Assembly: GCF_002943755.1 (NCBI RefSeq)
Contig: NZ_MQUB01000001.1
Location: forward strand, 900,501-964,500
Length of the DNA: 64,000 nucleotides
Direction: 5' to 3'
Origin: Aureitalea marina
GTDB taxonomy: Bacteria > Bacteroidota > Bacteroidia > Flavobacteriales > Flavobacteriaceae
Positions 1 to 64,000 of this stretch are shown here, one piece after another; position 1 is the stretch's first letter, and each line of letters starts with the position of its first letter. The translations under genes were made by a program, and so were the position numbers. The notes under the pieces were generated by a model. It searched no databases and was not told the DNA's origin. It was given only the letters and a program-made list of their open reading frames with translations.

Positions 1-140
1 GTTATTTAGTTTTGACAACTGACTAAATAGGTAAGTGGTGAGCAGTCAGGAGAAAGAACTAGGATTAATTAACTACTTACTATCCAAAATAGGTAAGCAC
101 AGCTGGCTGCTGACCAGACTAGTCAGTATTCTTGAATTCA

Positions 141-198
141 TAAATCTTTATTCACGAATTGCAACAGATAAATCTTTTTGCGCTAGGGGTAAATCTTT
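141..198. repeat. Heptad-phased TAAATCT repeat
   Basis: TAAATCT followed by TT occurs at 141-149, 169-177 and 190-198. The spacings of 28 and 21 bases are exact multiples of seven, so the copies sit in one heptad phase although the intervening units have diverged. This is read directly from the sequence. Calling it a decayed tandem array is inference. Confidence 0.55.
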
Positions 199-206
199 GA
201 ATAACG

Positions 207-238
207 TAGATTAGCCCCGGACGGGGAATGGGGGCCCC
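207..238. repeat. GC-rich 32-bp dyad module, copy 1
   Basis: The module reads TAGATT, three variable bases, CCCGGACGGGG, two variable bases, then TGGGGGCCCC. It contains two dyads: CCCC-GGAC-GGGG, and the palindromic core GGGGCCCC. A second copy in the same orientation lies at 9767-9798 and differs only at the variable positions. It sits 3' of the leftward MscS-type gene. It could be a REP-like element or part of a termination signal; no T-run follows on either strand. Confidence 0.7.
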
Positions 239-249
239 AAAGTAAAATG

Positions 250-313
250 GTTAATCGTGACTCGTTCATTGTGATTCGAAAAATTAATTCATTGACTAAC
301 GACTAACGACTTA
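250..313. repeat. In-phase degenerate heptamers plus GACTAAC repeat
   Basis: Bases 250-277 split without gaps into four 7-base units of the type GTTAATC or GTGATTC. After a 16-base A/T-rich stretch, GACTAAC occurs twice exactly, followed by a partial third unit. The reverse complement of GACTAAC is GTTAGTC, so it belongs to the same word family. The block begins 11 bases after the GC-rich dyad module, as in the second copy near 9.8 kb. Confidence 0.6.
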
Positions 314-316
314 ATC

Positions 317-2785
317 CTATTCATCGTTCCCAGGAAATCTTCCCTCGAAAGATTTGATATGCAGATCCCGCTGAGGGAAAGGGATCTCGATATCATTGGC
401 ATACAAGATATCATGCACGGCAAAGACAATTTCACTCTTTACCCTTACCCAATCGTCAAACTGGGCCGTCCAAAAAAGCATGCGGAAATCCAAGGAACTT
501 TCGCCCATAGCATTGAACAATACAAGGGGTTTCGGGTCTTTCATGATGTCCGGGTTCTCCTCAAGCACTTGTAACAATAACTTCTTTACCCGATGAACAT
601 CGCTTCCGTAAGCCACGCCCGAGATCACTTCTATCCGCCTGTGCCGGTCAGAAAGTGTCCAGTTGATCACTTCCTGGGAAATGAGCTGCCCATTGGGCAC
701 TATGACCTCGGCTCCGTCGAAAGTCTTAATGTTGCTGGAGCGGATACCCATAGACTTTACAACCCCCATCAGGGTACCAACTTCTACGGTATCGCCAATC
801 TGTATAGGTCGTTCAAATAATAGGATGACCCCGGAGACCAGGTTGTTGAAAATGTTCTGTAGTCCAAAACCGATCCCCACACTGAAGGCACTGAAAATAA
901 TGGTTAGTTGATCCAAGGGCATCCCGATATACCGGGTTGCGAACAATACCCCAAACACAATGATGGTAAATTGAGAAATCGCCGTGATCATTCTGGGAAC
1001 TCCTTTGTTCAGCGGTATGCGGACAAGGATGTCATCATTGAGAACCACTTTGATCGCTTTGGAGATCAGAACAGAAAGCCAGATGATCAGGAAGAAATAG
1101 AAAATACTGCTTAGGGTAAAACTGATAGACCCCATATTGATTGGGTCTGTCAATAAGGAAGTAAGCCAATTTTCAACAGATCGCCGCACATAAAATACCC
1201 GCAATAACATACGTACCCAGCAAATGAGGGCGATGAACACCACTATCCGGGAAACCAGCCGCTTCAAATATACTTCATGGATGCGTACCACATTAAAACG
1301 CTGAAACCACGTATTACCAAGCAAAAAATGAAGCCCACCAATTAGGACTATACAACTGAAATACAAAATAATAATCCCGATCAAGTTTGCCACCAGTGCT
1401 TCGGTAAATACTCGGGCCATATCAACAAAACCAAGAAAATTGGCAATAATCGCGATGGTAAGTCCGATCCAATGTATCCAAAAAGTGAAATAGATAATCC
1501 GATTCAAGCGTTTATTCTGCAGCTCAAGTATTCTCTTTTCTCTTATCCATGGAAGTAATGCAATCCACTGTATAAGTGAAAACAGCAATAGTAATAAACG
1601 ATATCCAACTGTATACTGCGGCATGAAACCGTCTATAAATCGAATCAAGATCAAAATGGCAAACAACCAGAGGTAGGGCATCAAATCTGGCTTTATCAAC
1701 CGCGCATGTAATTGAAGTATTGGCACCAAAAGGATCAGGATCATAAGGTCATCCATTAGCGGTGGTGCATTTGCAAAGAAACCAGAAACAACAAAGAAGC
1801 CAAACAATAAAGCGGCACTCAATGGCTGGTTTAAAATAGAAACTAAGCTAGACTGGAATGCAGTGAGGTTAGTCAAGTCTTTTTGGTTCAGTCGATTTCT
1901 CAACCAATAGAATAACACAACAATCATTATAACGAAACCAATGGCCAGAAATAGAATGTTCTGTTTACTCATTAAATAGGACTTAAAGGCTTTCCATTCA
2001 CCACCAAATCGTTTACTAAATGAAGACACTGAATCTCCTAATCTGAATCCCTTGTAATCCAATTGATACATGGGTGTTTCAGCATGTCTATATAAATTTC
2101 TTTCGCGCTCAGAAAGGGTTTGCTCTATATCCTCCACGATCAATTCGACATCGATCAATCTGGTTATAGTATTATTAAGACCCTCAAGTAGTAAATCTTT
2201 TCTCCATTGGACTTCACTATTGATACTGTCCTGTTGTCCAATCACCTGTAAGGCGAGACTTTCGGTCCTAGAGTCAATAGTAATGGAGTCATTGACAAAG
2301 CGAGTTTCAATCTGATCAAGTTGGCTATTAGTTTGTTTTTGTCTGTCTGCCTGCAGTCGTTTAATTGCTGAGGAAAGCCCATCTCGTTCAATTTTGAGCT
2401 TGTTCCTTTGGTCCTTCCAGAAAAGTTCCAAGTTTATCAAGCCTCGGACGTTTACTCGTTTTGTGTTTGTCCTTCGGACTACAAATAAAAGAGAATCTAC
2501 CACAACAAGGAACGAGTCATTTTTTACCAGCTTAGCATTGATTTCTGATCGTTCCGGAAGGGAATTGGCCCACTTAAGCGATCGGACCTTGATCTCTGAC
2601 AAAACTACTGGTAACTCCTCCTCTTTAATTGGAATGACAACTTCTCTTTGGGATAAGCTCACACTGTCTGTAAGCATCTGCTTTACAACATTCTCCTGGG
2701 CTTGGAGCATGGTAAGTGGCAACAGACTACAACCAATCAAAAGCCCCAGAATAGACAGGTTCAATTCTTTCTTGAATTTGATCAT
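317..2785 (-). CDS. MscS-family mechanosensitive channel, large form
   Basis: The product is an 822-residue inner-membrane protein. Residues 1-30 look like a signal peptide (MIKFKKELNL, hydrophobic core, ending LQAQ). A periplasmic coiled-coil-like segment of roughly 240 residues follows, then about ten hydrophobic membrane segments, and the conserved MscS module in the last 270 residues. There the pore helix and neck read FSVGIGFGLQNIFNNLVSG, followed by a beta domain (RPIQIGDTVEV, then VPNGQLISQEVINW). Family members release solutes on hypo-osmotic shock; this size resembles MscK/YbiO-type channels. I chose the ATG at 2785 because it opens the signal peptide; an upstream TTG at 2842 would add 19 residues. 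It lies 86 bases downstream of the efflux operon in the same direction and may be read through from it. Confidence 0.88.
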   Translation of the reverse strand: MIKFKKELNLSILGLLIGCSLLPLTMLQAQENVVKQMLTDSVSLSQREVVIPIKEEELPVVLSEIKVRSLKWANSLPERSEINAKLVKNDSFLVVVDSLLFVVRRTNTKRVNVRGLINLELFWKDQRNKLKIERDGLSSAIKRLQADRQKQTNSQLDQIETRFVNDSITIDSRTESLALQVIGQQDSINSEVQWRKDLLLEGLNNTITRLIDVELIVEDIEQTLSERERNLYRHAETPMYQLDYKGFRLGDSVSSFSKRFGGEWKAFKSYLMSKQNILFLAIGFVIMIVVLFYWLRNRLNQKDLTNLTAFQSSLVSILNQPLSAALLFGFFVVSGFFANAPPLMDDLMILILLVPILQLHARLIKPDLMPYLWLFAILILIRFIDGFMPQYTVGYRLLLLLFSLIQWIALLPWIREKRILELQNKRLNRIIYFTFWIHWIGLTIAIIANFLGFVDMARVFTEALVANLIGIIILYFSCIVLIGGLHFLLGNTWFQRFNVVRIHEVYLKRLVSRIVVFIALICWVRMLLRVFYVRRSVENWLTSLLTDPINMGSISFTLSSIFYFFLIIWLSVLISKAIKVVLNDDILVRIPLNKGVPRMITAISQFTIIVFGVLFATRYIGMPLDQLTIIFSAFSVGIGFGLQNIFNNLVSGVILLFERPIQIGDTVEVGTLMGVVKSMGIRSSNIKTFDGAEVIVPNGQLISQEVINWTLSDRHRRIEVISGVAYGSDVHRVKKLLLQVLEENPDIMKDPKPLVLFNAMGESSLDFRMLFWTAQFDDWVRVKSEIVFAVHDILYANDIEIPFPQRDLHIKSFEGRFPGNDE

Positions 2786-2871
2786 AGCTTTATACAAATT
2801 CAGCTCAAGAAGGCCAAGGCTCAGATGCTTGATTTGGGTCAAATAATAATTACGGCCAGAGTAGTATTATC

Positions 2872-4311
2872 TCACTCAGTTTGCCGGGCTGCATCTCGTT
2901 CTTCAGGAGTGAGCCATCCACCACCAACTGCTTTATAAAGTTGAACATAGCTCGTCAATAAAGATGCTCTGAGATTTTCCAAAAGCAATTCAGCATCAAA
3001 GGCCTGTCGCTGTTGTTCCAAAAATTCCAGGTAACTGGTAACTCCCTTATTGTAGCGTTCCATAGAGAGATATTGGGCCTGAAGCGCCGAGCGCTTTCTT
3101 TCATTCGCAATCTCAATCTCCACCTTGGTGGTTCGTATATCCACCAAAATATCTTCTACCTCTGCAATAGCCCCAAATACCGTATTTTGATATTTATAAA
3201 GCGCCTGCATTTGCCGACTATCCTCAATATCGACCTGACGTTTTAAACGTCCCCAATAGATTAGTGGTGCCATGATCTGCCCGCCAAGGCTCCAAAGCGG
3301 GTTTGAAAAGGATAAACTTTTAAAATCGTTTGCAGCAACACCACCAAATGCGTTTAGACTAATGGTAGGCAACCGATTTGCCTTGGCAGAACCAACCCGG
3401 GCATTCTGACCGATAACCTGGTATTCTGCTGCTACGACATCAGGACGTCTAGCTAGAAGTTCGACGGGAGTCTGTACCGGAATATCTAAATTGTAATTCT
3501 GTTCTTCCAAAGGTGTTCCTGTCTCTACCGGTCCCGGATTTCTTCCAAGCAGTATACTCAAGGCGTTCTGTAATTGAACAATCTGCCTTTCATACTGTGG
3601 AACAGCTCCAGCTGCGATGGTATATTGAATAGTTGATTGATCCACATCGATAATGGGTACAATACCCTTATCGTATCGTGCCTTGATAATCTGTACCATA
3701 CTATCTCTTGACCTGGCGTTTCGCTGAGCGATCTCATATTGACTTTTGGCCTGTAATAGCGCAAAATAGGTGCTCGCGACTTCACTAACCAAGGAGATCA
3801 TCACACCGCGGTAACCATATTCGGTAGCCATTAGATCGGCGCGTGCGGCTTCAGATAATCGACGAATTCGTCCCCAAAGATCAATTTCCCAGTATACACT
3901 TCCCGATCCAAATACCAGATTATTGGTTTGCCCAACTTGATTCATGACAAAGTTACCCCTAGTGACCTCGCCATTGAGGGTAACTTGAGGCAATAGATCG
4001 GCATTTTGTATGTTGAGAGCAAATCGGGCTTGCAGCACATTTTCTGAAGCGATCATGGCGTCCCGGTTGTTCAAAAAGGCTTCATTGATCAGGTCGTTCA
4101 AGATTGGATCGTCATACATGGTCCACCATTCGATCGCAGCAGTATCCAAGACAATGGTGTCTGTCCGGATAGAGTCATAGACTACGGTGTCATCCGGGTT
4201 TACCTGGGCGAAAGAAGTAGGCTGATTGAACTCTGTTCCCTTATAATTCTTACCAACCTTGCAACTGTGCAGCAGAAGAATGGTCAGTCCTATTGCGAAT
4301 AATCTTTTCAT
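2872..4311 (-). CDS. RND efflux outer-membrane lipoprotein (OprM/NodT/TolC type)
   Basis: This 479-residue protein begins with a lipoprotein signal (LLLHSCKVGKNY, lipid-modified Cys at residue 17) and has the two repeated helical-barrel halves of the outer-membrane efflux family. Recognisable features are the early WWTMYDDPILNDLI segment, EIDLWGRIRR in the first repeat, RRPDVVAAEYQVIGQNARVG in the second, and a C-terminal coiled helix ending GGGWLTPEER. It would form the exit duct of the tripartite pump. Its start codon overlaps the stop of the pump gene by ATGA, so the two are translationally coupled. Assignment to the NodT-like lipoprotein group is family knowledge; the substrate cannot be told. 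Confidence 0.93.
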   Translation of the reverse strand: MKRLFAIGLTILLLHSCKVGKNYKGTEFNQPTSFAQVNPDDTVVYDSIRTDTIVLDTAAIEWWTMYDDPILNDLINEAFLNNRDAMIASENVLQARFALNIQNADLLPQVTLNGEVTRGNFVMNQVGQTNNLVFGSGSVYWEIDLWGRIRRLSEAARADLMATEYGYRGVMISLVSEVASTYFALLQAKSQYEIAQRNARSRDSMVQIIKARYDKGIVPIIDVDQSTIQYTIAAGAVPQYERQIVQLQNALSILLGRNPGPVETGTPLEEQNYNLDIPVQTPVELLARRPDVVAAEYQVIGQNARVGSAKANRLPTISLNAFGGVAANDFKSLSFSNPLWSLGGQIMAPLIYWGRLKRQVDIEDSRQMQALYKYQNTVFGAIAEVEDILVDIRTTKVEIEIANERKRSALQAQYLSMERYNKGVTSYLEFLEQQRQAFDAELLLENLRASLLTSYVQLYKAVGGGWLTPEERDAARQTE

Positions 4312-7300
4312 TCTTCAGAGGTTTGTTGGGTTGACATTTGAGCATCTCGCTTCTTTTCGTAACCAGCTAGCTTTCCAATCAAAACGAAAAGCATAGGATA
4401 GAAGAAAACCCCCAAGAAGGTAGCCACACTCATTCCACCAAGCAATGCCATACCCATTACTTTTCGAGCTTCTGCTCCTGTTCCTGAAGCTATCACTAAG
4501 GGAAAAACCCCGAGAATAAAGGAGAATGCAGTCATTAAAATTGGACGGAACCTCGATTTGGCGGCATTAATCGCCGCGTCGAACAATGAGAGCCCTTTTT
4601 TAAACTCATCATTGGCAAATTCAACAATCAGAATGGCATTCTTGGCGGCCATACCGATTAGCATCACGAATGAAACCTGGGCAAAGATGTTGTTCTCAAA
4701 ACTTACACTAAACTGCCTGGCGATCCACAGGAACATGAGGGCACCGAATATAGCAAATGGTGTTCCCAACAGAATGGAGAAGGGGAGGCTCCAGCTTTCG
4801 TATTGGGCTGCGAGAATGAGGAATACAAAGACCAATGAGAAAGTTAGGATCACTCCAAGGGAGCCAGAAGCTTTATTTTCTTGGAACGACATGGCATTCC
4901 AGGAGGTAGTCATATCGGCAGGTAGCACTTCTGAGGCAACCTCGGTCAAGGCGGCCATGGCTTGGGCCGATGAATATCCTGGAGCGGGACCTCCTGTAAC
5001 TTCTACGGAACGGAAGAGATTGAATCGGGTTGTATAATCCGGACCGGATACTGGTTTTACCGTAGCCAGGGTTGAAAGGGGTACCATTTCTCCCTCCTTG
5101 TTCTTGATAAAGAAATTCTCGATCTGCTTTTCGTCGACCCGATATTCACTTTCGGCTTGAATATAGGTCTTATACAAGCGTCCAAAGCGCGTAAAATCAT
5201 TTACATAGGCTCCTCCCATGAATGCACCAATACTGGTATACAGATCATTCAGAGAGACACCCAACTTCAGGGCCTTTTCCTTGTCTATATCCATGAAGCG
5301 CTGTGGTACCGTACTTTGGAATGTTGTGAATGCACTACCGATCTCCTCTCTGGCGTTGGCAGCTTGAATGAATTTACCGGCGTTCTGGGAGAGATATTCT
5401 GGTGTGTTTCCTCCTTTGTCTTGTAACATAATGGAGAATCCCGAACCATTACCCAAGCCTGGAATGGCAGGAGGCCCAAATGCGAAGGCCTGACCCCCTT
5501 TTATTTTTGTAGCCAATGCAATATTTACTTGGTTGATCAATTCCTTCGCCGTAAAATCCCGATCTCCCCAATCTTTTAGGGTAGCAAACATAAAGGCATT
5601 GTTGGTAGCCATTGCACCTGATAACAAGCTATATCCAGTAGCGTTAGTTACGTATTCGACCTCTTCAAAGCCTAATAAGATTTCCTCCACCTGGCTTCCG
5701 ATCTCATCAGTACGCTGAAGGGAAGCAGCATTGGGCAACTGGATGTTGACATAAAAGTACCCCATATCCTCCTCTGGTATAAAACCACCAGGCACCAATT
5801 TCCCGAAGATGGCGGCACCAACGGTCAGCAGAACAATAAAGATTACTCCTCTTTTCATTTTGCGAGTAACCACGTGGGTAACGCTCATGTAGGAGTCAGT
5901 CGTCTTTCCCATCCATTTGTTGAAGGCTTTAAAAAATGCACCCAGTGGTCCGCCATACGGTTTTGGTTTCTTCAATAAAATGGAACACAATGCAGGACTC
6001 AGGGTAAGGGCATTCAAAGAGGATACCAATACCGAGACCACAATGGTGATGGCAAATTGCTGATACAGGATTCCGGTAATACCAGCCATTCCAGCAACCG
6101 GAATAAACACAGCTACCAATACCAAAGTTGTAGCAATGACCGGTGCTGTAACCTTCTTCATAGCTTCTATGGTCGCCGCCTTGGTGGACATACCTTTTTC
6201 GATATTCACCTGAACGGCCTCCACAACGACAATGGCATCGTCTACCACGATACCGATTGCTAAGACAAGCCCAAGTAGTGATAAGACATTAATGGTAAAG
6301 CCGAGCAAGGGGAAGAACATAAAGGCCCCGATCAGTGAGACAGGGATTGCGAGTGTAGGGATCAAGGTGGCACGCCAATCTTGTATAAAAATGAAAACAA
6401 CTAATATGACTAGTATGAGCGCTATGATCAAGGTGACCACTATATCACGAATTCCCGCGGTAATAGGTAAAGTGGTGTCCAGGGAAACATCGTAGTTCAT
6501 GCCCTCCGGAAAATCCTGACTGATATCTACCATCTCGGTTTTAATATTATCAGCTAGCTCTACGGCATTAGAGCCAGGAGCTTGGTATAGAGCCACAATA
6601 GCCGCTGCTTTTGGATCAGCCTCGCGACCAGTCACATTGATACCGAGTCTGGGAATCATGCTATAGGTTTCTACTCCCAAGGCAACCCGGGCAACATCGC
6701 CAATCTTAATTTGTGACCCATCCGAAAGGGTTCTGATCACTATGTCTTCAAATGCTTCTGGCGAATTAAATCTATCCGGTAATCGAACGGTATAGGTGAA
6801 TTCAGTGCCGGGGGGTGCAGGTTCCGCTCCAAATTTCCCTCCAGGAACAATCACGTTCTGCTCGTTGATCGCATTGACGATCTCCGGGACCGTAATTCCC
6901 CTTACCGCCAGTAGGTCTGGTTTGATCCAGATTCGCATCGAATAATTGGCGGCTCCCAATATATCCACCCGTCCAATTCCTGGAACACGGGCCAACCGGT
7001 CTTTTATATTAATCAATCCATAATTCCCAAGAAACTCGGCATTGTTGTGAGCTGGATTGTCAGTAGTCAATGTGATTAGCATTAACTGACTTGGCAATGA
7101 TTTTTTGGTGGTCACCCCATATTGGGTAACTGCACTGGGTAATTTGGCCGTTGCCGCAGATACACGATTCTGGGCCAATACGGTATTCATATCCGGGTCA
7201 GTACCAACATCGAAGGATACCTGGATCACCATGGTTCCGTCGTTGGCATTTGTACTTTTCATGTAGATCATATTGTCCACCCCATTCATCTCTTGTTCAA

Positions 7301-7505
7301 TAGGGGTGGCAACAGATTCTTCTACATTTAAAGCATTTGCGCCTGTGTAAGTGGCCCGAACTTCTACAATAGGTGGAGTCAGATTAGGGTATTGTTCAAT
7401 GGCCAACCCGATCACGGACACCCCACCTACAATGACGATCACTATAGCGATCACCATGGCCACAATTGGCCTGTGGACGAAAAAATTTCCTTTACTTTCT
7501 GCCAT
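4308..7505 (-). CDS. RND multidrug efflux pump, HAE1 family (AcrB/MexB type)
   Basis: This 1065-residue proton/drug antiporter of the inner membrane has the expected length and twelve-helix layout with two large periplasmic loops. The N-terminus reads FFVHRPIVAMVIAI, as in HAE1 pumps. The proton-relay acidic pair in TM4 is present (AIGIVVDDAIVVVEAV), and the matching lysine in TM10 lies in AAKNAILIVEFAND. The porter domain carries GRVDILGAANYSMRIWI. It lies between the fusion protein, two bases upstream, and the outer-membrane duct, overlapping the latter. Substrates cannot be read from sequence; hydrophobic drugs, detergents or bile-like compounds are usual for the family. Confidence 0.96.
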   Translation of the reverse strand: MAESKGNFFVHRPIVAMVIAIVIVIVGGVSVIGLAIEQYPNLTPPIVEVRATYTGANALNVEESVATPIEQEMNGVDNMIYMKSTNANDGTMVIQVSFDVGTDPDMNTVLAQNRVSAATAKLPSAVTQYGVTTKKSLPSQLMLITLTTDNPAHNNAEFLGNYGLINIKDRLARVPGIGRVDILGAANYSMRIWIKPDLLAVRGITVPEIVNAINEQNVIVPGGKFGAEPAPPGTEFTYTVRLPDRFNSPEAFEDIVIRTLSDGSQIKIGDVARVALGVETYSMIPRLGINVTGREADPKAAAIVALYQAPGSNAVELADNIKTEMVDISQDFPEGMNYDVSLDTTLPITAGIRDIVVTLIIALILVILVVFIFIQDWRATLIPTLAIPVSLIGAFMFFPLLGFTINVLSLLGLVLAIGIVVDDAIVVVEAVQVNIEKGMSTKAATIEAMKKVTAPVIATTLVLVAVFIPVAGMAGITGILYQQFAITIVVSVLVSSLNALTLSPALCSILLKKPKPYGGPLGAFFKAFNKWMGKTTDSYMSVTHVVTRKMKRGVIFIVLLTVGAAIFGKLVPGGFIPEEDMGYFYVNIQLPNAASLQRTDEIGSQVEEILLGFEEVEYVTNATGYSLLSGAMATNNAFMFATLKDWGDRDFTAKELINQVNIALATKIKGGQAFAFGPPAIPGLGNGSGFSIMLQDKGGNTPEYLSQNAGKFIQAANAREEIGSAFTTFQSTVPQRFMDIDKEKALKLGVSLNDLYTSIGAFMGGAYVNDFTRFGRLYKTYIQAESEYRVDEKQIENFFIKNKEGEMVPLSTLATVKPVSGPDYTTRFNLFRSVEVTGGPAPGYSSAQAMAALTEVASEVLPADMTTSWNAMSFQENKASGSLGVILTFSLVFVFLILAAQYESWSLPFSILLGTPFAIFGALMFLWIARQFSVSFENNIFAQVSFVMLIGMAAKNAILIVEFANDEFKKGLSLFDAAINAAKSRFRPILMTAFSFILGVFPLVIASGTGAEARKVMGMALLGGMSVATFLGVFFYPMLFVLIGKLAGYEKKRDAQMSTQQTSEE

Positions 7506-7507
7506 GA

Positions 7508-8662
7508 TTAACCAGCATTTTTACTAGTGAAGTCACTGGCAACAGGAACTACTTCCATACCTGCTCTGATCTTTTGAAGAGCGTCTATGACAATCTTTTC
7601 GCCTCCATCTAATCCATCTTCGATGATGACCATATCACCCACACGAGTCCCTAATTTGACGGGCACCGATTTGATCTGATTGTTATCATCGACAATCATG
7701 ACAGAATATTCACCCTGTAATTCAGATAGACAGCGTTGTGGTATTAAAATGGCATCCTCCGCTACAGTTAATTGTACTCTGACCTTCGCATAAAGGCCAG
7801 GTCGGAGTAAGCGAGCGGTGTTTGGAAAGCTTGCCTGAATTAGCAATGATCCAGTACTGGTATTAATCTGGCTATTTACAAAGTCAATGACTCCTTTCTC
7901 GTCGTATAAAGTTCCATCGGCAAGTATTAAGTCAATATACGGTTCTACTTTACCATCTTCTACATCGCGTTTAACATCCTCGACTGTTCGATTACGCTGG
8001 TACTCTCGGGCCAATTCTAGGTATTTACTTTCCGAGATACTGAAATGAACCCTCACCGTGTCAATTCTTGAAACGGTATTTAGGATAACGGGATTTGGTT
8101 CTTTACCAACATATTCACCCTCTCTGGCTTCCGTCTTTCCAATTAAGCCTTCAATTGGGGATTCAATCGTTGTGTACCCCAATTTGATCCGAGCTTGACT
8201 GACATTAGCTTTGGCTGCATTTACAGAGGCTATTGAGGCATCGTATGTCGCTTGTGAGGCATCGAGATCACTTTGACTCACCGCGTTGATCTCCGCCAGG
8301 GGCTGGTATCGGTCCAATTCGTTTTTGGCATTGACCTTCATGGTCTCAGCCTCAGCCAACTTACTTTCCTGGGCTGCGACTTGAGCCAGATAGGGATCCG
8401 GGTCAATAGAGTAGAGGAGTTGTCCTTTTTTAACCTGGGTACCCTCTTCAAAGGATATCTTCTCCAGAAATCCATCCACTCTGGCCCGAATGGGGATGTC
8501 CTTTAGCCCATAGATCTGACCAACAAATTCGTTGTAGATGGGAACATCTTTCTTTTGGGCCTCAAATACAGGAATCTCCTGAGGCGGAAGTTGGGCTACA
8601 TCCTTATCCCCTTTACAGGCGACAAGTAATACGGTAATAAGGGTGAAGGAGAGATATTTCAT
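7508..8662 (-). CDS. RND efflux membrane-fusion lipoprotein (AcrA/MexA type)
   Basis: The periplasmic adaptor is 384 residues long. The lipobox LLVACKGD near residue 16 predicts a lipid anchor. Then come the lipoyl half-motif (YGLKDIPIRARVDGFLEKIS and GTQVKKGQLLYSID), an alpha-helical hairpin of about 70 residues, the second lipoyl half (YTTIESPIEGLIGK), and the beta-barrel and membrane-proximal domains (RLLRPGLYAKVRVQL). An ATG 24 bases upstream (8686) would overlap the -7 promoter element, so I start at the ATG that opens the lipoprotein signal. It is first in the operon with the pump and the outer-membrane protein. Confidence 0.94.
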   Translation of the reverse strand: MKYLSFTLITVLLVACKGDKDVAQLPPQEIPVFEAQKKDVPIYNEFVGQIYGLKDIPIRARVDGFLEKISFEEGTQVKKGQLLYSIDPDPYLAQVAAQESKLAEAETMKVNAKNELDRYQPLAEINAVSQSDLDASQATYDASIASVNAAKANVSQARIKLGYTTIESPIEGLIGKTEAREGEYVGKEPNPVILNTVSRIDTVRVHFSISESKYLELAREYQRNRTVEDVKRDVEDGKVEPYIDLILADGTLYDEKGVIDFVNSQINTSTGSLLIQASFPNTARLLRPGLYAKVRVQLTVAEDAILIPQRCLSELQGEYSVMIVDDNNQIKSVPVKLGTRVGDMVIIEDGLDGGEKIVIDALQKIRAGMEVVPVASDFTSKNAG

Positions 8663-8683
8663 AATCAGAGTTAGCGAGAATCT

Positions 8684-8714
8684 CAAAGTTAGAAAAATCC
8701 CTTTATGTTCCGAA
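8684..8714 (-). promoter_or_regulatory. Bacteroidota-type promoter of the efflux operon
   Basis: Reading leftward, the -7 element TAACTTTG (8691-8684) matches TAnnTTTG exactly. A TTCG (8714-8711), one base off TTTG, lies 19 bases upstream as the -33 box. The predicted transcript would begin about 15 bases before the lipoprotein start codon. The element matches are seen; activity is inferred. Confidence 0.55.
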
Positions 8715-8796
8715 TTTTCTTTGCGTAATAAACTCTTTATTTTAATTTAACCCTTAAGAAGTTTTTTTAGCCTTTTCATTAATCAACTTAAGACCT

Positions 8797-9633
8797 ATGA
8801 AGTTCTCCCGTCCACTCCTACCTATAAGTAAATTAATCACCCTATTTCTGGTGGCAGGATCACAAGTATTCGGCCAGAGTTACGCTGATAGGCAAGGAGA
8901 CTCCATCAACCCGAGATTCTATGTAAAGGCGGGTTTCTACTATCCTAACCTATCGACCACCTTGCGGATCGATGGGCGCCGATTGGGTACGGAGATCGGT
9001 TTGGAGGACGACTTGGGATTATCTGAAGACCTGGCCGTGTTCCGAGCAGACGCCTTCATCCGTCTAGCCAAGAACTCTGAATTGGTGGTAACCTATACCA
9101 AGATCAATCGGGATCGGTCACTGACCTTAAAAGAGGATATAGAGTTTCAAGACATCATATTCGAACAAGGATCGGGTGTTAATTTCAATTTCGATGTAGA
9201 CTATTTCGCAGCGACCTATCGGCATTCCTTTTTTAATAATTTGAACTGGAAGGCCGGTGTCTCCGGTGGTTTGCGCGGAGTATTTATAAATACAGGATTC
9301 GAGGCTCGATTAAACAATGCCTTTACAAGTTCCAAGACTGATTTTATGGCACCTGCCATTTTGTTTGGTTTTCACGGATCTGCCTACCTGACCCCTCGCT
9401 TATTGGCACGATATGCGATCGAGTTCTTTTGGCTGGAAATAGAAGGTGTAAAGATCAACATATTAGAATCTAACGCTTCGGTTACCTGGTTCTTCTCTAA
9501 GAGCGTCGGTATTGGACTGGCCCATTCAACGAACAACTATAGGGTAGAAGAGATACCCTTTGGCAGCGATTTGAAAGGCAGGGTTCGGTTTAATTTTGGA
9601 GGGATCAATGCTTTCCTGGCTGCGCGTTTTTAA
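8797..9633 (+). CDS. Outer-membrane beta-barrel protein, function unknown
   Basis: This is a 278-residue secreted protein with a signal peptide ending near VFGQSYAD. The rest alternates hydrophobic and polar residues in short strands (for example RFYVKAGFYYPNLSTTLRID and SELVVTYTKINRD) and ends with an aromatic C-terminus (NAFLAARF), as expected for an outer-membrane barrel of 10-12 strands. It is transcribed divergently from the efflux operon across a 134-base gap, so the two could share regulation, though nothing shows this directly. No enzymatic motif is visible and I cannot assign a family. Confidence 0.75.
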   Translation: MKFSRPLLPISKLITLFLVAGSQVFGQSYADRQGDSINPRFYVKAGFYYPNLSTTLRIDGRRLGTEIGLEDDLGLSEDLAVFRADAFIRLAKNSELVVTYTKINRDRSLTLKEDIEFQDIIFEQGSGVNFNFDVDYFAATYRHSFFNNLNWKAGVSGGLRGVFINTGFEARLNNAFTSSKTDFMAPAILFGFHGSAYLTPRLLARYAIEFFWLEIEGVKINILESNASVTWFFSKSVGIGLAHSTNNYRVEEIPFGSDLKGRVRFNFGGINAFLAARF

Positions 9634-9766
9634 ATTTCACTTGTAGGTGCGAACACTTTGTAGAGATGTTTATTCTTACTCCCAACTATTCTTAAATCAA
9701 CACGCAATCATTCAAGAATGATAAGCAATTCAATGATTTTTCCTGGTGTGATACTATCCAGTGAGT

Positions 9767-9798
9767 TAGATTGCACCCGGACGGGGCTTGGGGGCCCC
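9767..9798. repeat. GC-rich 32-bp dyad module, copy 2
   Basis: This is the same module as at 207-238 (TAGATT, three bases, CCCGGACGGGG, two bases, TGGGGGCCCC), with the variable positions GCA and CT instead of AGC and AA. Orientation is the same. A heptamer block follows after 12 bases, against 11 in copy 1. Two copies in one window point to a dispersed element. Confidence 0.7.
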
Positions 9799-9810
9799 TA
9801 GGTATGATTT

Positions 9811-9838
9811 GTTAGTAGTTATTCGTTAATCGTGATTC
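9811..9838. repeat. Block of four in-phase degenerate heptamers
   Basis: The 28 bases divide exactly into four 7-base units, each beginning GT: GTTAGTA and GTTATTC, then GTTAATC and GTGATTC. Two of the words (GTTAATC, GTGATTC) are identical to units in the 250-277 block. Confidence 0.6.
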
Positions 9839-9847
9839 GATTTATTT

Positions 9848-9925
9848 AGTGAGCAGTGAGCAGTGAGCAGTGAGCAGTGAGCAGTGAGCAGTGAGCAGTG
9901 AGCAGTGAGCAGTGAGCAGTGAGCA
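9848..9925. repeat. Tandem heptamer microsatellite, (AGTGAGC)11
   Basis: Eleven perfect copies of AGTGAGC are followed by one extra base, 78 bases in all. The array lies in the 3' space between two convergent genes. Perfect identity over eleven units suggests recent slippage, so the copy number probably varies among strains. A diverged single unit (GTGAGCAGT) also occurs at 38-46. Confidence 0.95.
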
Positions 9926-9977
9926 ATTTAATAATGAGTCATGTAATTTGGTGGTTTAAAATTCGCTTCACGCTTTA

Positions 9978-10808
9978 CTACTCACTCTTGACCACCTCAG
10001 CTCTATGAATATAAACCGGCTGGTCAGGCATACCTGCTTCATTAACAGCGACCTTGGCGATTGAATCAATTACCGTCATACCGCTGATCACTTCTCCAAA
10101 GACCGTATAATTTTGGTCCAGATGAGGTGTACCTCCCTGTTTCCGATAAATTTCTCGTTGATCTTCGGGAATGTCGTAGTATTCGAAGGTGAAAGTATCC
10201 GCTAATTTATTTATAGTGTCCGATAAACGGCTAAACGTTTCCCAGTCTTCATTCTGATCGGCCAGGTTCAGGGAATCCTTCCAGCTGCTATTACTTGGGT
10301 CCTGTAAAAAATAATACTGTTGTAACCAGGTGTTGATTCTATCCTGATCTACATCGATAAGACTGTCAACCCGTGGGCCTCGATGCACTACATAAAAGGA
10401 GAGCGAAGAGGACTCCCTGTCCGGGTTACCTGTACGCGCAGCACCTAGAGCTCCTCGTTTGTGGAAGAGGGTCGAATCCATTTCTGCGGGGATTCTGTAA
10501 TTGACGGCTTCCAGCTCCACGGAATCCATAGCGGCCATTGTCAGGCTGTCATAGAGCCCCGCTTGAACGACAAATCCTTCTAATACTCGGTGAAATAACA
10601 TACTGTCCAGGCGCCCTTCATTTACAATTTTTATAAAATTATCGCGATGAAGCGGCGTTTTGTCCGATAGTTCTATGACCACATTTCCCATGGCCGTCTC
10701 TAATTTGACCTGCACAGGTGAAGGCTCGGCTATAGCCGGTTGTTCTTCTTTTTCAGATTTGCAATTGACAAGGGTAAACGCTAGAGCTAGGAAGAGTAGA
10801 GTTTTCAT
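9978..10808 (-). CDS. Cyclophilin-type peptidyl-prolyl isomerase, lipoprotein
   Basis: This 276-residue protein has a lipoprotein signal (LVNCKSEK, Cys at 17) and a cyclophilin fold: ETAMGNVVIELSDKTP at the start, MLFHRVLEGFVVQAG for the active-site strand with the catalytic arginine, SSSLSFYVVHRGP for the core FFI-like strand, and YTVFGEVISGMTVIDSIA near the end. It would catalyse proline isomerisation in exported proteins, probably anchored at the outer or inner membrane. About 75 residues are inserted between the core strand and the FGEV strand, a charged helix-rich segment (residues about 145-220); standard bacterial cyclophilins lack it. The downstream neighbour is convergent and repeat-separated, so it appears monocistronic. 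Confidence 0.88.
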   Translation of the reverse strand: MKTLLFLALAFTLVNCKSEKEEQPAIAEPSPVQVKLETAMGNVVIELSDKTPLHRDNFIKIVNEGRLDSMLFHRVLEGFVVQAGLYDSLTMAAMDSVELEAVNYRIPAEMDSTLFHKRGALGAARTGNPDRESSSLSFYVVHRGPRVDSLIDVDQDRINTWLQQYYFLQDPSNSSWKDSLNLADQNEDWETFSRLSDTINKLADTFTFEYYDIPEDQREIYRKQGGTPHLDQNYTVFGEVISGMTVIDSIAKVAVNEAGMPDQPVYIHRAEVVKSE

Positions 10809-10856
10809 GGTATTGGATGGTTTAAAGCATGAAGGTAAGGAATAAGTAGGTTATGC

Positions 10857-10939
10857 GTTAGTCGTTATTGGTTAATCGAAGGCCAAACAGTTATACTACT
10901 TATTCGATTCACGATTCACGATTCACGATTCACGAATCA
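10857..10939. repeat. Degenerate heptamers and (CGATTCA)5 array upstream of dnaK
   Basis: Bases 10857-10877 are three units in phase (GTTAGTC, then GTTATTG and GTTAATC). After 27 bases, CGATTCA is repeated four times exactly and once with one change, covering 10905-10939. The reverse complement of this unit, in rotation, is GTGAATC, close to the GTGATTC word in the other blocks. The array lies between the divergently transcribed cyclophilin and dnaK genes. Confidence 0.8.
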
Positions 10940-10945
10940 CTAATA

Positions 10946-10960
10946 CTGACACCCTGTCAG
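10946..10960. promoter_or_regulatory. Inverted repeat upstream of dnaK, candidate operator
   Basis: CTGACA-CCC-TGTCAG is a perfect dyad with 6-base arms and a 3-base spacer, ending 81 bases before the dnaK start codon. It lies in the control region shared with the divergent cyclophilin gene. It does not look like the CIRCE element bound by HrcA, which has 9-base arms. A role in heat-shock control is inference from position only. Confidence 0.4.
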
Positions 10961-11041
10961 CTATTTTCCAATGGCATAAAGATTGACATAGAGTAGACAA
11001 ATTGGAATTCGATTAACACTTAAATAATAGTTCATTTAGTT

Positions 11042-12946
11042 ATGAGTAAAATAATTGGAATCGACTTGGGGACCACGAACTCTTGTGTGTCTGTGATGGA
11101 AGGTAGTGAGCCAACCGTGATCCCTAATGCCGAAGGAAAAAGAACCACTCCCTCTGTAATCGCGTTTGTTGAGGGCGGGGAGATCAAAGTAGGGGATCCG
11201 GCCAAGCGTCAGGCTGTGACCAATCCCACTAAGACCATTTCTTCCATTAAGCGATTTATGGGAAATAAGTACTCCGAATCTTCTAAAGAGGCGGAACGCG
11301 CTGCATATAAAGTTGTAAAAGGGGATAACAATACTCCCCGTGTAGATATAGACGGTCGTCTGTACACTCCTCAGGAACTCAGTGCGATGATCCTTCAGAA
11401 AATGAAGAAGACAGCCGAGGACTACCTGGGGCAGGATGTGACCCGTGCGGTTATTACCGTACCTGCCTACTTTAACGATAGCCAAAGACAGGCTACAAAA
11501 GAAGCAGGTGAGATCGCAGGACTGACCGTAGAACGAATCATCAATGAGCCAACGGCTGCTGCCCTGGCTTATGGGATGGACAAAAAAGACAGCGATCAGA
11601 AGATCGTCGTATTCGACTTTGGTGGTGGTACCCACGATGTCTCTATCCTTGAATTAGGCGATGGGGTATTTGAAGTACTGGCTACCGACGGTGATACTCA
11701 CCTGGGTGGAGACGATGTAGATAGCAAGATCATCAACTGGCTGGCCGATGAGTTCCAGAGCGAGGAGCAAATGGACCTGCGTAAGGACCCTATGGCCCTG
11801 CAGCGCCTGAAAGAAGCTGCTGAAAAAGCCAAGATCGAATTGTCTGCTTCCAGCCAGACAGAGATTAACCTGCCTTATGTAACGGCTACGGCTACAGGGC
11901 CTAAGCACTTGGTTAAAACCTTGACCCGTGCCAAGTTCGAGCAGCTGATCGACGATCTGATCAAAAGAACAATCGAACCTTGTAAGACTGCACTTAAGAA
12001 TGCCGGTCTGCAAACCAGTGATATCGACGAGATCATCCTGGTAGGAGGTTCTACCCGTATACCTGCTGTGCAGGAAGCCGTAGAGAAATTTTTCGGTAAG
12101 GCTCCAAGTAAGGGAGTAAATCCGGATGAGGTTGTTGCCGTTGGGGCTGCGATCCAAGGTGGAGTATTGACTGGTGATGTGAAGGATGTACTCCTGTTGG
12201 ATGTGACACCTCTTTCTCTGGGAATTGAGACCATGGGAAGCGTGATGACCAAACTCATCGATGCCAACACCACCATCCCGACCAAGAAATCTCAGGTGTT
12301 TAGTACAGCTGCTGATAATCAGCCAAGTGTGGAGATCCACGTCTTGCAAGGAGAACGTCCAATGGCTGCAGATAACAAGACCATTGGCCGATTCCACCTG
12401 GATGGTATTCCACCGGCTCCTAGAGGAGTGCCTCAGATCGAGGTTACCTTCGATATTGACGCCAATGGTATCATCAAAGTAAGTGCCACTGATAAGGCGA
12501 CAGGGAAATCTCAGGATATCCGAATCGAAGCCAGCAGCGGACTTACTGACGAAGAGATCGAAAAGATGAAGCGTGATGCCGAGGCCAATGCCGAAGCGGA
12601 TAAAGCTACAAAAGAAAAGGTGGACAAGATCAACGAGGCCGATGCCATGATCTTCCAGACCGAGAAGCAACTGAAGGAGTTTGGCGACAAGCTGAGCGAG
12701 GACAAGAAGAAGCCGATCGAAGATGCCCTGGAGGAATTGAAGAAAGCCCACGAGACCAAGGATGTTGATACCATTCAACCTGCCCTGGACAAGATCAACG
12801 AAGCTTGGAAGACCGCCTCAGAAGAGATGTACAAAGCTCAGGCCGAAGCACAGCAGAACGGTGCGCCTACTGGTGATGCCGAAGCTGGAGCCGACAGTGG
12901 AGAGAATTCTGATGTAGAGGATGTCGACTTTGAAGAAGTGAAATAA
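11042..12946 (+). CDS. dnaK: Chaperone protein DnaK (Hsp70)
   Basis: The cytoplasmic ATP-dependent chaperone has 634 residues, the normal length. The nucleotide-binding domain (residues 1-385) shows [42 protein letters not shown] and [14 protein letters not shown]. The linker [14 protein letters not shown] is followed by the substrate-binding sheet and the helical lid from about residue 505, and the acidic tail ends VDFEEVK. Where enterobacterial proteins have GGGTFDVSI, this one has His; I recall the same in other flavobacteria. It works with DnaJ and GrpE, which are not in this window. A strong terminator follows immediately, so it is likely monocistronic. Confidence 0.99.
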
Positions 12947-12966
12947 TTCACCATTTTCCATAAGAG

Positions 12967-12995
12967 AAAAACCCGGCCTACAGCCGGGTTTTTTT
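12967..12995 (+). terminator. Rho-independent terminator of dnaK
   Basis: The hairpin has the GC-rich arms ACCCGGC and GCCGGGT, a five-base loop CTACA and flanking A-run and T-run, 20 bases after the stop codon. It may act in both directions and so also end the leftward small gene at 13000. Confidence 0.93.
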
Positions 12996-12999
12996 ATTC

Positions 13000-13525
13000 T
13001 TAGGACGAGTTTCCGTTGCTATTCAAAACAAATTGATCCAAGCGTATATCATCCAATCCGTGATTGTCGATAGGATATTCCAATTGGCCCTGGATATTGT
13101 AAAGAGAGACCAGGATGAACTGGGTCAGAACCACGATCAGATAGCAGATCCCAGGGTGGGTCCCATTGCCAACTCCATTGATGATGGTTGGCGCATAGAT
13201 CAGTGGGAAAAGGTATATAAAGACCAGGCAATAGGCCTTTAAACTCACGGGTATACGGTGTGTAGGTATGGCATGAAGGTTTTCCGCAGAGTCGTGCAAG
13301 TCTCTCATTAAGCGCAAAATCCGGTCCTTAGACCGGGGACTCAACTCCTCCTGGTGTTCATTCACAAAGTTCTGAACCTGATCGATACACTGGTCCAGAT
13401 CTTCTATAGTGTGATCATAACGCCCGAGGTGCTCCATGGTCTTTTCACTCAGATCATTAAGAATTTGGGTCGAATTGGCCTGCTAACTCTTCAAATAATC
13501 GATCTATCTGGTCTTTATTACTCAT
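13000..13525 (-). pseudogene. Small two-helix membrane protein, possible bestrophin C-half, frameshifted near the start
   Basis: The open frame from an ATG at 13437 gives 145 residues: a charged helical N-part, a hydrophobic helix (CLVFIYLFPLIYAPTI), a second one (ICYLIVVLTQFILVSLYNIQ) and a tail QLEYPIDNHGLDDIRLDQF. The tail and the spacing resemble the C-terminal half of bestrophin-like channels, where a Glu-x-Pro-(F) motif and an N/D-D motif follow the last helix. The N-terminal half of a bestrophin is missing. Upstream, an ATG at 13525 opens MSNKDQIDRLFEELAG in another frame, while the main frame extends back as ANSTQILNDLSEK. Removing one base near 13476-13479 would join them into a 174-residue protein. 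This could be a base-calling error, a real frameshift, or a true start at 13437. The bestrophin link is weak. Confidence 0.45.
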
Positions 13526-13625
13526 GATGAATAATTAATTTCTTTCGTAAACTGTCTTTGGCCCGGGAAATCATTGTTGGGGAATACTCCATTTAATTCT
13601 TGTCGGTCATTTGGTTCATACCCAT

Positions 13626-13653
13626 AAAAAAGGCCCAACCTTCCGGTTGGGCC
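13626..13653 (-). terminator. Leftward rho-independent terminator
   Basis: The arms GGCCCAACC and GGTTGGGCC are separated by a four-base loop and followed, leftward, by a run of six T. It lies about 140 bases beyond the end of the leftward 77-residue gene and before the next leftward gene, so it probably separates the two transcripts. Confidence 0.85.
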
Positions 13654-13759
13654 GACGTTTAAGTGGGGATAGGCGATTCTCTCAACAATCTCTAACCTTA
13701 ACTCCAATCACTAACATGATCGCCTGATACTTAAACGCAACAATCAAAAACCAACAATC

Positions 13760-13780
13760 ATGAAAAAAATTATCTTCTAA
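13760..13780 (+). other. Six-codon open frame MKKIIF, possible gene-start remnant
   Basis: An ATG followed by five codons and TAA reads MKKIIF, typical of the first residues of a Bacteroidota signal peptide. It is cut off at once and the following DNA belongs to a leftward gene. It could be the leftover 5' end of a deleted gene or chance. Nothing shows that it is translated. Confidence 0.2.
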
Positions 13781-13792
13781 ATCTTTGTCTCT

Positions 13793-14026
13793 TTATACGT
13801 TCACACGTTGTAAGAAGGAATTCCCTTTTATGGCAATGGCCAGTTTTAAGGTTCGGTTGATCCTTCTTTCACGGATCTGTTCCAACCGGAAGAGTATCTC
13901 TGCCAGGCGTTGATCGTCCTCTTTTTCGATCAGCCGTCTGGTTGCCGATGGTAGGTCCTGGAAACTGAGCAGCTTTAATCTGTTCTTTCTCCTATTAAAC
14001 CACACTTTTAAATAATCCCAATTCAT
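13793..14026 (-). CDS. Small charged protein, function unknown
   Basis: This is a 77-residue protein rich in Arg, Lys and Glu (for example RRKNRLKLLSFQD and KEDDQRLAEILFRLEQIRER). It is predicted mostly helical with no membrane segment, and I recognise no family. It follows the leftward gene upstream by 28 bases, so the two probably form one transcript ending at the terminator near 13640. The coding assignment rests on position, codon pattern and open length, and is only fairly sure. Confidence 0.5.
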   Translation of the reverse strand: MNWDYLKVWFNRRKNRLKLLSFQDLPSATRRLIEKEDDQRLAEILFRLEQIRERRINRTLKLAIAIKGNSFLQRVNV

Positions 14027-14054
14027 CCATCAATACTCTTTAGGCTTAAAAAAA

Positions 14055-14463
14055 TCACTGACTGTAACCATCATTTCCCAACTGCTGCGTAACCTCATTT
14101 AATTCCAACAACATCTTACGCTCTGCGACAGTCAGTGACTTTCCCTTCAAATCCTCCAACAACTCAATGAACTTATTTTGTTCTAACCCGATCAGGACTT
14201 CCGATCCAATGGATAACCCACTCAGGTAAATCTTTATGTCGTTGAGCACGACCATCTTTTGTTCTGCCGTATGGCGATCCCGAATGATCTTTTGCTCTAA
14301 CAAGAGTAACTTCTGATACAACATCTCCCTTCTTCGCTCTGCTCTTGTTATCTTTGTGAAACCTTTATAAATAGGAGCCTTCTTCTTTTCTTTCTTGTTT
14401 GCTTCTTCGAACTCCCAACCAGGTGGCGGAGATCACAATGAGCAGTGTTATAATTACTTCCAT
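14055..14463 (-). pseudogene. Membrane-anchored coiled-coil protein, frameshifted
   Basis: Two frames carry one apparent protein. The first starts at an ATG at 14463 and gives a membrane helix (MEVIITLLIVISATWLG) before stopping at 14365. The second continues without a start codon as EFEEANKKEKKKAPIYKGF and ITRAERREMLYQKLLLLEQK, then a helical, coiled-coil-like region of about 85 residues. The frames meet at a CCC run at 14414-14416 (GGG in the coding strand). Removing one base gives a continuous 135-residue single-pass protein. If not repaired, translation could still begin at the ATG at 14324 (89 residues). Function is unknown; it is the first gene leftward of the divergent regulator. Confidence 0.55.
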
Positions 14464-14501
14464 AAGACTTGATAATTTGGGGTTTATCCTTATTGACAAG
14501 A

Positions 14502-14509
14502 CAAAATTA
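14502..14509 (-). promoter_or_regulatory. -7 promoter element for the leftward small-gene cluster
   Basis: Reading leftward, TAATTTTG matches TAnnTTTG exactly, 38 bases before the ATG at 14463. No clear TTTG box is found 19-21 bases upstream, so the call is tentative. Confidence 0.35.
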
Positions 14510-14527
14510 GACCGTGGTGGAAGCACT

Positions 14528-14563
14528 TTTGTAGACATGGCATGTCCAGTCTGTACATTTTTG
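14528..14563 (+). promoter_or_regulatory. Putative promoter of the XRE regulator
   Basis: TTTG at 14528-14531 and TACATTTTTG at 14554-14563 resemble the -33 and -7 boxes. The spacer is 22 bases, slightly longer than the usual 19-21. The palindromic candidate operator lies inside the spacer, where a bound repressor would block RNA polymerase. Confidence 0.35.
14534..14546. promoter_or_regulatory. Palindrome between divergent promoters, candidate operator of the XRE regulator
   Basis: GACATG-G-CATGTC is a perfect inverted repeat with one central base. It lies between the -7 element of the leftward small-gene cluster and the putative -7 element of the regulator, 43 bases before the regulator's start codon. 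Position and symmetry suit an autoregulatory site for a dimeric helix-turn-helix protein; binding is inference. Confidence 0.5.
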
Positions 14564-14589
14564 AATATTTTTATAAAAAGTGTGCTTCA

Positions 14590-15444
14590 ATGAAGAAATA
14601 TCCGGATCTCGGAACCCTCTTACTGGACTATAGAAAAGCTCATGATATGACCCAGATCGACCTGGCGGCAATGCTTGATGTCGATTCTAGGACAGTGGCT
14701 CGATGGGAAAGGAACGTGACCTTGGTGCATCCTGAAAAGGAGAAATTTTTGGTGCAGCAGCTCTCAATTCCACATCAAGTCATCCACAATCTCAATTCTG
14801 AACGCCCAATTGCCGTATTTTACGACATCGAACGTCGGATGTACTCACACTCCATCATGGGTTCCTTGATCAAAGACGCCAATTGGTTTAAGAACGAGAT
14901 CGAAGTAGAGGAGGACAGGCTGACCACTTTTTCGTCCCGGGAAGACGCAGATTTTGTTCACCGGGTAAAAGCATTACATACCCACTTACCTGGATTGGAT
15001 ATTCGAATTCTACAAGAAGCGGCTAATAGATTACCAGAATTGAATCTGATGCTGGACGATCAAAGCGGCTTTTACGCTGGTCAAATTGCTGTCCTGCCAC
15101 TTAGAATGTCCAGCTACCTGGAGTTGCGCGATCGGAAAAGAACAGAGGAGGAGCTCAGAGTGGGTGATCTGAGTATGAATCCCAGCGAGGGAACAGTTTT
15201 CTATTTCTATTCCTTATACGCCGATTCTATGGTCAGTGCGTTTTATTTGATGTCGCGTTTTTTTGGCTATTTCCGCAAAATGAAATTCAATGACTACACA
15301 ATTTCAGGTATAGTTTATCGCGAGCATACTGCTCATCTATGGCGTCAAACCGGAATGAAGATCCTGTGGCAAGATGAAAATCCGCATTTGGAGATACTGG
15401 TAGAAGGAAATCTTGACATGTATCTGTTTGGGTCCATGAACTGA
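14590..15444 (+). CDS. XRE-type helix-turn-helix regulator with a C-terminal sensor-like domain
   Basis: This 284-residue protein carries a Cro/CI-type DNA-binding domain in residues 5-70 (GTLLLDYRKAHDMTQIDLAAM for helices 1-2, then LDVDSRTVARWERNVT for the recognition helix). The remaining 210 residues are not a known peptidase or sugar-sensor domain to me. The pattern GIVYREHTAHLWRQTGMKI near the end recalls the last strand and helix of GNAT acyltransferase folds, so a GNAT-like sensor domain is possible but unproven. I start at the ATG of MKKYPDLGTLL; an upstream ATG at 14542 would place the palindrome inside the gene. It is divergent from the small-gene cluster and probably controls it. 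Confidence 0.8.
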   Translation: MKKYPDLGTLLLDYRKAHDMTQIDLAAMLDVDSRTVARWERNVTLVHPEKEKFLVQQLSIPHQVIHNLNSERPIAVFYDIERRMYSHSIMGSLIKDANWFKNEIEVEEDRLTTFSSREDADFVHRVKALHTHLPGLDIRILQEAANRLPELNLMLDDQSGFYAGQIAVLPLRMSSYLELRDRKRTEEELRVGDLSMNPSEGTVFYFYSLYADSMVSAFYLMSRFFGYFRKMKFNDYTISGIVYREHTAHLWRQTGMKILWQDENPHLEILVEGNLDMYLFGSMN

Positions 15445-15743
15445 CCTGGCCAGGTCTATTCTAGATCGACATTTGACGAAAAGAAACATCCGGCAACCCA
15501 TTCTGGAAAGCCGGATGAACAATAAACCTACAAACATCAGTAGCATGTTCGCTTATGAAGAATGGGGATGTGAATGATAAGATTATCGGTATTCCAAATT
15601 TTAATATGTTCTACCGTGAAATCATTCTGTTGATGGTTTCCCGAAGGTATGCTAAATCAACACTCCAGGCAATAAGTGTATACACGTAAATACCTGCGAG
15701 TGAATAGTGTATAAAAAAAGTCGGCCACATAGGGCCGACTTCT
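15445..15743. other. Convergent intergenic region with hairpins
   Basis: No gene is seen. The regulator's stop codon overlaps a perfect 14-base palindrome GACCTGGCCAGGTC (15443-15456). A second hairpin has the arms CATCCGGC (15487-15494) and GCCGGATG (15510-15517) with a 15-base loop. Neither has a clear T-tract, but either could end the regulator's transcript. The leftward terminator of the M16 protease gene lies at the right edge. Confidence 0.6.
15713..15740 (-). terminator. Terminator of the M16 protease gene
   Basis: The arms AGTCGGCC and GGCCGACT with a six-base loop are followed leftward by seven T. It starts four bases after the stop codon. Confidence 0.92.
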
Positions 15744-18578
15744 CTATGGTCTGTTAAGTAGTATGGGTTCACCGTATCCAAGTTCCCTGAGCCGTTCAAA
15801 TTGAGTGGCGGCATCACCAACTACCAGGTAGATCATTTGATCTGGTTTGATGTGGGTCCTTGCTAGTCCCTGCAACTCATCCAATGTTAGCCCTTGCACG
15901 TAAGCAATACGTTCGCTGGCATAGGCGTCTGAAAACCCGTAATTCGAGATGTTCCGGATCATGTTCAGTTTGGAGTTGATGGTCTCAAAGGACCTGGCGC
16001 TACTCTTGATCATAAATCCTTGGGTGATCTCAAGATCACTTTCTGTTAGGCCCTCTGCATAATTGCTCATGATCTCTTTTACAAGGTCTGCGGACTCGAA
16101 GGTAACATTAGAACGAACACCGCTAGATACCGTGAAGCTACCCCCGTAATTGGAACCGCTAAATCTGGAACGTATTCCATAGGTATACCCTTTTCCTTCT
16201 CTTAGCTGTTGAGTGAATTGTGAAGCGAAACCGCCTCCTCCCAAACGGTAATTCATAACAAATGCAGGATAGTAGTCCGGATCCGTGATCTTGAGCGCGG
16301 GATATCCGAAATTCAGTACAGATTGTTTAGCCCCCGGCACATCGTAGAAATAGACCTTGGAGACTGTCACTGCCGGCATTTCCGGAACTGCAGGGATATC
16401 TACTGTTTTCGGAGTCCAGTTAGCGTCAATTCCCTCAAAAGCCGTCATAACATCGTCTTGATTTACATCGCCAACTATATGTAATTTCGATACGGAAGGA
16501 GATAGGAAGGTTGTGTAATATTGCTTTAGATCCTCCATGCTAATGTTGGGTACAGACTCCAAACTACCCAAATTGTTATTGGCCAGTATATGGCCTTCTC
16601 CAAATAGCAGTTGGGCATACTCATTAGAGGCGATGGCATTTGGATTGGCTTGTTGTCTTTGCAATTGACTGATAACGCTTTGTCTTAGAAGTTCCAATTC
16701 TTTCTCGTCCCATCTGGGCTCTAACAAGATCTCGCGGACCAGTTCTACTGTGGCTGGGAAATTCTTGGACAGGCAGTTCGCAGAGATCACTAAAGAATAA
16801 TCGGTGGAATAGGCCCCTATAGAAGCTCCAAGTGCCTCGATAGCTTGTTCCAATTGAGCCGGCGTCTTGGAAGCCGTACCTCTTGTCATCATTTGGGCAA
16901 GCATATTGGATACTCCGATCTTTCCTTGATCCTCTAGCAGTAGGCCCCCGTCTATCTGAATTTCGAACTGTACCAGTGGAACTTCATTGTTTTCGATTCC
17001 CATGACACGGATTCCCGAAGCCATATCGGATCGCCAAACCTCTGGAGTGCCGATTACCGGGCTAGGACCGTAGGGAGGTTCAACCGAACGGTCAAAACTG
17101 GATGGAGTCCGTTCATACTCTGCAGCGAGACTGGGATCAAAGGTTTCTTCTGCCCCTTGTACGATCTTTTCCTCAACCACTTCGGCCAGACTGGATCCCG
17201 ATAGGACCAATGAAGCCTGACCTTGCGGTACAAAGCTTGTCGCGATGTAATGCTTATCCTTGAGGTAGGTATTGTAAACGCGCATCACGTCCTCGGTTGT
17301 TACTTCCAGAATATTCTTTACATCCTGGTTAATAAAGCCCGGATCTCCTGCGAAGATTTCATATTGTGCCAGTTGAAAGCCTTTGCCAAGAACAGAGGAC
17401 AGACCATTATAAAAATTGGTTTCCTGACCAGCTTTGATACGGTCCAGATCTGCTTGGGAAATTCCATTGGCTTCAAATTCGTTCATGGCCTCTTGTATAC
17501 CGGCTGCGACGGCATCCAGGGATTTACCGTCAAAAGCGGTGACACGCAACATGAGTTGACCGGCCAGCTCAGAATTGTATTGGAAGAAATTCACATTATC
17601 TGATAGCTGTTGCTCCTCTACCAATTTCTTATACATCGGAGCTTGTTTACCCCTTGACAGGTATTGGACCAATACAGATAGGGGATAAGAATCAGGATGA
17701 TATTGATAAACTCCGGGCCAGGTCAAGGTCAACTGTGGAAGGCGGGCAAAATTGTCTTCATAATACAGTTTCTTGGATTCGGTCAAGCTCACAGGACGTT
17801 TTTCCATTTTGCTGATCTCCGGACCTCTTGGAATCTCATCAAAGTACTTCTTGACCCATGCCCTGGCTTGTTCTGTATCGAAATCTCCAGCTATGGTCAG
17901 TGTCACATTATTGGGAACATACCAGCTGTTGAAGAAATCCTTAACATCCTTCAAGGTGGCATTTTGCAAATCTTCCAAGGAACCGATTACCTCCCAATTG
18001 TAGGGGTGGTCTTTAGGGTAAAGATTGGAATGGATGACTGAGGAAGTATGTCCGTACGGCCTGTTGTCCACGCCCTGTCTCTTTTCGTTCTTAACAACTT
18101 GTTTCTCCTTGGCCAGCACCGGATCCGTTACGGTGTTGATGAAATAACCTAGTTTATCGGCTTCTGCCCAGATCATTTTTTCCAGTGCATCATTGGGAAC
18201 TGTCTGAAAGTAGTTGGTCCTGTCCCGATTAGTGGATCCATTGGCACCAGAACCTCCTATGCGCGCACTCATCTTATCCAGGCCACCTTTACCCAGGTTC
18301 TCCGACTCCAGGAAAAGCAAATGCTCGAACAGGTGGGCAAAACCGGTTCTGTTCTCCACTTCCCGAGCGGATCCAACATGGGCAGTCAAAGCAACTGCAA
18401 CCACTGGGTCGGAGCGGTCTATGTGAAATATGACCTGCAGGCCATTGTCCAGGGTGAATTTTTCAAAATCTACTTTAAATTCCTTGTCATTCGAAGCAAT
18501 CTCATTATCAGCGGATTGTTGGCAGGCAGGAAAAAGCAGGACGGTCATAAGGACCGCCAAGAAGGCTGTTTTTTTCAT
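15744..18578 (-). CDS. M16-family zinc protease lipoprotein, fused two-unit form
   Basis: The product has 944 residues with a lipoprotein signal (LLFPACQQS, Cys at 19). The first M16 unit has the inverted zinc motif HLFEHLLF at about residue 83, with the distal Glu in NEKRQGVDNRPYGH. The second unit (from about residue 500) lacks the motif but keeps GISNMLAQMMTRGTASKT and YTYGIRSRFSG, the usual inactive partner half. Such periplasmic pitrilysin-like proteases form a clam-shell that degrades peptides. Both halves in one chain is a known arrangement. It stands alone with its own terminator and a 98-base gap from the leftward VOC gene. Confidence 0.93.
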   Translation of the reverse strand: MKKTAFLAVLMTVLLFPACQQSADNEIASNDKEFKVDFEKFTLDNGLQVIFHIDRSDPVVAVALTAHVGSAREVENRTGFAHLFEHLLFLESENLGKGGLDKMSARIGGSGANGSTNRDRTNYFQTVPNDALEKMIWAEADKLGYFINTVTDPVLAKEKQVVKNEKRQGVDNRPYGHTSSVIHSNLYPKDHPYNWEVIGSLEDLQNATLKDVKDFFNSWYVPNNVTLTIAGDFDTEQARAWVKKYFDEIPRGPEISKMEKRPVSLTESKKLYYEDNFARLPQLTLTWPGVYQYHPDSYPLSVLVQYLSRGKQAPMYKKLVEEQQLSDNVNFFQYNSELAGQLMLRVTAFDGKSLDAVAAGIQEAMNEFEANGISQADLDRIKAGQETNFYNGLSSVLGKGFQLAQYEIFAGDPGFINQDVKNILEVTTEDVMRVYNTYLKDKHYIATSFVPQGQASLVLSGSSLAEVVEEKIVQGAEETFDPSLAAEYERTPSSFDRSVEPPYGPSPVIGTPEVWRSDMASGIRVMGIENNEVPLVQFEIQIDGGLLLEDQGKIGVSNMLAQMMTRGTASKTPAQLEQAIEALGASIGAYSTDYSLVISANCLSKNFPATVELVREILLEPRWDEKELELLRQSVISQLQRQQANPNAIASNEYAQLLFGEGHILANNNLGSLESVPNISMEDLKQYYTTFLSPSVSKLHIVGDVNQDDVMTAFEGIDANWTPKTVDIPAVPEMPAVTVSKVYFYDVPGAKQSVLNFGYPALKITDPDYYPAFVMNYRLGGGGFASQFTQQLREGKGYTYGIRSRFSGSNYGGSFTVSSGVRSNVTFESADLVKEIMSNYAEGLTESDLEITQGFMIKSSARSFETINSKLNMIRNISNYGFSDAYASERIAYVQGLTLDELQGLARTHIKPDQMIYLVVGDAATQFERLRELGYGEPILLNRP

Positions 18579-18676
18579 GATCGATGTTAATTGTTAAGGC
18601 GCTGTTCAAGCGCCACTGCTAGTTACAGAATTGGCTGGATAAATACAAGGTCTGATTCGGGAATAGTTAAATCTGA

Positions 18677-19051
18677 TCAGACGTGCTGGTCTATCAGTAT
18701 AGGATTGCCATCAGGGTCTTCCAGGATAAGACTCCCTGGGCCAGTATTGGTCTGGTCCGAAACCGGCGTATGAATTTTAATTCCAGCAGCTTGTATTTGA
18801 GCTTGTAAATCCCTGACATCTGTAAAATTACCTAAAGGATTGGCTTGATCGTCCCAGCCTGGGTTGAACGTCAGGATATTCTTGGGAAACATTCCCTGGA
18901 AGAGCCCTATGGTACAGTTACCATTCTTTAGAATGAGCCAATTCTGTTCGATATCTCCATGAAATTTGGTAAAACCAAGTTTTTGATAAAATTCCAAAGA
19001 AACATGGATGTCCTTGACGGTTAAACTTAATGAGAAGTTTCCTAGTTGCAT
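18677..19051 (-). CDS. VOC (glyoxalase/bleomycin-resistance fold) protein
   Basis: This 124-residue cytoplasmic protein has two beta-alpha-beta-beta-beta repeats typical of the VOC superfamily: FSLSLTVKDIHVSLEFYQKL in the first, then GSLILEDPDGNPILIDQ closing the second. The DPDGNPI motif is common in the family, and the final Glu/Asp would bind metal if it is an enzyme. The substrate is unknown; members include dioxygenases, lactoylglutathione lyases and drug-binding proteins. I use the ATG at 19051; a TTG two codons upstream is less likely. It lies 11 bases after the ThuA-domain gene and may be the last gene of that operon. Confidence 0.85.
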   Translation of the reverse strand: MQLGNFSLSLTVKDIHVSLEFYQKLGFTKFHGDIEQNWLILKNGNCTIGLFQGMFPKNILTFNPGWDDQANPLGNFTDVRDLQAQIQAAGIKIHTPVSDQTNTGPGSLILEDPDGNPILIDQHV

Positions 19052-19062
19052 GTTCAATTAGT

Positions 19063-20838
19063 TTAAATATTGGAGTCTAGGGCGATCTGCCACAGACCAT
19101 CTTTGTTGCGTTCCCAGATCAATATATATTTCCCGTTGTACCCTCCGGCACATTGACCGATCTCAATGACCAGATCCTCCCTAAGGGGTTGAACAATTAA
19201 GGGATTCAACTCCAACTGATAGCTGGGATTATTCATATAGGAGTATTCCCTGAGAATCGCCTCACGACCTTTGATCAATGGGCGGTGGTTGTAGTAGAGG
19301 GCATCTTTAGTATACAGTTCGTTCACCAGTTGGTCCACTCGATGGGCATTGCAGTATTGCATCCATTCTTTACGTCGCTGATCTAATTCGGTTTTGTCAA
19401 TTTCAATGATTTCGGCCGGCACCGTAAATTCGAATAGTCGTCTCTTTGGATTGGAGTTCAATTCCCAGATAACGAATTGACCAAATAATTGACCATAATT
19501 GGTTCTAAAACCGCCAATTTCATAAGCATGCCTGCCTCGATTATTCGCTAAGACATAATTCATTGTCCAACTACTGTCAATTCGGGCCGAAAACTGCTGC
19601 CATGCTTTTCTAATATCATCTTTTCCGCTTTGGGTGTTCCATTTGTCATTCACTGCGATTGCTGCATCTGAATAGACTTGTATGGAGTCTGAAGGAGTAC
19701 TGTTTACAAGAGTCAGCCACTGTTGATAGGGGTTGCTGTCTCTTCTTTCTTTTTGCAACTGTGCGAGCTCTGCATTAGGGTTCCAAGGCCGGGAACTTGT
19801 CCGATTCTTTCTTGGAAAATCTTTGGGCACGGCCTGCGTTACGCCACCAGTGGCGGCCCATTCTGACCCACGCTGGAAAGTTGTGATAAAGCCAACACAT
19901 TCCTGGGAATAATCAAAATGCCCTAGAGCAGAATGAAAGACTCGACCTTGTCCGTATCGCGTAACCATGAGCATGGGTTCGTTTCGTTCTGACCCCCTGG
20001 TATTTTGATCCCAAGGCGGATCGTTCTGCTCCAGATCGGAATATGCCGTTGCTAGTATGGTCATATTCTCGGCTGGCCCTCTCATGCGGTCGTAGAGCTC
20101 GTCTTTGGCGTGCATCCAGACCTCAGGGAGTCCTTGCATAATTGGATGATCCTTATCCCGGGTAGTGACCAGGAATTCATGTTCTGGACCATGAGATCCG
20201 CATATTCCTGCTCCCTTATCTCGAGTCTCTTTCCCATCCTGATCAAGGTAAACGTAGGGTCCTGAGTCCTGATCGCGTCCACCCCAGGCTCCCAGACCAA
20301 TCATCTTGTTATATTCATCCCAGTTGCCAAATGAATTATTGGCGGCATGAATAACAACCAAGCCACCCCCATTGTTCATATAGTCTTCGAATTCCTTTTG
20401 AGTGGTTTTAGGCCATGGGGCCGCATCTATCCCAAAATTGAGCACAACCAGATCGTGTTGGTCAAAATCAGGGGCATAGTTGGGGTCGGTGATTACGCGA
20501 TCAACCTGACGTTGACTACTTTCACTTTTTAAAGGATACTCCCACAGATACTGATCCAATCTGTAAGGACGGTTGGGGTTGTATTTGATCCCCAGGTCGA
20601 TCTGGGACGATCTAACTATGTTTACCTCGAAAAGACCAGTCTCTTCCAGATAAGACTTCATCATTTGAGATGTCTTTGGCCAGATATAGTGGTTATTCTG
20701 ACCATCCAATATCAAAGCCCTCAATTTTTGCTGAGATTGATCCGGCACTTCCTTATTTCCAGTAAAAGCCCACAAGAAGAAAGACAGAGGTAGATAGAGC
20801 CAGAACATGCCAAATAGATGCCGAAGAGATGCTTTCAT
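19063..20838 (-). CDS. Secreted ThuA-domain protein with two SnoaL-like domains
   Basis: This 591-residue protein has a signal peptide (FWLYLPLSFFLWAF). Residues about 38-300 form a ThuA-like class-I glutamine-amidotransferase fold: LRALILDGQNNHYIWPKT, HDLVVLNFGIDAAPWP, GGGLVVIHAANNSFG, then RVFHSALGHFDYSQ. Two NTF2/SnoaL-like segments follow (about 365-470, with DAAIAVNDKWNTQSGKDDIR, and about 480-590, with YTKDALYYNHRPLIKGREA). ThuA domains occur in sugar-utilisation loci and are thought to act on disaccharide derivatives or bind carbohydrate; the exact reaction is not settled. It follows the ROK kinase gene in a leftward run with a sugar permease, which supports a sugar role. Confidence 0.82.
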   Translation of the reverse strand: MKASLRHLFGMFWLYLPLSFFLWAFTGNKEVPDQSQQKLRALILDGQNNHYIWPKTSQMMKSYLEETGLFEVNIVRSSQIDLGIKYNPNRPYRLDQYLWEYPLKSESSQRQVDRVITDPNYAPDFDQHDLVVLNFGIDAAPWPKTTQKEFEDYMNNGGGLVVIHAANNSFGNWDEYNKMIGLGAWGGRDQDSGPYVYLDQDGKETRDKGAGICGSHGPEHEFLVTTRDKDHPIMQGLPEVWMHAKDELYDRMRGPAENMTILATAYSDLEQNDPPWDQNTRGSERNEPMLMVTRYGQGRVFHSALGHFDYSQECVGFITTFQRGSEWAATGGVTQAVPKDFPRKNRTSSRPWNPNAELAQLQKERRDSNPYQQWLTLVNSTPSDSIQVYSDAAIAVNDKWNTQSGKDDIRKAWQQFSARIDSSWTMNYVLANNRGRHAYEIGGFRTNYGQLFGQFVIWELNSNPKRRLFEFTVPAEIIEIDKTELDQRRKEWMQYCNAHRVDQLVNELYTKDALYYNHRPLIKGREAILREYSYMNNPSYQLELNPLIVQPLREDLVIEIGQCAGGYNGKYILIWERNKDGLWQIALDSNI

Positions 20839-20894
20839 AACTACAGATTCACCTCCTTAAGGTAATCAATGCAAATGGCCTGCGCAAAGGGTAT

Positions 20895-21749
20895 CTAATT
20901 GCTCAGCATGGCGGCACCGATCAAAGGTAGGTCGGGCGTGTTTTCCGGAAGAAATGCAGTTTGTTCTAATTGCAATTGATACGGGAAATCGAAAAGCCCT
21001 TCTCGCATACTCCTCTCAAAATAAGGCCACGCCTGGGAAATAGAACCTCCCAGTACGATTGCCTCAGGTGCATAAGCAAAAAGAACGATGCGAACGGCTT
21101 CTCCCAAATGAATACCAAATTGTCTAAAGGCGTCCAAGGCCTCTTTTTCTCCAGCTTTGGCTCTATTATGCATATGTTTTGCAGATTGACCGTATTCTCG
21201 CTGAAAGAAGAAACTTCCACTGTATTGCTCGACTATACCATCTTGATATGGAATCATACCTATCTCACCAGCACCGCAAAGTAGTCCCTGGTAGAGTTTT
21301 CCATGCGTAATCACACCGCATCCCAGACCGGTACCCAAGCTAAGCGCCACCATATTCTGATAGGGTTTTCCAGTACCGGCATAGTGACTTCCCAATGCAA
21401 AACAGTTAACATCGTTATTGAGCTTAACCGGAAGCTTGAACTTTTCTTCGACGATTTGGATAAGGCCTATCTTCTTCCAAGCTGGCAGATTCTGGATATC
21501 GAGTATCTCACCAGTTTCAGGATTAACAAGGCCCGGAACACCAATTCCAATAGCGGTTACTTCCTCGGTTAGAACCAGCTCGATACATGCAAACAACTGT
21601 TCCAGCAATTGGTCAGAACTCATTGCAGGATTCACTGCTTCTCTGTGTTTAGCCTCCAGCGTAATTTCATGGGTCGACATCCCGATAGCCGCTCGACCTG
21701 CTTCGAACTTTGTTCCACCCAGGTCTACACCAATTAGCTTAGTGTACAT
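20895..21749 (-). CDS. ROK-family sugar kinase lacking the zinc-binding motif
   Basis: The 284-residue cytoplasmic kinase has the ASKHA fold: phosphate-1 loop LIGVDLGGTKFEAG, catalytic Asp in KLNNDVNCFALG, phosphate-2 VALSLGTGLGCGVI and adenosine loop EAIVLGGSISQAW. It would phosphorylate a hexose or N-acetylhexosamine from ATP. Most ROK proteins carry a CxCGxxGCxE zinc cluster after the GEIG(H) motif; here GEIGMIPYQDGIVEQYSG follows and no Cys cluster is present. The ATG at 21749 opens the conserved start; it overlaps the end of the MFS gene by eleven bases, implying coupling to the permease. Confidence 0.9.
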   Translation of the reverse strand: MYTKLIGVDLGGTKFEAGRAAIGMSTHEITLEAKHREAVNPAMSSDQLLEQLFACIELVLTEEVTAIGIGVPGLVNPETGEILDIQNLPAWKKIGLIQIVEEKFKLPVKLNNDVNCFALGSHYAGTGKPYQNMVALSLGTGLGCGVITHGKLYQGLLCGAGEIGMIPYQDGIVEQYSGSFFFQREYGQSAKHMHNRAKAGEKEALDAFRQFGIHLGEAVRIVLFAYAPEAIVLGGSISQAWPYFERSMREGLFDFPYQLQLEQTAFLPENTPDLPLIGAAMLSN

Positions 21750-22998
21750 CTTCACTTCCTTTTTTAAACCGTCTGTTATTGATCAATGGCTTGGCCCAAA
21801 ATCCGATACTCAGGATAAAGGCAAGGGGGATGAACAAGAAGTACATGCCAGCGCGAAGATCCAGACTGTCGCCTATCATTCCTACAATCAATGGCAAAAT
21901 TGCTCCGCCCGCTATTCCTGTACATAAGATCCCGGATAGGGCTCCATGATGTTCCCGGACCGAATTCAGTCCCAGGGAGAAGATGATGGACCACATCACC
22001 GAGATCGAAAAACCGGTAGCCGCAAATCCATATACAGCTAACTGGGGCCCCGCTGTCAGTGCAGTAAACAGACAGCCCATGGCCAGTAGGGCAGAACCGA
22101 TAAGCACCATGCGACTATCCAATAATTTAAGCAGTAAAAGTCCAAGTAGACATCCTACTGTCAACAATCCCCAAAAATAGGAAACCGTTGAGGCACCTGT
22201 GGTTTGGGGGTCTAATCCATGATATTGATATAAGAATTCTGAGATCCAGTTGCCAATTCCCTGTTCCGTTCCTACATAGCAAAATATTCCCAGAAAGAAC
22301 AATAGGGTGTATTTATTAGAGAGGAGGTAGGTATAGGTTTTTCGGCCACCACCTTGTTCGTCCGTACTCCTGATGATCTCAGGGAATTTCATACGGCTAA
22401 TGACCAACCAGAACAATAAGGCTATCAGGGCAAAGATCAAATAGAGTGAAACCCAGGGCATATCTGCCGGAACCAGAGAACGCAGCAAAACGGTCAATCC
22501 GTCCTGAGTTTCCTCACTTACCAAACCGATGTACAGGTAAGGACTCACAAAAGAAGCCAATCCGAAGACCAGTTGGGCCAAGACGGAGTTAAATGCGAAG
22601 TCCGCCTCTCCACCGGCAACTCGCAACATGGGGTTGATGATCACTTGCAGAACAGCCATACTACAACCCAGTAAAAAAAGGGTAATGCTGAATAGCCCGA
22701 ATGAAGGGAAGAATGCAAAAATGACCGAGGCAATCGCAATGCACACAAAGGCAGTGATCAGCAAACGCTTGTCCGAATACTTTTCGACCAGGAATCCCGC
22801 AGGTATACTCATGACCCCATAAGCAACAAAGAAGGAAAAGGGAAGCCAACCAGCCATTGCCAGGCTGAGTTCGAAACTCACTTTGACATCAGCCAGGATG
22901 GAATTCAAAATATTGGTGATCAGTGAGATCGAGAAAAAGACCATCATCACAAGCAAAACCAGCTTGGGATAACGTTTAGATTGATCGGTTTGTATCAT
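21739..22998 (-). CDS. MFS sugar permease (FucP/GluP-like)
   Basis: This is a 419-residue inner-membrane protein with twelve predicted helices. The helix 4 region MAVLQVIINPMLRVAGGEAD resembles the Leu-Gln-x-x-x-Asn-Pro signature of fucose/glucose/galactose proton symporters, and GWLPFSFFVAYGVMSIPAGFL corresponds to helix 2. It likely imports a monosaccharide by proton symport, which the coupled ROK kinase would phosphorylate. It begins three bases after the end of the peptidase gene. The sugar cannot be identified from the sequence. Confidence 0.85.
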   Translation of the reverse strand: MIQTDQSKRYPKLVLLVMMVFFSISLITNILNSILADVKVSFELSLAMAGWLPFSFFVAYGVMSIPAGFLVEKYSDKRLLITAFVCIAIASVIFAFFPSFGLFSITLFLLGCSMAVLQVIINPMLRVAGGEADFAFNSVLAQLVFGLASFVSPYLYIGLVSEETQDGLTVLLRSLVPADMPWVSLYLIFALIALLFWLVISRMKFPEIIRSTDEQGGGRKTYTYLLSNKYTLLFFLGIFCYVGTEQGIGNWISEFLYQYHGLDPQTTGASTVSYFWGLLTVGCLLGLLLLKLLDSRMVLIGSALLAMGCLFTALTAGPQLAVYGFAATGFSISVMWSIIFSLGLNSVREHHGALSGILCTGIAGGAILPLIVGMIGDSLDLRAGMYFLFIPLAFILSIGFWAKPLINNRRFKKGSEDVH

Positions 22999-23001
22999 GC
23001 T

Positions 23002-24837
23002 TTAACGGGTAGCGGCTTTCAGTGCATCGTTACCGCCAACCACGGGCAAGCTCAAATAGGTGCCAGAGAGGTCCAGGGTCAGTTCTGTACCTGGTTTGGG
23101 CCATATGGTGAAGTCCTTGTCACTAGAAAATACCATAAGAGCAATACGCTGCCCCGCAGCTATGATCTGATCATCCGGTTGCAACTCGAAGCTCATTTCG
23201 TAGAATTTTCCAGGTTCCAAAGGTTCACTGCTTTCCAGACTCTCGTGATTTTGCAGATCCGCCCAACCTCGGGTGATGATATTTTCGGTGATCGCAGCTT
23301 TATTATCTGGGTTCCACGGCAGGCTAACCAGCCAGACCGAAAGGTTACAAGCCGGTTTAGAACTGGCCATCTTTACTTTGATCTCAGCGACTCCGGAAAG
23401 GTGCAGATCCTTGGTCAGGACAGGAGTCTGATATAACAAGCGGTGATCACTATTACTGGATTTGGCCAGGGAATCTCCAGAAATGGATACATCGTCAACC
23501 ACTTTTTCCAGGGCTATCATGCGGTTTTGTACAAGGGACAGGTCTCCCATTTGGTTACCACCTTTCATGGGATAGAGTTTTACATCCTCGGCATCTGGAT
23601 GGGGATAGTCCGGATAAGGCGTGGGATTATCCCTTTTGTCAGCCTCGCGCACGATCCAAGACTTCGGATCATCTTCCACCCCGTTCTCAATTCCATGCAG
23701 GTAACGGGTAAACCATCTGTTCCTAAGGCTAAGGGGAGGAGGTCCACCATGACCATTTTGATGATAAAAGATTTGAACGGGTAGTCCTTTTGCCCGGGCT
23801 GCTTCATAGATCCGATAGCTGTGTTCTGGCATCACGTTCCAATCGTTGAATCCATGCGACATCAATAGGGCTGTTTTCATGGGTTCCATATCGTTCAGAT
23901 AGTCCCGACCCGCCCAGAATTCATTGTAATCTCCGGTAATGCGGTCCATGCCGTTGGCCATTTCGGTATCCCGAACGATCTTGTTGTTATAGGCTCGCTT
24001 GGCCGTGTCACCGCTGTGGATGAAATCGTAGAGGACATCGATGTCTTCTCCTAAATATCCGCCGGGATGTCGGATCAAGCCATTGGAACGATAATAGTGA
24101 TAATAGGAGGTATTGGGTGCTATGGGGATGATAGCTTCAAGCCCTTCAACCCCAGTGGTTGCAGCGGCCAATGGAATCGTACCGTTATAACTGGTCCCAG
24201 TCATACCTACCTTTCCAGTACTCCAATAAGCGCTTACCTTTTCGCCTCCATCCGGACTGGTGTAGCCGTTGTCTTTACCGGTTAGCCATTGGATCACCGC
24301 CTTGGGTGCGAGGGATTCATTATCTCCACCAACGGTAGGAGCACCTTGGGAGAGACCGGTTCCCGGTGAGGAACTGTGGACAACAATATATCCCCTGGGT
24401 ACCCAGGTTTCGATATGGGAATTAGAGATGATAGGCCGTTCTCCACGTCTGACGACTTCTGGATGCACCCTAGGCTTGGGTGGTTGTTCACCAACTTCAT
24501 GTTTCACATCCCAGAAAAGACCTTCCACATTGCCAGCTACCCCGGCAAAATAAGGGCTACTCACATATATAACAGGCAATTTCAAGCCTTCAGAGTCAGT
24601 TTGTCCTGGTCTGGTAACCGCGACATGCATACGATCTGGTTGACCATCTCCATCGGTATCGAATTCAGTTTCCACCCAAAGGTCATGGCGAATCCAATTT
24701 TCATAATCACTGAAGGCTTCTACTAGCTGGGCCTCACCATTTTCGAATACGGGTTTAGCTTTGGCCGTTTCACTGGATTGCCCCACGGCTTGGATACATG
24801 CCAAAGCCAGGAGAAAGAAGGAAAATTTTCTAATCAT
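23002..24837 (-). CDS. Secreted Xaa-Pro dipeptidyl-peptidase-like hydrolase (CocE/NonD, S15 family)
   Basis: The product has 611 residues with a signal peptide (FFLLALACIQAVGQ). The alpha/beta-hydrolase core contains the nucleophile elbow GMTGTSYNGTIPLAAA (Ser in GTSYNG), an aspartate-bearing segment HGFNDWNVMPEHSYRIYE, and the histidine in YHQNGHGG. A C-terminal jelly-roll domain begins near residue 440 (LSGVAEIKVKMASSKPACNL), as in S15 peptidases and cocaine esterase. It probably cleaves N-terminal Xaa-Pro dipeptides or an ester in the periplasm. I use the ATG at 24837 because it begins the signal peptide. It heads a tight leftward run with the permease and ROK genes. Confidence 0.9.
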   Translation of the reverse strand: MIRKFSFFLLALACIQAVGQSSETAKAKPVFENGEAQLVEAFSDYENWIRHDLWVETEFDTDGDGQPDRMHVAVTRPGQTDSEGLKLPVIYVSSPYFAGVAGNVEGLFWDVKHEVGEQPPKPRVHPEVVRRGERPIISNSHIETWVPRGYIVVHSSSPGTGLSQGAPTVGGDNESLAPKAVIQWLTGKDNGYTSPDGGEKVSAYWSTGKVGMTGTSYNGTIPLAAATTGVEGLEAIIPIAPNTSYYHYYRSNGLIRHPGGYLGEDIDVLYDFIHSGDTAKRAYNNKIVRDTEMANGMDRITGDYNEFWAGRDYLNDMEPMKTALLMSHGFNDWNVMPEHSYRIYEAARAKGLPVQIFYHQNGHGGPPPLSLRNRWFTRYLHGIENGVEDDPKSWIVREADKRDNPTPYPDYPHPDAEDVKLYPMKGGNQMGDLSLVQNRMIALEKVVDDVSISGDSLAKSSNSDHRLLYQTPVLTKDLHLSGVAEIKVKMASSKPACNLSVWLVSLPWNPDNKAAITENIITRGWADLQNHESLESSEPLEPGKFYEMSFELQPDDQIIAAGQRIALMVFSSDKDFTIWPKPGTELTLDLSGTYLSLPVVGGNDALKAATR

Positions 24838-24862
24838 TAGTGGAAAGATTGCGGTGTTAGTG

Positions 24863-25045
24863 TTAATCTGATGAATTGGTTTCGTCTTCGTCCTTGTTCT
24901 CATGAGCAGAGAAGCCTGCACCTATTGCAACCCCGATCGCAGTGCCTAAGGCAAGCCATGTACCCATATCGTCCAGGGCAGCTCCCAGGGCAGCACCTAT
25001 AGCAATTCCCAAGGCGATACCAGTACCCAACTTCTTTTTGTTCAT
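24863..25045 (-). CDS. Small glycine-zipper protein
   Basis: This 60-residue protein consists of two Gly/Ala-rich hydrophobic segments with small residues every four positions (GTGIALGIAIGAALGAALDD and GTAIGVAIGAGFSA), then a charged tail ending in Asp/Glu/Asn. Such glycine zippers pack closely in membranes. There is no signal cleavage site, so it is probably an inner-membrane hairpin. Function is unknown. It lies 25 bases upstream of the peptidase gene in the same direction. Confidence 0.7.
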   Translation of the reverse strand: MNKKKLGTGIALGIAIGAALGAALDDMGTWLALGTAIGVAIGAGFSAHENKDEDETNSSD

Positions 25046-25084
25046 AGGAGGTCGATTTGGACCAAGTTACAAAAATGGAGTCCT

Positions 25085-25123
25085 AAAAAGAAAGAACCTC
25101 CACGGTTCGCGTGAAGGTTCTTT
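25085..25123 (-). terminator. Leftward terminator-like hairpin without an upstream gene
   Basis: The arms AAAGAACCT and AGGTTCTTT (9 pairs), an A/C mismatch and an inner CACG/CGTG pairing enclose a five-base loop; leftward, five T lie just beyond the stem. A leftward open frame of 65 codons crosses it but runs straight through the stem and is not credible. It may end a small RNA. Confidence 0.7.
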
Positions 25124-25258
25124 AGAGCGATCAGTAGCTCTATTTCACCACTGATCTGTGACATTGTGTTTACAATTATGATTCTCACATCACTTCGATT
25201 CACTAACCAGGTCAATCGAATCATTGTAAAATTAGCCATTTATTATGGAACTGTTACG

Positions 25259-25272
25259 TGCGAATATTCGCA
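25259..25272. promoter_or_regulatory. Perfect 14-bp palindrome, candidate operator
   Basis: TGCGAATATTCGCA is an uninterrupted palindrome, 130 bases before the start of the rightward CarboxypepD_reg-type gene, in an A/T-rich stretch. A dimeric regulator could bind it; no regulator gene is adjacent. Confidence 0.35.
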
Positions 25273-25402
25273 TATTTTAATATCTTTAAATGACATATCT
25301 TCATTTGATGACTAAGATCATTTTCTATTCATCATCAAAAAAGTTATTTCACTAAGAATTTTCAAAATCATGATTGTCAGACTGGTGGATGTATGTAACT
25401 CA

Positions 25403-26647
25403 ATGAGAAACGGCTTTCAGCTAGTGGTCATCTTGTTTGTCGCATTTTCTATTCAGGCACAGACCGGTTACCAGACCTATAAAGGCAAAGTGGTAGATGA
25501 GGACAATCGCCATGTACTGGAGTCGGTCAATTTGCAGGTCAAGAATACCAATATTAGTACGGTGACCAATGCCGAAGGTGAATTCACCCTGAAAGTGGAC
25601 AATGATCTGAATACCGGGATAGTCATTGTTTCCCTGTTGGGTTATCAGCCCCAAGAGATCTCCCTGGACGCCATCCAAAATGGTGACACTCGGATAGAAC
25701 TCAAGCAGCAGGTAACCAGCCTGAGTGAAGTTAGCTTGGTTGCTTTTGGCAATGCGGAGGCTTTAGTGAGGCGTGTGTTTAACGATAAGTACAATAACCA
25801 ACTGGACGAACCCGTGCTGATGACTGCCTTTTACAGGGAAACGATCAAAAAAAGAAGAAGGAACGTATCGCTAACCGAAGCCGTGGTGAACATATATAAA
25901 CAACCCTATTCATCACTTAGAAGAGATATTTTGGAATTGCGAAAAGCAAGAAAGAATACGGATTATCGCCGCCTGGATACAGTTGCCATAAAACTGCAGG
26001 GAGGTCCGTTCTCTACTGTATTCCTTGACGTGATGAAATACCCGGAATTCATCTTTACTTCGGAAAACATAGGGGAGTACCGCTACGAATTTATGACCCC
26101 TTTGACGGTGAATAACAGAACGGTTTATGTGGTTTCGTTTACCTTGAAGGATCGGATGGATCAACCCCACTATTTTGGCAACCTCTACATCGATACGGAA
26201 ACTCTGGCTCTAGTCAGTGCCAAATACGAATTGAATGTGGGAGACCGAAAAGCGGCCAGCCGTATGTTTGTAAAGAAGAAACCAAGGGATGTTACGGCTT
26301 ATCCGCTAAGTGCAAATTACCATGTGGATTACAGAGAGAAGAATGGTAAATGGCATTATGGTTACGGCCGGGTCAACCTCTCATTCAAGGTAGATAAACG
26401 GGGTAAACTTTTTAACACTACCTATACACTGGCCAGCGAAATGGCCGTAACCGATTGGGAACCCAATCCGAATAATACCCTCGCTAAAGCCAAGGATAGA
26501 TTGCGGCCGAATGTGGTAATTACCGATCAGGTTTCAGGATTCTCCGATCCAGACTTCTGGGGCCCGCTCAATGTGATCGAGCCCGAGAAATCTATAGAAT
26601 CGGCAATAAATAAAATCAGACGGCAGTTACGCCGCAATGGAGATTAA
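25403..26647 (+). CDS. Secreted CarboxypepD_reg-like domain protein
   Basis: This protein of 414 residues has a signal peptide ([14 protein letters not shown]). Residues about 27-110 form the CNA-B/CarboxypepD_reg-like sandwich usual in Bacteroidota surface proteins ([47 protein letters not shown]). The rest is a conserved but unassigned periplasmic or outer-membrane region with many beta strands ([40 protein letters not shown]). TonB-dependent receptors share the first domain, but no plug or barrel follows. An in-frame ATG 11 codons upstream (25370) is possible. Its 3' end overlaps the convergent BNR-repeat gene by four bases. Confidence 0.8.
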
Positions 26648-29600
26648 TCGTCCTTCATAATCAGCGCAGGCAGTTGCAACTGGTTGTAGAGTTGGTTGTA
26701 TTGTTGCATCTCGGTTTGAATGATGCTGTTCTTCTCTTGTTCATAAACTGCCCAATCTTTCTTCAGATCTGCAAGTCGCTGACGTTCTCCTGTAGTGATC
26801 TCAGGTATGGCACCGTCCACAACACCCATTAGAAACAGTATCTCTGCATTCAGCTTATTGTTGAAGTTGATAACATCCTGGAAGGTCTTTTGTTTTGCTT
26901 GTATCAGGTTCTCTTCCCAGCTTGTGATCCGCTGGATCAAGCTGTCTCCTGTGGTGATTAATTCTGCTGCTTCTTCCTTGTCATCCAGCAGTATCTTGTA
27001 GCCTTTCAGTTGATCCCGTACCGAACGCATGTCGTTGACCGATTCATGAATAGCTTTGACCATTCCTTCCAACTCCATTAGCATTTGCTGTTGAGCAGCG
27101 TAGTCTGAATTACTAGCGGAGAGTCTTGGGTTCGGAAGAATTTGAGCTGTTGTACTGCTCACCTGATCGCCTAATTTTAGTTCCAGGGTATAGGGTCCGG
27201 GGCCAACACGACTACCATTGGTGCCACCAAATACAAAGACCTGATTTACTGTAGGCAGGTCGTCCCTTCGGAAATTCCAGCTAAACCGGTTATATCCTTG
27301 TTTCGCAGGAAGAACAGCAGGTCTTGACGGACCGCCGGGCCAGCTTTTAAAACCTTTGGGGGCCTTACTGCTGATGGTGCGAATAACTTGGTCTCCTTGC
27401 TTAATGGTAAGGGTCAGATCCAGGCTGTCCGGTTTCTCTGGGACGAAATAATCGAAAGTAACCCCGGAGACCGGGTTTTGACCAAGTCCAGGTGTACCGG
27501 CAGGAGCTCTGCCTCCAAAGATCCTATAACTTGGTTTGGGTTGGAAGATGGTCAGTTGGTTCTGGGTGGAGTTAAAATTCTGCAGTGCGGTCAGATCGTC
27601 CAGTATCCAAAATGAACGACCGGCTGTGGCTACGACCAGATCATTGTCCTGAATGACGAGATCGTTAATGGGTACAACCGGAAGGTTGAGTTGCATCTTC
27701 TCCCAATTATTTCCTGAGTCCATAGAAACATATAGGCCGGTTTCTGTACCAGCATAGAGTAAACCTTGTCTTTTGGGGTCCTCCCTTACTGCTCTTACGA
27801 AGGTGTGGTCTCCACTGATTCCATTGGTGATCTTGGTCCAATTCTGACCGTAATTGGTGGTCTTGAATATATAAGGCTTCAGGTCCATCTGCTTGTATCG
27901 CATAACGGCAACATAAGCCGTGGCAGGGTCGTGAGGAGAAACTTCTATACTGTTTATGATACCTTCTCCAAAATTACCGGGAGTGATTGCATTCCAGGTT
28001 GTACCCCCATCCTTGGTCAAGTGAAGCAGCCCATCGTCAGTTCCGGCATAGAGCACTCCTGCCTCATGGGGAGATTCCACCAGGTACATTATAGTATTGT
28101 AGTTCTCTCCACCGGCGGCCTCGTTGGTGTAAGGTCCTCCACCTGGCCCGTGCTTATCGGCTTCGTTCCTGGTTAGGTCCGGACTGATGATAGTCCAGCT
28201 TTGCCCTCCGTCAGTAGTCTTGAACACGTGATTTCCGGCATGATAAATAGTGTTTCGGTCATGAGGAGAGCTAATGATCGGTGCATTCCAGTTATGTCTG
28301 TATTTGGCATCTTTGGGTGCCTTGCTCAATCCCAATTCCGGGTATTGGTTAATGCCTTTACCTTCGCCGGACTCTTTCATCCAACGTTCAATGATACCCT
28401 GGTAACAACCGCCATAGACCACTATGGGATTATCTGGGTCAAACGCCAGGTAGGCACTCTCACAACCAGCTACGGAATACCAGTCCTTCCAATCTATTCC
28501 GCCATCGTTGGTGCGACTGGCTATAGCTATAGCCGAGTTGTCCTGCTGTCCGCCATAGACATAGTAGGGCGCTCGATTGTCCGTGATCACCCTATAGAAC
28601 TGGGCGGTGGGTTGATTTTGTTGAGAGCTCCATGATCGTCCTCCATTGTTGGAGATATTGGCGCCTCCATCATTGGAGTTGATCATGATCTGGTTGTTCT
28701 GAGGGTGGATCCACAAATGATGATTATCCCCATGCGGAACCGGTACATTACTAAAACTCTTCCCTCCATCAATGGATTTCATGACCGGGGCGTTCAGCAC
28801 ATAAACGATGTTCTCGTTCTGCGGATCGGCAAAGATCTCCATATAGTACCAGGACCGGGCAATATTTACGCGGTTCTTATTGACCTGTGTCCATTTTTTC
28901 CCGGCATTATCAGACCTGTAGACTCCGCCTTTTTCTCCTTCGGCTTCTATCACGGCAAAGACCCGTTCCGGATTTGCGCGAGACACGGAGATACCGGCTT
29001 TTCCAAACTCTGCAGGTAAACCTCCCTTCATCTGGTCCCAGGTGCTGCCACCATCAGTCGACTTATACAATCCTGAATTAGGCCCGCCGGATTCCATGGT
29101 CCAGGGATAACGCCTATGTTCCCACATGGCGGCATAAAGGATAAGCGGATTGGTCATATCCATGGAAAGGGAAGAAGCTCCTGTCTTTTGATCGATGTAA
29201 AGCACCTTCTCCCAATTTTCTCCTCCATCTGTACTTCTGTAAATACCGCGATCTTCCGAATCCCCGAATTGAGCGCCTTGTGCAGCTACAAAAATGATAT
29301 CGTCATTTTCTGGATGTATGATCACATCGGAAATATGGCGGGTAAAATCCAAACCGATGTGCTTCCAGGTCTTACCGGCATCCGTGGATTTGTATACACC
29401 ATCGCCCATGGAGGTCATTACCCCCCTGGCCGCATGCTCGCCCATACCAACCACAACCAGGTTAGGGTTGGACTCAGAAACAGCTATAGCGCCTACTGTA
29501 CCCGTCTTGAAATAGGCATCGGAGACATTTTTCCAGGTGATGCCGTCGTCGGTGGTCTTCCAAACTCCACCTCCCGTACTTCCCATGTAGTAGGTCATCG

Positions 29601-29781
29601 GTTGTCCAACAACGCCACTGGAAGTTACAGAACGACCACCCCTAAAAGGACCGATGTTCCGCCATTTGAGTGCGCTCATTTGATCATTTAGGCTTTTGGT
29701 TGTATTGTCACCCTTCTTTTGGGCGTTTAATGGTAAGAAAAACAGCATGATACATGCTATCAGATTGATGGTAGTTCTCAT
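26644..29781 (-). CDS. Secreted BNR/sortilin-type beta-propeller protein
   Basis: The product has 1045 residues with a signal peptide ([15 protein letters not shown]). Residues about 40-730 carry repeated Asp-box/BNR motifs of the S-x-D-x-G-x-x-W type ([56 protein letters not shown]), as in the sortilin (VPS10) N-terminal ten-bladed propeller. A beta-sandwich and a C-terminal helical region end the chain. Bacteroidota carry many such proteins, often annotated as glycosyl hydrolases, but no catalytic residues are proven. It would be periplasmic or surface-exposed. No C-terminal secretion-sorting domain is apparent. Confidence 0.88.
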
Positions 29782-29849
29782 CTGGATTAATTTTTGTTCG
29801 TTTAAAGTTAACTAAACCGGAGCGAACCATTTAGTTATTATCTTTGATT

Positions 29850-30391
29850 ATGCAACTGGCCAAAATACCTCCACAACCTCCACTTTGGGTCTCCTATTAT
29901 CGGGTAACCAGTCCACTTATGTGGGCTTTGCTCTTATTTATTTTGGAATCGATCTGGTACGGTTATGAGCTTTGGTACGCGGCCAATTTCCGAGGATGGA
30001 TACTTATCGTCTTCTGGCTGTGGTGTTTCCTGTTCTCCTTTGTTCACATTTTCCTGGTGATAATGGATGGCTGGTCACGTTTTCAGAATTATAAGCGGGT
30101 GAAGGACCAATTCTATCGTTATGGCTTTCAGTCCAGGATAGCAGAGGCCTATATAGTCTCCAGTTGTCAGCGTAGGGCGGTTAAAGTTGCAGCTTCAGAG
30201 CTGGGCATGGAAGAACTGGTGGTCAATTATTACAAAGAAAGGGGGTCAAGTGGTATCATTACATTCCCTACTTTATGCTACAAGATCCGTTGATCTTCTT
30301 TAAGAAAGCCTTTTGGTCCAGAACTTTTATTGAAAAGTACTACGCCTCCAAGTTCGACTATCGCTCCCTTTCATTGGAATACTCTGCATGA
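29850..30391 (+). pseudogene. Membrane protein opening the ABC operon, interrupted by a one-base frameshift
   Basis: Translation from the ATG at 29850 gives two membrane helices (LMWALLLFILESIWYGYELW and GWILIVFWLWCFLFSFVHIF), then a helical cytoplasmic part. It runs into a GGGGG run (30241-30245), after which the frame ends at 30293. In the next frame the protein continues sensibly as VKWYHYIPYFMLQDPLIFF and on to LSLEYSA, stopping at TGA 30389-30391. That stop overlaps the ABC ATPase start by ATGA, exactly as the other genes of this operon overlap. Adding one G restores a 180-residue protein. A base-calling error in the G run is the simplest explanation; phase variation is the interesting one. 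I do not recognise the family. Confidence 0.75.
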
Positions 30392-31242
30392 TCTTTCAAA
30401 CGGATGCCATCTCGAAATCCTTTGGACAAAGACTGGTCCTGGATCAGGTTAACTTTGGTTGCCAAGCTGGTGAGATAAAAGCGGTTATCGGTCCGAACGG
30501 TGCCGGAAAGACTACACTATTCAAATTGATTTTGGGTTTGTTACGGCCAGACTCAGGAAAGGTACATTGGAAAGCTGAAACGGAAAGATCCGTCGGTGCT
30601 ATCATCGAGAAACCATCTTTTTATTCCTATTTGAATGCCTCAGAGAATATCCGGCTCTTCGGCAAGTTGCAAGGCCATAGAATAAATTCTGAGAAGGTTA
30701 CCGAAATATTGGTCCGAGTTGGTTTGGATCCAGATCGCAAAGATCCGGTCAGGAATTATTCTATGGGAATGAAGCAACGTCTGGGAATTGCAATTGCCTT
30801 GCTTGGCGATCCCGAGGTCCTGATATTGGACGAACCTTTTTCCGGTCTGGACCCTATGGGAATACGTTCCTTAAGTGACTTGCTTACCGATCTTGCGAAA
30901 GAAGAGGATAAAGCCATAGTCATCTCCTCTCACTTTATGGATCAACTGATCAAGTTTTGTGATCAGGTATCGGTCATGTCCAAGGGATCTATTATCGTAG
31001 AAGGGAGTTCATATGATCTCTTGAGTGCAGATCCTAAAACATACCGTCTTGAAGGTCCTGACCTGCTGTCTTCTGACGTACTAAAGGAATTAGACCTGCA
31101 GGTGGATAAACACCGCGTCAATGTTCGAAGCGATCAGATGCTCATGCAGGACTTACTGGGAAAATTACTGGAAGAAGGAACAGTGATCACTGCTTGTATA
31201 CCTCTTCTGGCCATTGAAGAACTGATGAAACCGGAACAGTGA
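30388..31242 (+). CDS. ABC exporter ATP-binding subunit (ABC-2 type)
   Basis: This 284-residue cytoplasmic ATPase shows the Walker A motif VIGPNGAGKTTLFKL, a Q-loop equivalent at VGAIIEKPSFYSYLNA, the signature YSMGMKQRLGIA, Walker B VLILDEPFSGLDPMG and the H-loop VISSHFM. The layout and length match the CcmA/DrrA-like class of exporter ATPases. Start and stop overlap the flanking genes by four bases each, so it is co-translated with the permease that follows. The substrate is not evident; the operon's exported fourth product suggests a cell-envelope role. Confidence 0.95.
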   Translation: MIFQTDAISKSFGQRLVLDQVNFGCQAGEIKAVIGPNGAGKTTLFKLILGLLRPDSGKVHWKAETERSVGAIIEKPSFYSYLNASENIRLFGKLQGHRINSEKVTEILVRVGLDPDRKDPVRNYSMGMKQRLGIAIALLGDPEVLILDEPFSGLDPMGIRSLSDLLTDLAKEEDKAIVISSHFMDQLIKFCDQVSVMSKGSIIVEGSSYDLLSADPKTYRLEGPDLLSSDVLKELDLQVDKHRVNVRSDQMLMQDLLGKLLEEGTVITACIPLLAIEELMKPEQ

Positions 31243-32069
31243 CAAGTTTGATCAACATAGAAATATTTAAACTACTCAAGCAGAAGAGAACCTACCTTGC
31301 CATAGTGGCGATCTTTGTTTTCGAGCTGGTTGTGCTTTGGGTAGCCCATGATCAAGGTAAGGCCATTCTGGATACCTTATTGGATCGACTAAAGGACACC
31401 TTTTACTTCAGCGGGGAATTGCTTAACGGCAATTTGATCACCTACCTGTTACTGAATTCGCTTTGGTTTCATCTTCCGTTGATCCTCATGATCATAGTCT
31501 CCGGGATGATGTGTTCTGAGTATGAGGATGGAACACTCAGAGCTGTTTTATTGCAACCAATCTCCAGATGGCAATTTCTAATGTCCAAATACCTGGTTGC
31601 TTCTTTATTTACAATTATAGTCGTCCTTTTCCTAGGTGTTACAGCAATAGGCTTTTCCCATTTGCTCTTTGGAGGAGGAGACCTGGTGGTCTATTTTGAA
31701 CGATTCACCTTTTTCGATCAAACTGAAGCCCTGAGACGTTTGGGCTTGGCTTTTGTTGCAGGCTCTGTGACCATGGTGTTCTATACTGTGGTCAGTATGA
31801 CCCTGGCTGTGCTTTTCAAACAAACCATTAAGACCTGGATAGTTGCTGCTGTTTTTCTGGTGTGTTCAAACTTGCTTGTACAGGTGGACCTGGGGTCCGA
31901 ATGGCTAAACCTTTGGTTCTTTCCTAAACTGACCAATACCTGGCAAGAGTTCTTTGTGACCGATATCGATTGGAGCTTGATCGGTGTGCGATTAATGGTT
32001 TTAACAGTTTACACGCTCTTAGCAGCGAGCGTAGGTTTTTGGATATTCAATAGGAGGGAGATAGGATGA
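31239..32069 (+). CDS. ABC-2 type permease subunit
   Basis: This 276-residue inner-membrane protein has six predicted helices. The first cytoplasmic stretch LINIEIFKLLKQKRTYLAIV and the segment SGMMCSEYEDGTLRAVLLQP, followed by ISRWQFLMSKYLVASL, are typical of ABC-2 permeases. It starts with GTG, overlapping the ATPase stop by four bases, and ends in ATGA with the next gene. With the ATPase it would form a homodimeric-type exporter. Confidence 0.92.
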   Translation: MTSLINIEIFKLLKQKRTYLAIVAIFVFELVVLWVAHDQGKAILDTLLDRLKDTFYFSGELLNGNLITYLLLNSLWFHLPLILMIIVSGMMCSEYEDGTLRAVLLQPISRWQFLMSKYLVASLFTIIVVLFLGVTAIGFSHLLFGGGDLVVYFERFTFFDQTEALRRLGLAFVAGSVTMVFYTVVSMTLAVLFKQTIKTWIVAAVFLVCSNLLVQVDLGSEWLNLWFFPKLTNTWQEFFVTDIDWSLIGVRLMVLTVYTLLAASVGFWIFNRREIG

Positions 32070-32719
32070 GATGGATCTTGTACATAGCGATTTTAACAAT
32101 TACTACTGCTGCTGTTGGGCAGTCCACAGACTCACTGGTCATGTCCCTTCAACAGCGACTGGATACTATTCAGAGCTATTCCGCCCGTGTCCAATTGTCG
32201 GAGGAGATCGACTTTATTGATATGCCGGATAAGGAGGCTGTGATACATTATGAAAAGGACCAGCCCATTTTGATCCAATCGGAGGATTTTGTCCTACTCC
32301 CTAAGCGTGGATTAGATTTTTCACTTAGTGAACTATTTCGATATCCATATCTGGTGGTGGACAGGGGATGGGAAACTAAAGCCGGTATCAAACTGAAAGC
32401 ACTCAATATTATACCAGAGGATCGAAAGGCTGATTTTTCCATTGCGACACTCTTAATAGACCCAGAGAGACTCCAACTAAAGGAATTGGAGATCAACACC
32501 AAAAAGGAGGGAAGCTTCTATGTAACCATGGATTACAACTCACCGCACGATCTGATGCCATCTGCGGCCGTGGTCAGTTTTACCTTAGAAAAACTACGTA
32601 TCCCACTCAATTTTATGGGCAAGGACAGCTCTATAGACCGTAAAGCGCTACGTTCGGAAGAGCCCAAGGAGGGCCGGATAGTCATGAAGATCTCCGACTA
32701 TCGTATCAACAAGCAATAA
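32066..32719 (+). CDS. Periplasmic protein of the ABC operon, LolA/LolB-like in character
   Basis: This 217-residue protein has a signal peptide (YIAILTITTAAVGQ). After a short helix (LVMSLQQRLDTIQSYSARVQ), the remainder alternates strands (PILIQSEDFVLLPKRGLDFS, FYVTMDYNSPHD), resembling the half-barrel of outer-membrane lipoprotein carrier proteins such as LolA, where a helix and 'IQSYSA' stretch open the fold. The resemblance is by pattern only. It is the last gene of the coupled four-gene operon and probably handles or receives what the exporter moves. It ends seven bases before the convergent glucosidase gene. Confidence 0.65.
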   Translation: MRWILYIAILTITTAAVGQSTDSLVMSLQQRLDTIQSYSARVQLSEEIDFIDMPDKEAVIHYEKDQPILIQSEDFVLLPKRGLDFSLSELFRYPYLVVDRGWETKAGIKLKALNIIPEDRKADFSIATLLIDPERLQLKELEINTKKEGSFYVTMDYNSPHDLMPSAAVVSFTLEKLRIPLNFMGKDSSIDRKALRSEEPKEGRIVMKISDYRINKQ

Positions 32720-32726
32720 CCTCAGA

Positions 32727-35126
32727 TTATTCTCCTATAAAATGGAGTTCCGTAAAGTTTTTGTCTACCACAATACAGGTATTACCATTCACCCTTAATT
32801 CGGATAAAGGAGTTTCCTGGTTGTCAACCTCGATCTTCTTGATCTCGAATGGAAGTCCTTTCAGATCCAGTCTGAACTTGTCATATGGAGTAATATAACG
32901 TCCCTCTTTGTGCTGTTGAAGGATGAGCTCATTCTTTTTACCAGTCACCTTAAAGGTTCGGAAACTGTAGCGTCCTTTCTTATAATCGTAACCTTCATGG
33001 GCATCTTCATAAAGTACGGAATTCAGTTTACCCTCTTTGTAGTAGATCTCCAGTTCGACCTCATCGATCTCCTTTTCTCCTACATACTGCTGAACCGGAT
33101 ACTTCGGAATGATAGCTCCTTCCCGAACAAATAGCGGTATGGTCTGGATATCTGCGTCCACCCATTGTTCTTTACCACCTTTTACGACCTCGCCTGTCCA
33201 GTAGTTGTACCAACGACCACGTGGGATATACATTCTCCTTCCTTTGGCGTTGGGCTCCTGAATAGGGCAGACCAACAGATGGTCCCCACAGATGAACTCG
33301 TCGGTTCTGTAATAGGTTTGATGATCTTCTTGGTCAAAATACACCAGTGGTTTGATCATAGGGATGCCGTCGGTGGCATAGCGGTAGAACATGGTATATA
33401 GATAAGGCAATAACTTATACCTCAGCTCAATATACTTTCTGGTAATGTCCGTTACGTCCTGATCGAAAGACCAGGGCTCCTGGTCTCCGTGATCTCCGGA
33501 AGAGTGAACCCGACAGAATGGATGAAACACCCCTAATTGTATCCAGCGTATGAATAACTCTCCGGTTGGTTGTTCTGCAAATCCACCTATATCAGAACCG
33601 ATGAACGACATGCCGGAAACGCACATGCGCTGTACTTGCTGATTGGCCAGCCACAAGTGTTCCCAACTCGCTACGTTGTCACCAGTCCAGGAGGAAGAGT
33701 ACCTTTGGGTCCCGGAATAGGCAGAACGAGTAATGATAAATGGTCGTTTTGGATAAACGAATTCCTTGACGCCCTGATAGGTCGCCTTGGCCATTTGCAT
33801 GCCATAAACATTGTGAGCCTTGCGGTGACTACAAGGATTGCCGTCGTAATCGTGACGTACATCCAGCGGGAAGGTCTTAGTTGGAACTTCCATTACGGCT
33901 GGCTCATTCATGTCATTCCATACGCCGGCTATGCCGACGTCCTCGATCAATTCTTTATAGAGTCCGCTCCACCAGGTCCGCACTTCAGGATTGGTAAAAT
34001 CCGGGAAATTACATTCTCCTGGCCATACCTTTCCCCTCATCAAGGGACCATCTGCCCGCTGGCAGAAATAACCTTTCTCCAGGGCTTCATTATAGATATC
34101 GTAGTCCTTGTCGATCTTAATACCCGGGTCGATTATAGCAACGGTCTTAAACCCGTCCTCCTGCAATTCGCTGACCATTTTCTCAGGATCGGGAAAATAA
34201 TCCTTGTTCCAGGTGAAGCATCGGAAGCCATCCATATAATCGATATCCAGGTAAAGGGCATCACAAGGGATCTTTAGCTCTCTGAACTTTGCTGCCAATT
34301 CTCTGACATTGCTTTCCGGATAATAACTCCACTTGGACTGGTGATAACCCAAGGCCCACAAGGGTGGCATCTCGGGTTTCCCGGTCAAGTCCGTATAGGA
34401 GGTAACTACCTGTTCCATTTCTGGCCCGTAGAAGAAATAGTAATTCATTTCCCCGCCTTGCGCCCAGAAACTGGTCACATTGCGGCGTTCATGGCCAAAG
34501 TCGAAGAAGGTTCGGAAGGTATTGTCAAAGAACAGCCCGTAAGCAGTATCATTGTGTAAGCCAATATAGAAGGGGATCGCTTTGTAGATGGGATCCCGAT
34601 CTTTCCCATAGGCATATTCGTCGGTCACCCAGTTCTGCACTCGTTTACCTTTGAGGTTGAAGTGCATGGGCTTGTCACCCAAGCCATAGAAGCTCTCCAT
34701 TTTCTGGGCTACCTTACTCATCTTCACAATATCAGAACCGTGCTCGTAGCTGAATTCCCAGTGGAATCCGATCTCGTCTTCCATGATCACCTGACCGTCC
34801 AGGGTTTTGATGGTCTTTCTGAAATTACTCTTGTCGATCTGCAGAATCAGCTTGGAAGTCCTGATCTGATAGTGATCTTTTTCTTCCGTGTAGTCTAATT
34901 GATTGTATCCATGAACGGCATCCTTGGAGATGGCATAGGAGAAGTCCTTTGCAAAACTTCCTTCGGTTGCATATCTGAATCTGAATACGCTATCTCTGAG
35001 AACAGTGACCTTTAAGGCAACCCCGTTGTCGGAGTAGAAATAAAAATTGTCTTTCTTTTTTTTGAAGTCTATAATGGACTTGGGAAACTGATTCCCCTTC
35101 TGTTCCAGTTCGGTATTGATAATCAT
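32727..35126 (-). CDS. Glycoside hydrolase family 31 alpha-glucosidase
   Basis: The product has 799 residues and no signal peptide, so it is cytoplasmic. The N-terminal beta-sandwich holds FYGLGDKPMHFNLKG. The (beta/alpha)8 barrel has PPLWALGYHQSKWSYYPES and ALYLDIDYMDGFRCFTW, the nucleophile Asp in GVWNDMNEPAVMEVP, and the acid/base region RYSSSWTGDNVASWEHL. C-terminal sandwiches follow (GRWYNYWTGEVVKGG). Family 31 enzymes remove terminal alpha-glucose from maltose, isomaltose or oligomers. Its place behind glgE, maltokinase and glgB suggests that it trims glycogen or malto-oligosaccharides, feeding the same pool. The gap to glgB is 72 bases. Confidence 0.93.
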   Translation of the reverse strand: MIINTELEQKGNQFPKSIIDFKKKKDNFYFYSDNGVALKVTVLRDSVFRFRYATEGSFAKDFSYAISKDAVHGYNQLDYTEEKDHYQIRTSKLILQIDKSNFRKTIKTLDGQVIMEDEIGFHWEFSYEHGSDIVKMSKVAQKMESFYGLGDKPMHFNLKGKRVQNWVTDEYAYGKDRDPIYKAIPFYIGLHNDTAYGLFFDNTFRTFFDFGHERRNVTSFWAQGGEMNYYFFYGPEMEQVVTSYTDLTGKPEMPPLWALGYHQSKWSYYPESNVRELAAKFRELKIPCDALYLDIDYMDGFRCFTWNKDYFPDPEKMVSELQEDGFKTVAIIDPGIKIDKDYDIYNEALEKGYFCQRADGPLMRGKVWPGECNFPDFTNPEVRTWWSGLYKELIEDVGIAGVWNDMNEPAVMEVPTKTFPLDVRHDYDGNPCSHRKAHNVYGMQMAKATYQGVKEFVYPKRPFIITRSAYSGTQRYSSSWTGDNVASWEHLWLANQQVQRMCVSGMSFIGSDIGGFAEQPTGELFIRWIQLGVFHPFCRVHSSGDHGDQEPWSFDQDVTDITRKYIELRYKLLPYLYTMFYRYATDGIPMIKPLVYFDQEDHQTYYRTDEFICGDHLLVCPIQEPNAKGRRMYIPRGRWYNYWTGEVVKGGKEQWVDADIQTIPLFVREGAIIPKYPVQQYVGEKEIDEVELEIYYKEGKLNSVLYEDAHEGYDYKKGRYSFRTFKVTGKKNELILQQHKEGRYITPYDKFRLDLKGLPFEIKKIEVDNQETPLSELRVNGNTCIVVDKNFTELHFIGE

Positions 35127-35198
35127 AAAACGCGAGTTGTAAAGACGGCCATATCGAAGTGAAGGCCGGCCTTCGGGGTCTTAACTTTCTTTTTCTTT

Positions 35199-37124
35199 TT
35201 AGCTTTTCTTTCTCGTTTTCATCCTTTTCAGCGCCATCATGCCCAATGGAGGCAGGGTGAAACTAATGGATTGATCCCAGCGATGCCAGGGAATATCTTC
35301 TGTTTTGGGGCGGTTGCTGAAGGTCACCCCGCTACCGCCATAATTACTGTCGTCACTATTGAATACATAGCGATAACTACCTGCGTATGGTATCCCAATG
35401 CGGTAATCCTCTCGGATCACAGGGGTCATATTGCAAATGATGATCAGGTCGTCCTGTGGGTCTTCTCCGTGCCGGATAAAGGCCAATACCGAATTTTCGG
35501 AATCATCGTAGGAGATCCATTCAAATCCTTCTGCAGAGAACTGTTTTTGATGCAAGGCCGCCTCTTTCTGATATAGGGCATTGAGGTCGGACACCAAACG
35601 CTGTATGCCGCTGTGATAGCCATACTGTAGCAAATGCCAATCCAGACTGGTTTGGAAATCCCATTCTTCGCTTTGACCAAATTCGCCACCCATAAAAAGT
35701 AGTTTGGAACCTGGATGAGTGAACATATAGCTGTACAGCAATCGCAGGTTTGCAAAGCGCTGCCATTCGTCTCCTGGCATACGGCCAAGAATGGATTGCT
35801 TCCCGTAAACTACTTCATCATGACTCAGAGGCAGCATGAAATTCTCCGTAAAGGCGTAGGTCATGCTGAAGGTGATATCATTCTGGTGATGTTGGCGGTA
35901 AATGGGCTCTTTCTTAAAATACTCCAGGGTATCGTGCATCCAGCCCATCATCCATTTCATTCCAAATCCGAGTCCTCCCAGGTAGAGCGGACGCGAAACC
36001 ATAGGAAAGGAGGTAGACTCTTCTGCTATTGTCTGAACTCCTTCGAAATTTCCATAAACAGCCTCGTTCAGTTCTTTAAAGAATGAAATAGCATCCAAGT
36101 TTTCCCTGCCTCCATAAATGTTTGGTTCCCATTCTCCATCCTCCCTGGAATAATCAAGGTAAAGCATAGAGGCTACGGCATCCACACGTAAGCCATCCAC
36201 ATGGTATTGATCTAACCAAAAAAGCGCATTGCTGATCAGGAAAGCACGAACCTCATTGCGTCCGTAATTGAAGATCAAACTCTTCCAATCCGGGTGATAA
36301 CCTTTCCGCCTGTCCGGATGCTCGTACAAATGTGATCCGTCAAAGAATCCAAGTCCATGTGCATCTTCCGGGAAGTGGGAGGGAACCCAATCCAGGATGA
36401 CTGCTATATCATTACGATGTAACTGGTCAATCAGTTTTTTTAGTTCCTCCGGGTAACCAAAACGAGAAGTAGGCGCAAAGTAGCCCGTTAGTTGATATCC
36501 CCATGAAGGATCGTATGGATACTCCATGATAGGCATGAATTCTACATGGGTGAAGTTCATCTTCTTCACATAGGCTACCAACTCTTCCGCCAATTCCAAA
36601 TAGCTCAGCGGCCGGTCTTCTTCAAGGTTTCTCATCCAGGACCCCAGGTGGACTTCGTAAACGGAGATCGCCTTATCCAGGCGGTTCAGGTCCTTGCGTT
36701 TTTTCATCCAGGAGTCGTCCTTCCACTGGTATGGGGATTCCCATACGATGGAAGCTGTATGCGGAGGGTGCTCCGCACGAAAAGCAAAAGGATCCGCCTT
36801 CTCCGTCTTTATATCATTGTGATGCGAATGGATCTTGTACTTGTAGGAGGCTCCTTTCTGAACTCCAGGGATAAATCCTTCCCAGATACCAGAACCATCC
36901 CAACGCACGTTCAAGGGATGCTCGCCCTCTATCCAATAATTAAAATCTCCGATCACAGAAACCGCCTTGGCCGAGGGTGCCCATACCGCAAAATATACTC
37001 CTTCCTCTCCATCGACCTCCATCAGGTGTGCACCTAATTTTTCATAAAGGCGGAAGTGTTTCCCGCTCTTAAACAGGTCGATGTCAAAATCTGTAAACAG
37101 GCTGTGTCCCTTAACTTTACTCAT
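35199..37124 (-). CDS. glgB: 1,4-alpha-glucan branching enzyme
   Basis: This 641-residue GH13 enzyme makes alpha-1,6 branches in glycogen. A CBM48-type N-domain (YFAVWAPSAKAVSVIGDFNY) precedes the barrel. Conserved regions are ILDWVPSHFPEDAHGL, the nucleophile Asp in DGLRVDAVASMLYLDYSR, the acid Glu in TIAEESTSFPMVSRP and PLSHDEVVYGKQS. I start at the ATG at 37124, five bases after the maltokinase stop, because the residues upstream are not conserved-looking. It lacks the extra N-terminal N1 module of longer GlgB forms. Operon order glgE, maltokinase, glgB matches known GlgE loci. Confidence 0.97.
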   Translation of the reverse strand: MSKVKGHSLFTDFDIDLFKSGKHFRLYEKLGAHLMEVDGEEGVYFAVWAPSAKAVSVIGDFNYWIEGEHPLNVRWDGSGIWEGFIPGVQKGASYKYKIHSHHNDIKTEKADPFAFRAEHPPHTASIVWESPYQWKDDSWMKKRKDLNRLDKAISVYEVHLGSWMRNLEEDRPLSYLELAEELVAYVKKMNFTHVEFMPIMEYPYDPSWGYQLTGYFAPTSRFGYPEELKKLIDQLHRNDIAVILDWVPSHFPEDAHGLGFFDGSHLYEHPDRRKGYHPDWKSLIFNYGRNEVRAFLISNALFWLDQYHVDGLRVDAVASMLYLDYSREDGEWEPNIYGGRENLDAISFFKELNEAVYGNFEGVQTIAEESTSFPMVSRPLYLGGLGFGMKWMMGWMHDTLEYFKKEPIYRQHHQNDITFSMTYAFTENFMLPLSHDEVVYGKQSILGRMPGDEWQRFANLRLLYSYMFTHPGSKLLFMGGEFGQSEEWDFQTSLDWHLLQYGYHSGIQRLVSDLNALYQKEAALHQKQFSAEGFEWISYDDSENSVLAFIRHGEDPQDDLIIICNMTPVIREDYRIGIPYAGSYRYVFNSDDSNYGGSGVTFSNRPKTEDIPWHRWDQSISFTLPPLGMMALKRMKTRKKS

Positions 37125-37129
37125 AAAAC

Positions 37130-38758
37130 TTATTCCTGGTTCATAATCGAGGCGATTCCCTCCAGAGGGATAACTGCCCATAGTGGACGAGCATTCATCT
37201 CGTAACCCAATTCGTAAACTGCCTTTTCTAACATGCTGTACTTCAGCATAAACACCCGTTCTTGGTTGTATCCAATATTCAAATTGGCAGCTTGGATCAA
37301 TTCGGTGTATTTCTGCAAGAATACCCCGATCAGATATCTGTAAAGTATCTCACCAGCTGTAACCAGGTCTTCGTGAGTAGAGTCCAGTTCGGAACCGTGG
37401 TTAAATATGGTGGCATAGATCGCATAGTGGAATGACCGGAACAAACCAGCTACATCCTTTAGCGGAGGTTGCTTCACCTGTCTATCCCTGATTGTACTTT
37501 CCGGTTCCCCTTCGAAGTCCAGGATAATGAAATCTCCGTCCTTAACTAGGATCTGTCCTAAGTGATAATCCCCGTGTATCCTGATCCGTTCCCCCTTTAA
37601 CTTGGTCCAGTCGTAATCCTGGAAGCGTTTCCTGATCTCATTCTTACCATCCAGGAATTGCTTGGCCAATTCCAAGGTCTTACCGTCCAGTTTATGCAGA
37701 TTGTTCTCAACGGTATTGAGGCGATTCTGGAACTGGTAAAAAACCCTGTTCTTTAGCCAGACCTCGTAATCCATGTTGAAATGTTGTGGCTCGAAGGCAG
37801 TCTCTTCAAACTCGCTACCCAGGGCAATATGCATTTCCGCAGTTCGCTTGGCCATCTGTTCGATCTCCTGGAAAATACTCAGACCGGCCCAGTCTATGAT
37901 CTCGTGTGGTACCTTTCTTAGGGGCAACCGAAGGAACAATTCGTGATTGGGTAACCGATCTACTTTGATACCTCGAAGCGACAGATTACTAAATACCTTT
38001 AGCATCTTTTCCAGCATGTACTCCCAGGCATCACCTTGGTTCGGAACCAATTCCTGCATCAAGGCAATGGTGATGATAAAGTTGTCACTATCTATGATAT
38101 TCAAACTACCCTGGTAGGCCGGTGTATTCTTAAATCCTTTGCGGTTGGACAAAAACCGGGACATTTCGTAATCCGGGTTCTTGTTGGCATAGATACGTCT
38201 AAAGAACTTGATGACACATTTGTCATTGATGATCACTGAGGTGTTGCTCTGTTCCATCCCCATGAAGCGAGAGGACTGATAGGCTGTTTCCTTTAAGGCA
38301 TCCCCTCTATGATATTGGACTCGGGTGGTGTCATTTGGTTCGGAACTGAGGATACGCTCAAAAACCAGTCTTCGAAATGCTTCCAGATTGATGGCGTCTA
38401 TCAAGACCCCATCTGTACCCTGCACATTTACACTAAGGATTCTGTCCTTCTTGGCAAAATCTTCATCGGTCACAAAAGCAATGGGCAAGAAATAGTGTTG
38501 GTAGAAAGCCTCTTGGAAATTGACTTCAAGGATCAGCCCGTAATACACTTCTTCATTTTGCTGAATTCGAAAGTACTCGGTCAGTTCTATATATTTCAGC
38601 TTACTGGACTTGCCGCCATACCAGCGTTGTTTCTGTATGTATTCTTCCAGTACTTCGGAGAGGAACATCTTCACGAAGCCCTCGTCGTCCATAAGTTGTT
38701 CCCAGGGTACATTGAACCTGGGGATAGACTTGTTCTTACTGGTTTCTGCTTTGGCCAT
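37130..38758 (-). CDS. Maltokinase (Mak/Pep2-like)
   Basis: This 542-residue cytoplasmic kinase makes maltose-1-phosphate from maltose and ATP. It has an N-lobe cap typical of maltokinases (LEEYIQKQRWYGGKSSKLKY) and an aminoglycoside-phosphotransferase-like catalytic core, with catalytic loop RIRIHGDYHLGQILVKDGD and metal-binding IILDFEGEP. It is free-standing, whereas in many actinobacteria it is fused to trehalose synthase. It overlaps the glgE stop codon by one base and so is coupled. The product of this enzyme is the direct substrate of GlgE next door. Confidence 0.93.
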   Translation of the reverse strand: MAKAETSKNKSIPRFNVPWEQLMDDEGFVKMFLSEVLEEYIQKQRWYGGKSSKLKYIELTEYFRIQQNEEVYYGLILEVNFQEAFYQHYFLPIAFVTDEDFAKKDRILSVNVQGTDGVLIDAINLEAFRRLVFERILSSEPNDTTRVQYHRGDALKETAYQSSRFMGMEQSNTSVIINDKCVIKFFRRIYANKNPDYEMSRFLSNRKGFKNTPAYQGSLNIIDSDNFIITIALMQELVPNQGDAWEYMLEKMLKVFSNLSLRGIKVDRLPNHELFLRLPLRKVPHEIIDWAGLSIFQEIEQMAKRTAEMHIALGSEFEETAFEPQHFNMDYEVWLKNRVFYQFQNRLNTVENNLHKLDGKTLELAKQFLDGKNEIRKRFQDYDWTKLKGERIRIHGDYHLGQILVKDGDFIILDFEGEPESTIRDRQVKQPPLKDVAGLFRSFHYAIYATIFNHGSELDSTHEDLVTAGEILYRYLIGVFLQKYTELIQAANLNIGYNQERVFMLKYSMLEKAVYELGYEMNARPLWAVIPLEGIASIMNQE

Positions 38759-40698
38759 TAATGGGTGATCTTAAACAAGTGGAAAGGTAAGGCAGGGTGT
38801 AATTCTACATAATTCCATTCTTTATCCCAAATATAGCTGCTACCTGTGATTTGGTCAGTCATTTGTACGGGATGACCTTCGGAGATGCCCATGGCATGCA
38901 GCGGTAATTGCACCCAACCATTTTGAGCATAATACGGATCCAGGTTGACGATCATGATGGTCTCGTCCTGTCGGTCCTGGTCAAACTTGTAGTAGGCCAA
39001 TAGCTGATCATTCTCTACAGCCAGGAATTGAATATCATTGGTCTGCTGTAAAGAAGTATGCTGTTTTCTAATGTGGTTGATCTTTCCGATCAAGGTGGTC
39101 AGTTTGTTCTCTACGCTCCAGTCCCAGGATCGGATCTGGAATTTTTCGGAATCCAGGTATTCTTCCTTGCCAGGTAATGCTGCGCCCTGCATTTGTTCAA
39201 AAACAGGACCGTAAATACCTGTATTCGAACTCAGGGTTGCGGCCAGGAAATACTTCTGTAAATAAATCGGTTCGTGACTGCTTTGCAAGGCCCAGGGGTT
39301 GATGTCCGGGGTGTTGGGCCAAAAGTTAGGCCGGAAAAAGTACTGCTGGTCGGTCTGGGTCAATTCCACCAGGTAGTCGATCAACTCCTGCTTGCTGTTT
39401 CTCCAGGTGAAATAAGTATAAGATTGAGTAAAGCCTTGTTTGGCCAACTGATGCATGACCTTCGGTTTGGTAAAGGCTTCCGATAGGAAGATCACTTCTG
39501 GATATTTCTTTTTGACCTCGGCAATCAACCACCCCCAGAAGTAGAATGGTTTGGTGTGTGGGTTATCCACGCGAAAGACTCGAATACCGCACTCTTCTAT
39601 CCAATACATGGCAATGCTCAACATTTCTTTCCAGAGGTTCTTCCAGTCCTCACTTTCAAAATGAATAGGCAGGATGTCCTGGTATTTCTTGGGCGGATTT
39701 TCGGCGTACTGTACAGTCCCATCCGGTCTCCATTTGAACCAGGCGGGATGCTCTTTGACCCAGGGATGATCCGGTGCGGCCTGCAAGGCAAAGTCCATGG
39801 CCACTTCAATTCCTAATTCCTTAGCCTTATTGACCAAGGACTTGAAATCCTCCACAGTTCCCAACTCTGGGTGAATGTCCTTATGACCACCGTATTGGGA
39901 GCCAATACCCCAGGTGGATCCCACATCACCTTCCTGTGCTTCGGTGGTGTTGTTCTTTCCTTTGCGATTGACCTCCCCAATTGGATGAACGGGCGGGAGG
40001 TAAAGCACATCGAACCCCATATCCGCAATACGAGGAAGCAAGGCTTCACAGTCTTTAAAAGTACCGTGAACACCTGGTTCTGGGGAAGAAGACCTGGGGA
40101 AAAACTCGTACCACGTACTGAATCCAGCCCTTTTTCGTTCTGCAAAAGCACCCAATTCGGCACTTGCATTGACCAGGAACTTGTTTGGATAGCGCACGAA
40201 AATATCGTGAAGTTCAGCACTTTGTGCAGCCACAACTGCTTCTTCGTAATGAGCCGGATCTTCAAATTTTTCTGCCAGGGAAGACAAGAATTTCTTTTTG
40301 TCCCCTTTGGTTTTTTTTGTGAGATCTTTGAGGTAAGTTGCTCCTTCTAACAATTCAGAATTCACATGCTGACCGTCATCGATCTTACGCTCAATGCCGT
40401 GTTGCCAATTCAGGGCGTGATCTACCCAGGCTTCAACCTTGTATTGGTAGGGCCCCTCTTTTTCCATTTCCATGGTAGCTCCCCATCGATCATTCTCGAT
40501 TGGTTGCATTCTGACTTCCTTCCAATTTCTCTCTTTCTGGTGCTTATAACGAAGACTAGCAGCGATCACATCGTGGCCATCGGAGAAGACGTCAGCCTGA
40601 ACTTCGATTCGGTCACCAATAATACATTTAATGGGGTGAAGACCGCCATCCAATTGAGGATAGACTTTTTCAACGATCACTCGCCTTTGATTGAGCAT
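38758..40698 (-). CDS. glgE: Alpha-1,4-glucan:maltose-1-phosphate maltosyltransferase
   Basis: This 646-residue GH13_3 enzyme transfers maltosyl units from maltose-1-phosphate to growing alpha-1,4-glucan. The N-domain shows HPIKCIIGDRIEVQADVFSD. The barrel has GFDVLYLPPVHPIGEVNRKG, the nucleophile Asp in GIRVFRVDNPHTKPFYFW, and the acid Glu in VIFLSEAFTKPKVMHQLAK followed by FTQSYTYFTWRNSK, all characteristic of GlgE rather than other amylases. It is the first gene of the leftward cluster and overlaps the maltokinase. Nothing in the sequence shows how it is regulated; the 195-base gap upstream must hold the promoter. Confidence 0.97.
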   Translation of the reverse strand: MLNQRRVIVEKVYPQLDGGLHPIKCIIGDRIEVQADVFSDGHDVIAASLRYKHQKERNWKEVRMQPIENDRWGATMEMEKEGPYQYKVEAWVDHALNWQHGIERKIDDGQHVNSELLEGATYLKDLTKKTKGDKKKFLSSLAEKFEDPAHYEEAVVAAQSAELHDIFVRYPNKFLVNASAELGAFAERKRAGFSTWYEFFPRSSSPEPGVHGTFKDCEALLPRIADMGFDVLYLPPVHPIGEVNRKGKNNTTEAQEGDVGSTWGIGSQYGGHKDIHPELGTVEDFKSLVNKAKELGIEVAMDFALQAAPDHPWVKEHPAWFKWRPDGTVQYAENPPKKYQDILPIHFESEDWKNLWKEMLSIAMYWIEECGIRVFRVDNPHTKPFYFWGWLIAEVKKKYPEVIFLSEAFTKPKVMHQLAKQGFTQSYTYFTWRNSKQELIDYLVELTQTDQQYFFRPNFWPNTPDINPWALQSSHEPIYLQKYFLAATLSSNTGIYGPVFEQMQGAALPGKEEYLDSEKFQIRSWDWSVENKLTTLIGKINHIRKQHTSLQQTNDIQFLAVENDQLLAYYKFDQDRQDETIMIVNLDPYYAQNGWVQLPLHAMGISEGHPVQMTDQITGSSYIWDKEWNYVELHPALPFHLFKITH

Positions 40699-40893
40699 AA
40701 TAGCGCGGTTGGTTTAATGGACGTTAAATATATGAAACCGTCCAAAGAAATAGAGGTACTTTCTCCTTTTTAGACAGCCTATAACGTTTTCGTTTGATAC
40801 TTTTTTCACCATCTGGGCTCATAGCGGTCACTTTACCTAACAAATTGCTGATTTTCAGTGCAAATTCGGTCTTTAATTCGAGCTTAGAAAAAC

Positions 40894-41526
40894 CTAAATC
40901 TGCAGCAGATATTCTTCATTGACAACATGGGCTCCCTTAAATGGGCGTTCCTGTACGGATCCAAAAAGCGCCTCTGCTCTTTTCCTTTCCAGGTCCAGCC
41001 TATCCTGGTTAATATATGGGTCCGAATTACCGAAGACATAGTGAACCTTTGTCGTTTCTTGAAAATGGCTGAAGTCCTTTGCAGTCAACTCTTTAGGAAG
41101 ACCGCCAGAATGAATGATTAGCTGATCACATCTTCTTTGATATTTGGCCAACCAGCGGGTGGCGATGGAAACTCCCTGCGAATAACCCAAAACGATAAGT
41201 TCGCAGTTGGTATGAGCTAATTCTGCCTGCCATACCCCTTCCACATAGTTTAGAACATTATCGGTCTCGTTTACCGTGTCCTCCCGGGTGAGCCAACTAG
41301 CACCTACGTGTTTAAAGTCTGGGCCTTGATAGTATTTGGACGGAGCCTGAGGGGCGATTATATAATTCTTGACGGGATCTAGGTTTTTGAAGTGTCTTAT
41401 AAAATATCTGCTCAAATATCCCATCCCGTGAAATACCATCCAGATCCTTTGAGTATCGGCACTCAGCTTGTTCAAAGTGGAGTAGGTGTTCGAGGCCTGG
41501 TAATTGATTCTTTTTTCAGTGGACAT
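40894..41526 (-). CDS. Alpha/beta-hydrolase, esterase/phospholipase-like
   Basis: This 210-residue cytoplasmic protein has a compact alpha/beta-hydrolase core: RIWMVFHGMGYLSRYFIR for the oxyanion region, nucleophile elbow ELIVLGYSQGVSIATRW (Ser in GYSQG), the acid in VHYVFGNSDPYINQ and a final His in GAHVVNEE. This resembles the small carboxylesterase/phospholipase family. It is divergent from the MenI-like thioesterase across 41 bases. MenH, also an alpha/beta-hydrolase, is not otherwise visible in the window, but nothing specific supports that role here. Confidence 0.8.
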   Translation of the reverse strand: MSTEKRINYQASNTYSTLNKLSADTQRIWMVFHGMGYLSRYFIRHFKNLDPVKNYIIAPQAPSKYYQGPDFKHVGASWLTREDTVNETDNVLNYVEGVWQAELAHTNCELIVLGYSQGVSIATRWLAKYQRRCDQLIIHSGGLPKELTAKDFSHFQETTKVHYVFGNSDPYINQDRLDLERKRAEALFGSVQERPFKGAHVVNEEYLLQI

Positions 41527-41567
41527 CCCGGGTTGATTTTTTATTTTTACAAAAATATCGATCCCAA

Positions 41568-41984
41568 ATGGACCCCAAAGACCAGCTACTTAAAAAACTC
41601 AACTCCCTTTGCCCAAATACACTGATGGAGACCCTTCAGATTGAATTTGTGGATGTTGAAGACGAAATGGTTGTTGCCCGTATGCCGGTCACAAACAGGG
41701 TTCATCAGCCCGACGGTGTGCTGCATGGCGGTGCTACAGTCGCATTGGCTGAAAGTGTTGGAAGTGCGGCTTCCCATTTGTTTTTAGGTGGTCAGGATGT
41801 TCAGGTTCGAGGGATAGAGATCTCTGCCAATCACTTAAAAAGTGTAAAGAACGGCTATGTTTTCGCTCAAGCTACAGTAATTCATAAAGGACGCAGTACT
41901 CAACTTTGGCAGATACGGATAACGGACGACCAAGATCGACTGATCTCCCTGGTCAAACTTACCACCATAACATTATCTAACTGA
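41568..41984 (+). CDS. Hotdog-fold thioesterase, probable DHNA-CoA hydrolase (MenI-like)
   Basis: This 138-residue cytoplasmic enzyme of the PaaI/MenI type has VHQPDGVLHGGATVALAESV with the catalytic acidic residue after the HGG motif, and GIEISANHLKSVKNGYVFA in the second half. Its place directly before isochorismate synthase and menD, overlapping menF by one base (TGATG), points to hydrolysis of 1,4-dihydroxy-2-naphthoyl-CoA in menaquinone synthesis. Members of this family also act on phenylacetyl-CoA-type thioesters, so the substrate is inferred from context. Confidence 0.85.
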   Translation: MDPKDQLLKKLNSLCPNTLMETLQIEFVDVEDEMVVARMPVTNRVHQPDGVLHGGATVALAESVGSAASHLFLGGQDVQVRGIEISANHLKSVKNGYVFAQATVIHKGRSTQLWQIRITDDQDRLISLVKLTTITLSN

Positions 41985-43060
41985 TGAGGAATGTTGAGGA
42001 GCTTATTGCTCGAACAGATTGTTCCCTGGAACACTCACGTCCTTTCGTTATTTACAGTGAGGTAGGCTCCAAGACTATTCAGGCTTATTTTAGTGAGGAT
42101 AATCCATCAGAAATAGAACCATTTTCCGGCCGTGGTTTTGTTTTCGCGCCTTATCAATATGACAACAATGCGTTGTTTTTGAACTTTGACAATAGTAGCA
42201 GTTTGCACCTTGAGCATACTGAATGGTCACAGGAGCTGACAAGTCTCAGTGGAGAGAACAGGCCTTGTACTGAATCTGAAATGAGTTCTTATTTGAGATT
42301 GGTAAAGGATGCCCTTTCCCTGATCAAAGTTAAGACGGTGAAAAAAGTGGTCACTAGCCGATGTTCTTCCATTGCGTTGAGAGATTTTGACTTGAATAGT
42401 CTTTTTCGCCGGCTCTTTGGTCTTTATCCGGACGCGTTTTGTTATATCTGGTATCATCCGGAATCTGGTCTTTGGTGTGGGGCAACCCCAGAGTTACTGG
42501 TACAGACAGATGGTCAGGAATTCCATACCATGGCCCTGGCCGGAACCAAACCCTATGAACAATATCTTCCGGCCAATTGGTCCGAGAAGGAGGAAGAAGA
42601 GCAACAATTGGTGGTGGACTTCATTGTCAACAGATTGCAAAAGGTGACATCGGTTGTCAAATTATCCAAGACACGGACTCACCGAGCTGGTCAGGTAGTT
42701 CACTTGAGAACTGACATCAGTGGAATGCTGAAAAAGAACAAGACCACCTTGGGAAGTTTGGTAAGAACATTACACCCAACTTCTGCTGTATGTGGTATGC
42801 CTAGGAAATTGTCTTCAAATTTCCTCGAAAAGCAGGAAGGCTATGACAGGGAGTACTACACCGGGTTTCTCGGGCCTTATAACCAGGAGGAGAGTATGGG
42901 GAAACTATATGTTAACCTGCGTTGCATGAAACTTTTTAAGGATAAAGCCCATATTTATGTGGGTGGAGGAATTACCGAGCAATCGGACCCACAATCCGAG
43001 TGGGAGGAGACCGAGAACAAGAAGCGCACCATGTTAGAGGTGCTCTCCGCTATGCTTTAA
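41984..43060 (+). CDS. menF: Isochorismate synthase
   Basis: This 358-residue enzyme isomerises chorismate to isochorismate, the first step of menaquinone synthesis, using magnesium. The C-terminal chorismate-binding domain shows VKKVVTSRCSSIALRD, SGLWCGATPELLVQ, HTMALAGTKP, VHLRTDISGMLKKN, LHPTSAVCGMPRK and HIYVGGGITEQSDP, with the usual catalytic Glu and Lys positions. The N-terminal part is short (about 90 residues) and poorly conserved, common in this group. A siderophore EntC role is possible in principle, but the menD neighbour makes menaquinone far likelier. Confidence 0.94.
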   Translation: MRNVEELIARTDCSLEHSRPFVIYSEVGSKTIQAYFSEDNPSEIEPFSGRGFVFAPYQYDNNALFLNFDNSSSLHLEHTEWSQELTSLSGENRPCTESEMSSYLRLVKDALSLIKVKTVKKVVTSRCSSIALRDFDLNSLFRRLFGLYPDAFCYIWYHPESGLWCGATPELLVQTDGQEFHTMALAGTKPYEQYLPANWSEKEEEEQQLVVDFIVNRLQKVTSVVKLSKTRTHRAGQVVHLRTDISGMLKKNKTTLGSLVRTLHPTSAVCGMPRKLSSNFLEKQEGYDREYYTGFLGPYNQEESMGKLYVNLRCMKLFKDKAHIYVGGGITEQSDPQSEWEETENKKRTMLEVLSAML

Positions 43061-43086
43061 AATGTGGCCCTGCCTTCGTAACTTTG
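43056..43086 (+). promoter_or_regulatory. Internal promoter for menD
   Basis: TTTA (43056-43059), a 19-base spacer and TAACTTTG (43079-43086) fit the Bacteroidota -33/-7 pattern, the -7 box exactly. It begins inside the last codons of menF and ends six bases before the menD start codon, so the transcript would be nearly leaderless. Confidence 0.5.
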
Positions 43087-43092
43087 CAGCGG

Positions 43093-44754
43093 ATGAATTT
43101 TTCCGCTAAACCGCTTTCCCAAACTATCACTCAGCTTTGCCTGATCAAAGGGATCGATCACGTGGTGATCTCCCCGGGTTCCAGGAGTGCTCCCCTGACC
43201 ATCGGGTTTACTCAAAATCCAGGTTTCAATTGTTTTGCTGTAGTCGATGAACGCTGCGCTGCATTTACGGCCCTGGGGATGGCTCAGCAATTGGAAAGAC
43301 CGGTTGCCTTAGTCTGTACTTCGGGTTCTGCACTATTGAATTATTATCCAGCCATAGCCGAGGCTTTTTACAGTGATATACCGCTGGTGGTGCTTTCTGC
43401 GGATCGTCCACCAGAACTGATCGATAGAGGGGATGGGCAGACCATTCGGCAGGAAAATGTCTTTGCCAATCACATCCTTTACAGCGCACAATGCCAGGAG
43501 GGAGAAGAACATCAGTTGCAAAATGAGACCCTGATCAATGTGGCCTTGAATACAGCTGTGGAATTAAACGGACCTGTCCATCTGAACTTGCCTTTCTCTG
43601 AGCCGCTTTACGGGGTTACGGCCGATATGTCCGTCAGACCCCAACACGTTCCGGTTCGTCTTCCCGAAAGAGTTGAGATCCCAATGGATTGGGTTGTTGA
43701 TCAGTGGATGCAGGCGGAAAAGAAGATGGTTCTTTCAGGTGTATTACCGCCGGCTGCCTTGAATAAGGGAACCTTGGACAGGTTGCTGTTGGACCCATCC
43801 GTACTTCTATTGTCAGAGACTACATCCAATATTCCACATTCTGCGTCCATTACTGCCATCGATCAACTGATCGCTCCTTTATCTGAGTCTGAGTTTTCTG
43901 AGCTTCGCCCTGATCTGCTGATCACCATAGGCGGAATGGTGGTCTCCAAAAAGATCAAGGCATTTCTAAGGAAACACCAGCCAAAAGTGCATATCCACGT
44001 TGACCCTAAAAAGGCTTACGATACCTTCTTTGCATTAGATCGTCATATAAAAGTTACTCCTCAGCAGTTCTTCGATGCGATCTCAAGTGAGCATTTAGCT
44101 AGACAAAGTAGCTATAAAGACCAGTGGATAAAGGTCAAGAATCATCGGTTGCAGCTTCATGATAAATACATGAGAGAAATACCGTTTTCTGATTTCCTTG
44201 TGCATCAGAGAATATATTCAACTATTAATACAAGTTATTCCCTTCAACTAGCTAATAGTACGGCAATTAGATATTCTCAATTATTCGATTTATCCCATGT
44301 TTCCAGCGTCTATTGTAATCGAGGTACCAGTGGGATCGATGGCAGCAATAGCACCGCCATTGGAATGGCGATGGTGAGTGAATCTCCTGTCTTGTTGGTC
44401 ACTGGGGACCTTAGCTTCTTTTATGATAGCAATGCCTTTTGGAACGACCATATTCCTGCCAGTTTCAGGGTGATCTTATTGAATAATTCCGGTGGTGGTA
44501 TTTTCAGGATTCTCCCCAATGCCAAGGAGACTGATAAATTTGAACAATTTTTTGAGACCAAGCACCCGCTAAACGCCGGTTCCATTTGCCAGATGCACGG
44601 CCTGGACTATCAATTGGTCAGTGATAGTGGTTCATTAGAGAAGGCTCTGGATGGGTTCTATGAAGATACAGGCAGGGCGAGAATTCTGGAGGTAGATACT
44701 TCCGCATGCCCCAATGATGAGATCCTGCTTAATTACTTTGAGTTTATCCGCTAA
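43093..44754 (+). CDS. menD: 2-succinyl-5-enolpyruvyl-6-hydroxy-3-cyclohexene-1-carboxylate synthase
   Basis: This 553-residue thiamine-diphosphate enzyme joins isochorismate and 2-oxoglutarate. The N-domain has IKGIDHVVISPGSRSAPL and CAAFTALGMAQQ with the conserved activating Glu in VVDER. The cofactor-binding C-domain has YCNRGTSGIDGSNSTAIG and VLLVTGDLSFFYDSNAFWND, followed by LLNNSGGGIFRILP. An upstream in-frame ATG at 43000 lies inside menF and would add 31 unlikely residues, so I start at 43093, right after the promoter boxes. It follows menF and precedes the CvfB-like gene. Confidence 0.96.
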   Translation: MNFSAKPLSQTITQLCLIKGIDHVVISPGSRSAPLTIGFTQNPGFNCFAVVDERCAAFTALGMAQQLERPVALVCTSGSALLNYYPAIAEAFYSDIPLVVLSADRPPELIDRGDGQTIRQENVFANHILYSAQCQEGEEHQLQNETLINVALNTAVELNGPVHLNLPFSEPLYGVTADMSVRPQHVPVRLPERVEIPMDWVVDQWMQAEKKMVLSGVLPPAALNKGTLDRLLLDPSVLLLSETTSNIPHSASITAIDQLIAPLSESEFSELRPDLLITIGGMVVSKKIKAFLRKHQPKVHIHVDPKKAYDTFFALDRHIKVTPQQFFDAISSEHLARQSSYKDQWIKVKNHRLQLHDKYMREIPFSDFLVHQRIYSTINTSYSLQLANSTAIRYSQLFDLSHVSSVYCNRGTSGIDGSNSTAIGMAMVSESPVLLVTGDLSFFYDSNAFWNDHIPASFRVILLNNSGGGIFRILPNAKETDKFEQFFETKHPLNAGSICQMHGLDYQLVSDSGSLEKALDGFYEDTGRARILEVDTSACPNDEILLNYFEFIR

Positions 44755-44769
44755 CGGGAAAATTCGGAC

Positions 44770-44777
44770 TACCTTTG
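44770..44777 (+). promoter_or_regulatory. -7 promoter element before the CvfB-like gene
   Basis: TACCTTTG matches TAnnTTTG exactly and sits five bases before the start codon. A TTTA at 44743-44746 is a possible -33 box, but the spacing of 23 is long. The gene may have its own start site besides read-through from menD. Confidence 0.35.
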
Positions 44778-44781
44778 CCGC

Positions 44782-45612
44782 ATGTTAAAGATCGGAGAGT
44801 TCCAGGAACTGAAAATACTGAGAGAAACAGATCCAGGCTTGTACCTGGCAAATGAAGAAGGAGACGAAGTACTCTTACCGCACAAGTACAAACCTGTGAA
44901 GTTTGAAACAGGCGATGTTCTCAATGCGTTTGTATACCTGGACAACCAACAGCGCCCTGTTGCAACTACCTTAGAACCACATGTGAAACTGAATGATTTT
45001 GGTTATTTGCGCTGTAGCCAGGTCAATAAGTTCGGAGCCTTTATGGATTGGGGGATAGAGAAGCAACTCTTCGTACCGTACAAGGAACAGGCCCGTCCCA
45101 TGAAGGAAGGCAGTTGGTATGTGGTGCGTCTGTATCTGGATAGTCTGACCGGGAGACTGGTTGGTTCCAGTAAGACCAGGCGTTTCCTTCAAAACGATGA
45201 ACTGACCGTAGATAAATTCGATCAGGTTGAGGTGCTGATCACCCATATCACTGAACAAGGGGCACACGTTATCGTGAACGGTCAACACCAGGGGCTGATA
45301 TACATAGCCGATATTTTTGAAGACTTGCACAGCGGGGATCGGTTTCAGGCCTATATCAAGAAGATCCGCCCGGATAAGAAACTGGACGTGGTGCTGCAAT
45401 CGCCCGGTTACAGGAGTATTGAACCCAATGCACAGTATATCTTGGAAGAATTAACTGCGGCAGGAGGTTTTTTACCGCTTCACGACAAATCCGAGCCAAA
45501 AGAGATCAAGGACACCCTTGGGTTGAGCAAAAAGAGCTTTAAAAAAGCTATCGGAAGTCTGTATAAGGACAAGAAGATCAAGATCATCGAGGGCGGTATA
45601 GAACTGTGCTAA
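44782..45612 (+). CDS. S1-domain RNA-binding protein, CvfB/YitL-like
   Basis: This 276-residue cytoplasmic protein has three S1-like OB folds and a C-terminal winged helix. Segments are LYLANEEGDEVLLPHKYKP, the central S1 region LRCSQVNKFGAFMDWGIEKQ, the third at VEVLITHITEQGAHVIVNGQ, and the winged helix IKDTLGLSKKSFKKAIGSLY. CvfB proteins bind poly-U/A RNA and affect virulence gene expression in staphylococci; the role here is unknown. It follows menD by 27 bases. Confidence 0.9.
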   Translation: MLKIGEFQELKILRETDPGLYLANEEGDEVLLPHKYKPVKFETGDVLNAFVYLDNQQRPVATTLEPHVKLNDFGYLRCSQVNKFGAFMDWGIEKQLFVPYKEQARPMKEGSWYVVRLYLDSLTGRLVGSSKTRRFLQNDELTVDKFDQVEVLITHITEQGAHVIVNGQHQGLIYIADIFEDLHSGDRFQAYIKKIRPDKKLDVVLQSPGYRSIEPNAQYILEELTAAGGFLPLHDKSEPKEIKDTLGLSKKSFKKAIGSLYKDKKIKIIEGGIELC

Positions 45613-45649
45613 ATTCGTAACTTGGAGCAACTAACTTTAGTTTCTCCAT

Positions 45650-47368
45650 ATGTTATTTCGCGCATTCTCTTTCGTACTAGTACTCCTTTTAATTTCATGC
45701 CAACAACCTGGTACTGATATCTCTTTCAAGGTGACCCTGGATAAGGCAGTTGCAGAAGGTCCCATCGATGGCCGCTTGCTCCTCATGTTCTCCAATGACG
45801 ATTCTGCCGAACCTCGATTTCAGATCAATCCAGGGCCTAATGGTCAGATCATATTTGGAAAGAATGTAGAGGATTGGAAGCCCGGTACATCCGTCGATTT
45901 TACAGCCGAAGACCTAGGGTTTCCGTTTGAACAGTTACAGGACATTCCCAAGGGAACCTATCAGGCTCAAGCGCTGCTGCATGTTTATGAGACCTTTGAT
46001 CTTTCTACAGGCCATTCGGTCAAGTTGCCTATGGACAACGGGGAAGGGCAGCAGTGGAACAGATCTCCCGGTAATATCTACAATCTGCCGGTGGAGGTCA
46101 ACATTGGAGAAGGAACAGAGGTCAGCTTGAAAATCGACCAGGTTATTCCACCGATCGAAGAACCGGAAGACACTCAATGGGTCAAACACATTAAGATGAG
46201 GTCGGAAATGCTCTCTGAGTTCTACGGCCGGGATATGTACCTGGGGGCCCATGTACTCCTGCCGAAAGGTTTTGATGAGCATCCTGAGGCCAACTATCCC
46301 CTCATGATCTTTCACGGTCATTTTCCAAGCGATTTTGGGAACTGGAGGACAACTCCACCGGATGAGAACCTGGAGCCGGAATATTCAGCTCGGTTCGGGG
46401 TAGAAGGGTATAATATCATTCAGCAAGAGGAAGCCTATGATTTTTACCGACGTTGGAATGCCGAGGACTTCCCGCGCTTTTTAATCATTAAGATCCAGCA
46501 TCCCACGCCCTACTACGACGATAGCTATGCCGTCAATTCGGCATCACAGGGTCCTTATGGGGACGCCATAACTTACGAGTTGATCCCTCATATCGAAGAG
46601 CAGTTCCGAGGAATAGGACAGGGCTGGGCCCGTTTTCTTTACGGGGGTTCAACAGGAGGTTGGGAAGCGCTTGCTGTACAGGTGAAATATCCTACCGAAT
46701 ACAACGGCTGTTTTGCGGCTTGTCCTGACCCTATTGATTTTAGGGCCTATTGTCTGACCAACATCTATGAGGACGAAAATGCCTACTACTATCCAACTAC
46801 CTATAAAAAACTAGAAGTCCCCGGGCATAGGGACTATTTGGGAAATGTGAATACTTCCGTCAAGGATTATAACCATCTGGAGTTAGTTTTGGGAGATCGC
46901 TCCAGATCTGGTCAACAGTGGGATATCTGGGAAGCGACCTATTCGCCCCAAGGAGAAGATGGTTATCCGGTTCGGCTCTGGGATAAGTACACTGGAGAGA
47001 TTGACCATGAGGTTGCCGACTATTGGAAAGAGAACTATGACCTAAGACATATCCTGGAACGGGATTGGGAAAAATTGGGCCCCGAATTACAAGGCAAGAT
47101 CCATATCTATTGTGGCGATATGGACAACTATTACCTGAACAATGCGGTCTATCTGATGGAGGACTTCCTGGAGAGTACGACCAATCCATACTACGATGGG
47201 GAGGTGACCTATGGGGACCGGGCAGAACACTGCTGGAATGGAGATCCGGATCAACCAAATCATATCTCTCGTTTGCGCTACAATTCCATGTATGTCTCCA
47301 AGATAATGGCTCGCATAGCCGAAAGTGCCCCTGCGGGTGCCGATCTGAGCAGCTGGTTGTATAAATAA
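45650..47368 (+). CDS. Lipoprotein with esterase-like alpha/beta-hydrolase domain
   Basis: The product has 572 residues. The lipobox LLLISCQQP (Cys at 17) anchors it to a membrane. Residues about 25-170 are a beta-rich domain, and from about 200 a putative esterase (Esterase D-like) fold follows: YLGAHVLLPKGFDEH, YPLMIFHGHFPSDF, a nucleophile in RFLYGGSTGGWEALAV, and a C-terminal EHCWNGD with a possible catalytic His. An acidic residue in IYCGDMDNYYLNNA would complete the triad. The substrate is unknown; acyl or feruloyl-type esters and siderophores are typical in the superfamily. It is transcribed on its own, or read through from the CvfB-like gene 37 bases upstream. Confidence 0.78.
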   Translation: MLFRAFSFVLVLLLISCQQPGTDISFKVTLDKAVAEGPIDGRLLLMFSNDDSAEPRFQINPGPNGQIIFGKNVEDWKPGTSVDFTAEDLGFPFEQLQDIPKGTYQAQALLHVYETFDLSTGHSVKLPMDNGEGQQWNRSPGNIYNLPVEVNIGEGTEVSLKIDQVIPPIEEPEDTQWVKHIKMRSEMLSEFYGRDMYLGAHVLLPKGFDEHPEANYPLMIFHGHFPSDFGNWRTTPPDENLEPEYSARFGVEGYNIIQQEEAYDFYRRWNAEDFPRFLIIKIQHPTPYYDDSYAVNSASQGPYGDAITYELIPHIEEQFRGIGQGWARFLYGGSTGGWEALAVQVKYPTEYNGCFAACPDPIDFRAYCLTNIYEDENAYYYPTTYKKLEVPGHRDYLGNVNTSVKDYNHLELVLGDRSRSGQQWDIWEATYSPQGEDGYPVRLWDKYTGEIDHEVADYWKENYDLRHILERDWEKLGPELQGKIHIYCGDMDNYYLNNAVYLMEDFLESTTNPYYDGEVTYGDRAEHCWNGDPDQPNHISRLRYNSMYVSKIMARIAESAPAGADLSSWLYK

Positions 47369-47369
47369 G

Positions 47370-47813
47370 CTAGAATCCTCTCCCTAAGCGATAAGGAGCA
47401 CAGCGCGCGCAAATTCCTGTAGGAGGGCAAGAGTTGACCAGGTTCAGGCCTCTCATCTCCTGATAGACCTCGTTCTTCACCCGGGTGGCCCCATCAGATT
47501 GGTAGCCTTCGGTCTCGAAGCCATAGAATTGCTGTTGTAGATAAGACAGATCGTAATCCTGTTTGATAAAACTGCTTTGACCTTCCAGGGCAGTCATCAT
47601 ATCAACGGGTTGCCGGTAATTCTGTGCACTCATCTGGAAGGACTTAAGCCTGGAAGCATAGGAGGATGCCACCCCCTTGTACAAGCCGATAGAACTTATG
47701 GACTCAATAGCCGGCAGGGTATTGGCTTCCAATTTGAGGAATCGATTTTCAAAATCGTATTGCCCAAAGCCGGTCAAAGGGAGTAGGAACAGTATGACGA
47801 TCAAGTATCGCAT
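47370..47813 (-). CDS. Secreted protein, function unknown
   Basis: This 147-residue protein has a signal peptide (LIVILFLLPLTGFGQYD), a predicted helical body and a short Cys-containing tail (NSCPPTGICARCAP). I recognise no family. It lies 41 bases after the secreted C1 peptidase gene in the same direction, and so may be co-transcribed with it. It is convergent with the esterase-like lipoprotein gene, with one base between the stops. Confidence 0.6.
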   Translation of the reverse strand: MRYLIVILFLLPLTGFGQYDFENRFLKLEANTLPAIESISSIGLYKGVASSYASRLKSFQMSAQNYRQPVDMMTALEGQSSFIKQDYDLSYLQQQFYGFETEGYQSDGATRVKNEVYQEMRGLNLVNSCPPTGICARCAPYRLGRGF

Positions 47814-47854
47814 GCTACAAAATTATCAAAAATCGCGCCAGCGAGAAATCCTTA

Positions 47855-48973
47855 TCACAAGTTTAACTTCCTGGCAATGGCTTCCGGGAGGGCATCCTTA
47901 TGCACCATAATACTGATAGCCTTAAGCCGCATATAGGACGTGCTGAAGTAAACATAACCACCATTAGCGTTGCGAGATTCGTCGGTCCCCCAACTGTTCT
48001 TGACCTTGTAATAGCGGGTTCCGTTCTGATCTTCCAACAGGCCGGTGATGTGCATCAGGTGGTCGTCCGTGGTGTTGTAATTTTCAAACTCGGACTGCCT
48101 GAAGACCTGGTCGATCTGCCGCTCAGGATAGATACCCTGCAAGGCTTTAATGGTATTCTCAGAGGAGGCAGGCACTATAGCTACACCGTCCTTGGAAGAA
48201 AAGCTGCGCTCACTTACGTCGCAGTCCAGTTCTACGGTAAAACCGTTCTCCAGGGCGTGATCTACGATCTGCATCATCTCATCCAGGGGCAGGTTATACA
48301 TACTGCCGTTGCTCCAGTTGTCCGGAATATTCAGGATAAAGGACTCGTTGTAGGGAGCATGAGCAAAGGAGGTCAGGGTGATATAGTCATCAGGATCGAT
48401 ACCCGTCATCTCAGAGAAGCTGGACGGAGTATACCGCTTCCCATCATAATTGAATTCCTCGACATTTTCTCCCAGGTAAATATCCAGCATGGCTTGGACC
48501 GCATCCCGCCACTTACTGCTGAGTTCTCGTCCGGGATTATTTACATAGGTTTCCAGCATGCTGCTTAGCACTGCGATCATTTCAGCGTGATTATGGCCTT
48601 TCTGTGTTCCTGGAATTCCCGAATAGACCGATTGAGGTACCAAACCGAATTCCCTAACCGAATTCATCACATCGTGAGCCAGGCCACCTTCACTAAATTG
48701 GGCCTTTCCCTGCCGCATAATATAATTCTCTGCCTTTTTGGGATAGGTATTTCTAACGGTATACATTTCTGAAAGGTCGATCTGTTTACCTGAAATACGA
48801 ATGATCTCGGACTCCAGGAAGGAGGTACTGGAAAAACTCCAGCAGGTTCCCGTTCTACCCTGGCTGATCACTGGGGTGGTCTCCAGGTCGATCAGTGTGT
48901 TGAATTGATAGGCCTGTTGGGCAAAACTGGAAGAAAAGAGCCACAAAGCGGCCAAAAACAACTGTACTTTCAT
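47855..48973 (-). CDS. Secreted C1-family cysteine peptidase (PepC/bleomycin-hydrolase type)
   Basis: The product has 372 residues with a signal peptide (LFLAALWLFSSSFAQQ). The papain-type catalytic residues are visible: Cys in TPVISQGRTGTCWSFSSTSF, His in TTDDHLMHITGLLED, Asn in YYKVKNSWGTDESR. The sequence RGTCWxFS and the insert order resemble the bleomycin hydrolase/PepC subgroup (C1B), shorter than cytosolic PepC (about 440) and exported, which is unusual for the subgroup but seen in Bacteroidota. I start at the ATG of the signal peptide; an upstream frame to 49039 overlaps the menB start. It is divergent from menB. Confidence 0.9.
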   Translation of the reverse strand: MKVQLFLAALWLFSSSFAQQAYQFNTLIDLETTPVISQGRTGTCWSFSSTSFLESEIIRISGKQIDLSEMYTVRNTYPKKAENYIMRQGKAQFSEGGLAHDVMNSVREFGLVPQSVYSGIPGTQKGHNHAEMIAVLSSMLETYVNNPGRELSSKWRDAVQAMLDIYLGENVEEFNYDGKRYTPSSFSEMTGIDPDDYITLTSFAHAPYNESFILNIPDNWSNGSMYNLPLDEMMQIVDHALENGFTVELDCDVSERSFSSKDGVAIVPASSENTIKALQGIYPERQIDQVFRQSEFENYNTTDDHLMHITGLLEDQNGTRYYKVKNSWGTDESRNANGGYVYFSTSYMRLKAISIMVHKDALPEAIARKLNL

Positions 48974-48982
48974 GGGAATTGG

Positions 48983-49013
48983 TTTAGTAAACGCAGTCAA
49001 AGATTTATCTTTA
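48983..49013 (+). promoter_or_regulatory. Promoter of menB
   Basis: TTTA (48983-48986), a 19-base spacer and TATCTTTA (49006-49013) fit the Bacteroidota promoter with one mismatch in each box. It ends 16 bases before the start codon. Confidence 0.45.
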
Positions 49014-49029
49014 GCGCAAAATAAACAAA

Positions 49030-49869
49030 ATGACGACACCGGATTGGATCACCGCCAAAGAGTATACCGATATCACCTACAAGAAGTGTAATGGGGTGGC
49101 CCGTATTGCTTTTAACCGTCCAGAGGTTAGGAACGCTTTTCGGCCTCATACCACAAGTGAATTGCTGGATGCCTTTCACGATGCCCAGGAAGATCTATCC
49201 ATTGGGGTAGTTTTGCTTTCAGCAGAGGGTCCGTCCCCCAAGGATGGAGTCTATAGTTTTTGCAGCGGGGGTGACCAACAGGCCAGGGGACATCAGGGCT
49301 ATGTAGGCCAGGACGGCTACCACAGGCTAAATATCCTCGATGTTCAACGTTTGATCCGCTTTATGCCGAAAGTTGTAATAGCTGTGGTTCCCGGCTGGGC
49401 AGTCGGCGGTGGGCACAGCCTGCATGTGGTCTGTGATATGACCCTGGCCAGTAAAGAACACGCCATCTTCAAACAGACCGATGCCGATGTGACCAGTTTT
49501 GACGGAGGATACGGTAGCGCTTATTTAGCCAAGATGGTGGGGCAGAAGAAGGCCAGGGAGATCTTCTTTCTAGGGCGCAATTACTCGGCTAAGGAGGCCT
49601 ATGAAATGGGTATGGTCAATGAGGTGGTCCCACATGAACAGTTAGAGAACACAGCCTATCAGTGGGCCCAGGAGATCCTGGCCAAGTCTCCAACTTCCAT
49701 AAAGATGCTCAAGTTTGCCATGAACCTGACCGACGATGGCATGGTTGGCCAGCAAGTCTTTGCAGGAGAGGCCACCCGTTTGGCCTATATGACGGACGAG
49801 GCCAAGGAAGGAAGGGATGCTTTTTTAGAGAAAAGAGCACCTAACTTTGACAAAAAGTGGCTGCCTTAG
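49030..49869 (+). CDS. menB: 1,4-dihydroxy-2-naphthoyl-CoA synthase
   Basis: This 279-residue crotonase-fold enzyme closes the ring of o-succinylbenzoyl-CoA in menaquinone synthesis. It has ARIAFNRPEVRNAFRPHT, YSFCSGGDQQARGHQGYVG (the long MenB-specific loop), VVPGWAVGGGHSLHVVCDM for the oxyanion hole, and the active-site SFDGGYGSAYLAKMVGQKKA. The catalytic Asp of DADVTSFDGG-type proteins is present. It lies 4.3 kb from menD, separated by unrelated genes, and has its own promoter. Confidence 0.97.
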   Translation: MTTPDWITAKEYTDITYKKCNGVARIAFNRPEVRNAFRPHTTSELLDAFHDAQEDLSIGVVLLSAEGPSPKDGVYSFCSGGDQQARGHQGYVGQDGYHRLNILDVQRLIRFMPKVVIAVVPGWAVGGGHSLHVVCDMTLASKEHAIFKQTDADVTSFDGGYGSAYLAKMVGQKKAREIFFLGRNYSAKEAYEMGMVNEVVPHEQLENTAYQWAQEILAKSPTSIKMLKFAMNLTDDGMVGQQVFAGEATRLAYMTDEAKEGRDAFLEKRAPNFDKKWLP

Positions 49870-50028
49870 CAATTTTGTTTGATCTTTTTGACTGGCTAAT
49901 CGGGCTATATTCGGCTTGTGCATTACCCGGATATTTAGATATTGATCAGTTATATCACTGATTAACAGTTAGTTGTTTTTTCTACCGAATAATTGACATC
50001 CGTCAGGATCCAAACTTGCTGGTATTTT

Positions 50029-50036
50029 TATATTTG
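50029..50036 (+). promoter_or_regulatory. -7 promoter element before the DoxX-like gene
   Basis: TATATTTG matches TAnnTTTG exactly, 22 bases before the GTG start codon. No clear -33 box is seen at the usual distance. The rest of the 189-base gap after menB shows nothing else I can support. Confidence 0.35.
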
Positions 50037-50058
50037 AACGATTTCAGCAATCCCACTA

Positions 50059-50496
50059 GTGAAAGCTTTCAAATCCGTTCTTGCCTTGAACTTACTCAGC
50101 CTGACTATAGGCCTAGTCTATTTCTTTTTTGGTGTTCTTAAGTTCTTTCCCAGTCTGAGTCCCGCCGAGGATCTGGCCATACGGACCATCGATATGCTTA
50201 GCCTGGGATTGATCCCGGACAGGGTATCTATTGTGCTCCTTGCCGCCTTAGAAACCGGCATCGGTCTAATGTTGATCCTGGGATGGAAACCTAAAATTGC
50301 CATTTATCTGGCCCTGGGCCATATGGTCTGTACATTTACTCCTTTGTTCTTCTTCCCAGACCTGGCATTCACTCAGCCCACCTACTTTCCTTCCTTGTTA
50401 GGGCAGTACATCGGTAAGAATATCATCATCGTTGCAGCCCTGATCTCACTCCTGCGTCAAGAACGAGAGAGCCAATTGGTCTTTGACGAAGAATAA
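50059..50496 (+). CDS. DoxX-like membrane protein
   Basis: This 145-residue four-helix inner-membrane protein has the DoxX-like layout: LTIGLVYFFFGVLKFFPSLS in helix 1, LLAALETGIGLMLILGWKP in helix 2, ALGHMVCTFTPLFFFPD, and the last helix GKNIIIVAALISLL. The start codon is GTG. DoxX-like proteins are of loosely known role, some linked to thiosulfate oxidation or oxidative stress. It lies three bases from the convergent asnB end. Confidence 0.75.
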   Translation: MKAFKSVLALNLLSLTIGLVYFFFGVLKFFPSLSPAEDLAIRTIDMLSLGLIPDRVSIVLLAALETGIGLMLILGWKPKIAIYLALGHMVCTFTPLFFFPDLAFTQPTYFPSLLGQYIGKNIIIVAALISLLRQERESQLVFDEE

Positions 50497-50499
50497 GTC

Positions 50500-52170
50500 C
50501 TATTTCTCGTAAGCTTCTTCATGTACATTAGCAACAGCCCGTCCGCTGGGGTCGTTCATGTTTTGGAAACTGGCATCCCAAGCCAGGGCAACCGGACTAC
50601 TACAAGCTACTGAAGGAACCGATGGCACGCTTAGCGCTGCAGTATCACTTGGGAAATGCTCTTCGAATATGCTTCGATAATAGAATTCCTCTTTGGATGT
50701 TGGTGTTTGAATAGGAAAGCGGAAGTGGGCATTGGCCATTTGTTCATCCGTTACCTCCTGGTCTACCATTTCCTTTAGCGTGTCTATCCAACTGTAGCCT
50801 ACACCATCGCTGAACTGTTCTTTCTGCCTCCAGGCCACGCTTTCGGGTAACATATCTTCGAAGGCCTTACGCAGTATCCACTTCTCCATACGTTCCCCGT
50901 TGATCATTTTATCCTCGGGGTTCAGTCGCATGGCCACATCCATGAACTCCTTGTCCAGGAATGGCACACGTCCTTCAATTCCCCAGGCCGCCAAAGATTT
51001 GTTCGCCCTCAGGCAGTCGTATTGGTGCAGCTTATCTAGTTTCCTGACTGTCTCCTTATGGAATTCTTCGGCATCCGGTGCCTTGTGGAAGTATAGATAA
51101 CCACCGAAAATCTCGTCACTTCCCTCTCCACTGAGCACCATTTTGATACCCATGGCCTTGATGGCCCGAGCCATGAGGTACATGGGAGTAGAGGCCCTTA
51201 TTGTTGTAATATCATAGGTCTCCAAGTGGTAGATCACATCTCGGATGGCGTCTATACCTTCCTGAATGCTGAATTTGATCTCGTGATGCACTGTATCCAG
51301 ATGATCCGCTACCTTTTGAGCTGCAGCCAGGTCAGGTGAACCTTCTAGACCAATGGCAAAGGAGTGCAACCTAGGCCACCAGGCTCCTTCCTGGTCACCA
51401 GATTCTACCCGCTTATCTGCGTACTTTTTGGCCAGGGCAGAAGTGATGGAAGAATCTAATCCACCGGAAAGCAACACACCATAAGGCACATCACTCATCA
51501 ATTGGCGGTGTACGGCAGCATCCAGGGCCTCTCTCAATTCTTCAATTGAACTCTCATTGTCTTTCACATGTTCAAAGTCCATCCAATCCCGACTGTACCA
51601 TTTTTTAAGCTCTCCATCCTTGCTGTAGAGATAATGACCAGGAGGAAAGAGTTCGATCTTACTGCAGTAGCCTTCTAAGGCCTTTAGTTCTGAAGCGACA
51701 TAGAATGTCCCATTCTTGTCCCATCCCATATAGAGGGGGATGATACCCATATGGTCCCTGGCGATGAGGTAAGCATCCTCTTTGGCATCGTATAAGGCAA
51801 AACCGAATATGCCGTTCAGTTCGTCCAGGAATTCCGCTCCTTTGTCCTTGTAGAGGGCAAGGATCACCTCACAATCCGACTGGGTCTGAAATTGATATTT
51901 TCCTTCATAAGGAGCTCTCAGCTCCAAATGGTTGTAGATCTCTCCATTGGCAGCCAGAACCAGGGATTGGTCTTCAGAGAACAGGGGTTGTTTCCCGGAG
52001 GTTGGATCAACAATAGCCAGCCGCTCATGGGCAAGTATGGCGTGATCATTAGTATATATACCGCTCCAATCCGGACCGCGGTGACGGATGGTTTTAGACA
52101 TGGCCAGGAGCTGAGGTCTTAGGCTCTCTGGAGATTGTTTCAGGTCGAAGGCGCAAACGATTCCACACAT
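50500..52170 (-). CDS. asnB: Glutamine-hydrolysing asparagine synthase
   Basis: This 556-residue cytoplasmic enzyme makes asparagine from aspartate, glutamine and ATP. Residues 2-190 are the class-II amidotransferase with the Cys-2 nucleophile (MCGIVCAFD), IRHRGPDWSG and LVLAANGEIYNH. The synthetase domain has the pyrophosphate loop YGVLLSGGLDSSITSALAKK, IKMVLSGEGSDEIFGGYLYF and the C-terminal EGRVPFLDKEFMDVAM. The length and arrangement match E. coli AsnB. It is followed by the E1 gene's terminator and its own 5' gap. Confidence 0.97.
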   Translation of the reverse strand: MCGIVCAFDLKQSPESLRPQLLAMSKTIRHRGPDWSGIYTNDHAILAHERLAIVDPTSGKQPLFSEDQSLVLAANGEIYNHLELRAPYEGKYQFQTQSDCEVILALYKDKGAEFLDELNGIFGFALYDAKEDAYLIARDHMGIIPLYMGWDKNGTFYVASELKALEGYCSKIELFPPGHYLYSKDGELKKWYSRDWMDFEHVKDNESSIEELREALDAAVHRQLMSDVPYGVLLSGGLDSSITSALAKKYADKRVESGDQEGAWWPRLHSFAIGLEGSPDLAAAQKVADHLDTVHHEIKFSIQEGIDAIRDVIYHLETYDITTIRASTPMYLMARAIKAMGIKMVLSGEGSDEIFGGYLYFHKAPDAEEFHKETVRKLDKLHQYDCLRANKSLAAWGIEGRVPFLDKEFMDVAMRLNPEDKMINGERMEKWILRKAFEDMLPESVAWRQKEQFSDGVGYSWIDTLKEMVDQEVTDEQMANAHFRFPIQTPTSKEEFYYRSIFEEHFPSDTAALSVPSVPSVACSSPVALAWDASFQNMNDPSGRAVANVHEEAYEK

Positions 52171-52202
52171 AATTGCGTATTTAATGGTTTAGTTGATTCA
52201 AT

Positions 52203-52237
52203 AAAAAAACCCGTCAGATTAACAAAAACCTGACGGG
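52203..52237 (-). terminator. Terminator of the fused E1 gene
   Basis: The arms CCCGTCAG and CTGACGGG enclose a 12-base loop, followed leftward by seven T. It lies about 150 bases after the E1 stop and shortly before the asnB start. It could also act on transcripts leading into asnB. Confidence 0.88.
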
Positions 52238-52385
52238 CCATATATCGCGACAAGTTTTTGCTACGGCATTGCGTTATTATTATTCAAATTGTTATTCAGT
52301 GCAGTAAACATAACTTGTACTTCTCTTTTACTTGAATCAAATATCCAATTATTTCTGGATAATCCAACAATTTTGTAAGAAAAAT

Positions 52386-54797
52386 TTACCTCAAGGGAGG
52401 GAAATCAGTTGGGTTGGCCTCGTTCATAATGGCGTATACCTTTTCGAAGACATCTTCAGTAGAAGGCTTGGAAAAGTAGTCGCCATCCGTGCCATAGGCA
52501 GGTCTGTGCGGCTGAGCTGATAAGGTCTGAGGAGCACTGTCCAGATGTTGGTAGGCGTTCTGCTTCTCTAAGATGTGCTGCAAGATATAGGCCGATGCTC
52601 CTCCAGGGACATCTTCATCTACTACGAGCAACCTGTTGGTTTTGGCCACACTTTTTACAATGTCTCCGGGAAGGTCGAGTGGCAGCAAACTCTGGACATC
52701 GATCACCTCGGCATCAATTCCCAATTGCTGCAACTCTTTGGCCGCATCCATTACAATCCGCAAAGTGCTACCATAGGAAACTAATGTTATATCAGATCCT
52801 TCACGAACTGTTTCCACAACACCTATTGGGGTTCGGAATTCGCCCAGGTTGTTGGGGAGTTTCTCTTTTAGTCTGTAACCATTCAGACATTCGACTACCA
52901 GGGCCGGTTCGTCTGTCTGTAAAAGGGTGTTATAGAAACCGGCTGCCTTCGTCATATCCCGTGGAACCAGGATATACATGCCGCGCAGCAGGTGCAATAC
53001 GGCTCCCATATGTGACCCGCTATGCCAGATACCCTCCAGTCTATGTCCTCTTGTCCTGACGATCAATGGAGCCTTTTGGGTCCCCATGGTCCTGTATCGA
53101 ACTGTGGCCAGATCATCACTAAGGATCTGAAGCCCATAGAGGATGTAATCCAGGTACTGGATTTCGGCAATTGGCCTCAAGCCTCGCATGGCCATTCCTA
53201 TACCCTGGCCTACGATGGTAGCTTCGCGGATCCCGGTATCGCTTACGCGCAGTTCACCGTATTTATCCTGCAGTCCTTCCAGTCCTTGATTAACATCACC
53301 GATCTTTCCGCTATCCTCACCGAAGACCAGTAACTCAGGGTAATGGTTTAAGAGGTGGTCAAAGTTATCTCTAAGGATCAAACGACCATCCACATCTTCG
53401 GCATCCTGATCGTAGGAAGGAAGTACTTCAGAGATGGAAGTTGCCCGGTTCTCGGCTTCAGAATACAATTCGGAGCTGTATTTTGGTTGGATCAATTCGA
53501 AATAGTTGTTGATCCAGTCTTGGAGCTGACGTTTTTCCGGACTGTTCTCGGTAGTGACGAAACGCAGCGCTTTTCGGGTTCGAGAAAGAATATCTCTTCT
53601 GAGTGGTTCTTTTTCTTGTTCCAGTTCCTCCCTGATCTTATCGATGAACACACGGTTAGGACTGCTGTCTGCCAAGTTCTTCAATAGGGTAACAGCTTCT
53701 TGCTGCTCTACCTTTTGGGGAGCGATAAAGGCGTTCCAGGCCTTTTTCTTGCCTTCACGGACCTCTTTCTTTATTGCCTGATCCAGTTCGGTCAATTCCT
53801 CTTCTGTGGCAATATTGCTATCCAGTATCCACTGGCGCATCTTCACATTACAATCGTGATTAGCTTCCCATTCCAATCTTTCCGGGCTCTTGTAGCGCTC
53901 ATGGGAACCGCTGGTAGAATGGCCCTGAGGTTGAGTTACCTCGGTCACATGGATGATAATTGGAATGTGTTCTGTCCTGGCCAGTTCTCCGGCTCTGGCA
54001 AAGGTGTCCATCAGTTCAGGATAGTCCCAGCCTCTGACCTGTATCATTTCATAACCAGCCTTTTCCTCTGTCCGTTGAAACCCGGACAGAATCTCAGATA
54101 GATCTTCTTTGGTGGTTTGATGCCTGGCATGAACGGAGATTCCGTATTCATCGTCCCAAATGCTTACAACCATAGGAACCTGTAATACACCTGCAGCATT
54201 GATGGTTTCCCAAAAATGCCCTTCACTGGTACTGGCGTTTCCAATAGTACCCCAGGCCACTTCATTCCCATCTACCGAAAATCCACGACTATCTATGTCC
54301 TCTTGGTTCCGGAAAACCTTGGAAGCTTGAGCCAACCCAAGCAAGCGAGGCATTTGTGCAGCCGTAGGAGAGATGTCCGAGCTGGAATTCTCCTGGCGGG
54401 TTAGATCTTTCCAGTTCCCTTTTGGGTCCAGGCTATGCGTAGAGAAATGGCCACCCATCTGTCTTCCGGCACTCATGGGATCCGCATTCAGATCTGTGTG
54501 GGCATAGAGGCCGGCAAAGAATTGCTCTATGCTGAGTAGGCCCAAGGCCATCATAAAGGTTTGATCCCTGTAGTATCCGCTTCTCCAATCTCCTTTCTTA
54601 AAGGCACGCGCCCAGGCAAGTTGTGGGACCTCTTTCCCGTCCCCGAAGATCCCAAATTTGGCCTTGCCGGTGAGAACTTCTCTTCTCCCTAACAGACTAC
54701 ACTCCCGGCTGGTCACCGCTACCTTGTAATCATTCAGGACAGCTGTTCTGAAATCATCAAAGGTCAGGGTTCCATTTGTTTTGGGTTTGCTCTGCAT
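52386..54797 (-). CDS. Fused E1 alpha/beta 2-oxoacid dehydrogenase
   Basis: The 803-residue thiamine-diphosphate enzyme carries both E1 subunits in one chain. The alpha half (1-400) has GYYRDQTFMMALGLLSIEQF, MGGHFSTHSLD, NEVAWGTIGNASTSEGHFWE and the phosphorylation-loop-like TQPQGHSTSGSHERYKS. The beta half (about 470-800) has LLVFGEDSGKIGDVNQGLEG, IREATIVGQGIGMAMRGLRP, IAEIQYLDYI and the lid VPRDMTKAAGFYNTLLQ. The substrate is probably a branched-chain 2-oxoacid, by similarity to other Bacteroidota fused E1 proteins, though pyruvate cannot be excluded. An ATG at 54797 is preferred over an upstream TTG. The E2 and E3 genes are not in the window. Confidence 0.92.
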   Translation of the reverse strand: MQSKPKTNGTLTFDDFRTAVLNDYKVAVTSRECSLLGRREVLTGKAKFGIFGDGKEVPQLAWARAFKKGDWRSGYYRDQTFMMALGLLSIEQFFAGLYAHTDLNADPMSAGRQMGGHFSTHSLDPKGNWKDLTRQENSSSDISPTAAQMPRLLGLAQASKVFRNQEDIDSRGFSVDGNEVAWGTIGNASTSEGHFWETINAAGVLQVPMVVSIWDDEYGISVHARHQTTKEDLSEILSGFQRTEEKAGYEMIQVRGWDYPELMDTFARAGELARTEHIPIIIHVTEVTQPQGHSTSGSHERYKSPERLEWEANHDCNVKMRQWILDSNIATEEELTELDQAIKKEVREGKKKAWNAFIAPQKVEQQEAVTLLKNLADSSPNRVFIDKIREELEQEKEPLRRDILSRTRKALRFVTTENSPEKRQLQDWINNYFELIQPKYSSELYSEAENRATSISEVLPSYDQDAEDVDGRLILRDNFDHLLNHYPELLVFGEDSGKIGDVNQGLEGLQDKYGELRVSDTGIREATIVGQGIGMAMRGLRPIAEIQYLDYILYGLQILSDDLATVRYRTMGTQKAPLIVRTRGHRLEGIWHSGSHMGAVLHLLRGMYILVPRDMTKAAGFYNTLLQTDEPALVVECLNGYRLKEKLPNNLGEFRTPIGVVETVREGSDITLVSYGSTLRIVMDAAKELQQLGIDAEVIDVQSLLPLDLPGDIVKSVAKTNRLLVVDEDVPGGASAYILQHILEKQNAYQHLDSAPQTLSAQPHRPAYGTDGDYFSKPSTEDVFEKVYAIMNEANPTDFPPLR

Positions 54798-54958
54798 AGG
54801 AAGGGAATTAGAAGGCAAAATTACGAAAATTCAATCGCATTTGCAATGGCAAAACCATAGAGTATTATCAGCAATTAGGGCTTATAATTGTCAAATTCGC
54901 AAAAAATATATGATTTACGACTTGTGGATTGTCGATTAGGAAATTTGTTGCAGTTCAA

Positions 54959-57798
54959 TTAATACCATTCCCTGGTGAACAAACTGAAGAGTGTTCTAAG
55001 GCTTAAAGTGACGATGAATCGGATCCGCTTATCGTAGTCACCCAATCCAGGTTCCCAGCCCAGACTGGAGTAAAGCGGGAAGTAGAGTTCAAAATAATCC
55101 TCCACCAAATTCAGTCTCACCCCAGTATCGAATACGGCCTTAGTGCCTTGGCCTTTATTGTGGACCAAACCGGCATCACCATATAAGAACACCCATTTCC
55201 AAACACTGGCGCTCGCGTTAATGGTCGTGATCCAGGAATCGGCGAAAGCCGGTTCCAATTGACTTTTGAATCCACCTTCAGCAATGATCAACTGTTGGCT
55301 AAACAATCCGCTGTCTTCGCTACGTCCGTAGTAATTGTAATCGAATAGGTAATCGGTAGGTCTGTCCAATGCAAAACTGAAGAAGTCACCCTGGTTTCTG
55401 GTGTCGTTGAATAAGAACACTCCGGCAAAAAAGCGTATGTTGATCTGCCTGTTGTTCAGGAAGAGTTTTCGATATTCCAGTGTAGTGGAGAGTTTGCTGA
55501 ACTTGTCCGATATCTGGTAATCCAGTACACCCCGATAGTAATCGATCAGATTGGGGTTGGAGAAAACGTATTGGAAGTTAAAGACACTGTAGTTGGGTTC
55601 GTCCACTTCTACGACATTAGGATCGAGATCCCTGCTAACAGTCACACTCCTGAGATTGATGAACTGCTTTTTATTACTTCTCAGATCCTGAGGCCTGAAA
55701 GAAAAGGTCATATAGGGAGAAAGTCTCTTGTACAGCAGATCCACATTGTAAGAGAACAAGCTACCTGAGATCCCATATCGCATGGCATACAGGTTCCCCT
55801 CGTCCTTGAAGTCCGTATACTGCAGAGACGCACTACCTACAAGCATATTGGATTTGAGCGCATATTGAGGCTCGAGCTTATAATGGAAACCTTTTCGCAA
55901 TAAGGTCTTATTGTAAAGTTTAGGACCAATGCTCAATCCGTCGTATACATTATAGCCGAATACGGGCATGACAAACACCTGACCGTAACTGGGATCTTCT
56001 ACATCCTGGAACAAACGCACCTGGAATGGCCTGTTCATTAGGGTAGTGATCCCTTTGTAGTTGTTTCTTTGGTTGAACTCGGGGATGATCCCTTCATAGT
56101 TCAAGGCCAGCTTGCGCACTCCCTCGGCAGGCACCATTATGGTGGCCGTATCGCTGAGCGGTGCCACCCACTTTTTAAAGACCACGGTATCCCTGTTGAT
56201 CCCATAGATTGAGATCGGCATGGTGTTGTCCTTTAGGTTGGCGATACGCACCTCCAGGGAATCTCCTCGCTTTTTGACCTTTTTGATCTTGAAATCGATG
56301 GTTGTACGGCGGCCCACATAGTCTTCGAAGAACCAATTGACGGGTAGCTCCGTATTGGACTCTAACAATCGCTGGAAATCTTCAGGCCCGACATCCTGAA
56401 ACTGGTTCTGCTTATAAAATTGTCTGACGGTGTTGTCTACGGTCTCATCGCCCAAATAATCCGACAAATACTGCAGGCCATCTCCTGCGTAGTAATCACT
56501 GGCAATGTTCTTATTGAACTTCACCAAGGAGTCCTTAGGCGTAACCAGGGATTGATGCAGGTTGTTCCTGGCCATGTTCAAATAGAGCAGGGGATACTGA
56601 TCGTTGAATTCCAAATCTGCCAGGTGAGCCCAACGAATGATGAACCAATCACTTAAGCTCCCGATCACCTTCATGTTGGGATAGAACTGATCCACATATT
56701 CTGTCATCAGGTGAATCTGTAGGGCTCCGATCAGCCAATGATCCTTCCTGGGATGAATGGGCAGTGTGTTTTCAATATACCGACGGGAGACGGTTTTTAG
56801 CATTTCGATCTCATACTCAAATCCGGCTGGAAAGGGACTGACGAAATTGGGTAGCTGATTTAGACCATATACCGGGCTAGTCTTATAGTCCGCCTGGCTG
56901 ATCACCATCTTTTTAAAGGGATAGGCACCCAGGCGATCGTCCAGGAAGAAAACAATGCGGTCGATGGCCAGGGCCTTGATAGGCCCGGTGACCTTGCGAT
57001 CGTCCATATTGGTGACCACTTCAAACTTATCGGTGACCACAGAGCTGAAGGTCGGAATCCTTTCCAGGTAGAGATTGGCTGACATCCGATTCTCTCCGCT
57101 CAATGCAGTGACTACCCGGTCACTTGCCTGGAACTCGGATACCACATCCAGATCCGAGACCAACTGATAACCCGGGGGCTGTTGAAGGTGATCCGATAGG
57201 AGGTAGGAGCCTGAAACAGATCCTCGGAATTCTTATTGCTGTAGGCTTGCCAACCGTCCCTGTAAACGGCCGGAGTTAGATACCAATACTTTAATTTGTA
57301 ATCTCCCTGCCGCGTTACTCCATATCGGGTGAGGCGGGCATCCGGTTGCTTTGAGTTGTACTGAAATTTTAACTTGTATATTTCTCCAGGTTGTAGAACA
57401 GAATCCAGCTGGACGATCAATATATCCAACTCGTCCCCGCGTTTCCATTCCAACGCCAGGGACTGAGAATTAGCAACACTATAGATCTGCGTTCTCCCTC
57501 TGTCCTCATCTTTTTCAAACCTGAAAGCACGATCAAAATTTTCTCCGAAGCGTTCGGCTAAAGGAGTAGTCTTTGTAGAGAAACTGTTCGCCCAATCATT
57601 GAAGTAGATCTGCGATATGGTATCGTTGGATGTATTCGTAAAGAGAACTTCCTGAACAATATCCAGGGAACGGGATTGTGGTTTCAGGGTAGCATCAATG
57701 GATATCTCCTGCTGGGACCAAGCCAGGGAGATGGGTATCATAATCAACGCGAGTATGTAAAACTTCCTTAACCTCAAATAAATGCCTCTAGGGCGCAT
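54959..57798 (-). pseudogene. Secreted M1-like peptidase domain fused to outer-membrane barrel, interrupted by a one-base frameshift
   Basis: Translation from 57798 gives a signal peptide (LALIMIPISLAWSQ) and an M1-type N-domain of about 225 residues (FQYNSKQPDARLTRYGV), then loses frame at a run of five C (GGGGG at 57174-57178 on the plus strand). The next frame picks up as GYQLVSDLDVVSEFQ and runs to 54959; adding one C restores FNSPPGYQLV and a 946-residue protein. Where the active M1 peptidases have HExxH, this protein has LKTVSRRYIENTLPIHPRKD, so it is likely inactive or non-canonical. The last 370 residues are alternating strands ending LFTREWY, typical of an outer-membrane barrel. The frameshift may be a base-calling error. 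It stands alone. Confidence 0.8.
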
Positions 57799-57917
57799 TT
57801 GTTCATCTGTAATTATAACAGATTAGACCTCAGAATCCCTACCGGGTTCAATTGGCCTATTTCCCTGATCAATCGTTCATTGCACAGCATGTGAACAGTC
57901 GAAATGGGGCCACCAAA

Positions 57918-58607
57918 TCAGAAATTTGGACTTAATCTATTTTCATCATAGAACGAATTGAGAACCTCCAGAACCTGTTCCTCGTCATCCACCAAGTGGA
58001 TCAGTTCCAAATCTTCAGGGCTGATGTTCCCAAATCCATTCAGGACGGACTCCCGCAACCACTGGATCAAACCACTCCAGAATTCGGTCCCAACAAGGAT
58101 TATCGGAAATGCTTCGATCTTTTGGGTCTGGATCAGGGTTAGGGCCTCGAAGAACTCATCCAGGGTACCAAAGCCCCCTGGCAGTACTACAAAACCTTGG
58201 GAATATTTCACAAACATGACCTTGCGGACAAAGAAGTAATCAAAATCGATACTCTTATCCGGGTCGATGTATTCGTTGTCGTGTTTTTCGAATGGCAAGT
58301 CAATGTTCAAGCCCACAGAGGTGCCGCCTGCCAGATTAGCTCCTTTGTTTCCGGCCTCCATGATGCCGGGTCCACCACCCGTGATCACCCCATAACCATT
58401 CTCACTGATCTTTTTCGCAATGCGGCATCCTAACTCGTAATACGCTTCTCCAGGCTTGGTTCGGGCCGATCCAAAAATAGAGACACAAGGCCCTATCTCA
58501 CTAAGTTTTTCATAGCCATTGACAAACTCCCCCATGATCTTGAAGATCGCCCAGGAATCGTTCGACTTGACCTCCGTCCAATGCTTGGGTTCAATGTTGT
58601 TTCTCAT
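57918..58607 (-). CDS. LOG-family (lysine decarboxylase-like, TIGR00730) protein
   Basis: This 229-residue cytoplasmic Rossmann-fold protein has VSIFGSARTKPGE, YGVITGGGPGIMEAGNKG and the signature FVVLPGGFGTLDEFFEALT. Members with PGGxGTxxE act as cytokinin riboside 5'-monophosphate phosphoribohydrolases in plants and fungi, and as nucleotide phosphoribohydrolases in bacteria; few are decarboxylases. The exact substrate is unknown. It lies 15 bases after uvrA and may be read from the uvrA transcript. Confidence 0.92.
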   Translation of the reverse strand: MRNNIEPKHWTEVKSNDSWAIFKIMGEFVNGYEKLSEIGPCVSIFGSARTKPGEAYYELGCRIAKKISENGYGVITGGGPGIMEAGNKGANLAGGTSVGLNIDLPFEKHDNEYIDPDKSIDFDYFFVRKVMFVKYSQGFVVLPGGFGTLDEFFEALTLIQTQKIEAFPIILVGTEFWSGLIQWLRESVLNGFGNISPEDLELIHLVDDEEQVLEVLNSFYDENRLSPNF

Positions 58608-58622
58608 AGCAAAAAATACGTG

Positions 58623-61450
58623 CTAATGTAGCTCTTTTTTCAGGAAGCGGGCGGTGTGTCCATTCCCCTTGACCAGTTGTTCCGGGGTACCTGTAGCAAC
58701 AATTGTGCCTCCGTTCTTTCCACCTTCCGGACCCAGGTCTATAATGTGGTCTACGGTCTTGATCACATCCAGGTTGTGTTCTATGATCAATACTGTATTT
58801 CCTTTGTCTACTAATTTATTTAAGACCTGAAGTAAAACTCGAATGTCCTCAAAGTGGAGTCCTGTAGTCGGTTCGTCCAGGATATAAATTGTGTTACCTG
58901 TATCCCGCTTGGAAAGCTCGGTGGCGAGTTTGATTCGCTGAGCCTCCCCACCAGAAAGCGTAGTTGATTGCTGCCCCAGGGTTATATAGCCCAACCCAAC
59001 ATCCTGGATGGTCTTTAGTTTGCGGTATATCTTTGGGATGTGCTCAAAAAAGGCACAAGCCTCATTGATGGTCATGTTAAGAACATCGGAGATGGACTTA
59101 CCCTTATAGCGGATCTCCAGGGTCTCTCGGTTAAACCGCTTCCCCTGACAAGTCTCGCATTCCACGTAGACATCCGGAAGGAAATTCATTTCGATGACAC
59201 GCAGACCACCTCCCTGGCAGGTTTCGCATCGCCCGCCCTTTACATTGAAACTGAATCTACCGGGCTTATATCCACGAATCATGGCTTCAGGTACTTTGGC
59301 AAAGAGACTGCGGATCTCAGAGAATACCCCGGTATAGGTGGCTGGGTTGGACCTCGGTGTCCGTCCGATCGGGGCCTGATTGATGTCTATCACCTTATCC
59401 AGGTGTTTCAGACCACTGATGGTCTTGTAAGGCATGGGTTTCTTCACTCCGTTGTAGAAGTGGTTGTTAAGTATGGGATAGAGGGTCTCATTGATCAAGG
59501 TGGATTTTCCACTACCGGACACGCCGGTGACCCCGATCATCTTCCCCAGGGGCAGGTTGATAGAAACGTCCTGCAGGTTATTTCCGGTCGCTCCCAGTAG
59601 TTTCAAGGATTTGCCGCTTCCTTTTCTACGTTCTTGGGGAATCTTGATCTCTTTGGTACCATTGAGGTAGTCCGCTGTCAGGGTATGTTGTTCCCGGATC
59701 TGTTCCGGAGAACCGGTGGATACGATCTCACCCCCATGCTTGCCGGCGGCAGGACCGATATCGATCACATAGCCAGCCTTTTCGATCATGTCCTTGTCGT
59801 GTTCCACCACCAGAACAGAATTTCCCAAATCTTTGAGTTGGATCAAGGATTGGATCAGTTTTTCATTGTCCCGCTGATGCAGTCCTATACTGGGTTCGTC
59901 AAGGATATACAATACGCCAACCAATTGGGAGCCGATTTGGGTTGCCAGCCTGATACGCTGTGCTTCACCGCCGGAGAGGGATTTTGAACTTCTATTCAGT
60001 GATAAATAGGTTAGGCCTACATCCATCAGGAATTGCAGCCTAGCCTTTACCTCTTTAATGATCTCTGAGGCAATCTGCTGCTGGTTTTCACTCAGTCTAT
60101 CGTGCAGATCTGAAAACCAGATAGCTAAATCCTGAATGTCCATTTCGGACAGCTGAGCAATGTTCTTATCGTTTACTTTGAAGTTCAGGGATTCCTTGCG
60201 CAAGCGGGCACCGTGACATTCCGGACAACGTACACTATCCATGTATTCCTTGGCCCATCTCCTGAGCGATTTAGATTCGTTGGCTTCGAAGGTGTGTTGC
60301 AGGAAAGTCGCCACTCCTTCAAAGTCTATTTTGTAGCTGCGGGTAATTCCAAGGGTCTTGGAGGCCACATCAAATTTTTCGTTACCCCGTGAAAGATGAT
60401 CTCCTGGGCTTCCTTAGGGATGGCATGAAAGGGATCTGATAGTTTAAAATCGTAGCGCTGAGCGATCAGTTCCAATTGTTTGAAGATCCAGTTGTTCTTG
60501 TTGGGTCCATGAGGAGCAAGGGCCCCATTATTGATGGATAGTTCCCTGTTGGGAACGATCTTTTCCAGGTTGACCTCATGTAAATGACCAAGCCCTTTAC
60601 ATTTTGGGCACATTCCCTTGGGGGAATTGAATGAAAAGTTGTTCGGTTCTGGATTGGGGTAGGAGATACCGGAGGTGGGACACATCAGGGACCGGCTAAA
60701 GAACCTGACCTGATCATTCTCTGCGTCCTGTACCATCATAATATCATTACCGTGATACATGGCGGTTGCTATAGACTCGGTAATACGTTTTTCAAGTTCT
60801 GCTCCCTGATCCATCTTCAGGCGATCGATCACGATCTCGATATCGTGCGTTTTATATCGATCGATCCGCATTCCTTTTACCACGTCAAGAATCTCACCAT
60901 CCACGCGAACACGTGTAAAGCCCTGTTTTCCGATCTGTTCGAATAATTCCCGGTAGTGACCCTTTCTGGACCGCACCACTGGTGCGAGAACGATCAATTT
61001 CCTGTCCTGGAACTCCTGGACGATCAATTCCCGGATCTGCTCATCGCTGTAGGAGACCATGCGTTCTCCCGTCTCGTAACTAAAAGCGTCACTGGCTCTA
61101 GCATAGAGCAAGCGAAGAAAGTCATAGATCTCGGTAATGGTACCTACTGTAGAACGCGGGCTTCTGCTGGTGGTCTTTTGCTCGATGGCGATCACTGGAG
61201 ATAAGCCATCGATCTTATCTACATCCGGGCGCTCCAGGCTACCTAAAAATTGACGTGCGTAGGCAGAAAAGGTCTCGATATAACGTCTTTGGCCCTCGGC
61301 ATAGATGGTATCGAAGGCCAAGGATGATTTTCCGCTACCTGATAACCCGGTAATAACGACTAGCTCTTCCCTGGGGATAATAACATCGATATCCTTTAAA
61401 TTGTGGACTCTTGCCCCTAAAACCTCGATAAATTCACCTTGATCGACCAT
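58623..61450 (-). pseudogene. uvrA: UvrABC excision nuclease subunit A, interrupted by a one-base frameshift
   Basis: This is the DNA-damage sensor of nucleotide excision repair. The first frame (from ATG 61450) has Walker A VVITGLSGSGKSSLAFDTIY, the signal SYDEIVG region and the zinc finger CPKCKGLGHLHEV, then runs off frame at IIFHGVTKNLM. The second has zinc-finger CETCQGGGLRVIEMNFLPDV, two signatures LSGGEAQRI, and the second Walker A GVTGVSGSGKSTLINETLY. The frames cross at a C run (60385-60388; four C on the plus strand). Five would give FHGGNEKFDVASKTLG, as in other Bacteroidota UvrA, and a 942-residue protein, the normal length. Loss of a base by miscalling is the simplest reading; a real knockout would cripple repair. 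Start chosen at the ATG rather than a TTG three codons before it. Confidence 0.9.
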
Positions 61451-61551
61451 ATTTTGCAAAAGTACTTATTTACGAGCAGAATAAGAACGGACTGGAGTTA
61501 TTTAGCAATACAATTTCGAGCCGATCAATTGGCTGAATTGGGTCCCGAAGA

Positions 61552-62577
61552 TCAGCCCTGAACAGGCGGGCTAAATTGGTTCTTGAGGAAGGGATAAAGG
61601 GAGAAGGTGATAAAGAAAAAGATCCCGCTTACAAAAGCAAAGGAGACCATCAAGGTGATTTCCGGAAGTTGAAATAACCGATAGGCCAGGGGTAGGCTCA
61701 ATCCGAATAATACCAAAGCTAGGAATAAGCCATAGAGATAATTGACAAAGGCAGGGAGGCTTTGTCTGATCTTGCTTTGGAGTTGGAATAATCTCGGGAT
61801 GACCTCATTGGTCATGTATTCACCCAATTTGGATAAGAATACCTCGTTGAAAGAGGAATCTTCAAATGCTTCACCGTCTATAGAATAGGCCAAGGTCATG
61901 ATCTTCTCCTGATGCCTTTCGTAAACGGCTTCGTAGTTGAGCGCCTCTTTGTAGGAGGCGTATTTGTATCCAAAATAATACCACAGGCCTGAACCGCACT
62001 TATGCTCCAACCACTTTTGAACCATCTCATTTGGGTAGATTGAAGGGTGGGAGATCTGCTCTTTAACCCGTCTCTCCCGGAGGTCGGTCATCAACAGGGA
62101 TTTCAGCTCCAGATATAAGTTCTCAGTGTCCTGATAAGGCGAGTTTTCCTGTAGGAATTCGATGGCCAGTTTGGACTTTCCCTTGTAAAACTCCTTTACT
62201 TCGAAGAAGGTCAGACCTTCGAATTCATCATCAATGTATTCTTTGAGCCCAGGCATCCACATTTTAGAATTCATCAGTAACTCCACTATACTGCGGAAAT
62301 GATGCATCTTTTGCGTCAGTAAGGTGAGCAGATCGCTATTGGTGTCCTGGTTTTGACGGAGACGGCCGATGGTGAAGAGCAAATACAGAACAATGAGTAA
62401 ACACAGACCGCCACTGATGGCCATAAATGGACCGCTAGCCAACTGCAACCGCTCTACATATTCCGTATTGGTACCGGAATTGTACCAGAGCAGGAAAAAA
62501 ATGGCTATAGTGACTATCCCGCTTATCCCCAATGGGATCAGGGCATAGGAGTGGGATATGAGTGGGGTCTTTCTCAT
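61552..62577 (-). CDS. Membrane protein of unknown function, four helices
   Basis: This 341-residue inner-membrane protein has two N-terminal helices (IPLGISGIVTIAIFFLLWY and FMAISGGLCLLIVLYLLFTI), a soluble helical domain of about 180 residues (YIDDEFEGLTFFEVKEFY, RHQEKIMTLAYSIDGEAFED), and two C-terminal helices (VNYLYGLFLALVLFGLSLPL and LMVSFAFVSGIFFFITFSL). I do not recognise the family. The leader upstream carries a long hairpin with a T10 tract ending 22 bases before the start codon, suggesting attenuation control. It is not in an operon with uvrA by spacing (101 bases). Confidence 0.65.
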   Translation of the reverse strand: MRKTPLISHSYALIPLGISGIVTIAIFFLLWYNSGTNTEYVERLQLASGPFMAISGGLCLLIVLYLLFTIGRLRQNQDTNSDLLTLLTQKMHHFRSIVELLMNSKMWMPGLKEYIDDEFEGLTFFEVKEFYKGKSKLAIEFLQENSPYQDTENLYLELKSLLMTDLRERRVKEQISHPSIYPNEMVQKWLEHKCGSGLWYYFGYKYASYKEALNYEAVYERHQEKIMTLAYSIDGEAFEDSSFNEVFLSKLGEYMTNEVIPRLFQLQSKIRQSLPAFVNYLYGLFLALVLFGLSLPLAYRLFQLPEITLMVSFAFVSGIFFFITFSLYPFLKNQFSPPVQG

Positions 62578-62598
62578 GGGAAGGTATAGTAAATACCC

Positions 62599-62685
62599 AA
62601 AAAAAAAAGCAGATCTCGTTAAGTCTGGGCAGAAACATCAAAGTCCTACAAACGTACACCCAGACTAGGGCTAACGGGATCTGCT
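62599..62685 (-). promoter_or_regulatory. Long leader hairpin with T10 tract, attenuator-like
   Basis: Reading leftward, three stacked stems pair: AGCAGATC with GATCTGCT (8 bp), TAACG with CGTTA (5 bp), and AGTCTGGG with CCCAGACT (8 bp). They flank a 29-base apical loop, with one base opposite another (G against A) and a five-base bulge. Ten T follow at once. It ends 22 bases before the start codon of the leftward membrane protein gene. Its structure suits an attenuator or small RNA 3' end; no riboswitch class is recognised. Confidence 0.6.
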
Positions 62686-62760
62686 ATAGGTATAGCTATA
62701 CACCATTAGTTGGATTTAGTTAGTTCCTCAAAATTAGCGATTAATCCTACAAAATGTAGT

Positions 62761-62784
62761 AAAAAACTTACATTTCGATGTAAG
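62761..62784 (-). terminator. Terminator of the gamma-glutamyltransferase gene
   Basis: The arms CTTACAT and ATGTAAG enclose a four-base loop (TTCG on the plus strand), followed leftward by six T, 45 bases after the stop codon. It separates this gene from the leader hairpin of the next one. Confidence 0.85.
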
Positions 62785-62828
62785 AACAGAAAAGCCCGAT
62801 AAACGGTCAAAAAATAAGTTGGAATACG

Positions 62829-64000
62829 TTAAAATCCGACAGAAGTATCGTCTCCACGTCTGTCTGCTCCACCCTCCAGGCGACCATCCGGTAATACTAG
62901 GATTCCATCCACCTTACCGATTACTGGTGAGTTATTCTCGTTGGTTTGGTAACCTTTGGCTCTAAGGGCTTCAAGTACAGCAGGGTCAAAGGAATTGGGT
63001 TCAAACAACACCACGTCTGGCAGCCATTGATGATGAAATCTCGGGGCATTTACGGCTTCTTGCATGGTCATGCCGTGTTCATAGACGTTCAGAACGGTTT
63101 GTAGAACCGACGTGATGATGGTAGATCCACCGGGTGTTCCCACGGTCATCCAAAATTCGCCGTCCTTCTCTACCAGGGTGGGGGTCATGGAACTCAGCAT
63201 ACGCTTACCTGGTGCAATGGAATTGGCTTCTCCGCCAATAAGGCCAAACATATTTGGCTCGCCTGGTTTTGCACTAAAATCGTCCATTTCGTTATTCAAA
63301 AAGAACCCAATGGAATCGGCATACATTTTAGAGCCGTAGGCCCCATTTAGCGTGACTGTGACAGAAACCGCATTACCCTGGGTATCCACTATTGAATAGT
63401 GGGTGGTCTCCATGCTTTCATAGCCGGGGATACTTCCATAATTGATCGAAGAAGAGGGAGTGGCCTGGTCAAAAGAAAATTCGTCCATACGACCGGATAG
63501 ATAGTCGTCCGAGATCAAGGTGTCAATGGGAATATTGACAAAATCAGGGTCGCCCAGATAGAAACTGCGATCGGCGTAGGCACGGCGCTCGGCCTCTACC
63601 ATGAGCTGTATGGCCTGGGTACTGTTGTGACCGTATACTCCGATAGGGTATGGCTCTATCATATTCATGATCTGGGCAAGGCAGACACCACCACTAGAAG
63701 GAGGGGCCATGGAGATAACTCGCAAATCCTTGTAATCAAAGACTACCGGCTCCCGCCAGACTGCTTCGTAAGCTGCCAAATCCTCCATTGTAATAATACC
63801 ACCGTGTCCTTGGACAAAATCCACCAGTTGCCGGGCAGTTTCCCCTTGGTAAAATTCAGACCGACCATTCTCAGCTATTCTTGTCAGTGTTGCTGCTATT
63901 GCAGGATTTTTCAGGGTATCACCTGCCTCATAAACCTGGGTGTAGACAGACCCCTTGCCATTTACTTCTTCAAAGAGGTCCCGATAGTTATCAAATCGTT
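62829..64000 (-). CDS. Gamma-glutamyltransferase, partial (cut by window end)
   Basis: The reading frame stays open to the window's right edge; 390 C-terminal residues are visible and the N-terminal part, with any signal peptide, lies outside. The enzyme transfers or hydrolyses gamma-glutamyl groups of glutathione in the periplasm. The precursor self-cleaves before the Thr of ESMETTHYSIVDTQGNAV, giving the small subunit, and that Thr is the nucleophile. Other conserved parts are PPSSGGVCLAQIMNMIEPY before cleavage and SMTPTLVEKDGEFWMTVGTP, GGSTIITSVLQTVLNV and a C-terminal GVDRR-like GGADRRGDDTSVGF. Its terminator lies just downstream. Confidence 0.95.
   Translation of the reverse strand, partial: RFDNYRDLFEEVNGKGSVYTQVYEAGDTLKNPAIAATLTRIAENGRSEFYQGETARQLVDFVQGHGGIITMEDLAAYEAVWREPVVFDYKDLRVISMAPPSSGGVCLAQIMNMIEPYPIGVYGHNSTQAIQLMVEAERRAYADRSFYLGDPDFVNIPIDTLISDDYLSGRMDEFSFDQATPSSSINYGSIPGYESMETTHYSIVDTQGNAVSVTVTLNGAYGSKMYADSIGFFLNNEMDDFSAKPGEPNMFGLIGGEANSIAPGKRMLSSMTPTLVEKDGEFWMTVGTPGGSTIITSVLQTVLNVYEHGMTMQEAVNAPRFHHQWLPDVVLFEPNSFDPAVLEALRAKGYQTNENNSPVIGKVDGILVLPDGRLEGGADRRGDDTSVGF

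Follow-up and report, generated by a model that had tools for sequence, protein, structure and literature searches.

The window, by which we mean the whole stretch of 64,000 nucleotides of Aureitalea marina DNA analysed here, carries on its minus strand a gamma-glutamyltranspeptidase gene (ggt) and, downstream of it, a gene for a membrane protein, with a promoter-like block and a large hairpin ending in a T tract in between. The features of this interval are as follows:

62829..63998, minus strand: ggt, gamma-glutamyltranspeptidase, the upstream gene (Pfam PF01019, E 1.5e-116), its 5' part lying beyond the window
62797..62803, minus strand: TTTATCG, outer conserved element of the promoter block (columns -31 to -25 in an alignment of 35 loci)
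62784-62761, minus strand: AU-rich hairpin CTTACAT-CGAA-ATGTAAG followed by T6, local fold -5.0 kcal/mol
62755..62779, minus strand: operator-like near-palindrome ATCGAAATGTAAGTTTTTTACTACA over the -33 region, with one mismatch to TGTARGTAWWTTACTACA
62729..62736, minus strand: -7 box TAATTTTG, exactly 18 bases past the operator
62724, minus strand: predicted transcription start
62671..62706, minus strand: leader ORF MVYSYTYSRSR with its stop codon, overlapping the 5' arm of the large hairpin, probably by chance
62685-62678 / 62615-62608, minus strand: stem 1 of the large hairpin, AGCAGATC/GATCTGCT, from sequence and fold
62676-62672 / 62621-62617, minus strand: stem 2, CGTTA/TAACG, from sequence and fold
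62666-62659 / 62629-62622, minus strand: stem 3, AGTCTGGG/CCCAGACT, from sequence and fold
62649..62656, minus strand: second -7-like box TACGTTTG in the hairpin loop, a full match to TAnnTTTG
61552..62577, minus strand: membrane-protein gene, 341 aa, with orthologues in the family

The membrane protein has no Pfam match over the cut-off, no NCBIfam match and no match in the PDB at E <= 0.001, and its AlphaFold model (pLDDT 80) is almost wholly helical. Orthologues occur in 41 of 397 family genomes and 27 of 237 genera, its own genome included, and ten further loci, some from the same species, came from a GTDB scan; the relatives found share at most ~60-64% protein identity. The neighbourhood is largely constant, ggt and uvrA each lying beside the membrane-protein gene in 38 of 40 loci (window's own included; short flanks).

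The large hairpin (minus strand, 62685-62599) has the form of a terminator, with 8+5+8 = 21 pairs and ten T's flush at its 3' end, the first T of the tract (62608-62599) being also the final base of stem 1. A one-sided bulge of 5 bases interrupts the stems, and the 29-base loop (62658-62630) holds, in the predicted fold, a few weak extra pairs. The three stems, the loop and the T10 are all as the original prediction had described them, save that the end of the T tract lies 21 rather than 22 bases before the ATG (62577) of the membrane-protein gene. Origin by chance is ruled out by shuffled sequences and by a scan of the window: the region folds with an MFE of -37.9 kcal/mol over 111 nt (z -4.63), a stability reached by none of 200 shuffles, and the hairpin with its T10, at -33.2 kcal/mol, was equalled by none of 40; a stable hairpin abutting its U tract is what defines an intrinsic terminator. 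When both strands were scanned for hairpins of no more than 100 nt that abut six or more T's, it was the most stable among those listed (runner-up, -27.9 kcal/mol), and T10 is the only run of at least nine T's or A's in the 64 kb. With its 3' arm present, the terminator dominates the predicted ensemble, the outermost pair of stem 1 having a probability of 0.84 and its other pairs at least 0.99.

Upstream of the hairpin lies a block whose consensus in relatives reads TTnATCG, then ATCGAWW, TGTARGTAWWTTACTACA, 18 bases and TAnnTTTG, or in short form ATCGAWWTGTARGTAWWTTACTACA-N18-TAnnTTTG. Its conservation was counted over 45 distinct loci, left from 51 (window's own included) after removal of near or exact duplicates (L054, L057, L058, L060, L084) and of the truncated L059. 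The 18-mer TGTARGTAWWTTACTACA is matched at 16 or more positions in 34 of the 45, the window's included, and in 28, again with the window's, an operator of this quality is followed at exactly N18 by a complete TAnnTTTG; among the 17 deviating loci, five match fewer than 14 positions, while L030 and L037 possess the operator without a complete -7 box at that spacing. Aligning 35 of the first 40 loci (L054, L057, L058, L059 and L060 left out) shows nine invariant positions in the 18-mer, conservation of 91% for the second T of the outer element and of 69-77% for its ATCG, and a fall-off 3' of the -7 box. Placing that box at -12 to -5 relative to the start, as in the F. psychrophilum report (PMC9723704), puts the predicted start at about 62724. 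The -7 box of the original prediction is real, as part of a family-conserved promoter, but belongs at 62736-62729 and not at 62739-62732.

The combined pattern of operator and -7 box finds matches in 20 of 41 genomes, as a single copy in each and always at the membrane-protein gene, so that no wider regulon was seen among them; the window's own copy, with one mismatch, is not one of the 20. Reversed patterns and reversed operators served as controls, and the reversed combined pattern gave no matches. In the window's own genome, operator sites with up to 3 mismatches show no excess (15, against 21 for the reversed control), and two copies with up to 2 mismatches exist besides that in the window. 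A one-mismatch copy, L063 (G000:C1:2760790-2760807), precedes a gene with histidine-kinase matches (and tetratricopeptide repeats, by eye), and has TACATTG 17 bases further along, with AGCCCCCAA after that; it is possibly a second target of the same predicted regulator, or a chance occurrence. Because the block overlaps the usual position of the -33 element, a dedicated activator or repressor is predicted, and its operator-like form and occurrence once per genome at the membrane protein likewise point to a dedicated predicted regulator. The conserved promoter of the membrane-protein gene, its function judged from sequence conservation, is probably a regulated one. Searches of the literature on Flavobacteriaceae promoters, TANNTTTG, small RNAs, attenuators and the motif strings of the block showed, in what they listed, no description of it, which is no proof of absence; the block is apparently uncharacterised, and we regard it as a more durable and useful finding than the hairpin.

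The same block bears on the AU-rich hairpin with T6 (62784-62761), which the original prediction took for a separate, ordinary terminator of the upstream gene. It is weak (-5.0 kcal/mol) and overlaps the conserved operator and promoter block, and hence does not constitute independent evidence; the claim of a separate terminator is not supported.

The leader, unlike the promoter, is not conserved. From the predicted start to the ATG it measures ~147 nt, with the terminator inside. A model of the hairpin had no match at E <= 1 among 50 related loci (near-duplicates included), and in the 397 family genomes, searched with strict filters by which weak matches are lost, it found itself and one match at E 0.006, the latter in a genome for which no orthologue was found. 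We take this lone match as chance-level; a threshold of 0.01 for each genome lets a few chance matches be expected. The original prediction had named the absence of these stems from orthologous leaders as counting against it, and they are indeed absent as far as covered, with none in 50 loci and one chance-level match in 396 other family genomes; neither conserved stems nor covariation, as a conserved cis-regulatory RNA would have, were found in the related loci. The window's genus is represented by one genome, so that the stems are not open to a covariation test within it. Rfam gave no match at the curated threshold over the window, a best E of 0.39, far under the cut-off, for the 501 bases around the hairpin, and no match in 20 loci with the window's own (L022) among them. 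The 6S-Flavo RNA (RF01685) was considered and rejected, the genome's single match lying elsewhere (G000:C1:1059744-1059865), as was a repeat or mobile element, a 201-base region having one match in its own genome (E <= 0.001) and the hairpin model likewise one. A DNA search of 60 genomes, its own among them, returned, apart from the region itself, nothing better than E 0.008, and the matches listed were short.

The related leaders exceed shuffles in structure by just a little on average, their mean z being -1.1 over 37 loci (near-duplicates included) against -5.1 for the window, with L039 at -3.97. Terminator-like hairpins unequalled by 40 shuffles were found in only four of the 44 leaders scanned: the window (-33.2), L039 (-11.4, its T's 22 nt before the ATG), L048 (-13.5, at a distance of 152 nt upstream of the start codon) and L027 (-3.5, trivial). 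The start codon of L034 is called too far downstream, so that its leader includes coding sequence in the fold, terminator and ORF scans (cut off in the duplex test described below), and the leaders of L079-L081, L084 and L085 extend into the gene start. For leader ORFs, the TTGGGG motif and the density of -7-like boxes a set of 39 leaders was used, which further excludes L078, L082, L083, L086, L087 and L088, where no block or leader start is recognisable; no conserved leader ORF was seen among related leaders. TTGGGG itself occurs in 16 of the 39 (L023, L024, L028, L031-L035, L038, L046-L051 and L061; shuffle mean 1.3, maximum 4), mostly 40-65 bases past the -7 box and in 4 of the 16 with CCCC further downstream. 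The window's leader lacks this motif, which accordingly does not explain the hairpin. In one genus (L117 and L053 set against L111 and L113), complementary ATCGCA/TGCGAT flanks are invariant around a core hypervariable in length and sequence, and an inner pair of arms shows a single compensatory change, ATAGCG/CGCTAT having become TTAGCG/CGCTAA; the flanks, being invariant, give no covariation.

The hairpin and its T10 stand between the promoter block (62803-62729, a promoter by virtue of its conservation) and the ATG at 62577, which is the position of an attenuator. This position and the family-conserved promoter upstream, the sole conserved one, support the earlier assignment of the hairpin to the membrane-protein gene's own leader. 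To arrive at the gene, transcription begun at that promoter has to go through the terminator, which, lying between the two, probably throttles the gene. We put at about even the chances that the hairpin is an intrinsic terminator which arose in this lineage inside the membrane-protein leader and acts there as an attenuator. RNA polymerase would start at ~62724 from the conserved, probably regulated promoter, most transcripts would form the 21-pair hairpin, stop in T10 and free a leader RNA of ~125 nt, and the membrane-protein gene would be expressed from read-through; in its simplest form, such an attenuator would be a fixed, constitutive throttle. Termination in vivo, its efficiency and the absence of another promoter feeding the gene are here inferred. 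Three points count against this account: the 29-base loop and the one-sided bulge are untidy for an efficient terminator, the -7-like box within the loop might let the gene be transcribed from beyond the 5' arms, and the window's promoter copy carries its one mismatch. As the relatives searched lack the terminator, it would be one lineage's variant of a known theme and not a new type of switch; if it does terminate, it clearly illustrates how a lineage can place a transcriptional brake 3' of a conserved promoter.

The likeness is to leader-borne intrinsic (Rho-independent) terminators, in which a stable hairpin with a U tract immediately behind it lies between promoter and start codon. The hairpin differs from a typical leader terminator or attenuator in its large loop and one-sided bulge, in that neither antiterminator nor signal was identified, and in that no counterpart was found in a relative. 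For F. psychrophilum, the published report (PMC9723704) speaks of 64 structured 5' transcribed regions and of "strong clues" that operons for amino-acid biosynthesis are preceded by leader-peptide attenuators; these structured leaders belong to the same family, and some of them are, as here, without an Rfam match. An instance for contrast is found within the window:

50500-52170, minus strand: asnB (Pfam Asn_synthase, E 1.2e-90)
52311-52261, minus strand: asnB leader ORF MFTALNNNLNNNNAMP with its stop codon, containing 7 Asn codons
52239-52203, minus strand: GC-rich asnB leader hairpin followed by T7, 32 bases before the asnB ATG

The ORF MFTALNNNLNNNNAMP is the sole one with at least 7 Asn codons among the window's 795 ATG ORFs of 8-30 aa, and 52203-52311 is, on its sequence, a convincing candidate for an Asn leader-peptide attenuator before asnB. 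Like the hairpin studied here, the asnB leader and flavobacterial amino-acid leaders combine a terminator shortly before the gene with a short leader ORF. The asnB leader, however, has its 7 Asn codons, whereas the leader ORF of the membrane-protein gene does not stand out, and no pathway is known for that gene.

This comparison bears on whether the proposed attenuator might be regulated, the choice between termination and read-through being made by the leader ORF of 11 codons, by a protein or by a ligand, as the original prediction suggested for a ligand. The terminator does sit between promoter and gene, the ORF overlaps the 5' arm, with three Tyr codons and its stop codon bordering stem 2, prefix folds show the 5' arm paired elsewhere until the 3' arm is made, and a convincing leader-peptide attenuator lies elsewhere in the window, before asnB. 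Yet the best fold reaches -44.7 kcal/mol and, with the 3' arm held unpaired, -25.5 kcal/mol; no alternative fold comes near the stability of the terminator, and the deficit of 19 kcal/mol means that there is no obvious antiterminator, although a protein- or ribosome-driven one, as opposed to a mutually exclusive fold of comparable stability, may exist. Nor does the ORF exceed chance: an ATG ORF of 8-30 aa arises in 938 of 2000 shuffled leaders, 150 of the window's 387 ATG ORFs of 8-15 aa carry some residue three times or more, and an ORF rich in codons for the amino acid of a pathway is not what is found before a gene without a known one. Together with the lack of conservation in the 50 loci and 397 family genomes and of an Rfam match, this makes a regulated attenuator unlikely in our estimation. 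From the earlier suggestion of an attenuator with a ligand, attenuation is retained as likely by position, while control by a ligand, with no conserved stems and no Rfam match, is not. The same absence of conservation past the promoter, in relatives that share the promoter, argues against the ~125-nt terminated RNA being a small RNA that acts in trans with the hairpin as its 3' end. Its own promoter, its strong terminator and the uniqueness of the locus in the genome would suit such an RNA, but elsewhere the promoter serves the gene, and in L027, L080 and L081, which have the full box at N18, the leaders are short (64, 74 and 81 nt); we regard this reading as quite improbable.

Other readings leave the hairpin in place and change what it does. 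Were its main task to end read-through from ggt and so insulate the membrane-protein gene, the weakness of the ggt-proximal hairpin (-5.0 kcal/mol) and its place in the operator would count in favour, since ggt may then lack a better terminator; the large hairpin would equally block the membrane gene's own conserved promoter upstream, however, and we hold insulation to be decidedly unlikely. We attach very little probability to the loop box TACGTTTG acting as a promoter whose mRNA, starting at ~62644 without the 5' arms, would escape the terminator and leave it to silence upstream transcripts only. A full TAnnTTTG does stand where a transcript would escape, and at the window's density of 0.36 per kb per strand has a ~5% chance of occurring in 130 bases, but the related leaders hold 8 such boxes in 5,799 nt, or 1.38 per kb, spread over 5 of the 39 (the window's leader included), and this higher density raises the chance to ~18%; moreover, no TTG lies 17-23 bases upstream of the box. 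The hairpin might also act on translation or stability and leave termination aside, being then a member of a loosely defined group of long-range stems proximal to the start. Pairing of the leader body with the last 50 nt was significant (p <= 0.05) in 8 of 31 leaders (mean z -0.60; excluded: L027, L030, L037, L039 as too short, L079-L081 and L085), the window being among the 8 and two of them congeners, in counts uncorrected for relatedness, and the genus with complementary flanks around a hypervariable core fits the same idea. Most leaders are nonetheless unremarkable in their folds, and T10 would be left unexplained, which makes a purely translational or stabilising stem very unlikely.

These start-proximal stems could be joined to the terminator reading in a broader account. 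Relatives may, from their sequences, possibly share a leader architecture, and a leader with one job might have had its sequence replaced repeatedly while a long-range, start-proximal stem was kept under the deeply conserved single-copy promoter, a T tract gained here having then turned the stem into a terminator, so that the architecture outlives the sequence; we find this account distinctly improbable. As a minor observation on the neighbouring uvrA, a frame break near 60386 (minus strand) divides the gene into two overlapping ORFs, the relative L056 having one intact frame of 943 aa, and either a sequencing error or a recent mutation may account for it.
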